In this document: piece by piece, positions 1-31,655 of the stretch | Layout: each line of letters starts with the position of its first letter | Numbering within the stretch: the first letter of the stretch is position 1 | IMG/VR virus record: IMGVR_UViG_3300021077_000075 | Coordinates: 1 to 31,655 of that record | Length of the DNA stretch: 31,655 nucleotides | Source: a virus | Direction: 5' to 3' (one strand) | Position numbers and translations under genes: made by a program | The notes under the pieces: generated by a model | Databases searched by the model: none | Seen by the model: only the letters and a program-made list of their open reading frames with translations | Told to the model about the DNA's origin: nothing

Positions 1-186
1 CTTTCCGAAAGACGCACCCTCTCCGAAAGACGCCCACTCTCCGAAAGACGCATTCTCTCCGAAAGACGCCCACTTTCCGAAAGACGCACCCTCTCCGAAA
101 GACGCATTCTCTCCGAAATACGCCCAATTTCCGAAAGACGCCCGCTTTCCGAAAGACGCACCCTTTCCGAAAGATGCCCGCTCCGG
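1..186. repeat. 18-bp tandem repeat array at the left edge
   Basis: Ten consecutive 18-bp units occupy 1-180 and a decayed start of an eleventh follows. The invariant core is TCCGAAAGACGC; units 7 and 10 carry single changes and the last three bases alternate among ACC, CCA, ATT and CCG. Because 18 is a multiple of three, one + frame is open through the array to a TGA at 202-204 and encodes a hexapeptide repeat, L-S-E-R-R-(T/P/I), so this could be the C-terminus of a repeat protein cut by the window edge. The array may continue upstream. Iteron-like binding sites are the alternative; nothing in the window decides between them. Confidence 0.9.
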
Positions 187-262
187 AAAAACCCTTACTG
201 CTGAGTAATCCGCCGTAGGAAGATATAGCCTCCCATCCTCGCTTCTTTTAAATTTATCTAGG

Positions 263-604
263 CTATTTATTTTTTCCATCTTTCTTCTCACTTTCTCCCG
301 TGCTGGGTATGGATTTTCTTTGTTTTTTCGCCAATCTAAAGCACTCTTTCGCGTCCTGCCATTGCCCCCAAGCCTGATATTTCTTCCCCATTTCCCACCA
401 TACTCGCCGGTCAACCTCCGGGGTAATTTCGGCCAGATTTTTGGTGTTGGCCGTGGCGGTGATCCGCCGATTCCCCTCCGCAAACTCCACGGCGTAAATA
501 ATGGTCGGGGTTACCAGATGGGGCTTGTGAGCCTTCTGGTGAGCGAATATTCCGAGGGGGATTAGGGACAAGACCGCCAAAAGGGGATAGTAAAGAATTT
601 TCAT
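263..604 (-). CDS. small membrane-anchored protein with a TPR-like motif
   Basis: 113 aa if it starts at the ATG at 604. That start is preferred because it overlaps the stop of the upstream gene as ATGA, and because it puts a hydrophobic stretch (residues about 3-20, MKILYYPLLAVLSLIPLGIF) at the very N-terminus as a signal anchor. An in-frame TTG at 655 is less likely. The middle is a short beta-rich segment. Residues about 70-95 (GKKYQAWGQWQDAKECFRLA) resemble a single TPR helix pair, and the tail is Lys/Ser-rich. It is the last gene of the leftward SSB/ERF operon. No family is recognised. Its architecture resembles the rightward 136-aa protein at 3228-3638 (membrane anchor plus TPR-like pair), but I see no clear sequence identity. 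A role at the host membrane is inferred only. Confidence 0.7.
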   Translation of the reverse strand: MKILYYPLLAVLSLIPLGIFAHQKAHKPHLVTPTIIYAVEFAEGNRRITATANTKNLAEITPEVDRRVWWEMGKKYQAWGQWQDAKECFRLAKKQRKSIPSTGESEKKDGKNK

Positions 605-780
605 ATTCTCGGAGTTCCAATCGGGGCGCAACCGTTTCCGCAATCCCTCCCGCAACCGTCCGATAATGCTTCCCGGCAGCCGGGGCAGGTGTTAAGTGCC
701 TCTTTGCAATTCGGGTCGATTCCAGTTTGGTCTTTGGGGTCAAGCGGTTCACCGCAGGATTGGCATTTTTTCACTTCCAT
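601..780 (-). CDS. cysteine-rich zinc-ribbon mini-protein
   Basis: 59 aa, starting at the ATG at 780 behind AAGGAAG. Nine cysteines include three CxxC-type pairs: CQSC near residue 6, CPGC near residue 32, and a C-G-R-D-C-G-N-G-C cluster at 43-51. This fits one or two treble-clef or zinc-ribbon sites. The stop shares bases with the next gene's ATG (ATGA), so the two should be translationally coupled. No enzymatic motif is visible. Small zinc ribbons of this kind are common in phage early operons, where they act as protein- or nucleic-acid-binding adaptors; the specific role here is unknown. It lies downstream of ssb, separated by a GC-rich hairpin. Confidence 0.75.
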   Translation of the reverse strand: MEVKKCQSCGEPLDPKDQTGIDPNCKEALNTCPGCREALSDGCGRDCGNGCAPIGTPRI

Positions 781-804
781 TTTCTCGCTTCCTTTCTTGA
801 GAGT

Positions 805-833
805 GGGGGCGGAGCGGACTAGACCCCGCCCCC
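805..833 (-). other. GC-rich hairpin between ssb and the cysteine-rich gene
   Basis: GGGGGCGG at 805-812 pairs perfectly with CCGCCCCC at 826-833 across a 13-nt loop. In the leftward transcript it falls just after the ssb stop. There is no U-run behind it, so it is more likely an RNA-stabilising or processing hairpin than a full terminator. Confidence 0.6.
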
Positions 834-846
834 AGGCTTAGGAGGG

Positions 847-1203
847 TTAGAAAGGCATTTCCTCGGGTTCTTCCTCGGGTTCTTCGCGGCTGGATTTTCC
901 GCCAAGCATTTTCATATTGTCGGCAACTACCTTGTAAGACTTCTTCTTGGTTCCGTCCTTTCCCTCAAAACTGTCAACCTGGAGTTTCCCTTCAATCGCC
1001 ACCAACTTGCCCTTGTCAAGGTATTGCTGGCAGATTTCCGCCAGTTTTCCAAAAGCGGTAATGTTGATGAAGTCGGTTTTTTTCTCGCCCTTTCCCATCC
1101 GGTCAACGGCGATTGAGAAGTTGGTAACCACGATTCCGGTGGTGGTGGTCTTGGTTTTCGGGGGAAAGGTTACTCTGCCGATTAAAATTACCCTATTAAG
1201 CAT
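847..1203 (-). CDS. ssb: single-stranded DNA-binding protein
   Basis: 118 aa with an OB-fold SSB signature. It begins MLNRVILIGR, matching the usual SSB start; V-T-N-F-S-I-A-V, T-D-F-I-N-I-T-A-F-G-K-L-A-E and L-D-K-G-K-L-V-A-I-E-G-K-L follow in the standard order. The C-terminus is strongly acidic and ends E-E-M-P-F, a variant of the D-D-D-I-P-F tip that recruits replication and repair proteins in bacterial SSBs. The start at 1203 is preferred over an upstream in-frame start because it matches the family and overlaps the ERF stop by 8 bases (ATGCTTAA). It coats ssDNA during phage replication and annealing and probably works with the adjacent ERF protein. It is shorter than cellular SSBs because the linker is short. 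Confidence 0.96.
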   Translation of the reverse strand: MLNRVILIGRVTFPPKTKTTTTGIVVTNFSIAVDRMGKGEKKTDFINITAFGKLAEICQQYLDKGKLVAIEGKLQVDSFEGKDGTKKKSYKVVADNMKMLGGKSSREEPEEEPEEMPF

Positions 1204-2038
1204 CTTCTTTTTCCTTCTTTGGTTGATTAAAGAGAGCGTCCATGACAAGCAGGGATTCTTCTTCGGTTAGCATCAGCATCGATTTAGTCCCGCAAAGATC
1301 ATCTGCTGCCGCTGTATAAACCTCTTTCGAAACTTGTTGTCTGTATATCTCGGTGGCAAGCCGAATTATTCCCATAAATCTTTTGATGGTTATGGGAGTT
1401 TTGGCAATGTTGACCTTAGAAACATCACCAACAGTTTTGGCTTCTTTCCCCAAAACCAAATAAGAGAAAATTTTATTCTGCTCTTCGGTTAGCTCGGGAG
1501 CCTTAGTTTTGGGTGGCAAGCCGACATCTTCACCGGTTGCCTTTGCGGGATCAAGTTTTAAATCAGGGTCTTTCTGTTTTTTGGGGTTATTTTCATAGCC
1601 GTATTGGTTCCCACTTGCCTTTTTGCCATCGTCATCGTCAACATCAGAAACAATTCCGAGAAGGGCCGAAAGGCAATAACGCCGCAAGTAGGTTATCGCC
1701 GACCCAACCATCTGGGCATTTGGGAAAATTGTTTTTCCGGCCTTGTTTGTTTCGGAGTTCACCGGGGCGGTGGCGGTGGCGGCAATAAACTGCCCGGAAG
1801 TGTGATAAATTCGCGTTTCAACCGACACCAAAAACTGGTTTTCGTTTTGGCCGGTTGCAGAGGGAAGCTGAATAATCATCAACCCTTGAGGATGAAGAGC
1901 CTCTTTTGCCACCTGCATTACCGCCGGGAGATCGGCATACATGGTTCCGAAGAAAAGGTTGTTCTCTCCTTTTATCACCGTTTTCAAGTTCCTCTGGGCC
2001 TCCAGAAAGGCCGGTAAAAATTTGTCCAAGTTTTCCAT
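1196..2038 (-). CDS. erf: ERF-family single-strand annealing recombinase
   Basis: 280 aa. The N-terminal half matches the ERF superfamily (essential recombination function, first described in phage P22). The key segment at residues 108-137 contains Q-M-V-G-S-A-I-T-Y-L-R-R-Y-C-L-S-A-L-L-G-I-V followed by an acidic D-x-D-D-D-D run, the hallmark of the family. Residues 30-60 (Y-A-D-L-P-A-V, A-L-H-P-Q-G-L) also fit. The C-terminal half is variable and charged. The ATG at 2038 follows a perfect AGGAGG that overlaps the stop of the preceding small gene. ERF proteins anneal complementary ssDNA and support phage circularisation or recombination-dependent replication. Pairing with SSB in one operon is the usual arrangement. 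Confidence 0.95.
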   Translation of the reverse strand: MENLDKFLPAFLEAQRNLKTVIKGENNLFFGTMYADLPAVMQVAKEALHPQGLMIIQLPSATGQNENQFLVSVETRIYHTSGQFIAATATAPVNSETNKAGKTIFPNAQMVGSAITYLRRYCLSALLGIVSDVDDDDGKKASGNQYGYENNPKKQKDPDLKLDPAKATGEDVGLPPKTKAPELTEEQNKIFSYLVLGKEAKTVGDVSKVNIAKTPITIKRFMGIIRLATEIYRQQVSKEVYTAAADDLCGTKSMLMLTEEESLLVMDALFNQPKKEKEDA

Positions 2039-2046
2039 TGTCCCTC

Positions 2047-2214
2047 CTAAAGTTTTTTGTTTTCGTCTTTGGGTTTAAGCCAGGGAAAGTAATGGTGGGC
2101 GAGGGCAGGCATTTCCTTTTCCAGATCAGCAATCCCCTCTTCAATTATTTTGGCCTGCTCGATTAGTCTGTCGAACTTCTCTCCCGTTTTTTGTTTAAAT
2201 TCCTCTAAATACAT
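2047..2214 (-). CDS. small coiled-coil protein upstream of erf
   Basis: 55 aa, from the ATG at 2214 behind AGGAAG to the TAG at 2047. Residues 2-36 form a predicted charged helix (M-Y-L-E-E-F-K-Q-K-T-G-E-K-F-D-R-L-I-E-Q) with heptad-like spacing. The C-terminus is short and aromatic (H-H-Y-F-P-W-L-K-P). Its stop region supplies the Shine-Dalgarno sequence for erf, so it sits tightly in the operon. No family is recognised; an accessory role in recombination or replication is guilt by association. Confidence 0.7.
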   Translation of the reverse strand: MYLEEFKQKTGEKFDRLIEQAKIIEEGIADLEKEMPALAHHYFPWLKPKDENKKL

Positions 2215-2223
2215 TTTTTCTTC

Positions 2224-2478
2224 CTAACATTCCCTTTTCGCGTCATCTTCCCGGATTTGTCCGGCATCCGGCAGACCGGCTCTTTGGTGATCCCCCGGCT
2301 GTTGGAATCGGGGCGTGTCGGTGAATCTCAGCGGATTTCTTCTCAGGAAACCCGTCAAGATTTCCAAAAGCCCTTCCTTGCTGCTTTGGGCAATCCAGAG
2401 CGTGATTTCAAGAAGCTCCTTTTCGCGTTCCAACTCTTTGATCCTCTCGGCTTGCTCCGTAATTACAGTCATATACAT
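2224..2478 (-). CDS. small coiled-coil protein, first gene of the erf/ssb operon
   Basis: 84 aa, from the ATG at 2478 behind AGGAGGG. Residues 5-45 are a strong charged coiled coil (E-Q-A-E-R-I-K-E-L-E-R-E-K-E-L-L-E). The C-terminal half is Pro/Arg/Asp-rich and looks disordered. It is the first gene after the structured leader and promoter at 2549-2690. No family is recognised. A second in-frame ATG lies six bases downstream (2472), so the exact start is not fixed. Confidence 0.65.
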   Translation of the reverse strand: MYMTVITEQAERIKELEREKELLEITLWIAQSSKEGLLEILTGFLRRNPLRFTDTPRFQQPGDHQRAGLPDAGQIREDDAKREC

Positions 2479-2548
2479 TTCTAATCCCTCCTTTTATTTT
2501 TACCGGGAATCCCGGCATAAAATACAAGCGGCAGGCCGGGATGTAGGT

Positions 2549-2655
2549 ATGGGGCCGACAACCCAAAGCCTGCCTAAAATTAAAGACTTGAAAACCCTCG
2601 GCGGAAGATTCTCAAGCCTTTTTGAACTGATTTGAAATAATTTTGTCGGCCCCAT
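2549..2655 (-). promoter_or_regulatory. structured 5' leader closed by a 13-bp perfect stem
   Basis: ATGGGGCCGACAA at 2549-2561 is the exact reverse complement of 2643-2655, enclosing 81 nt. The distal arm begins at the predicted start of the leftward transcript, so the RNA would fold with its 5' end locked in a GC-rich stem. GGCAGGC and GCCTGCC (about 2530 and 2568) and a CCGGGAATCCCGG hairpin lie between it and the first start codon, giving a leader of about 175 nt. Family unknown; a riboregulator, an antiterminator or an mRNA-stabilising fold are all possible. Confidence 0.6.
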
Positions 2656-2661
2656 GAGTTA

Positions 2662-2690
2662 AATTTACACTATAAAAACCGGCTTGTCAA
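2662..2690 (-). promoter_or_regulatory. leftward sigma70-type promoter for the erf/ssb operon
   Basis: Read on the minus strand, a perfect TTGACA (2690-2685) is followed after 17 bp by TAAATT (2667-2662), with TG just upstream of the -10. Predicted initiation is near 2655, at the edge of the 13-bp leader stem. Confidence 0.6.
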
Positions 2691-2707
2691 GAGATTTTTA
2701 AAAATTC

Positions 2708-2727
2708 ATTGTGAAAACTTTCACAAT
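2708..2727. promoter_or_regulatory. 20-bp perfect palindrome, operator copy 1
   Basis: ATTGTGAAA-AC-TTTCACAAT is a perfect 9-2-9 dyad in the divergent intergenic region, 18 bp upstream of the leftward -35. An identical dyad with centre TG instead of AC occurs at 10990-11009 on the start site of the portal promoter. Two copies of a 20-bp dyad at promoters are best explained as binding sites for one dimeric regulator. Confidence 0.75.
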
Positions 2728-2766
2728 AAGAAGGATTGAGTCGGGTTCTTGTGGAAAACATCAAAA

Positions 2767-2801
2767 CCGGGAGGGGGTGGCCCGCCCCGCCCTCTACCCG
2801 G
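2767..2801 (+). other. GC-rich hairpin in the leader of the 2825 gene
   Basis: CCGGG at 2767-2771 pairs with CCCGG at 2797-2801, and GAGGG/CCCTC pairing is available inside. It ends about 10 nt before the Shine-Dalgarno AAGGAGGGG. It may modulate translation of the zinc-ribbon gene. I did not find a convincing + strand -35/-10 pair nearby. Confidence 0.45.
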
Positions 2802-2824
2802 AACCAAAAAAAGGAGGGGAAAAT

Positions 2825-3238
2825 ATGGAATTTAAGATTTTTGAAACAGTCGGTGGTAAATTCGGGGAGATTACTTGCTCTCAATGCGGAAGGCAGGCGT
2901 TTATCGTCCCGCAAGAAGTGGCACAGTCCCAAGAAGAATTGCTCCGAGAAATGACAAAAGCGTTTCTCGATTATGGGTGGGAGATGAAAAAGCAAAATCA
3001 AACCAAAAGATGGACTTGCCCGGATTGCCTGAAAGAAATTCAGGATTCCGCCCAAAATCCCCCGAGCGAGATTTGCCAGGACAAAATCAGGGGAAATTCA
3101 GAGAACATCGAAATTTTAGCCAAAGATATGGCAGAGATTCGGCAGGAAATTCACGGCTCCACCAGTTTTTATGACAAAAAACTTGCAGAAATCATCGTGA
3201 GAATCCAAGACCTGGAGGGAAAGAAAAATGAAAAATAA
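2825..3238 (+). CDS. zinc-ribbon protein with C-terminal coiled coil
   Basis: 137 aa. The ATG at 2825 is chosen over upstream in-frame starts because AAGGAGGGG sits 5 nt before it. Two cysteine pairs, CSQC (about residue 18) and CPDC (about residue 62), frame a helix-containing insert and would make one zinc site. Residues about 85-135 are a charged helix (L-A-K-D-M-A-E-I-R-Q-E-I, L-A-E-I-I-V-R-I-Q-D-L) suited to oligomerisation. It overlaps the next gene by 11 bases. The family is not recognised. Its position beside the divergent operator makes an early regulatory or adaptor role plausible, but no HTH is visible. Confidence 0.75.
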   Translation: MEFKIFETVGGKFGEITCSQCGRQAFIVPQEVAQSQEELLREMTKAFLDYGWEMKKQNQTKRWTCPDCLKEIQDSAQNPPSEICQDKIRGNSENIEILAKDMAEIRQEIHGSTSFYDKKLAEIIVRIQDLEGKKNEK

Positions 3239-3638
3239 AGGCGCCGCCCTTGCTACCCTGATTGTCTGGCTTGCCCTCATCGGTGGAATTTACTTCTTTT
3301 GGTCGGAGGGATACAAATATCACCAATTCAATCGCGATATTGAGGGGCAGGTCATTATTCAGATTCCCCGCCAACTGCTCACAACCGGCTTTCCCGCCAA
3401 GGCGAAACTATATAACCTAATTGGGATCACCCTTGCCAGATACCGGGATTATGCGGTGGCTGAAACGTTCTTCAAGTCGGCGGTCATTCTCGATCCGTCC
3501 GATCCGGTGATCCTGGCGAATTTGGGAAAACTTTATTACGTTACCGACAGGATCAGGGAGGCCGACGGAATCGGGCAGGAATTGAAGAAGCTAAGCTCCC
3601 GCCAGGTTAAGAAAGCCCTTCCCGCCTCAAGAAAATAG
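3228..3638 (+). CDS. membrane-anchored TPR-like protein
   Basis: 136 aa, with GGAGGG before the ATG at 3228. An N-terminal transmembrane anchor (residues about 5-25, A-A-L-A-T-L-I-V-W-L-A-L-I-G-G-I) is followed by TPR-like helices: A-K-L-Y-N-L-I-G-I-T-L-A-R-Y-R-D-Y-A-V-A-E-T-F-F and A-V-I-L-D-P-S-D-P-V-I-L-A-N-L-G-K-L-Y-Y. The D-P-S-D-P and A-N-L-G spacing is typical of TPR units. It is the second and last gene of the short rightward early unit and ends at an intrinsic terminator. The topology suggests a protein-binding face at the host membrane, for example superinfection exclusion or host-protein capture; that role is inferred. Confidence 0.8.
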   Translation: MKNKGAALATLIVWLALIGGIYFFWSEGYKYHQFNRDIEGQVIIQIPRQLLTTGFPAKAKLYNLIGITLARYRDYAVAETFFKSAVILDPSDPVILANLGKLYYVTDRIREADGIGQELKKLSSRQVKKALPASRK

Positions 3639-3660
3639 GAGAAAAAAGCCCGAAAAAACA

Positions 3661-3687
3661 AAACCCGGTTTAATCGCCGGGTTTTTT
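3661..3687. terminator. bidirectional intrinsic terminator between convergent units
   Basis: AAACCCGG-(8 nt)-CCGGGTTT is followed by a T-run on the + strand and preceded by an A-rich stretch, so it also has a U-run on the minus strand. It lies between the 3' ends of the rightward TPR gene and the leftward small-gene operon. Confidence 0.88.
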
Positions 3688-3753
3688 GTTCGGCCAAAGA
3701 AATAGGCCGCTCTGTGACGGCCTAGATTGAAAAGTTTTCCTCGTGGTGATGGT

Positions 3754-3846
3754 TTACCACCTCCTGTATTGGATACCCTCGGCAAGAACTCGTCCCAGGC
3801 AGTAGAGGAGAGTTCCAACCCCAAGACCGAATACAAAATTAAGCAT
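3754..3846 (-). CDS. 30-aa membrane microprotein
   Basis: Starting at the ATG at 3846, which lies 8 nt after AGGAG, the product is MLNFVFGLGVGTLLYCLGRV plus ten residues ending in R-R-W. One hydrophobic helix covers residues 2-19 and the tail is basic. An ATG at 3852 is too close to the Shine-Dalgarno. It is the last of four tiny genes at the end of the leftward operon. Too short for family assignment; single-helix phage microproteins often act on host membranes. Confidence 0.6.
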   Translation of the reverse strand: MLNFVFGLGVGTLLYCLGRVLAEGIQYRRW

Positions 3847-3857
3847 TTTCATCACTC

Positions 3858-3947
3858 CTATCTCATTCCCTGAATTAAAATCAGAAATATTATTGCCCCG
3901 ACAGCCATTGCCAGGCCGGTTAGAATGTTTTTCGCGGTTTTGCTCAT
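3858..3947 (-). CDS. 29-aa membrane microprotein
   Basis: The sequence starts M-S-K-T-A-K-N-I-L-T-G-L-A-M-A-V and continues G-A-I-I-F-L-I-L-I-Q-G-M-R. It has one transmembrane helix from about residue 8 to 25 and positive charge on the N-terminal side. The ATG at 3947 overlaps the upstream stop as ATGA, and AGGGGGG lies upstream, so translation is credible despite the size. No family recognised. Confidence 0.6.
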   Translation of the reverse strand: MSKTAKNILTGLAMAVGAIIFLILIQGMR

Positions 3948-4075
3948 TTTCCCCCCTTCTCTTTGCACGCCTCGCAAAGCGGTTTCTGTTTCGGAAATCC
4001 ACAGGCCGGGAAGTTTTTCGAACATTCCGGGCAGTCGATCATGGTTTGACAGCCGGCACAAAGGCAAACCTTCAT
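3944..4075 (-). CDS. 43-aa cysteine-rich zinc-finger mini-protein
   Basis: It starts at the ATG at 4075, overlapping the preceding stop (ATGA) and following GGAGGTGA at a slightly long spacing. The product has seven cysteines: C-L-C-A-G-C near the start, C-P-E-C at about 18-21, and C-G-F-P-K-Q-K-P-L-C-E-A-C near the end. This resembles a rubredoxin-like or double zinc knuckle. No wider domain. Together with the similar 59-aa protein at 601-780 it is one of several tiny zinc proteins in the leftward units. Confidence 0.7.
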   Translation of the reverse strand: MKVCLCAGCQTMIDCPECSKNFPACGFPKQKPLCEACKEKGGK

Positions 4076-4338
4076 AATCCGATCACCTCCACTTTCTGAC
4101 CGCGAATCTCTTGGGCGATCGCCAGGCATTCGCCTGCCAATTTCTCCATTCCGGCCGGGGTTTCTGGGAATTTGGAAATTTCTTTGACGGTTAGGGCCAG
4201 GGGAGTTTTTTTCTCGCCCACAGTCAAGGCGATGTCAAGAAACAGGTTCCATTCTCCCTCGGGGTTTTTCTCGGCTTGAATTAGGTCGTGGGTGAGTTCC
4301 CGCAGCATTTCGGCCGGGTAAAATGTTTGCTGGGTCAT
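4072..4338 (-). CDS. hypothetical early protein, 88 aa
   Basis: Starts at the ATG at 4338 and overlaps both neighbours by four bases (ATGA), a signature of translational coupling. The product is soluble, acidic and mixed alpha/beta (A-E-M-L-R-E-L-T-H-D-L-I-Q-A-E near the start, M-E-K-L-A-G-E-C-L-A-I-A-Q near the end). No motif or family is recognised. Confidence 0.75.
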   Translation of the reverse strand: MTQQTFYPAEMLRELTHDLIQAEKNPEGEWNLFLDIALTVGEKKTPLALTVKEISKFPETPAGMEKLAGECLAIAQEIRGQKVEVIGL

Positions 4339-4607
4339 TTTAAAACCTTCTCTAATCTTTTAAATTTACCCTGCGGTTCCCAGAACTCCGGGGATTGACC
4401 AGAAATTCCGTCCCGGCATTTTTTAACCTGCGTCCAACCAGAACCGGCGCAGGGCCGTTCTGCCGTGGTGAAACGAAAGTCCCTGGTTAAATTATTGCCG
4501 GGGCCGGTGAACTCCAGCCAAACCCCGCCCAGGTTGATTCGGTGTTTAAACATCACATTGCCACTTGCACCGTTGCGCCGGTAGGTTTTAATGTTATAGC
4601 GTTTCAT
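4335..4607 (-). CDS. hypothetical early protein, 90 aa
   Basis: Start at the ATG at 4607, six bases after a perfect AGGAGG; the longer in-frame extension begins with GTG and has no site. The product is basic and probably beta-rich (M-K-R-Y-N-I-K-T-Y-R-R-N-G, R-I-N-L-G-G-V-W-L-E-F-T-G-P-G) with two cysteines. It is coupled to the next gene by ATGA. No family recognised. Confidence 0.72.
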   Translation of the reverse strand: MKRYNIKTYRRNGASGNVMFKHRINLGGVWLEFTGPGNNLTRDFRFTTAERPCAGSGWTQVKKCRDGISGQSPEFWEPQGKFKRLEKVLK

Positions 4608-4669
4608 TTTTTCCTCCTGCTTCCCCGCCTTCATCAGCGCCACCAGGGAAGTTGTTTAGTCGTGGCCGG

Positions 4670-4685
4670 ACGGCCCTTAGGCCGT
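4670..4685 (-). other. short hairpin after the ArdC-like gene
   Basis: ACGGCC-CTTA-GGCCGT is a perfect 6-bp stem with a 4-nt loop just downstream of the ArdC stop on the leftward transcript. It lacks a U-run, so it is more likely an mRNA processing or attenuation element than a terminator. Confidence 0.5.
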
Positions 4686-4691
4686 TTCTGG

Positions 4692-5546
4692 TTAAACCTT
4701 TTCGGGTTCGGTGCCCAAGATATAATCAAAGGACTTTTGGGCGGCTTGCGCGGCTTGGTAAAGCATTACAGGGGTTTCTTTAATGACCTTAAGCCAGTGC
4801 TGCAAGTAAGCTGCCGTATTGGCCTCCAAAGATTCGCAGGCGATCCCCGCCTCACTTACCAAAAAAGCCGCACCAAATTCAGCAATAAGCTCTTCTTTGC
4901 CATAATCGTTACGGTTATGCCCGAAAACCCCTTGAGTTTCAACCACTTCGCGCCGGTTAAGCCGTTTTTCTGCCCCGGTGGAATGTGTCAGCTCATGGAA
5001 AAGGGTTTTATAGTAGCTTTCCGGAGTTTTAAAATCGTTTAAGCCCGGTATTGTGATCGAATCGTAGGCAGGAATGTAAGACGGTTCACCAGAGTGAATT
5101 TCGGGGCGGTTTAGATACCCGGAAAGGATTCGCTGCGCGGATTCTATCGGATCGTTTTTTGTTGTGGCGAGATTAAGCCGGTTATAAATAGCGGTGGGAA
5201 GTTCTGCGGGAAGCTCTACCGCTTCAATCGGGAAAACGGTGTAATACCGACAAAAGGCCCGTTTCCATTCCTTCTCATTATCTTCATCGTTAAAAAATTT
5301 CCAGAATATACAGGGAGAACCCTTTGCGCCGGGTTTGATTTTACCTTTTAAGTCTTGAACCTGTTTGAAGCTAAGCCACCATTTACTTCCGCCAAGCAAA
5401 AGACGATTGAAACCCCGGTATGGTCGCCCGCTTGCTAGATTCGCGGAACCGCCACGAGTCCAAGATTTTTTCCAGGGGATTTCCCCCGCTTCCATTTTTT
5501 CGATTAGGCGATCTACTAACATTTTTTGAACCTTATTCACTTTCAT
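4692..5546 (-). CDS. ardC: ArdC-like antirestriction protein with zincin metallopeptidase domain
   Basis: About 284 aa. The N-terminal ~110 residues match the ArdC ssDNA-binding domain: a helical start with E-A-G-E-I-P-W-K-K-S-W, then G-R-P-Y-R-G-F-N and a K-G-x-P-C-I-F-W strand. The C-terminal zincin-like domain has H-E-L-T-H at about 184-188 and the third-ligand region E-E-L-I-A-E-F-G-A-A-F-L at about 218-229. The ArdC family protects incoming DNA from restriction; in the conjugative-plasmid prototype the protein binds ssDNA and needs the metalloprotease fold. The start is ambiguous: ATG 5567, ATG 5546 (touching AAGGGGGG) or GTG 5540 (best-spaced); the domain begins just after all three. 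It is the largest gene of the leftward operon and was probably captured as a counter-defence gene. Confidence 0.9.
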   Translation of the reverse strand: MKVNKVQKMLVDRLIEKMEAGEIPWKKSWTRGGSANLASGRPYRGFNRLLLGGSKWWLSFKQVQDLKGKIKPGAKGSPCIFWKFFNDEDNEKEWKRAFCRYYTVFPIEAVELPAELPTAIYNRLNLATTKNDPIESAQRILSGYLNRPEIHSGEPSYIPAYDSITIPGLNDFKTPESYYKTLFHELTHSTGAEKRLNRREVVETQGVFGHNRNDYGKEELIAEFGAAFLVSEAGIACESLEANTAAYLQHWLKVIKETPVMLYQAAQAAQKSFDYILGTEPEKV

Positions 5547-5602
5547 CCCCCCTTTATTGATATTCATAACTTCCGGCCAGTGCCGGTTTCCCGGCTTTCT
5601 GG

Positions 5603-5833
5603 TTAAACTCTTCCCAAAATCGGAATGTAGGCCCGCCCATGATCCACCTGAAATTCCGGCTCTCCGAAAGCTAATTCCCGATTGGCGTGTTTTAAAAGCC
5701 GGATATAATCAGTCAGTTGCTGCCCGATGTTCTCAGCGCGTGAGTAGGTGGAATCTCCGGAGAGTTCTAAAAGCGCCATCTCCTCCCCTTCCATCTCGAT
5801 TTTTACGATACCGTTGGCTATTGATTGTCTCAT
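5603..5833 (-). CDS. hypothetical early protein, 76 aa
   Basis: Starts at the ATG at 5833 with AAGGGGAAGG upstream. A beta strand opening (I-V-K-I-E-M-E-G-E-E-M-A-L-L-E-L-S-G) leads into a helix (Y-S-R-A-E-N-I-G-Q-Q-L-T-D-Y-I-R-L-L-K) and a strand-like tail (Y-I-P-I-L-G-R-V). Compact alpha/beta, no cysteines. Family not recognised; upstream neighbour of the ArdC-like gene. Confidence 0.7.
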   Translation of the reverse strand: MRQSIANGIVKIEMEGEEMALLELSGDSTYSRAENIGQQLTDYIRLLKHANRELAFGEPEFQVDHGRAYIPILGRV

Positions 5834-5897
5834 TTTTTCCTTCCCCTTTCTTTCCGGGCTTTCCCGCCCTATTTTATCTTCCCTGGGAAAACTTCGG

Positions 5898-6188
5898 CTA
5901 AAATTCGCTCTTTAATGTTTCACACAGGTCAACGAGCCGTCTGCCCATTTCGCTGTTCATGGTTTTCGCATCCCGGGAAATCTGAACTCGGTATAAACAT
6001 TTCGCTGACCGCTCCGGGCGATTCCCGCGAAACAGGCCGTAGGATATTGTTCTACAAAAGCCACTCTTCCGGGAAGCGGTATCCCACCGGCCCAGTTCCA
6101 CTCCCTTGGAGTTCGCCATTTTCTCAATTTCCTGTAATTTAGCGATGGTCTCTAATCCTGCGTGATATGGTTTTTGAAAATGTTTCAT
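5898..6188 (-). CDS. hypothetical early protein, 96 aa
   Basis: The ATG at 6188 is preferred over the ATG at 6197 because AGGAGG abuts 6197 with no spacing but lies 9 nt before 6188. The N-terminus is helical (L-E-T-I-A-K-L-Q-E-I-E-K-M-A-N-S-K-G), followed by a basic Arg/Ser-rich middle and a helical C-terminus (M-G-R-R-L-V-D-L-C-E-T-L). It could bind nucleic acid, but no recognised fold is visible. Confidence 0.7.
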   Translation of the reverse strand: MKHFQKPYHAGLETIAKLQEIEKMANSKGVELGRWDTASRKSGFCRTISYGLFRGNRPERSAKCLYRVQISRDAKTMNSEMGRRLVDLCETLKSEF

Positions 6189-6207
6189 TTTTATCATCCT
6201 CCTATTT

Positions 6208-6354
6208 TTATAATAATACGGCTGCGGTCTCGATCAGTGCATACCAGTCCGACAGGTCAAAGGCTAAATCCATCGCCGCACCGATTGCGGCATACGTTAA
6301 ATTCTCTTTATCCGTCCAGTCCTGCCCTGCGTAGTATTTAGTTATTTTTATCAT
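6208..6354 (-). CDS. 48-aa acidic protein, first gene of the ArdC operon
   Basis: The ATG at 6354 follows a perfect GGAGGTGA, the strongest ribosome binding site in the leftward units, and lies close behind the promoter at 6385-6413. The product starts M-I-K-I-T-K-Y-Y-A-G-Q-D-W-T-D and continues with an Ala-rich amphipathic helix (Y-A-A-I-G-A-A-M-D-L-A-F-D-L-S-D-W-Y-A-L). It is small, acidic and probably made in large amounts immediately after infection. No family recognised. Confidence 0.75.
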   Translation of the reverse strand: MIKITKYYAGQDWTDKENLTYAAIGAAMDLAFDLSDWYALIETAAVLL

Positions 6355-6384
6355 TTTCGTCACCTCCTTTCGCTTTCTATATTT

Positions 6385-6413
6385 ATTATCTCATATCCTG
6401 ATAAACTTGTCAA
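6385..6413 (-). promoter_or_regulatory. strong leftward promoter for the ArdC operon
   Basis: On the minus strand TTGACA (6413-6408) is followed after 17 bp by GATAAT (6390-6385) with an extended-10 TGA just upstream. This is one mismatch from full sigma70 consensus. The bases TTGACAAG at its -35 also occur in the other leftward promoter near 2690. Confidence 0.8.
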
Positions 6414-6437
6414 GCCATTGAAAGACCTATTTTTTTA

Positions 6438-6458
6438 AATGGCTCAACCACGCCGTTT
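6438..6458. repeat. 21-bp direct repeat, copy A
   Basis: This 21-mer containing GGCTCAACCACGCCG is repeated exactly at 6994-7014. In both places the CCACGCCGTTT core can fold with a following GTGG. Copy A is followed by GGGGTTTTT and could act as a weak rightward terminator. Confidence 0.9.
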
Positions 6459-6562
6459 AGTGGGGTTTTTGGAGGAAAGGGTTTTGTTTTGTATATATAA
6501 CCCCGAAAAAAGACCTATGGGCTTATACTATATCAATCCTGACTTTATTTTTTTGGGGAGGT

Positions 6563-6610
6563 TTGAAACGGGATAATTGGGATCACTTGAAACGGGATAA
6601 TTGGGATCAC
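6563..6610. repeat. 24-bp perfect tandem duplication
   Basis: Positions 6563-6586 and 6587-6610 are identical and head-to-tail, with core GAAACGGGATAATTGGGATC. A related 13-bp element, TTTTGGGGAGGTT, occurs just upstream (6551-6563) and again at 6680-6692. Iteron-like. Confidence 0.9.
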
Positions 6611-6748
6611 CAGGTTAATTTCCCCCGGTTGGTTTTTTGATGGTTTACTCTGGAGTTTTTGGCCGGTGGATCACTGGGATTTTGGGGAGGTTGAGAGAAG
6701 TTTATCCCTGTTTTTTTGCTTACCGGCTTGGCTGTCGAGGAGAATTAC

Positions 6749-6809
6749 TTAGCATGGCTAACTATTAGCCAGGCTAAATGTTAGGGGGGCTAATGGTTAG
6801 CATGGGTGA
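6749..6809. repeat. four palindromic iterons on a 16-bp period
   Basis: Units begin at 6749, 6765, 6781 and 6797, each 16 bp after the last. Each carries a TTAGC-type left arm, and the first three close with GCTAA: TTAGCATGGCTAA, TTAGCCAGGCTAA, TTAGGGGGGCTAA, TTAGCATGGGTGA. The constant period with drifting sequence shows that spacing is selected, as in initiator-binding iterons. Confidence 0.88.
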
Positions 6810-6831
6810 GTATTCCGATTATTCAGACCTA

Positions 6832-6868
6832 GTTCCCTGGAACAATCGCGCGAATCCATACAGGGAAC
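6832..6868. repeat. nested palindrome able to form a cruciform
   Basis: GTTCCCTG at 6832-6839 pairs with CAGGGAAC at 6861-6868. The 21-nt loop contains the fully palindromic TCGCGCGA (6846-6853), and GTTCC-CT-GGAAC forms a smaller alternative hairpin at the left arm. It lies between the two 16-bp-period repeats. Confidence 0.75.
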
Positions 6869-6890
6869 CGCCCCAGACCACCACCGCGCA

Positions 6891-6916
6891 GTTAACTAAC
6901 CGGTTGGTTAACTAAC
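6891..6916. repeat. GTTAACTAAC direct repeat with 16-bp spacing
   Basis: GTTAACTAAC occurs at 6891-6900 and 6907-6916, again 16 bp apart. The segment 6891-6912 is also an 11+11 inverted repeat with one mismatch centred on CCGG. The period matches the iteron array 140 bp to the left. Confidence 0.85.
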
Positions 6917-6981
6917 TCATAAAATGATCGGGAATGAAAACCGGCTACTGTTAGCGCTCATTGCCCCATAGTGCCAACATT

Positions 6982-7064
6982 GCCATTGTTGCGAATGGCT
7001 CAACCACGCCGTTTGTGGTTAATTGTTCGATGTTCCTCGAACTTCGCCAAATATACGTTTGGCG
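6982..7064. repeat. string of four consecutive perfect hairpins
   Basis: H1 GCCATT-6-AATGGC (6982-6999), H2 AACCAC-7-GTGGTT (7002-7020), H3 GTTCGA-6-TCGAAC (7025-7042), H4 CGCCAAA-6-TTTGGCG (7045-7064). Stems are 6-7 bp, loops 6-7 nt and spacers 2, 4 and 2 nt. The four stems differ in sequence, so this is conserved structure rather than a copied repeat. H1 and H2 overlap copy B of the 21-bp repeat. Confidence 0.85.
6994..7014. repeat. 21-bp direct repeat, copy B
   Basis: Exact second copy of 6438-6458, 556 bp to the right, lying across hairpins H1 and H2. The similarity stops sharply at both ends. The region between the copies holds the iterons. Confidence 0.9.
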
Positions 7065-7289
7065 TAACTGGAGATTGGAAATTCTAGATAGGGGGGGGGC
7101 TGGAAAACCAACCCTGTGTAGTGTCAAATATATCCTCACCTCTCCGGGACAAAAAAATTTTCAAAACACCAAGGTTTCAAGCCATCCAAAACCAAAACTT
7201 TCTCAAACATCATTTTAAGCCCTTTAAATTAACATCGAACCCCTTAACGATAAATTATACTAACCTGGGATATTTTTTTTACTCTGCGC

Positions 7290-7309
7290 CCTCAGAAGTT
7301 CCTCTGAGG
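7290..7309. other. isolated 7-bp hairpin
   Basis: CCTCAGA-AGTTCC-TCTGAGG, a perfect 7-bp stem with a 6-nt loop. It has the same stem/loop dimensions as the hairpin string at 6982-7064 and no T-run behind it. Confidence 0.6.
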
Positions 7310-7431
7310 AGATTTTGGAGAACCTTCTCATCTTTTAGTTTTATTTTTTAGCGAGGATGGATTTTGCGGTTTCCTCGGCTTTACTTTCCAACCCCTCTTT
7401 TTAAACCTAAGCGAAAAGTCGCCGCCGAAGG

Positions 7432-7544
7432 GAATCCGAAGCAATCCGCAGGATTCTGAGGACGGCAAACCCGGTTCTTCCCCGCCCTTGGGGAAGATGT
7501 CTTTAAGTATAAGTATATACTTGTATAGACTTATACGAAAAGAC
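7432..7544. repeat. second hairpin cluster
   Basis: Three stem-loops in series: GAATCC/GGATTC (7432-7437 with 7451-7456), TCTTCCCC-6-GGGGAAGA (7476-7497) and a long dyad at 7499-7544. The last has arms GTCTTT/AAAGAC and GTATAAG/CTTATAC separated by a 2x2 mismatch; its AT-rich loop overlaps the 12-bp palindrome AAGTATATACTT. The second and third abut with one base between them. Confidence 0.75.
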
Positions 7545-7597
7545 AGATAGGGGGTAACCCTTACTGTTAGATTGGTCAATTCTACCAACTCGAAAAG

Positions 7598-7736
7598 TTG
7601 ACAAAATTGTCAATTTTTTGTGGTGTCATTTTCCAGGGGCTACTTTGGCTTTACACCGCCATTCTCTAAAAAAAAGTTGACAAAATTGTCAATAAAAGTT
7701 GACAAAATTGTCAATAAAAGTTGACAAAATTGTCAA
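7598..7736. promoter_or_regulatory. four-copy 16-bp operator array, 22-bp phased
   Basis: TTGACAAAATTGTCAA (a perfect 7-2-7 dyad) occurs at 7598-7613, 7677-7692, 7699-7714 and 7721-7736. The last three are exactly 22 bp apart, about two helical turns, within a repeated unit AAAAG + dyad + T. The rightmost copy ends 25 bp before the -35 of the late promoter. Repressor or activator binding with cooperative same-face contacts is the simplest reading; initiator iterons are the alternative. Confidence 0.88.
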
Positions 7737-7761
7737 TTTTTTGGAGGTTGATCCGGGGGGG

Positions 7762-7790
7762 TTGACTTTGGTTTTTTGGTTTTGTATAAT
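7762..7790 (+). promoter_or_regulatory. consensus sigma70 promoter of the rightward unit
   Basis: TTGACT (7762-7767), a 17-bp spacer and a perfect TATAAT (7785-7790). Predicted start near 7797. It faces the structured RNA, the tRNA-like element and the packaging genes, and sits immediately downstream of the operator array. Confidence 0.88.
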
Positions 7791-7796
7791 CGGGTT

Positions 7797-7972
7797 ATCG
7801 AGTCGGATAGGTGTCTTGAGTCCGACAGCCTGATTAACTAGTGGACAATCAATCTGGGGGAAAACTTGTTAGACACACAAGCCCTGGCAAGGATTGTCCG
7901 GCGGAAGTGGTGCTGTCCGGCACGGGCTAAACCCCACAACTTAGGGGAGTGGAAATTAGCACTTGCGGTAAA
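7797..7972 (+). ncRNA. structured leader RNA or small non-coding RNA, family unknown
   Basis: The first 175 nt downstream of the promoter contain no reading frame but fold well by eye: GTCGGA/TCCGAC (7802-7807 with 7821-7826); a perfect 8-bp stem GGACAATC/GATTGTCC (7843-7850 with 7892-7899) enclosing CTTGT-7-ACAAG plus a GGG/CCC extension; GTGC-6-GCAC (7910-7923); and CCCC-8-GGGG (7932-7947). TGTCCGGC is present twice, at 7895 and 7914. It does not show the conserved cores of RNase P RNA, tmRNA or SRP RNA that I know. It runs directly into the tRNA-like element with no terminator between. Confidence 0.6.
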
Positions 7973-8043
7973 GGGGGGCGATCGTCTAGAGGTCTAGGAC
8001 GCGGGTTTAAGCCCGAACGGAGGTTCGAATCCTCCAGACCCCC
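7973..8043 (+). tRNA. tRNA-like element with shortened anticodon arm (possible degenerate tRNA)
   Basis: The D arm (CGTC, loop TAGAGGTCTAG, GACG; 7983-8001) is nearly the loop of bacterial tRNA-Glu, and the T arm (GGAGG-TTCGAAT-CCTCC; 8019-8035) is perfect. The anticodon arm CGGG-TTTAAG-CCCG (8002-8015) is three bases short of the canonical 17, leaving a 6-nt loop without a clear anticodon. The acceptor pairs only through about five G:C pairs (GGGGG with CCCCC), then mismatches. No CCA is encoded (TGG follows). It is therefore either a decayed tRNA or a tRNA mimic that could be an RNase P processing signal for the upstream RNA. Confidence 0.5.
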
Positions 8044-8066
8044 TGGTTAAAAAATGGGAGGAACGA

Positions 8067-8249
8067 GTGAGAAATTTACCGAGGATTTTAAAAGAAAGCC
8101 AAGAAAATACAAGTGCCTATTTGTCTTGTTGTGTTTTTATCCCCGGTCATAGACTATCTACTCCCGATTCGATTTTTGTAAAAATCAGGCGATGGTTCAA
8201 CCGGATGGTTGTTAAAATATTCCGGGTATCATTTAGAGAAGAGAGGTGA
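8067..8249 (+). CDS. small basic protein, 60 aa
   Basis: GTG start at 8067, five bases after GGGAGG. It is the first protein gene after the tRNA-like element. The product is basic, with two cysteines in the middle (Y-L-S-C-C-V-F-I-P-G) and a helical Arg/Val/Phe-rich C-terminus (V-K-I-R-R-W-F-N-R-M-V-V-K-I-F-R) that could lie on a membrane or nucleic acid. Its TGA overlaps a GTG of the next frame. No family recognised. Confidence 0.6.
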   Translation: MRNLPRILKESQENTSAYLSCCVFIPGHRLSTPDSIFVKIRRWFNRMVVKIFRVSFREER

Positions 8250-8257
8250 AGCGATTA

Positions 8258-8590
8258 ATGTCCGAGCAGGATTTTAAAGAACAAATAGAGAATATTATTA
8301 AAAGCAAAAATATTGTGAGTGAGATAATTGGACTGCAATTTATGGAGGTTCCAATAGTCGAATTAATGAGAAAAAAAGTGATTAGGGAGAGAACCGGCCC
8401 TAGGTTGTTTTGTGAAAAATCACCAGTTGGCAGCTATTATAAAAAACTTAGGATGGCTAAAATGCTTACAAAGTTAGCAGTTGCAAGGGGGGTGAGCATT
8501 TCCCCTTTGACTGTGCATAAATTTGAAAACCTAATCCCCGTTTCAGATGAGAACAAAAACAAAATCATAAATTTTCTGGAATCATATTGA
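8258..8590 (+). CDS. possible HTH-type regulator, 110 aa
   Basis: The ATG at 8258 follows AGAGGTGA at 8-nt spacing; a GTG at 8246 overlapping the upstream stop is the alternative. The N-terminal half is helical (F-K-E-Q-I-E-N-I-I-K-S-K-N-I-V). Residues about 65-110 (R-M-A-K-M-L-T-K-L-A-V-A-R-G-V-S-I-S-P-L-T-V-H-K-F-E-N) resemble the second half of an XRE/Cro-type helix-turn-helix: small-residue turn, S-x-x-T-V-x-K-F-E-N recognition helix, then K-N-K-I-I-N-F-L. That match is suggestive, not diagnostic. Its position next to the phased operator array makes it my best candidate for the cognate DNA-binding protein. Confidence 0.6.
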   Translation: MSEQDFKEQIENIIKSKNIVSEIIGLQFMEVPIVELMRKKVIRERTGPRLFCEKSPVGSYYKKLRMAKMLTKLAVARGVSISPLTVHKFENLIPVSDENKNKIINFLESY

Positions 8591-8662
8591 TTTATTTGTT
8601 GTGTATAAATAGTAAAAATAGAGCAGTAAAACTAGCAAGGGGTAGATGGTGGTGAATAGTAA

Positions 8663-8827
8663 ATGAAAAATAGATTTTTGTGTCGGGTAATAAACAAAAA
8701 AACCGGAAGATTGAATAAAGACCTTTCTGCGTGGATTAGTTTTAGGCTTGACCAGGAAATTGGAAAGGCTTATAACGAAACGATCAACAAGGTTACGGAA
8801 AGATTAAAAGCCGAAGGGAAAAGATGA
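8663..8827 (+). CDS. small basic protein, 54 aa
   Basis: ATG at 8663, preceded by GGTGGTGA. The sequence opens M-K-N-R-F-L-C-R-V-I-N-K-K-T-G-R-L and continues D-L-S-A-W-I-S-F-R-L-D-Q-E-I-G-K-A-Y-N. It is strongly basic and mostly helical. The D-x-S-A-W-I-S-F-R-L pattern recalls the opening of small ribbon-helix-helix regulators, which is only a guess. It ends five bases before the terminase small subunit candidate. Confidence 0.6.
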   Translation: MKNRFLCRVINKKTGRLNKDLSAWISFRLDQEIGKAYNETINKVTERLKAEGKR

Positions 8828-8831
8828 ACTA

Positions 8832-9266
8832 ATGCCGGACGATAAAGAAGAAGTAGAACCTATTTATATTCCGTTGCCCGGAGGAGGATTCACTTATCGC
8901 AAGCTCATCGAAAATAAGATTCGCCGGGTAGATGACCCAGACATAGAAGAAAAGGCGCTGGCCGCAGCCAAATCCGAGGATGAGTCTTTAGATGGACTGG
9001 ACGACTTAGAAGATGTTGTGGAGCCTATGGAACTGCTCAATGAAATGCAGTTGGGATTCCGGGATTTATTCAAACGGCTTAAAACTCTGTTGAACAAGGT
9101 AAATTACCAAGGCGCCACAATAAAAGACAAGACCTTCGCCTATCGCTTGTATTTTGAGATATTGGACAAGCTATCAAAGCACAAAGATAAGACCAATACT
9201 GAATCTTCTAAACTATCCGAACAAGAAATAGCAGACAAGGTTATTGAGAGTATGAAAAATCTTTAA
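8832..9266 (+). CDS. putative terminase small subunit
   Basis: 144 aa, immediately upstream of the large terminase (2-nt gap). The N-terminus has short strands (I-Y-I-P-L-P-G-G-G-F), the middle is acidic, and the C-terminal two thirds are helical (L-L-N-E-M-Q-L-G-F-R-D-L-F-K-R-L-K-T-L-L, T-F-A-Y-R-L-Y-F-E-I-L-D-K-L). The call rests on position, size and acidic/helical composition; there is no clear N-terminal HTH. TerS recognises the packaging site and feeds the genome to TerL. The ribosome binding site is weak, so translation probably depends on the upstream gene. Confidence 0.55.
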   Translation: MPDDKEEVEPIYIPLPGGGFTYRKLIENKIRRVDDPDIEEKALAAAKSEDESLDGLDDLEDVVEPMELLNEMQLGFRDLFKRLKTLLNKVNYQGATIKDKTFAYRLYFEILDKLSKHKDKTNTESSKLSEQEIADKVIESMKNL

Positions 9267-9268
9267 TA

Positions 9269-10945
9269 ATGAATAAAGAAGAGGCTCTTGGTAAACTAAA
9301 ATCAATTTTTTCTACTCCTCCGGCGATTCATAAGAGATATACTGAACCGGAGTGGATGATTGATTTTGATTCCAACATCACTAAACGGGTTGAGGATTTG
9401 GTTAACTGCCAGCTTCATTTTGAATATTTTCTCACCGGCTGGTTTAAGACGGTTGACGAACACGAACCTAACAAGGCAGCCAAGTTAATTCCGTATAAGG
9501 ACTACCTGGTGGTTTTGTCAAGAATATTTTCGGCTAAAGACGAAGAAGGAAAGCCGTTATTCCCTAAGATTGTGGTTATCAAGTCCAGGCAGATCATGGT
9601 TTCCTGGTTAATGATGGCATATTTAACCTGGGATGCCCTTTATACCCAGGGTAGAAAGCATATCGTTCAGAGTGAATCGGCCACCTCAAGCGATGCGCTT
9701 TTAAAACGGGCATACAATTCTTACCAGAACTTAAGTAGCCATATTCGGCGCGGAAGATTCCTAAACCCAGACCGGGCAAGAAAAGATGTCGAGTTGATGG
9801 GGTTAAAAATGTATAATCGGATGATTTTTACCCGCCCCGAAATTCCGGCTTGTGAGTTAATCGGCTTAACCAAAGGTTCGGATGCAATTCAACAATATAC
9901 CGCTTCGATTGCCTATGAGGACGAATTTCAAAAACAGCGCAAGAAGGCTGGTGGGGGTGGTTGCTATTCTATTATTGAGGCCGTATCCCCCGCCATTGAT
10001 GGAGGCGGTCAATTAATTTGCACGGGAACCGTTCCCGATGTTCCTAATGATGAATGGGAGAAAATTGCCAGATATTACAAGGACAGGCACGAAGCTATTC
10101 CCTTGATTGAGGGAATGTTTGCCTGGGTAAATGATGATGGTATTTTAGTAATCCAGGTTCACTACTCTGCCGATCCGGCCAAGAATCCAAAAACCAAAGA
10201 AGGCGCTGCGTGGTTGCTTAAAAATAAACCTGGGCCGGGAGCAAGCCAGGAAGAAAAAGACGCATGGGAAAGACAGAGAGAAATTAACTGGACGGCCAGA
10301 ACCGTGGGGGTTAAGTTCCCTGAGTTTCAGCAGTTTTACGGTGATTATGTTGATCCGGTGGTGGAATATGCGCCGGCTTATCCCGTAATTTGTGGGTGGG
10401 ATTTTGGTTTAAGCCCAAGTTCCAATGTGTGTATAGCCTCGCAGTTAATACCTTATGGGGATATTGTGATTTTACAGATTATTGATTCATGGATTCAGGA
10501 GGGGGTAAGGAGCGAAACATTTATAGACCGGGTTTTACTGGAGAGGTCTAAGAAGTATTTTCCGATAAACTCAAATTTAAAGAAGAAGTTTTATGATTTT
10601 ATAGACAGTAGTTCAAGCTATTACGACCGGCGCGGAGATAATGAGTATATTATTTTTTGCAAAAGGAAACTTTATCCGAGTTACCACAAGATGTATGATC
10701 CCGAGAAAGAGGGGAGCGTCCGCAAGGTCTTGGAGAAAAAGCAGGTTTGGTTAAAAATCCATCCCCGGAATAATATCCTAATCGAGGCGCTTGCGAAGCG
10801 GGTAATAAACAAGAACGGCAAGATTTTTGCTCATAATCCTTGGAATGACGCTTTCGACGGGTTCTGTTATATTTTGGGCGGGGTGTTCGACTTCGAGCGC
10901 AAAATCAATCCGCAATATTTAAAAACCGAATTGGAAAATTATTGA
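9269..10945 (+). CDS. terL: terminase large subunit (packaging ATPase/nuclease)
   Basis: 558 aa, full length. ATPase domain: deviant Walker A at 105-113 (K-S-R-Q-I-M-V-S-W), Walker B/catalytic acid Y-E-D-E at 216-219, and coupling motif C-T-G-T at 251-254. Nuclease domain of RNase H fold: D378 in G-W-D-F-G-L-S-P-S, D446 in F-I-D-S-S, and D527/D530 in N-D-A-F-D-G near the end. It translocates DNA into the prohead through the portal and cuts concatemers. The C-terminal basic tail is short. A 96-bp gap holding the portal promoter follows, so packaging genes and structural genes can be expressed separately. Confidence 0.95.
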   Translation: MNKEEALGKLKSIFSTPPAIHKRYTEPEWMIDFDSNITKRVEDLVNCQLHFEYFLTGWFKTVDEHEPNKAAKLIPYKDYLVVLSRIFSAKDEEGKPLFPKIVVIKSRQIMVSWLMMAYLTWDALYTQGRKHIVQSESATSSDALLKRAYNSYQNLSSHIRRGRFLNPDRARKDVELMGLKMYNRMIFTRPEIPACELIGLTKGSDAIQQYTASIAYEDEFQKQRKKAGGGGCYSIIEAVSPAIDGGGQLICTGTVPDVPNDEWEKIARYYKDRHEAIPLIEGMFAWVNDDGILVIQVHYSADPAKNPKTKEGAAWLLKNKPGPGASQEEKDAWERQREINWTARTVGVKFPEFQQFYGDYVDPVVEYAPAYPVICGWDFGLSPSSNVCIASQLIPYGDIVILQIIDSWIQEGVRSETFIDRVLLERSKKYFPINSNLKKKFYDFIDSSSSYYDRRGDNEYIIFCKRKLYPSYHKMYDPEKEGSVRKVLEKKQVWLKIHPRNNILIEALAKRVINKNGKIFAHNPWNDAFDGFCYILGGVFDFERKINPQYLKTELENY

Positions 10946-10953
10946 TATCACCA

Positions 10954-10983
10954 TTGACTTTAAAATGAAATTCGTGGTATAAT
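10954..10983 (+). promoter_or_regulatory. internal promoter upstream of portal
   Basis: TTGACT (10954-10959), an 18-bp spacer and a perfect TATAAT (10978-10983) preceded by GTGG. Predicted start near 10990, exactly where the 20-bp palindrome begins. Confidence 0.85.
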
Positions 10984-10989
10984 ATAAAC

Positions 10990-11009
10990 ATTGTGAAATG
11001 TTTCACAAT
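10990..11009. promoter_or_regulatory. 20-bp perfect palindrome, operator copy 2
   Basis: ATTGTGAAA-TG-TTTCACAAT is the same dyad as at 2708-2727, differing only in the two central bases. It covers about +1 to +20 of the portal promoter, a position where bound protein would block initiation. Confidence 0.85.
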
Positions 11010-11041
11010 AATAGGCGGGAGATTTTGGGGGCCTTCTATGC

Positions 11042-12847
11042 TTGAAAATAGACCTTAACGAATCAAAGTATATCGTTGCAAGGGTTCGGAAACATGATTC
11101 CTGGGTAGCCACAAAAAAAGCCAGGTTTCAAAAGGTTGATCAGTATTATAAAGGGGACGAGAGCAAGGCCCGCAGGTTTAAAGACCTGGGTTCTTATAGC
11201 TCTAAAATTTTCTTCAATGTCGGGCGTGAAATAGTCGAGGCTTATTATCCCCGCTACATTGGAGATTTTTTTAATGTTGTGCCGGGGGAAAGTTTCATCA
11301 AGGTTTATCCCTCCGAAGAAAACACTCCAGAAGCCGTCAATGCCGCTAAAGAAATAGAATACTGGCTTTTTTACCGCCTGGAAAGCATGAAGTTCCTCAT
11401 GCGTCTTTATGACCCGTCCAAGTGGGTTTTGATGTATGGGATGGTGGCCGGGATTGTAAGCCGGATGGAGTCGGTAAAAAACAGCAATAAGATTTTAGAT
11501 AAATTCCCGGTATTCCGGGGCATTCATCCGGGCAAGTATAGCATTGACGACGGAGCAGAGTTTAAGGATGATGCTATCGATGAGTGCCGGTATTTTAATT
11601 TATCTCTTTTGGAATTAACCAGCCTGGCTCAAGACCCAAGATTTGCTGATGATTTCGACCCGGCAGTTATTTCCGACCTTCGCCGGGTGTTTGAACAGTC
11701 GGCAGAAAACACCATTGAAAGAAATATCCAGATTTGTGAATGGTGGGGCAAACTGTCTGATCGCGATGAAAAGGGAAAGAAGTCCGGTGGTTCACAGATT
11801 TATCAGGCCTGGGTGCTAAAAAACAAAATAAGCGGTTCAAAAATATTATTCTTCAAAAAAGACCCATACAAAACCGGGAAATCACCGTTTGTTTTTTCTC
11901 GTTTCGAGAGAAGGCCGGGAACGATGGATGGAGAGGGGATTTTTGAACTTATTTATTCGGCCCAAGATGCCTTGAATGAGATTAAAAATTGTGTCCTAGA
12001 CAGCCTTTACCAGTCGGTTATGGCAAGGACTTTTCACCATCCCGGAGTTTTTCCCGATAATGATAAGTTTTCTCAATGGAGGCCATATCAACTTTGTATG
12101 GTAAGCTCTGGGGAACCGATTAATAACGCGGTTTTCCGCGATGTTCCCTCCAGTTCTCCCGCGATTGGTCAATCAATGCAGATCGCGCAGCAATTAGAGC
12201 AGGGAATCCAGCAGAGAGCTTCAATGTCCGGCTTGGCGATGGGGCAAGCGGCTGGCCCGGGAACTCCCCCCTCGGCAGAAGAAATTCAATCGAGAATGGG
12301 GTCGCTGGCGCAGCAATTTAGTTTTAACTTTAACACCTTCGTCAAGGAATATGTCGGAGAGGCAGCCGAGCAAATATTGATTCAGGACAGGGAAATCGCT
12401 CTTGGTCTTTCTCTTAATGGGGAAAAGCAAAAGATAATGACCGGGTTCAATTCCGATGGCATTCCAGAGTTCCGGGATATTAGCTTAGAGAGCTTGAGGA
12501 CTCCGGTTAAACTTTCGGTAGTGGGGATTGATCCTGGAAAAATTCATACCAAGCAGTTAATGGATTTCTTGCAGCAAAGCATTATGCCTTTTGTTGATAA
12601 AATCAACGAATCTCTTGCACCGCAGGGTAAGGAATTTAATTTTGAAGAACTGTTTGGGTTAATTTGTTCATTCTTCCCATCTGCCGGGAAACTTAATCTT
12701 ATTCGGGAAAAGAAACCTATCACTCCCCCTGAAAGTGCGGATCAGGTTCCCGGTCAACCGGCTGTTGATGTCAATGCGATTCCCCCTGCCGAGCAATTAA
12801 TGCAGGAATCTCCCGGTAAAACCCCGGTAGAGATACAACCACAATAA
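11042..12847 (+). CDS. portal protein (podovirus type)
   Basis: 601 aa, directly after TerL, with the size and organisation of portals of short-tailed phages. The N-terminal part is helix-rich (S-K-Y-I-V-A-R-V-R-K-H-D-S-W). A central beta wing precedes the stem/tunnel region around F-E-L-I-Y-S-A-Q-D-A-L-N-E-I-K-N and the Q-rich helix Q-S-M-Q-I-A-Q-Q-L-E-Q-G-I-Q-Q-R. A Pro-rich tail follows. Portal forms the dodecameric vertex for DNA entry and tail attachment. The start is TTG at 11042, since the next in-frame Met is more than 100 residues in and would remove conserved helices. An out-of-frame ATG at 11038 encodes only M-L-E-N-R-P and stops. Confidence 0.88.
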   Translation: MKIDLNESKYIVARVRKHDSWVATKKARFQKVDQYYKGDESKARRFKDLGSYSSKIFFNVGREIVEAYYPRYIGDFFNVVPGESFIKVYPSEENTPEAVNAAKEIEYWLFYRLESMKFLMRLYDPSKWVLMYGMVAGIVSRMESVKNSNKILDKFPVFRGIHPGKYSIDDGAEFKDDAIDECRYFNLSLLELTSLAQDPRFADDFDPAVISDLRRVFEQSAENTIERNIQICEWWGKLSDRDEKGKKSGGSQIYQAWVLKNKISGSKILFFKKDPYKTGKSPFVFSRFERRPGTMDGEGIFELIYSAQDALNEIKNCVLDSLYQSVMARTFHHPGVFPDNDKFSQWRPYQLCMVSSGEPINNAVFRDVPSSSPAIGQSMQIAQQLEQGIQQRASMSGLAMGQAAGPGTPPSAEEIQSRMGSLAQQFSFNFNTFVKEYVGEAAEQILIQDREIALGLSLNGEKQKIMTGFNSDGIPEFRDISLESLRTPVKLSVVGIDPGKIHTKQLMDFLQQSIMPFVDKINESLAPQGKEFNFEELFGLICSFFPSAGKLNLIREKKPITPPESADQVPGQPAVDVNAIPPAEQLMQESPGKTPVEIQPQ

Positions 12848-12862
12848 ATTAAGGAGGTATTT

Positions 12863-13549
12863 ATGACGCCAGAGGAAATTCAAGCCATTATTGACGGAGT
12901 GGCGGGTAAATTCGATTCTCAAATTAACGGTTTAAAGGAAGAAATCGCCGGGTTGAAGGCCGTTAAGGAAGAGCCGGTCGTGGATGAGCTTCCGAGCCAG
13001 GAAGAAGTGGATGCATTTATGAAACAGTTCAACATCAATCCTGACACGGAAGAAAAATATGCAAGCAAGTCCGACCTTACCAAGATCGCCAAGCAACTTT
13101 CCGAGCATTCAAGCTCCGAAAGTCTGAGCTTTGCTTCGGCGGCCCTTGATGAATCCAGAAAGGGATATGAGCGCCGGAGGGAAATCGAGAAAAATCTTGA
13201 TAAAATCGGAGAAACCCTCAAACATCTTCCAAGGGAAGAGAGAACCAAAATCATTAACCGGGCGCAGGAATTAATGAGTTCTTCGGCGGGAACTATCAAC
13301 CTGCGGGATATTTCCACCAGGGCGGTGGTGGGTTCCATTGACGACCCCCGCAAGGTTCGCGAGATTATCGGCGGGGAACATTTTCATCCCCTGGTTGCCG
13401 GATTCGGAAACGAAGATAATCCCAGCACCTATGTTACTGTGGAGGATGAAAATTTAGCGAAGGCTTTTGGTATTCCTCCCGAAAAGCTGGTAGAACAAAA
13501 ACTCGCGATGGAAGAGGAAAGAAAAATCAACAAGGAGGCTAATTATTAA
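12863..13549 (+). CDS. scaffolding-like protein
   Basis: 228 aa behind AAGGAGG. It lies between portal and capsid genes, the usual scaffold position. The composition is acidic and helical with an N-terminal coiled coil (I-D-G-V-A-G-K-F-D-S-Q-I-N-G-L-K-E-E) and a charged middle (R-R-E-I-E-K-N-L-D-K-I-G-E-T-L-K). A C-terminal globular segment (G-G-E-H-F-H-P-L-V-A-G-F-G) is less typical, so it could instead be a minor head protein. No protease motif is evident. It would template prohead assembly and leave before packaging is complete. Confidence 0.6.
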   Translation: MTPEEIQAIIDGVAGKFDSQINGLKEEIAGLKAVKEEPVVDELPSQEEVDAFMKQFNINPDTEEKYASKSDLTKIAKQLSEHSSSESLSFASAALDESRKGYERRREIEKNLDKIGETLKHLPREERTKIINRAQELMSSSAGTINLRDISTRAVVGSIDDPRKVREIIGGEHFHPLVAGFGNEDNPSTYVTVEDENLAKAFGIPPEKLVEQKLAMEEERKINKEANY

Positions 13550-14118
13550 TGGCTAAGGAAAAAATTTCACACTCAAATCCGATCGATGTGTCGGTTGTGG
13601 AGGAATATGTTAACCCGGAAGTGGTAAAGGAAACCAAGATGGAGATTCTGGGCGGTTTAGATGTGGAGCAAACCCACGGACTGAAAAACCTGGAAACTCT
13701 TCCCGTTCCCGATTCCGATTTCTGGGAAACTGCCCTTGTAACCAACCCCAGCAAAGACTACGGAGCTAATCGTCAGGAGCTTTTGAATCAAGGTTTTGAA
13801 GAAGCACCTGCCGGTTGGGCGCCGCAATTTCCTGGGTTGATCGCAATGAGAACCAGCAAGGAGAATTATGCCAAGTGGGCTCAGGGAAAAATCAATCCGG
13901 CGCTGGAACTCGACCAGTCAATGGCTAATGGTGATAGCCATATGGCCAACTGCGGAACTTCTCCCGAGGGAATAGCCTTGGGAATGGTTCCCAATTTTAA
14001 CTTAATCCCGGTTGGCCCCGCCTATACCGGCGGTGTTCCAAACCAACCCCAGCAGTCTGCTCGTGGAAGAAGTATGGCTAGTGTGGGAATCGACTTAAAG
14101 AAAAAGGGAGGTAATTAA
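13549..14118 (+). CDS. hypothetical head-associated protein, 189 aa
   Basis: Starts with an ATG sharing one base with the upstream stop (TAATG), inside the head gene block. The product is acidic to neutral, Pro/Asn-rich, with few long helices (N-P-S-K-D-Y-G-A-N-R-Q-E-L-L-N-Q-G-F, A-P-A-G-W-A-P-Q-F-P-G) and a Gly/Pro/Gln-rich C-terminal quarter. No family recognised. By context it is a minor head, scaffold-accessory or internal protein. Confidence 0.75.
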   Translation: MAKEKISHSNPIDVSVVEEYVNPEVVKETKMEILGGLDVEQTHGLKNLETLPVPDSDFWETALVTNPSKDYGANRQELLNQGFEEAPAGWAPQFPGLIAMRTSKENYAKWAQGKINPALELDQSMANGDSHMANCGTSPEGIALGMVPNFNLIPVGPAYTGGVPNQPQQSARGRSMASVGIDLKKKGGN

Positions 14119-14120
14119 GC

Positions 14121-14609
14121 ATGGCAACTCATACTCAAATACCCTTAACTCCGATTGGAGTAAAAGACGGCCCTGTCCGCAAATATTCCGAAGCTGCCGG
14201 GCAGAGCTTTTTGGCTGGATCCAATGTTTACCTGAATGGCGGGAAAGTAACTGCCTTCGAGGCCGATGGAGCATCTTTGCTTGGGAAAGCGTGTAAGGCC
14301 GCCACCGGAACAACCGATGCGGATTGCTATGTAATCCCTATTGTGGCGAATGGTTTGCTTATGGCAAGCGTAACCCACAGCAATCCCTCCAGCGCTGTAA
14401 CCGCCGTGGCTCAAATTGGGGAATTGTATTCCTTGAGCGCGGAAGGTTATGTCAATATCGAAGGAACCGGAAGCAATAAAAACTTCCGGGTAGTCGAAGG
14501 CGGTTATCAAATCGAACCCGGCCAGGCGGTGGGAGATCAATATGGAACCGTGGTGGGATATATCGCAAGCACCGCCCTGCAATGCCCGTTCAACGATATT
14601 TCGGTTTAA
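14121..14609 (+). CDS. putative capsid decoration protein
   Basis: 162 aa, right before the major capsid gene, behind GGGAGG. It is all-beta in appearance, rich in Gly/Ala/Val/Thr with few charges (S-N-V-Y-L-N-G-G-K-V-T-A-F-E-A-D-G-A-S-L, Y-S-L-S-A-E-G-Y-V-N-I-E-G). Size, composition and position match head decoration or DUF2190-type proteins that cement the expanded shell. That family assignment is by resemblance. Two cysteines in the middle and one near the C-terminus. Confidence 0.65.
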   Translation: MATHTQIPLTPIGVKDGPVRKYSEAAGQSFLAGSNVYLNGGKVTAFEADGASLLGKACKAATGTTDADCYVIPIVANGLLMASVTHSNPSSAVTAVAQIGELYSLSAEGYVNIEGTGSNKNFRVVEGGYQIEPGQAVGDQYGTVVGYIASTALQCPFNDISV

Positions 14610-14627
14610 TGAAAGGAGAATAAAAAA

Positions 14628-15566
14628 ATGCCAATAATTAATACTGCGGGATTCGCACTCTACACTGATCCGGCCTGCAAAGCGGCTTTTAACCAGGAAC
14701 AAAGCCTTTCCGATGCAGGAGCGGCCATTAAACAGCTCTATGATGAGCAGGAAACCAAAGAACTGGAATACAAGTATTTTCAGGAAGTCGGGTTCGGTAT
14801 GCCCGGTCAGGTAAATGACGGCCAGCCTCCGATTTTCGATACCATTTATTCCGGCCACGACAAAACCCTGGTTCAGGCGAACTATGGCTTGGGATTCAAG
14901 ATCACCGAGAAAATGCAGATTTTCGCTCGCCTGGGTCAGATTAAAGACCTCACCAAAGGATTGGCTCAACGGATGAAGGATAATGACGGATACCTCTGCA
15001 CCCGGCCCATTAACCTGGGAACCCTGAACGCCGGGGCTGGTGGTATCACCTATGGCGATGGTCAGCCGTTGTTTTCCGCTTCTCACCCTCGGCTTTCGGC
15101 CTCGTTGGGTGAGGCTTGGAGCAATCTTGGAACTGCCGCCACTTTGGACACAACCACTTTCCGGGCGATGAGATTGGCTCTGTTTAACCAGATTTCCGAC
15201 CGTGGATTCAAACTGTGGCAAATGCCGACCTTCCTGATCATCAGCATGAATCTTGTGGATAAAGCCGAAGCGTTACTGCTTAGCCCTCAAGACCCCGGGA
15301 GCAACAACAACGATATGAGTAATATTTTCAAGTCCAATGTGTTCGGGAAAATTATTCCTCTGGTTGATCGTTGGTTGACCAGCACTACCGGCTACACGAT
15401 GGCGGTTTCCAAAGAGGACTGCGGACTGTTCAGAATGATCGGGAAGAAGGCGGATTTGGTAACTTCCGTTCAGAACTCCGCGAGAGTAATCGAGAAAACC
15501 TCCACCGCCTTCTCGGCAGAAGGCGTAAAAAGCCCGCGTGGTTTATACCACAGCGTAGGTGCGTAG
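14628..15566 (+). CDS. major capsid protein, HK97-fold (Mu gpT-like features)
   Basis: 312 aa with AAAGGAG upstream. Residues about 145-155 contain G-D-G-Q-P-L-F-S-A-S-H-P, a loop typical of Mu gpT-like and related HK97-fold major head proteins. The N-terminal arm is helical (D-A-G-A-A-I-K-Q-L-Y-D-E-Q-E-T-K-E-L-E-Y-K). The C-terminal part has axial-domain-like strands (F-G-K-I-I-P-L-V-D-R-W-L-T) and ends G-L-Y-H-S-V-G-A. No long scaffold-delta domain is fused to it, consistent with the separate scaffold-like gene. The strong hairpin after its stop would stabilise the abundant capsid mRNA. Confidence 0.87.
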   Translation: MPIINTAGFALYTDPACKAAFNQEQSLSDAGAAIKQLYDEQETKELEYKYFQEVGFGMPGQVNDGQPPIFDTIYSGHDKTLVQANYGLGFKITEKMQIFARLGQIKDLTKGLAQRMKDNDGYLCTRPINLGTLNAGAGGITYGDGQPLFSASHPRLSASLGEAWSNLGTAATLDTTTFRAMRLALFNQISDRGFKLWQMPTFLIISMNLVDKAEALLLSPQDPGSNNNDMSNIFKSNVFGKIIPLVDRWLTSTTGYTMAVSKEDCGLFRMIGKKADLVTSVQNSARVIEKTSTAFSAEGVKSPRGLYHSVGA

Positions 15567-15573
15567 TTAATTT

Positions 15574-15602
15574 GGGGGTGGGTATGAATTATACTCACCC
15601 CC
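15574..15602 (+). other. 12-bp hairpin after the capsid gene
   Basis: GGGGGTG (15574-15580) pairs with CACCCCC (15596-15602), and GGTAT/ATACT continues the stem to a 5-nt GAATT loop. There is no T-run behind it, so partial termination or 3'-end protection of capsid mRNA is more likely than full termination. Confidence 0.7.
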
Positions 15603-15623
15603 TATAAAGAAAGGAAAAGAAAG

Positions 15624-17363
15624 ATGAAGAAATTCAACAAATATATCCTCGTGTTGTTGGCTCTGGTTTCTTTCGCGTTCCTGCCGGTTTTCGCCGCCTA
15701 CGGTGATATTACGGCAGTCGGGCCGAATGATGAATTTAGAGTAACTTCTGCGGGGAACCTGATCGTAACCGGAAGCATCACGGGGGCAAGCCTGTCGGCT
15801 GCTTCTCTGGCATTAACCGGAACTCTTTCGGTTGACTCCACCACGGAATTAAAGGGAGTCGTTACTGTCGGCAAGAACGGTTCTGGTGGAGCTGCCGGAA
15901 CTATCACCTTGAGGGATGGGAATAATCCTGGAACCACGGAAACCCTTACTTACGCGAAATGGAACAGCCTAAATGACGCAAGTGGAGTTATCAAGGGAAA
16001 TGGTTCGGGAACCTTCTCCGTTGCCACCACCTCCGACCTTTCGGAGGGAACTAACCTTTATTTCACCAATGCTCGGGCCAGGGGTGCGGTAAGCGCCGGA
16101 AGCGGATTGAGTTACAATTCAACTACCGGCATATTCACCGCCACCGGTTCTTTTGGTTTTTTCAATTCCGCCACCGGTTTAACCTGGACTAGTTCCACCA
16201 ACACCCTGTCTTTGACTGCCGGATATACTATCCCCACTTCTACCCAAGTTTCCAATGCGGATGCTGCCGTAGCCTGGAAAAACTCGCTAGATGGATTGAC
16301 CGGGGTTCTTTACGGAACCACCGGATCCTATTCAGCCTTGACGGTTGGAACCGGGGTTAACAACCTCGTGCAATTAAACGGTTCCAGCCAGTTACCGGCT
16401 GTTTCTGGTGCGTTATTGACGAATTTGCCTGCTCCAATTCCTTCCGGTTCTACCACTCAAGTTCAGTTTAACGATGGCGGGGCAATGGCTGGTGCTGGGG
16501 TATATTGGGATAAAACCAATGGTTATGTTGGTATAAATAAAACTAATCCAGATTGCGAATTATGGGTAAAAGATGGCCCCGACTCCTTGGGCAACGCTGA
16601 TATTGTATTGTCCTCTGGTAGCAATGGAGTGTCCGCTTACCATTGGATTAATGACTCAACTGGAAAATGGACAATGAAGAGCGATGGGGCGGATTCTGAC
16701 AAGTTCACTTTTGAAACCGATGGCGGAAGCGATGTATTCTCCGTGGTGCAAGCTACTCAGGAATTAACTTTTGCCAAATTCCCGGTTACCCCCTCTGCCG
16801 CCCCAGATGCCGACTACGAAGTGGCCAACAAAAAATATGTGGATGACCACGCTTCTTCATGCTCGCCTGCGAACTGCCTGGTTCGGATTGAAAGCAAAAC
16901 TGCTACGAGTGATTCTGAAACGATGATGAATTTCACCGGAGTTTCTCTGGCTAACTATGACTATTTTAAACTGGTGGCTAAGGTTAAAAATCCCGCGGCT
17001 GGTGGCCCATCATCCTATGCCTTTTCCATTAATGCCGACTATAATGCAACTGACTATTACACTAGTTTTATAACCCAAACCGGCACAGTATTTTCGGGAG
17101 GAATGGTCAATAGTAATTTGCCCGCCGCTTGTCCCGCTAGTGGTTATATAAATTATTGTTACGACAATATATTATTGGGTGGGGATGGCAAATTGAGGTG
17201 TGATGGGAAATGGTTCGGAGTAACCGATTCCGGTTGCACTAATGATTCGGCCTTTATCTACGGCAATTTCGTTTCCGCGGACTGTACAAGTGTTCAGTGC
17301 TATTCCACATCGGGAACTTTTGGAGCTGGTTCAGAAATCATCCTCTACGGAATGAAAAAATAG
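15624..17363 (+). CDS. fibre-like protein with N-terminal signal peptide
   Basis: 579 aa. The N-terminus MKKFNKYILVLLALVSFAFL then P-V-F-A / A-Y-G-D is a textbook Sec signal peptide with A-x-A-type cleavage near residue 24. Next comes a low-complexity beta region with repeated G-x-L-x-V / S-L-A-L-T-G-T-L-S-V patterns, the D-L-S-E-G-T-N-L-Y-F-T-N-A-R-A module (about 135-150) seen in fibre-like proteins, and a receptor-binding-like C-terminal third. That third begins near the Y-E-V-A-N-K-K-Y-V-D-D-H segment and has about ten cysteines. In a cytoplasmically assembled fibre a signal peptide is odd; see findings. It could be an exported adhesin or surface-masking protein instead. Ends before an intrinsic terminator. 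Confidence 0.8.
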   Translation: MKKFNKYILVLLALVSFAFLPVFAAYGDITAVGPNDEFRVTSAGNLIVTGSITGASLSAASLALTGTLSVDSTTELKGVVTVGKNGSGGAAGTITLRDGNNPGTTETLTYAKWNSLNDASGVIKGNGSGTFSVATTSDLSEGTNLYFTNARARGAVSAGSGLSYNSTTGIFTATGSFGFFNSATGLTWTSSTNTLSLTAGYTIPTSTQVSNADAAVAWKNSLDGLTGVLYGTTGSYSALTVGTGVNNLVQLNGSSQLPAVSGALLTNLPAPIPSGSTTQVQFNDGGAMAGAGVYWDKTNGYVGINKTNPDCELWVKDGPDSLGNADIVLSSGSNGVSAYHWINDSTGKWTMKSDGADSDKFTFETDGGSDVFSVVQATQELTFAKFPVTPSAAPDADYEVANKKYVDDHASSCSPANCLVRIESKTATSDSETMMNFTGVSLANYDYFKLVAKVKNPAAGGPSSYAFSINADYNATDYYTSFITQTGTVFSGGMVNSNLPAACPASGYINYCYDNILLGGDGKLRCDGKWFGVTDSGCTNDSAFIYGNFVSADCTSVQCYSTSGTFGAGSEIILYGMKK

Positions 17364-17390
17364 TTTTACTACCTCACCGGGCGAGGCGAA

Positions 17391-17427
17391 TGGCTGGCAG
17401 CCCGGCATGAAAAGCCAGTCAATTTTT
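17391..17427 (+). terminator. intrinsic terminator-like hairpin after the fibre gene
   Basis: TGGCTGGC (17391-17398) pairs with GCCAGTCA (17414-17421, one G-U), followed by ATTTTT. A smaller CCTC-7-GAGG hairpin sits just before it. The T-run runs into the Shine-Dalgarno of the next gene, so it likely attenuates rather than ends transcription. Confidence 0.65.
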
Positions 17428-17438
17428 AGGAGGAAAAT

Positions 17439-17714
17439 ATGAATAATAAAGTTGTTCCGGTTGCAGCCTCCGGGATTGTGATAAATAATCCCAACACCTA
17501 TTTGGGGAGTGTGGTTTTAACCTCCGGGAGCGATGCGGCCACCTTGACATTATACGACAATGCCTCTTCTGCCGCTGGAACCGCGCTTCTTAAATTAGCT
17601 GTTCCTGCCGCCAATACCTCTGTTACGGTTAATTTCAAGGGTGTGGGGTTTGTTAATGGGGTTTATGCGTCTTTAACCGGAACCTCTGCTCAAGCCTTCG
17701 TGGAGTTGATGTAA
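17439..17714 (+). CDS. small beta-rich virion protein candidate, 91 aa
   Basis: Behind TAGGAGG. All-beta composition with no aromatic clusters: N-T-Y-L-G-S-V-V-L-T-S-G-S-D-A-A-T-L-T-L-Y-D and T-S-V-T-V-N-F-K-G-V-G-F-V-N-G-V-Y-A-S-L-T-G. This reads as a small jelly-roll or Ig-like sandwich, as in head decoration or tail-knob proteins. No family named with confidence. Its stop overlaps the next ATG by one base. Confidence 0.72.
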   Translation: MNNKVVPVAASGIVINNPNTYLGSVVLTSGSDAATLTLYDNASSAAGTALLKLAVPAANTSVTVNFKGVGFVNGVYASLTGTSAQAFVELM

Positions 17715-17938
17715 TGCCCGAATTACCTCCGGGATATAACGGGCCAGAAGATCATTGCGGGCGATGTTATCAGATTTTACCTAAAGCCTCAATGATTCAC
17801 CAGAACGGTATTCTGGTTTGCCCAAGATGCCAAACTTTCAAGAATGTGGATTCTCTAAAATATGAATATACCCCGGAGATCGAGGAATTACCGGAGAATG
17901 AAATGTTTAGAAATGGGGTAGAAGAATTTGAATCTTAG
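17714..17938 (+). CDS. zinc-ribbon protein, 74 aa
   Basis: Two CxxC knuckles, C-G-R-C near residue 15 and C-P-R-C near residue 36, separated by about 18 residues, form one zinc-ribbon site. The C-terminus is acidic. Small zinc ribbons between head and tail genes occur in many phages without a settled role. It is coupled to both neighbours: TAATG at the start, and an 11-base overlap with the adaptor gene at the end. Confidence 0.75.
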   Translation: MPELPPGYNGPEDHCGRCYQILPKASMIHQNGILVCPRCQTFKNVDSLKYEYTPEIEELPENEMFRNGVEEFES

Positions 17939-19022
17939 CGAAATAAAGGCCAGCTTTTACACCAACCGAAGAGAATCATCGGGCAATAGTATTTTCTCGG
18001 CTGCGGAAGTTACGCAGTTCGTTAATGACGCATACCGCGACGTGATGGTCAGAGAGCGTTGGAGATTCGGGGTAAAGGATTTTAGTTTAACTATCCCCGC
18101 CACCGCGATCACAGCCGATTATACTGCCGGTGGAACCTCTCTAACGGTTGCCTCAACGGCTGGTTATGGGAAAAACAGGTCAATTATCGTAACCGATGGA
18201 ACCAATTTTGAATATGCGACAATTTCTGCTCACCCTACCGCAACCGGCTTGACGATTTCTGCATTGGCTAATAGCTATGCCACCGGCAGCTATGTGATTT
18301 TGGCGTATTGTTTTCTCCCGCATAATTGCCTTGAAGTAATGGCCTGCCCTCGCGGTTATTCTTCGACCAATGGATGGGTTCAGATTCAGGGTTTGGGAGT
18401 GGGTAATTTTGATTACTTTGTTTCCGGTTCGCTATCGTTTAGTAGCCCTTCTAAGATAATTCTGGGAGGCATGGCAACCGCTTCGGAGGGAACTTTCACC
18501 GGAACCACCGGAACCAGTTCCACGGTGTTCGTGGCTGCGACTGCGGGTAATTTACAAGACAATTATTATAATGGATGGTTATTGTCGAACAGAACCCATT
18601 CGGGAACTGCCAGGATATTAAGCTATGTGGCTTCTACCAAGACCTTTACGCTCGATCGGGCAATTACCGGTCAGGCTTCTGGTGATGTGGTGGAAATTAT
18701 TCCGATGTTAAAACAGGCGTTCTTTTATCCTTATCCGATAGAGAATACCACGATTTACTTCCGTGGGCGTTTAGACGCCGGGAAGTTGGTTAATAATTAT
18801 GATGAAGTGTCGATTCCTGCCGAATATGCCGAAGTGATCTCGTGGGGGGCGCTTGAAAGAAGTTTTATCGCCGACAGAAACAGCGAACTGGCAATGAATA
18901 GCCTTTCAATGGTTCACAATAAATTCATGGAGATTTTAAGCCGAATGGTGATGAAGGAAATTTACACTGAGTCCATTACCAACCAATCATACATGGCCGA
19001 TCCCAACGATATGGAGGTATAG
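17928..19022 (+). CDS. head-tail adaptor-like protein with beta-domain insert
   Basis: 364 aa from a TTG at 17928; the next Met (about residue 40) would cut an N-terminal helix. Residues 20-45 (F-S-A-A-E-V-T-Q-F-V-N-D-A-Y-R-D-V-M-V-R-E-R-W-R-F) look like the helical start of podovirus head-tail adaptors (P22 gp4/T7 gp11-like role). An Ig-like beta segment follows (Y-T-A-G-G-T-S-L-T-V-A-S-T-A-G-Y), with a second one around 185-250. A helical C-terminus (A-E-V-I-S-W-G-A-L-E-R-S-F-I-A-D) closes it. It would dock between portal and nozzle. The call depends on fold-like pattern and position. Confidence 0.6.
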   Translation: MNLSEIKASFYTNRRESSGNSIFSAAEVTQFVNDAYRDVMVRERWRFGVKDFSLTIPATAITADYTAGGTSLTVASTAGYGKNRSIIVTDGTNFEYATISAHPTATGLTISALANSYATGSYVILAYCFLPHNCLEVMACPRGYSSTNGWVQIQGLGVGNFDYFVSGSLSFSSPSKIILGGMATASEGTFTGTTGTSSTVFVAATAGNLQDNYYNGWLLSNRTHSGTARILSYVASTKTFTLDRAITGQASGDVVEIIPMLKQAFFYPYPIENTTIYFRGRLDAGKLVNNYDEVSIPAEYAEVISWGALERSFIADRNSELAMNSLSMVHNKFMEILSRMVMKEIYTESITNQSYMADPNDMEV

Positions 19023-19026
19023 CGTG

Positions 19027-19254
19027 ATGAACTGGATTCAAGGACTTAAAAAGGGAAGTCTACGGGAACGTGCTAAGGCCGATGGCGGGATTGATGAAAA
19101 CACCGGAAATATAAGAAAGTCCTGGATTTTAGCGAATGTTGACCGGCTTCGCAATATCCGTAAAAAGAGAGAATGGACGGATGATGAACGGGAATTTTAT
19201 ATGCAGTTAATGGCTGCCAACACCCTGGAGGGATTTCATAAACATGGCGAATAA
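19027..19254 (+). CDS. small charged protein, 75 aa
   Basis: ATG at 19027, with GGAGG nine bases upstream; a GTG at 19024 is equally possible. Basic/acidic helix content: K-K-G-S-L-R-E-R-A-K-A-D-G-G-I, L-A-N-V-D-R-L-R-N-I-R-K-K-R-E-W-T-D-D-E-R-E-F. Its 3' end overlaps the start of the nozzle gene by 11 bases. No family recognised; a tail accessory or assembly factor by context. Confidence 0.72.
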   Translation: MNWIQGLKKGSLRERAKADGGIDENTGNIRKSWILANVDRLRNIRKKREWTDDEREFYMQLMAANTLEGFHKHGE

Positions 19255-21691
19255 GACTGAATTTCTCCATTTAGTCTATAACGATTTTCGAGGGATTGTC
19301 AACAATCCTATGGCCGTTGGTCATTCTCTGGAATTTTCGGAAATGCAAAATATGGTCAATGACCGGGGAGTTTTAAAGTTGCGGGGAGGATTGGGAAATC
19401 CTTCGGCCTTGTGTAAGACCGCCGGGGGAACCATGTTTAACCCCACGAAAGGCGGTTTTTATCACAATGGTTCAAACAAGTGGTTTTTAGGCGGGAGCGA
19501 TTCTTTGCTTTATCGCGTTGCTGAGGGGGCGACCGCCAATGCGGTTTCGGTAATACAGGATACCCCCGGCTACTGGTCAACCACGACCACGACCACCAAC
19601 AGAATCAAACCATGGTTGCGGACTGCGTTGACCGGAGGCTTGGACGGATATAGTTTTATCCGAATGTGGAGAATATCCGACACCTGCGTTTTTGCGACTT
19701 TGCACAAATATATTCCCGGAATCGGAACGAATCTTTACAAGGTGGCTCAATTTAACGGGACGGCCTGGGTTGATTTGGGATTTACCTCCTCCGGCGGGGA
19801 AATAACCGGACTGTGGGTTTATGATGCCACCAATGTCTTTGTAATCGACAATGACGCGGCTGTAAGAATAGGAACTATTTCCAAATGGGACGGTTCGGTT
19901 TGGACTAGCGTTTCCATCCCGGCTGTCGGCCCCACGACCGGATCGTTGACCGGAATATCGGGAATTTCTCCGACTAAAATTTATTTAGTTAAGGGGGGAG
20001 GAGGGTGGACTCCTGAATGTCTGCTGTCTTTTGACGGGGCGAGTTTTACCCTGCTTTATTCAGATTCCCTTAATACTCTTCGTATTTCTTATATCAAGGC
20101 AATTTCTGCTACCGAAATTTATCTTGGGGCCTTGATTACTCCCGCCTCGTATTATGATGTTTACAAATGGGACGGGGGATCGCTCTCGGTTTTTCATACG
20201 GACAGTTATACTACAGGGTATTTTAATATCGTTGGTGCTTCCAATATCTGGAGCAAAACATACTTGTCGACTGGGGGGACTAGTTGGTGGGATGGAACCA
20301 CCAGGAGAATTTACTATAATTCGGCCAACGGTTTTGTAACTTTTACTCCCGGCGGTGATAAATTTATCCAATATGTAAATACCTTCGAGAAATATGATTC
20401 GATTGCTCTTGACTTTGTCCCGATAACTTTTGAGGACGGTTATGCTCCGGTCGGAATAAATGGAATTCTTGAGTTAAACGAAATGGGGGATGATACGGTT
20501 TACACCTATACTGATACTGCCACGGTTTGGGTTCCTGCCGTTATCAATTATCATGTAACTTACAAGATTTGCGGAGTAGCTAATGATTCCAACACGATAA
20601 TTTTGGCGGAAAAGACCGGGGTTTATGGAACTCCGGTGGTTGATTCTGTTGGAAATGTGAGTTCGGTTGCTTGGTTTAGTCCTGGGAAGGGTCTTTATCG
20701 AATGGGGTTAATGACCGGCGGGACTTATGGAAGTTCTCCCACCTACTGGCACAAATACTGGCTTGATCTAAACCCGCTTGTAAGTGATTATATTGTTGTC
20801 GGGGGGATAGACAGTAAAATAATTGACTTCGGAAGCATGACGGGCCAAGAGGATATTATTTTTCTCAAGGACGATGGCCGGATTTATCGATGGTCTGGAA
20901 CTCTTTCCACCCACGGAACCCTATACGTGGTTAGCGAGAATGTCGGTTCTCCGCTTCCTTATTCTTTGCAGAGAACCAATTTTGGGTTGGTGTATGCCAC
21001 CATTAACGGACTTTGGGTTTATACGGGAGGAGCAGCCCCGCTTTGTTTAACCCCTTCCTTTGGTTATAACGCCCCGCTTTTCTCCGGCATAAACACCTCT
21101 CGTCTTTGGGAGATTTCAAGCGGGTTTAACGTGCGGGACGAAGAATACTGGATTAGTTTTCCTTTGACTGACGGAACTTGGGTAACTTACATTTACTCAT
21201 TTAAGTCCAAGAATCTTTACACTTTTTACAGCCCATATTTCGCCGGCGGAAGTTTTTTCTCGAAGGGAGATCACTTCTATATCGGCCTGAATGAAATAAC
21301 CGATGTCGGAGCCCCTTCTCCTCCCGGCTTATATGAAATCGGAGTTCATGCCGCAGACCCGGGAACCAGTTCCTTTGCCGCCAAGCTAACTTCGGCGTGG
21401 ATTGACTTACCGGGAGCCAGAAGTGAGGAGTTCGCAATAAATTCTTGTTCGATAACCGGGGTTGGATGGAATACTCTGCGAATAGAATATGGGATGGATT
21501 CTCTCCTAGATTACTGGCCCGGCCCGGACTCAAGTGATACCCATTCTGTTTCCGGTCAAACCAACCCCGATATTCAAATTGGATTAAACCGAATCAAAAA
21601 ATTCAGATTTATTTTGGAGGGAAGCAAGGGGATGGATTCCCCGGAACTTACCGAAATTTGCTTCCGAACCAACATTGAAAGGCAACAATGA
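19244..21691 (+). CDS. tail nozzle/hub-like beta-propeller protein
   Basis: 815 aa. The N-terminus (F-L-H-L-V-Y-N-D-F-R-G-I-V-N-N-P, S-E-M-Q-N-M-V-N-D-R-G-V-L-K-L-R-G-G) resembles nozzle/tail-hub proteins of short-tailed phages. The long middle repeats blade-like units with a W-D-G or F-N-G turn followed by a W/F strand: A-Q-F-N-G-T-A-W, S-K-W-D-G-S-V-W, L-S-F-D-G-A-S-F, Y-K-W-D-G-G-S-L, Y-R-W-S-G-T. That is the signature of a beta-propeller, the core fold of the T7 gp12/P22 gp10 class. The C-terminus is a beta-sandwich with E-F-A-I-N-S-C-S-I-T-G-V-G. It would form the exit channel below the adaptor. Confidence 0.75.
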   Translation: MANKTEFLHLVYNDFRGIVNNPMAVGHSLEFSEMQNMVNDRGVLKLRGGLGNPSALCKTAGGTMFNPTKGGFYHNGSNKWFLGGSDSLLYRVAEGATANAVSVIQDTPGYWSTTTTTTNRIKPWLRTALTGGLDGYSFIRMWRISDTCVFATLHKYIPGIGTNLYKVAQFNGTAWVDLGFTSSGGEITGLWVYDATNVFVIDNDAAVRIGTISKWDGSVWTSVSIPAVGPTTGSLTGISGISPTKIYLVKGGGGWTPECLLSFDGASFTLLYSDSLNTLRISYIKAISATEIYLGALITPASYYDVYKWDGGSLSVFHTDSYTTGYFNIVGASNIWSKTYLSTGGTSWWDGTTRRIYYNSANGFVTFTPGGDKFIQYVNTFEKYDSIALDFVPITFEDGYAPVGINGILELNEMGDDTVYTYTDTATVWVPAVINYHVTYKICGVANDSNTIILAEKTGVYGTPVVDSVGNVSSVAWFSPGKGLYRMGLMTGGTYGSSPTYWHKYWLDLNPLVSDYIVVGGIDSKIIDFGSMTGQEDIIFLKDDGRIYRWSGTLSTHGTLYVVSENVGSPLPYSLQRTNFGLVYATINGLWVYTGGAAPLCLTPSFGYNAPLFSGINTSRLWEISSGFNVRDEEYWISFPLTDGTWVTYIYSFKSKNLYTFYSPYFAGGSFFSKGDHFYIGLNEITDVGAPSPPGLYEIGVHAADPGTSSFAAKLTSAWIDLPGARSEEFAINSCSITGVGWNTLRIEYGMDSLLDYWPGPDSSDTHSVSGQTNPDIQIGLNRIKKFRFILEGSKGMDSPELTEICFRTNIERQQ

Positions 21692-21945
21692 GCTACGGAA
21701 AAAATTTAACTCCGATTGATCCGGCAAGTCCTAATTTTAAGAGTGATTTGAATTTAACTTTAAACACGATTTACTTACTCTTGACTAAGGTTTGTTCTTC
21801 GGAATCATCCAATGTTTGTGGCCTCAAAGGAACGCTGTTTGCGACTGCGGCGCAACTTCCCTCGGTAAACGTGGAGGAAGGGCAGATAGCCGGTGCTAAG
21901 GATACTAATCGGTCATATATGTTAATTAACGGAATTTGGAGGTAA
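21688..21945 (+). CDS. hypothetical tail-associated protein, 85 aa
   Basis: Overlaps the nozzle stop (ATGA). A short helix (F-K-S-D-L-N-L-T-L-N-T-I-Y-L-L-L-T-K-V-C) leads to a beta C-terminus (G-T-L-F-A-T-A-A-Q-L-P-S, R-S-Y-M-L-I-N-G-I-W-R). The last ~45 residues resemble the peptide units that often sit at the base of fibres and knob proteins. Function unknown. Confidence 0.7.
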   Translation: MSYGKNLTPIDPASPNFKSDLNLTLNTIYLLLTKVCSSESSNVCGLKGTLFATAAQLPSVNVEEGQIAGAKDTNRSYMLINGIWR

Positions 21946-21950
21946 CGCTG

Positions 21951-22745
21951 ATGACAGAACTTGATAACAGGTTGAGAATCTATCAGGCAGGGATTAAGAA
22001 CTACGGATACTCCGGGCTTGAACAGGAACTTAATCGGTTGGAGGCCAAGAAACAGGGTTATTTGCGAGCCTATAATTTGGCAATAGCAAAATATGGCGTG
22101 AATGACCCCAAGACAATTAACGATCAGACCAATCTTCAAGAAGTAAATGCCATGCAAAGCCTGATTATGAAGATGCCCTCCATGCAGGTTAAGCCGACCA
22201 CGGAAACCCCTCCCCAGGTAATCAACCCCCAGGAGGCGGATTTGTCGCTACAGAACGCGAGAACCACCTTAGCCAATGCCGTGAGCAACAGGGAGGAGAT
22301 AGGAAGAAATAACCAGGTTCAAACTGATCAGTTTAACCAGTCTTATTACGGAAATCCCACTACCGGAGTTCCTAGTGTTTCCGAAAACATTATCCATAAT
22401 TATGCGACCAGAGGATTGGGCCAGGAAACGGCAACTCCGGCCCTGGTTAACGCCCAAAATTCCTATTCGGAGCAGTTGGCGAATCTGCAAAAATCCCAAG
22501 ATTCCGCTATGCAGGGAGCCGCTAATCAGCAGTTGCAGGCCGAGAATGGACTTGGACAAGCAAATATTGAACAGGATATTCTTCGCTCCGATGCCGATTT
22601 CAGGAAGCAGATTGCAGCCGGGAATAAGCAACAGGTCATTGGAGTTCTCCAGGGATGGGTTAATGACCTTAACCCGCTTCGCAAAAAGTATGCCGAGAAA
22701 ATGCTGAGTTATTTACAAGGAGGAAATGCAAATGGATATTATTAG
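21951..22745 (+). CDS. internal virion/ejection-type protein, Gln/Asn-rich
   Basis: 264 aa from the ATG at 21951, which has GGAGG at 8-nt spacing; in-frame starts before it lack a site. Long helices and Gln/Asn/Ala-rich sequence (L-E-Q-E-L-N-R-L-E-A-K-K-Q-G-Y-L-R-A, S-Y-S-E-Q-L-A-N-L-Q-K-S-Q-D-S-A-M-Q-G-A). Its position after the nozzle, ahead of other large helical proteins, parallels the ejection proteins of P22 and T7 (gp7/gp20, gp14/gp15). These leave the capsid and form a conduit across the host envelope. Role by context and composition only. Confidence 0.6.
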   Translation: MTELDNRLRIYQAGIKNYGYSGLEQELNRLEAKKQGYLRAYNLAIAKYGVNDPKTINDQTNLQEVNAMQSLIMKMPSMQVKPTTETPPQVINPQEADLSLQNARTTLANAVSNREEIGRNNQVQTDQFNQSYYGNPTTGVPSVSENIIHNYATRGLGQETATPALVNAQNSYSEQLANLQKSQDSAMQGAANQQLQAENGLGQANIEQDILRSDADFRKQIAAGNKQQVIGVLQGWVNDLNPLRKKYAEKMLSYLQGGNANGYY

Positions 22746-23919
22746 ATTTCCCGGCGGGCAGGGCGCTCCCGGTGCAAATTACTGGATAGACCAGGCTAAC
22801 TTAGTTAGTTTCAGCATCCCGGATTATATGAAAAACTCAAGTGAGGCGGAGAAACAGGCATGGTTGCAGGCTCAGTATGCTAAACAACAGGCATTATTGA
22901 GAAACTCGGGGCTGGCCGAGGGAGCCTATACGGGCGGCATGGGGTTCACTACGGTTCAGGCCGAACCGGAATGGCAAGTGGCGGACAATGCCCAGACCCA
23001 GAACGAGAAAAATCTTATTCTCAACGCTCAGGCCGCGAAGGATGCCGATCAAGCTACTTGGGAAAACAAGATTAAATATGCCCCGCAACTTTCCCAAGGG
23101 TTGAGCAATGTTGAGGTCAACGCCCAAAAACAGTTAACCGACCAGCAAAATGCGGCGGCGCTCGCTCTGCAACAGGCTCAGTTTAAACAAGCGAACCAAA
23201 ACAAATACGGTGAAGATACGACCCCGGCATACATGAGGCAGATGGGAGCCGCGAATGAAATGGGGAACCTGGTAAATATCGCCCATTCTCAGAAAATCGC
23301 GCCTCAACTGGAGAATATTTCCCTGGCCGTTTCAAAATTGGGATTAAGCACGGCCCAGAAGAACTCTCTCCCCGTTTCTGAGGTTTTAGGGGTTGATAAT
23401 TATAACAGTTATGTTAATTCTCAACCGGAAAACTCCCAGCCCCTTTTGCAGATGATGGGAAAAATGAATTACGGGCAAATGCAACAGCTTATTCCCACCC
23501 TGACCGGATACACCCCAACCCCTACTCAAGAAGCGGCCATTAATCAATCGGAGGCGCTTACGAAGGGGCAGGATATATTGAATCAGACCGCTAATGCTGC
23601 CATAAATCCTACTCCGGTGGCGAACAAAACCGCTTTGTCGGCATGGAATACGATACTGCAAAATGCTAAAAGTGATTCTGGAGATTCCAGTATTGATATG
23701 GTAAAATTTAATCAGATTTTCCCCACGATAGCCGCTCAGTTGAAAATTGGAAAGAATCAACTCCCACAGCTCCAGGGTCTAGTTACGCAACAGGTGAATG
23801 AGTATAACTATGCGATTAAAGAAGGAAAGAAGGAAAATGCCGTAAGAGCGGTGGCTAATATTCTTAACGCTTTGAATCCTGGAGCGAGTATAATTTTCGG
23901 AGGAGTTAATCCTAAGTGA
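22732..23919 (+). CDS. internal virion/ejection-type protein, 395 aa
   Basis: The ATG at 22732 is preferred because AAGGAGG lies eight bases ahead, while an ATG at 22726 is too close. It overlaps the previous gene by 14 bases. After a Gly/Pro-rich N-terminus (F-P-G-G-Q-G-A-P-G-A-N-Y-W) the protein is helical and Gln/Asn/Ala-rich with coiled-coil potential (N-A-Q-K-Q-L-T-D-Q-Q-N-A-A-A-L-A-L-Q-Q-A). The C-terminus ends G-A-S-I-I-F-G-G-V-N-P-K. Same functional guess as its neighbour. Confidence 0.65.
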   Translation: MDIIRFPGGQGAPGANYWIDQANLVSFSIPDYMKNSSEAEKQAWLQAQYAKQQALLRNSGLAEGAYTGGMGFTTVQAEPEWQVADNAQTQNEKNLILNAQAAKDADQATWENKIKYAPQLSQGLSNVEVNAQKQLTDQQNAAALALQQAQFKQANQNKYGEDTTPAYMRQMGAANEMGNLVNIAHSQKIAPQLENISLAVSKLGLSTAQKNSLPVSEVLGVDNYNSYVNSQPENSQPLLQMMGKMNYGQMQQLIPTLTGYTPTPTQEAAINQSEALTKGQDILNQTANAAINPTPVANKTALSAWNTILQNAKSDSGDSSIDMVKFNQIFPTIAAQLKIGKNQLPQLQGLVTQQVNEYNYAIKEGKKENAVRAVANILNALNPGASIIFGGVNPK

Positions 23920-24245
23920 TGAATCAACACTTCCCGCAATACATTGACATTCAAGAGGCCATAAACGCTGCCACGAAGGATTCCGAATCGGCGGGAGAGA
24001 AAATTCCTTCATCAGATTTATTTGTTCAAAACTTTGGAAAATATTTACTGAAACAGGGATATTCCCCAGCTGATGTTTTCCGGGCGGCTAACCTTGCCAA
24101 ACAGAATTTCGGTCAATTTCAGATTCAACAAACCTCACTAATGCCCGGAAGTAATAAGTTCGCTCTTTCGATATTCGACCCGTGGGTGGCCTCGGTCAAC
24201 AGTCAACCGCAAGGAATAATTGAAAGCAAGAGGTTTATTAGATGA
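23919..24245 (+). CDS. hypothetical virion-block protein, 108 aa
   Basis: The ATG overlaps the preceding TGA by one base, and the stop overlaps the start of the 1736-aa gene (ATGA). Helical and neutral (I-D-I-Q-E-A-I-N-A-A-T-K-D-S-E-S-A-G, F-G-K-Y-L-L-K-Q-G-Y-S-P-A-D-V-F-R-A-A-N). It may be a chaperone or small partner of the large ejection proteins; not recognised. Confidence 0.75.
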   Translation: MNQHFPQYIDIQEAINAATKDSESAGEKIPSSDLFVQNFGKYLLKQGYSPADVFRAANLAKQNFGQFQIQQTSLMPGSNKFALSIFDPWVASVNSQPQGIIESKRFIR

Positions 24246-27200
24246 GTGATCTGCTTAAAAACGCCAGAGCGTCTTTAGGTCTTGGAAAAATGAAGTCAAT
24301 TAAACCCCAAAAACTTACCAATCAGGAACTTGCGAATGAATATCTCAAGCTAAAAAACCCTGGTTTAGTTTCCGAAGTCGGCGCTAAGTCCGGGAATATT
24401 TTCCAAAACGCTTACAACGAATTAACCACCGGCCTTCAAGGGTTGATTGCCCTTCCCGGAATCGCTTTGAGCATTGGAAAAAAAGCGGTAACCGGGGATT
24501 TGGAGGGGGCTGCAAATGATGTAAAAACCATTGCCACGGGAACTTTAAAGGGGCTGGCCGATTATTATGGAGATTGGCTCAAAAATCCGATTGAACATAT
24601 AATCGAAAATCCGATCAACTCCGCCCTTGATATTCAGGCCGTTGTTGACCCAGGGTTAAAATTAGCGGGGATGGCCGCTGATGCAGCTCGCGAGGCCGCA
24701 ACCACCGCCGACAGAGTGGCTTTAACCGAAGTCGCAAGAGAGGCGGGAAAATCTGCTCTGGGCGTAAAATCCAGCTTTACCAAATTGCAGAACGTTCTTA
24801 ATACCGCCTATGGGGTTGGAAGTTCTCTGCCCGGAGCTAAATCGGCTAAATTATCTTCTCCCATGACCCTGGGCCAGAGAGTTACCGATCTGGGAAAACA
24901 GGCAATGCAGGCTTCCACTCAGGCCGCCGGTGTCCCGGCTTTGGCCGTGGCCGCACCCGATTTAACTAAAAGCGTCCTGGGGCTGAAACAGTTGGGAAAA
25001 ATGCCGAAGGGCGTTTTTGATTTAACCAGGGAGAAAATAATTGAGGCCGAAAAGTTTCTTGCCGATAATCCGAACAAGTTGGGGCCGGAGGAGTTGGCTT
25101 CCGCTCAATCCAAATTGGATAAACTAAAAAATCAGATAAACCAGACGGAAAAGTTAAATGACCAGGCAAAATTGAACTCGATTCGCCAACAGCAGGAAAT
25201 GTTGAAAAACCCGATGGATCGCGGAGTTCGCCGACAGATGAACGAAGCTAACCCTGCCCTAAAAGGCAAACCGATAATGATTGAACCCACCAAACCCTTT
25301 GGCGAAAAATTCATCAACGATATTGTTGCCAATGCTAAAAAGACCGCTCGTAAAATCCGATCCGAAGCGGTTCCTGCCGAGATTGCCAAGCCGGTTGAGG
25401 CGATAAAGAAAATTAAGAATCTTAGGAAGGCGGTCAATCCTCATCAGATAATCACCGGGATAATTAAGGTTGCCGCGAATCCGAATAAGTTGGCAAAGGC
25501 GGCCCCGTGGTTGAAAAAAATGGCTCCTGGAATAACCGCCAAAATCGGACAGACGGCGGGTAAAATGCTGGAAACGATGAACGCCTCCAAGGAATCAATG
25601 GCGATTGAAAACCAAATGAACGATCTCGACATGAGGTTGAAAAAAACTGATCCGATAATTGAGACCTTGCCGGAAGAAACCCGCAAGCAGATGTTGCTCG
25701 GGTTGCCCCTGGGTGAAACTACCTTGCCGGGAAATTTGAGTAAATCTCAATTATGGGCGATTCAAGAACGGTATAACGTTCTCCACGATTTGCAGTCAAT
25801 GGCAAACGACAAGAGAATTGGTAAGGCGGCCAGGATCACCCGTCAAACCCAACCGGCTTTTCAAAAACTGATGATGGATAAATACGGGGCGAGAACAGCT
25901 ATTCCTGAATCTGTTGAGGGAGTTACTAATCCAGAGAGTTGGATTCGACCGGGGGATAGATATGTTTTACAGCAATCAACCCCGATTCTCGGAGCCTATC
26001 CAATGACCAAGGAGGAGAAGGTTGCACAAATTCCTCGTGGATTATGGGACGTGGTAAAAAAGATTCCCGCCGAAAACCCTAATGCCGGGCCAGATATTTT
26101 AATGAAAGAGGCGGCTACGGGTAAGGAAATGGTTATTCCTGCGAACAAATTCCAGGATTATCTTTTGCGTTCTGAGGGGAAGGCGAATATTCAAAAATAT
26201 CTTGATTTGCAGAAAAATTATCAAGCCATGCTTCCGGTAGATGGGGTGACTAGTAATACCGCGAACAAAATAACCAGTTCCAGACTTGCCGCCTCCGTTC
26301 CTCAGCTCATCAAGGGAGCGAAGAACACCATTAAAACCGATATTGTGAAGGGGCGAGAAGGATTAACTAGCAGTTTGCAAAATGCCTTCAAACAAAGAAC
26401 TGATTTTCTTGCCAACCCGGAAGCTATCGTTGGCCCGATGACCGACCAAATAATTAACGGAATAACACCGTTTGCTCGTGGCCCGTTACAGGGTTCAGAT
26501 ATTGGGAAAATAATGAAGTCGGTAAAGACCGGGAGCTTGGGAAGCGGGATATTGGATTTAATGCCGAAGCCGATGATAGAAGATCGCGCCTCGGCCATTA
26601 TTCAGCAGGATTTAAAAAACATCATTACCAAGTCCCCAACTTCGGTTGATTGGTATAATTGGCTCCAGGAACAACCGCATGGATTTGAACAGGCGATGGC
26701 CGATTTTCCCTTGACCGATAAGCTATTGAAAACCAAAAAGGGATTTAATCTCTCCACTTGGAATAAGGAGGAAATCCAATCCTTGCAGGGATGGTTGGAG
26801 AATCATCCCGAGGTTCCAATCCCCGATTCTTTTAAGAAATTTAAGAAAATCGAACCCACTTTTGGAAACATTTCCAATCCCACTTGGCAACCACAGGAAG
26901 CGTTTAACACCACTTTGCAGGGTTATTCCACTAAAGACCTGCTTGATTCCTTAAAAACCAAGTCCGGGCCAGCGTGGAAAGAGGCCCTCCAGATTGCCGC
27001 TCAGGGTTCAGGAGAAAAAATCAAGGAAATGAGCCAGACCTTAGGACAAATAAAAAGCATTATCGGTAAGGATAATTTCAGTAAACTTATACAGGCAGCA
27101 AATGCCGGTTACGATCTTCCTAAAATCCGAACTATCGTTCAGGATATTTTAACACAGAGGGTTGGGAAGATTTACGACAAAAAACTTGCTGGGTTAATGA

Positions 27201-29452
27201 AAAATGCCTCCGATAATCCCCATCTTGTCAGAACCTTTAATAGCGTTTCCGAGATCACCCCGGAGGTCAAAATCAGTTTGGCAAAGAGTATTACCGCCGG
27301 AGTTCAGGCCGACACCGACAAACTTGCCAAAAGTATTCAACAGATGGAGGAGCAGCAACCCTGGCTAAATGGATTGATGGACTTAGCGAACAAGCCGAGA
27401 ACTATTTCCACAAACGCCGGGGATATAATTACCAAAGGTGTGCCGATTGAACATATTTCTCCGAAGGAAATTGCTTCGAAAGCCACTAAGTTTAGCACGG
27501 GAGAATCTTTCCAGGCCGGATTACAGGACGCCAACAAGGTTAATCTTGATCTGGTGGAATCCGGGAGAAAAACCTTTAACTATTTAAGTGGAATTGAAAC
27601 TAGTGCCCGAGCCTTTGACGCTATGAGGAAGATGAATGGTGTCCGTTATGCCACCGACCAGGAATTACAGTATAAGACGGCGGCGAGAGGGAACGAGGCT
27701 AGCGGAGCCGAAAAGACGATCGGGGGGGCGCTTGATCCCGGAATGGTTGCCGTGGTCAACCCTCAAACCCAATTCCGAATCTTTAAAAAATTTGAGAAAC
27801 CGCTACAGCACGCCTACCTTTACTATGACCAGCTAATTAAAAATGGGATTTCCCCCGATAAGGCTATGGAAATGACCCAAGCACTTGGGGATATTAAAGA
27901 TCAGTTCTTGACAACTTCGATGGGGTTAATGGGAACTAAAGACGTTCTGATTGTTCCTCGCGGAGTTTATAATGAATTTCAGACCCAACTTAAACCGGCC
28001 AGCACCGCTTCTACTTTGGCCGGGCAATTATGGGATGGAATGAACAATGTTTTTCGAACCGGATTTCTGGCACTGAATCCTTCATGGGCGCTGATGAACA
28101 ACCCGGTTGGTAACTTTATTATGGGGTTGTTGGGCGGCGCCAGGTTGAAAAATATTGCCGAAGAATCTATGGCGGCCATTAAAGGGATAAAATCCGGCAA
28201 ACAGGTTGTCGGTAAAATAGTGGGCCAGATTCCAGAGGAAAATATTGCAGCCCATGGTCTTACCAGTGAAATGATGGGGGTGGACGTTCCCCTGGCCGAC
28301 AAGATAAAGCAGTCTGGTTTTGTGGTCAATCCTTCTGACTCGAATTTTGTCAAGGCGGCCAAGAATGTCGGGAATGCTGCCGGAAGATATGTGGCGGCCC
28401 CTGTGGGTAAATTTATCGACTTTATGTATGGACTCAACCAGGGAGTTGACGAAATTACCCGGAGAGCGGCAGTAAGCGGAAATGTTGAACAAATGGCATT
28501 GGCGAGGGCCAGGAGAGAATTGGGGCCAAGCGAGATCGCCAATCTCAAACAACTCGGGCAAAATATCCAGGACACCTCGGTTTACATGAAGCAGCTCGGG
28601 AAAATAGTCCGCAGCCCGAAGTTGACTAAAATGGCGGTCGATAAAATGGAGGAGTTCGTTTATAACTTTAATAATATGAACCGATTTGAAAAGCAATATA
28701 TTCGCCGGTTCGGATTCATGTTTTATTCATGGACGAAACACGCAACCAAAATGCTTTACTTGCTTAACGCCAAATATCCGGCGGCGGGCAATGTGTTGGC
28801 GAAAATGGCTAAAATTGGAAACGAGATCAGCGATGAGAAGTGGCAACAAGAAGGAGTTAATCCGGAAGTTCTTCCTAACTACTTACAGGGCACTATTCCG
28901 ATGGGGAAAAATAAGCAGACCGGAACCGAAACTTACTTAAACATGTCAAACATGAACCCTCTCCAGTTGATTGGTGGACTACTTCCCGCCGAGAATCCGC
29001 TTTGGAAAATATTCATCGAGAGAAAAATGGGGGCGAAGGAGTTTCCCGCCGGTCAAAGATTTACCTCTCCGAATGTGGTTGAGGTTCAGGGTAAATTCTG
29101 GAAGTGGGATTCCGGCCTTGGAAAGGCAGTCCCGGCAACCCCGCAAGACACCCTTCCGAGCCTTCCCGAACACGTTCTTTCACAGTTTCCAACTTACAAG
29201 TGGCTTCAAATTCTTAAAGAACCGAGCTTGCAATATGACACCGCGAGCTTGTTGAACCCCGCCGTTAGGGTTTTGGCGAAAGGCGATGTTCCTGAAAAGA
29301 ATGTTGTTAAAGACGTGATATTGAGAGCCTTCGGAATCAATTTGAGCGATGCCGATGTAAAGGTTATGACCGACAATTATTATAAGCAGCAAACTTTGGC
29401 TACCAAAACGCTGATGCAGCGAGCAATTAACGAAGGGGTGAAGCGACAATGA
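24242..29452 (+). CDS. giant internal virion-type protein, 1736 aa
   Basis: By far the longest gene, one sixth of the window. The N-terminus has an amphipathic/hydrophobic stretch at about 62-90 (L-I-A-L-P-G-I-A-L-S-I-G-K-K-A-V). Long Lys/Gln/Asn-rich coiled-coil helices run through residues 150-500, and unassigned mixed segments fill the middle. The C-terminal ~450 residues hold hydrophobic pieces (A-L-M-N-N-P-V-G-N-F-I-M-G-L-L-G-G) and the block F-N-N-M-N-R-F-E-K-Q-Y-I-R-R-F-G-F-M-F-Y. That block, followed by S-W-T-K-H, resembles C-terminal domains of other giant phage virion or polyvalent proteins. No lysozyme, transglycosylase or polymerase motif was recognised. Likely injected with the DNA; alternatives include a capsid core protein. 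Confidence 0.7.
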   Translation: MSDLLKNARASLGLGKMKSIKPQKLTNQELANEYLKLKNPGLVSEVGAKSGNIFQNAYNELTTGLQGLIALPGIALSIGKKAVTGDLEGAANDVKTIATGTLKGLADYYGDWLKNPIEHIIENPINSALDIQAVVDPGLKLAGMAADAAREAATTADRVALTEVAREAGKSALGVKSSFTKLQNVLNTAYGVGSSLPGAKSAKLSSPMTLGQRVTDLGKQAMQASTQAAGVPALAVAAPDLTKSVLGLKQLGKMPKGVFDLTREKIIEAEKFLADNPNKLGPEELASAQSKLDKLKNQINQTEKLNDQAKLNSIRQQQEMLKNPMDRGVRRQMNEANPALKGKPIMIEPTKPFGEKFINDIVANAKKTARKIRSEAVPAEIAKPVEAIKKIKNLRKAVNPHQIITGIIKVAANPNKLAKAAPWLKKMAPGITAKIGQTAGKMLETMNASKESMAIENQMNDLDMRLKKTDPIIETLPEETRKQMLLGLPLGETTLPGNLSKSQLWAIQERYNVLHDLQSMANDKRIGKAARITRQTQPAFQKLMMDKYGARTAIPESVEGVTNPESWIRPGDRYVLQQSTPILGAYPMTKEEKVAQIPRGLWDVVKKIPAENPNAGPDILMKEAATGKEMVIPANKFQDYLLRSEGKANIQKYLDLQKNYQAMLPVDGVTSNTANKITSSRLAASVPQLIKGAKNTIKTDIVKGREGLTSSLQNAFKQRTDFLANPEAIVGPMTDQIINGITPFARGPLQGSDIGKIMKSVKTGSLGSGILDLMPKPMIEDRASAIIQQDLKNIITKSPTSVDWYNWLQEQPHGFEQAMADFPLTDKLLKTKKGFNLSTWNKEEIQSLQGWLENHPEVPIPDSFKKFKKIEPTFGNISNPTWQPQEAFNTTLQGYSTKDLLDSLKTKSGPAWKEALQIAAQGSGEKIKEMSQTLGQIKSIIGKDNFSKLIQAANAGYDLPKIRTIVQDILTQRVGKIYDKKLAGLMKNASDNPHLVRTFNSVSEITPEVKISLAKSITAGVQADTDKLAKSIQQMEEQQPWLNGLMDLANKPRTISTNAGDIITKGVPIEHISPKEIASKATKFSTGESFQAGLQDANKVNLDLVESGRKTFNYLSGIETSARAFDAMRKMNGVRYATDQELQYKTAARGNEASGAEKTIGGALDPGMVAVVNPQTQFRIFKKFEKPLQHAYLYYDQLIKNGISPDKAMEMTQALGDIKDQFLTTSMGLMGTKDVLIVPRGVYNEFQTQLKPASTASTLAGQLWDGMNNVFRTGFLALNPSWALMNNPVGNFIMGLLGGARLKNIAEESMAAIKGIKSGKQVVGKIVGQIPEENIAAHGLTSEMMGVDVPLADKIKQSGFVVNPSDSNFVKAAKNVGNAAGRYVAAPVGKFIDFMYGLNQGVDEITRRAAVSGNVEQMALARARRELGPSEIANLKQLGQNIQDTSVYMKQLGKIVRSPKLTKMAVDKMEEFVYNFNNMNRFEKQYIRRFGFMFYSWTKHATKMLYLLNAKYPAAGNVLAKMAKIGNEISDEKWQQEGVNPEVLPNYLQGTIPMGKNKQTGTETYLNMSNMNPLQLIGGLLPAENPLWKIFIERKMGAKEFPAGQRFTSPNVVEVQGKFWKWDSGLGKAVPATPQDTLPSLPEHVLSQFPTYKWLQILKEPSLQYDTASLLNPAVRVLAKGDVPEKNVVKDVILRAFGINLSDADVKVMTDNYYKQQTLATKTLMQRAINEGVKRQ

Positions 29453-29802
29453 ACACAGACTTAATTAATGCGGCGGGACAAGCCGCGAACAAGTTAGCGG
29501 TCGATAATGCCGCCAATGCCACCGGACAAGCAGTTACTAACGCCCTAGACAAAGCCTTTCTTTCCGGCCCAATCGTTTATATGGCGGTTTTCTACGGCCT
29601 GCTTTTTCTGGCTGTGTTGGTGCTTATCGCCTGGTTGCTTTATAAGGGGGGAAGTAAGGTGGTGGACGGCTTGGAAAAACTCGGGGATTGCGTCCAAAAC
29701 AACACCGTGGCAACCGCACGAGTAGAAACCAAAGTGGCAACTTTGGTGGATTTAAAGCAGCAACAGGTGGCCTATCAAAACATAAAATCAAATGCGGCCT
29801 AA
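29449..29802 (+). CDS. single-span membrane protein, holin-like
   Basis: 117 aa, ATGA overlap with the giant gene. An Ala/Asn-rich N-terminus is followed by one strong transmembrane helix at about 41-65 (P-I-V-Y-M-A-V-F-Y-G-L-L-F-L-A-V-L-V-L-I) and a C-terminal helix that may form a coiled coil (V-A-T-A-R-V-E-T-K-V-A-T-L-V-D-L-K). The layout fits small phage holins or spanin-like factors, and it lies ahead of a murein peptidase gene. The alternative is a virion membrane component. Confidence 0.6.
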   Translation: MNTDLINAAGQAANKLAVDNAANATGQAVTNALDKAFLSGPIVYMAVFYGLLFLAVLVLIAWLLYKGGSKVVDGLEKLGDCVQNNTVATARVETKVATLVDLKQQQVAYQNIKSNAA

Positions 29803-29817
29803 AGAGGACGGTGAATT

Positions 29818-30165
29818 ATGTCTAGCAAAGAACCTAACTTCAAAATCCAAGCAAGCGATTTGGAAAATATCCTGGCCTTGCGATTGATCCTCGGAGAACT
29901 TTATTTGAACAAAAACTCTGAGAAGGCGCTGATTAAATATGAAGATCACCTCGATAAAATGCCATCGGAACAAAGAGATAAAATCTGCCCGTTCTTGAGA
30001 ACTAAGGGCGCGGTTAGAACGTGGCTGTTACTTCAAATAGCAGTTTTATTTCGGATGGATAGGAACAAGAACAAAAACGTTGTTAAGCCGGAGGAGATTA
30101 TTGAGGCCGCCAAGGAGATTGGAATTTGCACCTCCTTTCTGCTTGGGGAAAGGTTGAAACAATGA
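29818..30165 (+). CDS. hypothetical late protein, 115 aa
   Basis: Behind AGAGGACGGTG. Helical and charged (L-A-L-R-L-I-L-G-E-L-Y-L-N-K-N-S-E-K-A-L, T-W-L-L-L-Q-I-A-V-L-F-R-M-D-R-N-K). One cysteine near residue 61 and another near 105. Coupled to the phosphoesterase gene by ATGA. No family recognised. Confidence 0.75.
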   Translation: MSSKEPNFKIQASDLENILALRLILGELYLNKNSEKALIKYEDHLDKMPSEQRDKICPFLRTKGAVRTWLLLQIAVLFRMDRNKNKNVVKPEEIIEAAKEIGICTSFLLGERLKQ

Positions 30166-31283
30166 CCAGAGAAGAACTGATAACGATTGTTTTGAAGCAT
30201 AAAAACACCGCCGCGATTTGTGAGGTTTTGGGAATTTCCCCGCGAGGATTGAGGTTCAGGCTGAAAAAGCACGGGTTGACTATTCCGGGGGTGCTATTTA
30301 ATCGGGAAAAAATAGAATATGAAAAGCCGACTGTCGAAACGGTTAGCGGCGCCGAAGAGGAATTAGACGGACTGCGAGAACGGTTTGAAGAAGGGAAAGA
30401 CTCTCCCGTAATCAACTTTCCCGACAAGAAGCGCCCTGCTCCCCTGGACGTTTTCAAAGAACTTTCCCGGCTTAAAAGCCAGGTTGACGAAATAAAATCT
30501 AGATCAGTTTATCAGGATTGCGGAACGGCAACCGCCGAGGTGAAAAGTGATAAGCCTATAATTTTGCTTCCGACCTCCGACTGGCACATAAGCGATTATC
30601 TCGATGTTGACAATTTCCTGGACTTCATCCGGTTGGTTTTAGCCAACAAGTTCATTTATCTTTTTCTTGGCGGCGACTATTCCGACAATTTTATCTCGGT
30701 TAAATTTATTGGAGAGCTTATTCGTGCCATATTCCCGCCCCACCTTCAACAAGAATTGATGTATGGTGTTTTAGATTTACTTGAGGAAAGAATCCTGGGG
30801 GCATTGCCGGGAAATCATGACCTGTTTGTTAAGAAGGCCCTGGGATTTATGGATGAACACCGACTTCGCAAATACCGATTCCCGGTCTATAAGAACCAGG
30901 TGGGAAGATTAAACGTTAAAATTGGATCACAGGAATATCGGGTGATGTTCGCTCACAAATACCGGTTCAATTCCAGCTTCAACCTTACCCATTGCGTTAA
31001 GCAGATGTGGAAGAACCATTCTGCCTTCGATGTGGGGATTGTAGGGCATCACCACGAGGCTGCAAGCGAGGCCACCAAAATTCAAGGTAAAGATGTTTAC
31101 TGCCTGAGAACCGGCAGCTTTAAAAAGGATGATGATTTTTCGACTGATGAAGGATATTTGACCACCTTTAACGATATGCCGTGCGTGGTGCTTTATCCAA
31201 ACGAACACCGGATAATTGAGTTTAGCAAACTTCGCAACGCCCTGGAGTTCATGCGAATGTATTGGGAGGAGGAAAAGCCGTGA
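30162..31283 (+). CDS. HTH-calcineurin-like metallophosphoesterase fusion
   Basis: 373 aa. The ATG at 30162 overlaps the previous TGA (ATGA) and gives a natural N-terminus; an upstream in-frame ATG lies deep in the neighbour. Residues about 15-39 (N-T-A-A-I-C-E-V-L-G-I-S-P-R-G-L-R-F-R-L) match a Fis-type helix-turn-helix. A charged linker leads to a complete metallophosphoesterase core: D140-x-H142, G-G-D-Y-S-D at 170-175, G-N-H-D at 217-220, H265, and G-H-H-H at 295-298. These ligate two metals. The substrate could be DNA ends, RNA or a nucleotide; the HTH argues for nucleic acid. It is unusual inside the lysis module. Confidence 0.9.
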   Translation: MTREELITIVLKHKNTAAICEVLGISPRGLRFRLKKHGLTIPGVLFNREKIEYEKPTVETVSGAEEELDGLRERFEEGKDSPVINFPDKKRPAPLDVFKELSRLKSQVDEIKSRSVYQDCGTATAEVKSDKPIILLPTSDWHISDYLDVDNFLDFIRLVLANKFIYLFLGGDYSDNFISVKFIGELIRAIFPPHLQQELMYGVLDLLEERILGALPGNHDLFVKKALGFMDEHRLRKYRFPVYKNQVGRLNVKIGSQEYRVMFAHKYRFNSSFNLTHCVKQMWKNHSAFDVGIVGHHHEAASEATKIQGKDVYCLRTGSFKKDDDFSTDEGYLTTFNDMPCVVLYPNEHRIIEFSKLRNALEFMRMYWEEEKP

Positions 31284-31655
31284 TCAACTTATCGCCCCAT
31301 TTTACCACCGATGAAGCTAAGTGCCCTTGCTGTGGTCTAACGGTTCCCTGGTTGACCAACGCCAAAAAAGTGGCGATAAAGCTGGAGGCACTCCGTGCCC
31401 TGGCCGGAAACAAGCCCATAATTATAACCTCGTGGATTCGGTGTGAAAAACATAATTCAGAATTAAAGCCGCCCGGAGCCCCAAATTCCTATCACCTCAA
31501 AGGTCTTGCTGTTGACTTTACCATCGCCGGGTTCACCGAAGCGCAAATGGCGGCTATGGCCCAGAAGGTTGGTTTTGGTGGAATTGGACTTTATCCGGGA
31601 GAGGATAGAATCCATGCCGATCTCGGGCCGGTTAGGAGGTGGTATGATGAATATT
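31280..31655 (+). CDS. M15-family murein peptidase (endolysin), partial
   Basis: GTG start overlapping the previous TGA (GTGA), behind GGGAGGAGG; the reading frame runs off the window after 125 residues. M15A landmarks are in order: F-T-T-D-E-A-K-C-P-C-C-G at the N-terminus, S-W-I-R-C-E-K-H-N, the zinc site H72-x-x-G-x-x-x-D79 (Y-H-L-K-G-L-A-V-D-F) and G-F-G-G-I-G-L-Y...I-H112-A-D-L. It cuts peptide bridges in peptidoglycan at lysis, or trims the wall at entry if virion-borne. The C-P-C-C at the start may bind an extra metal. No signal peptide, so release would need a holin. Confidence 0.92.
   Translation, partial: MINLSPHFTTDEAKCPCCGLTVPWLTNAKKVAIKLEALRALAGNKPIIITSWIRCEKHNSELKPPGAPNSYHLKGLAVDFTIAGFTEAQMAAMAQKVGFGGIGLYPGEDRIHADLGPVRRWYDEY

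Follow-up and report, generated by a model that had tools for sequence, protein, structure and literature searches.

The window analysed here is the complete 31,655-nt IMG/VR virus record IMGVR_UViG_3300021077_000075, which may itself be a fragment of a phage genome, and it carries, ahead of the packaging genes, a promoter and a tRNA-like element that are both real. The findings support the assignment of segment 7973–8044 as a non-decoding, tRNA-derived element in the leader of the late operon. The explanation that we put first, tentatively and at somewhat below even confidence, is that the region as a whole forms the 5' leader of this operon and that the tRNA-like element most probably acts as a processing module recognized by RNase P and a tRNA 3' nuclease; transcription, the cleavages and the function of the leader are the parts of this explanation that we infer.

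The late promoter and its surroundings

The virus is a tailed phage, with genes for a terminase large subunit (TerL), an SU10-like portal and a major capsid protein (MCP), and its leftward genes include those for ERF, SSB and an ArdC-like protein. The region of interest is located in the approximately 1.8-kb (1.86-kb) intergenic stretch that separates the leftward genes from the late genes, which run rightward, and no open reading frame (ORF) of at least 60 amino acids (aa) overlaps positions 7589–8066. On the + strand, the Shine-Dalgarno sequence GGGAGG (8056–8061), followed by a GTG start (8056–8069 for the two together), begins the ORF (8067–8249) that heads the rightward operon. The second ORF, of 110 aa (8258–8590, + strand), gave a weak helix-turn-helix hint only (HTH_3, E = 0.077, below the cut-off), and no relatives of it were found in viral_contigs. 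The packaging and head genes begin with TerL (9269–10945, + strand; phrog_2, E = 4.6e-9), and the portal (11042–12847) and MCP (14628–15566) are late genes as well. Repeats were noted at several places in the record: approximately 18-nt tandem repeats (CTTTCCGAAAGACGCnCC) at its left end (1–190) and, in the intergenic region, two copies of AATGGCTCAACCACGCCGTTT (6429–6458 and 6985–7014) and an exact 24-bp tandem duplication (6563–6610).

The near-consensus promoter claimed in an earlier note on this DNA was borne out. The sequence TTGACT-17-TATAAT (7762–7790, + strand) matches the consensus at 11 of 12 positions and faces the late genes, with transcription expected to start at about 7797. Such a match is rare: when the mononucleotides of the 1.86-kb intergenic region were shuffled, the chance rate was 0.03 per strand, and in the whole record, on both strands, 11/12 or better is reached at three sites, the other two being located at 6413 (minus strand, directed toward the leftward operon) and at 10954 (plus strand, directed toward the portal gene).

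Upstream of the promoter, the 16-bp palindrome TTGACAAAATTGTCAA occurs in four identical copies (7598–7613, 7677–7692, 7699–7714 and 7721–7736), the last three spaced at 22 bp, with their centres approximately 69, 91 and 113 bp ahead of the predicted transcription start. When reverse-strand matches are included, the match count is 9, a value reached in none of 100 shuffles. Judging from this arrangement, the palindromes are probably the sites of a regulator of the late promoter, and 7762–7790 looks like a regulated late promoter. A degenerate copy of TTGACAAAATTGTCAA (6398–6413) overlaps the −35 box of the leftward promoter, and one protein could act at both types of site, repressing early transcription and acting on late transcription. 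A second palindrome, TTGTGAAAnnTTTCACAA, is found at 2709–2726 and at 10991–11008, the latter just past the 10954 promoter and ahead of the portal gene. A search with an operator-pair pattern returned no matches.

No terminator-like site was detected on the + strand between 7797 and 8394 and, given also the GGGAGG motif at 8056–8061, transcription can enter the late genes; the earlier placement of the tRNA mimic ahead of the packaging genes was correct.

The tRNA-like element and its counterparts in other phages

The element at 7973–8044 (+ strand) resembles a tRNA-Glu with a shortened anticodon arm. Its D-arm, GTCTAGAGGTCTAGGAC (7984–8000), is of the exact tRNA-Glu type, by sequence as well as by alignment, and its T-arm, GGAGG-TTCGAAT-CCTCC (GGAGGTTCGAATCCTCC; 8019–8035), is perfectly paired, so that both arms of the proposed tRNA mimic are present with their conserved loops, as in a functional tRNA. 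The anticodon arm, CGGG-TTTAAG-CCCG (8002–8015), has 4 bp and a 6-nt loop, compared to 5 bp and a 7-nt loop in a functional tRNA, and in place of a 7-bp acceptor, either 4 of 7 pairs form in the canonical register or, in a shifted register, five G-C pairs form between GGGGG (7973–7977) and CCCCC (8039–8043), with mismatches beyond. No CCA is encoded. ARAGORN called no tRNA at the element, and no other tRNA gene was found in the record. The earlier statement that the pairing fits no known RNA family agrees with the covariance-model search of Rfam, in which no family was matched at gathering thresholds; the best match, to tRNA-Sec, was below threshold (E = 0.0014; 28.8 bits, with the cut-off at 47). 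A tmRNA is not supported, given that no Rfam family reached threshold. A covariance model, R1, built from the elements of other phages without 7973–8044, gave the element 52 bits, a score in which only the anticodon hairpin counts as independent evidence, because the members of the model were fetched using the D- and T-arm letters of the element itself.

Nearly as likely as the processing module is a decaying phage tRNA gene, that is, a former tRNA-Glu gene ahead of the terminase genes from which the anticodon loop and some of the acceptor have gone, in which case the leader would be mere untranslated RNA. The weak acceptor, the missing CCA, the rejection by ARAGORN and the lack of any further tRNA in the record are all compatible with decay, whereas the D-arm, the anticodon hairpin and the T-arm do not contain a single broken pair, although random decay should strike these stems, too. 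The location of the element also bears on this alternative. In Streptomyces phage Success, eight tRNAs directly precede the terminase, the same position as that of the window element, and tRNA arrays directly precede the terminase in the L018-type contigs as well. Clusters of tRNA genes before the terminase are ordinary in phages, which makes the location of the window element less special than it looked and fits a decayed remnant. The window element shares with phage tRNA arrays the tRNA-Glu-type D- and T-arms, the position just before the packaging genes and the orientation of the late genes, but differs in being a single element with a shortened anticodon arm and an irregular acceptor, preceded by a 176-nt leader and a near-consensus promoter.

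Shortened elements recur in other viral contigs. A pattern consisting of the D-arm of the element, a short gap and the T-arm, such that the D- and T-loop letters are part of the definition, matched 29 stretches; the window aside, these represent at most 28 distinct ones (L002–L030, including some near-identical sets). They have in common with the window the D-arm letters GTCTAGnGG...AGGAC, the shortened anticodon hairpin, the AC that precedes the T-stem and the TTCGAATC T-loop; however, most of the others have a regular 6–7-bp acceptor, compared to 4 bp, or 5 in the shifted register, in the window, and none has a leader RNA resembling that of the window. In an alignment of 16 elements, the window included, 94% of the cells were paired and compensatory changes were observed in 16 of the 20 pairs; the acceptor, anticodon and T stems covaried, and the covariation score was reached in 0 of 500 shuffles. 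Among 59 tRNA-Glu-type genes fetched independently, with a different pattern, none had a shortened arm; the anticodon-shortened class is thus rare, and its definition depends in part on the search pattern. No description of such a class was found in a literature search that covered mainly open-access papers. The conservation of comparable shortened arms through compensatory changes in other phages is a further point against simple decay.

Many of the collected elements sit within ordinary tRNA arrays. In L014 and L025 (beside a baseplate-hub gene) the element is alone, with no further tRNA called on the stretch examined, and in L011, where a major head gene lies on one side of it and the following ORF on the other, it is the only call made by ARAGORN. 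Seven stretches (L005, L009, L016, L018, L022, L024 and L027) carry tRNA-Glu-like genes whose stems are exactly 5 bp long and whose anticodon loops have 5 nt; other tRNA genes adjoin those in L005, L018, L022, L024 and L027, and ARAGORN labels some of the 5-nt-loop elements His, Glu, Gly or Ser. Tandem tRNA-like bodies that apparently share one outer acceptor stem were observed at L025:3968–4090 (minus strand; GGCTGTG/CGCAGTC) and L030:6047–6190 (AAACCAT/ATGGTTT), and the inner acceptor strands of L030 are able to pair as a hairpin.

Phages unrelated to one another share tRNA-Glu bodies with shortened arms and covarying stems, several of them in arrays together with working tRNAs, which is what would be expected of a non-decoding tRNA maintained for its own sake, for example as a decoy for an anticodon-cutting host nuclease, a tRNA-modifying enzyme or glutamyl-tRNA synthetase. 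For the window we consider this unlikely: with an irregular acceptor and no encoded CCA, charging or stability of the RNA is doubtful, and if the target were an anticodon nuclease, a decoy should have retained the anticodon loop.

Non-coding Y RNAs of bacteria and phages (YrlA; RF02553) mimic the D/T elbow of tRNA in a permuted form, their acceptor being capped and their basal stem binding Ro (PMC8394870). Phage Y RNAs, for example those of Xanthomonas phages beside a TROVE/Ro60 gene, also contain a tRNA-Glu-type D/T module, which would be compatible with a tRNA-mimicking tether of a Ro60-like ring protein in the window. However, the order in YrlA and Y RNAs is T-arm, capped acceptor hairpin, D-arm, whereas the window has the normal order of D-arm, anticodon arm and T-arm; the basal-stem motifs GGTTACTTC and TGTTCCCC are missing at the site, and no TROVE match was obtained among the long window proteins that were scanned (the record may be a fragment). 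On arm order and the missing motifs we reject a Y RNA, leaving it only the slightest probability. Unannotated tandem Y-RNA-like units were detected in the Xanthomonas phages 10KY502B (L162:2240–2835) and Usaquen (L163:2250–2870). These units have the form GGTGGTGnAG...GGTTACTTC...TGTTCCCC, several of them with a permuted tRNA-like module, and directly precede a 439-aa protein that in L162 matches TROVE/Ro60; one L162 unit is annotated as tRNA-Thr. Viral contigs commonly carry tRNA-Glu-like modules in the permuted order of T-arm, capped acceptor hairpin and D-arm (L058, L061, L069, L092, L096, L110, L112, L134, L148 and others of L034–L152). Among the T-to-D adjacencies, 60 of 119 had no T-arm past the D-arm, and the Rfam YrlA model scored below threshold in the permuted-module loci tested.

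The 176-nt leader

The leader RNA (7797–7972, + strand) is 176 nt long and lacks ORFs of 60 aa or longer, in agreement with the approximately 175 nt of non-coding sequence described earlier; the description of this sequence as strongly folded, on the other hand, was an overstatement. The leader alone gave z = −1.8 to −2.2, with 33 of 600 shuffles equally stable, and for the whole of the element described in the earlier note z was −1.5, a stability equalled in 18 of 200 shuffles, so the fold is near chance and only marginally better than that of shuffled sequences. Predicted structures include an outer helix (7797–7800/7966–7969, extendable to 7795/7971), a closing helix of the kind found in 9% of shuffles and in 6% of ordinary tiles of the phage genome, and a hairpin at 7802–7808/7820–7826. 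The sole robust hairpin, TGGACAATC/GATTGTCCG with inner stems (7842–7900), stands out with z = −3.1 for 7843–7899 and a pair probability of approximately 0.97–1.0 in every context tried. The near-chance fold is also in keeping with the decay of a tRNA gene.

No leader homologue was found by BLAST in phages and plasmids, by TerL-based searches for relatives in viral_contigs, genome_contigs and phage records, or by a portal-based search; the MCP search yielded relatives at 26–27% only, none of which extends to the leader region, and sequence-pattern searches with the leader returned unrelated matches only. Because no homologue was found, the leader is not supported as a functional structured RNA beyond the one hairpin. 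Membership in the GOLLD/ROOL class, for which these phage-associated RNAs found near tRNAs had been cited as precedents, is not supported: Rfam gave no match, and 176 nt is far too short, compared to 485 nt (on a 416-position model) for the GOLLD RNA of L122, ROOL being similarly large. That GOLLD RNA (L122:9117–9601) contains a tRNA (9184–9255), and a type-P5 twister ribozyme was found in another viral contig (L107:8807–8865).

In folding predictions for transcripts that end at 7972 or 8043, the leader and the cloverleaf form separate domains (pair probabilities of approximately 0.65–1.0), whereas for transcripts that extend to 8100 or beyond, an alternative pairing between the leader and the anticodon arm is favoured or equal. 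Leader positions 7923–7934 are complementary to the anticodon arm (8002–8015), with 12 bp and one bulge. In put-type antitermination, as in phage HK022, the nascent RNA makes the polymerase resistant to terminators. By analogy, the region might be a cis-acting antitermination or attenuation leader, with the tRNA-like element incidental or serving as a switch that pairs with the leader. The placement directly after a strong late promoter and the predicted flip of the fold as the transcript lengthens would suit such a role, which we nevertheless regard as improbable: pairing of the leader with the anticodon arm is not significant as a switch (91 of 2000 shuffles pair equally well), and between the promoter and the genes there is no terminator-like site that would make antitermination necessary.

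Proposed processing of the late transcript

In the proposed processing pathway, a strong sigma-70-type promoter would fire at about 7797, probably under the control of a regulatory protein with the four TTGACAAAATTGTCAA palindromes as its sites, and the transcript would consist of the 176-nt untranslated leader, the tRNA-Glu-derived element and the late mRNA, in that order. RNase P and RNase Z recognize the D-arm, the T-arm and the acceptor of their substrates. The element, which keeps the D/T elbow but would have no usable anticodon loop, could accordingly be cut by RNase P at its 5' side (approximately 7972/7974) and by a tRNA 3' nuclease at about 8044. The leader would then be freed as a discrete RNA of approximately 176 nt, and the late mRNA would be left with a short 5' end, 11 nt before the Shine-Dalgarno sequence, the predicted accessibility of which after cleavage varies with the length folded.

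The rare promoter facing the late genes, the open read-through, the intact D- and T-arms, the recurrence in other phages of anticodon-shortened elements, some of them isolated from other tRNAs, with a covarying anticodon stem, and the predicted boundary between the leader and cloverleaf domains in RNAs with either of the two expected ends all argue for the processing module. The near-chance fold of the leader, the refolding of longer transcripts, the location of most of the recurrent examples inside tRNA arrays and the rarity of the shortened class argue against it; furthermore, given the poor acceptor, the element may be a weak substrate for RNase P. That RNase P frees the leader at its tRNA-like end, as the earlier note had suggested, is plausible and would be the most economical mechanism. 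The more specific proposal in which RNase P makes the 3' end of a functional phage non-coding leader RNA at a dedicated, non-decoding mimic drawn from a scattered family of tRNA-Glu-derived processing or decoy elements, appears doubtful.

If the element is a processing signal, it would represent the use of tRNA punctuation by a phage to separate an RNA from the late mRNA. The covarying set of tRNA-Glu-like elements with shortened arms suggests that some phage 'tRNAs' serve a purpose other than decoding.
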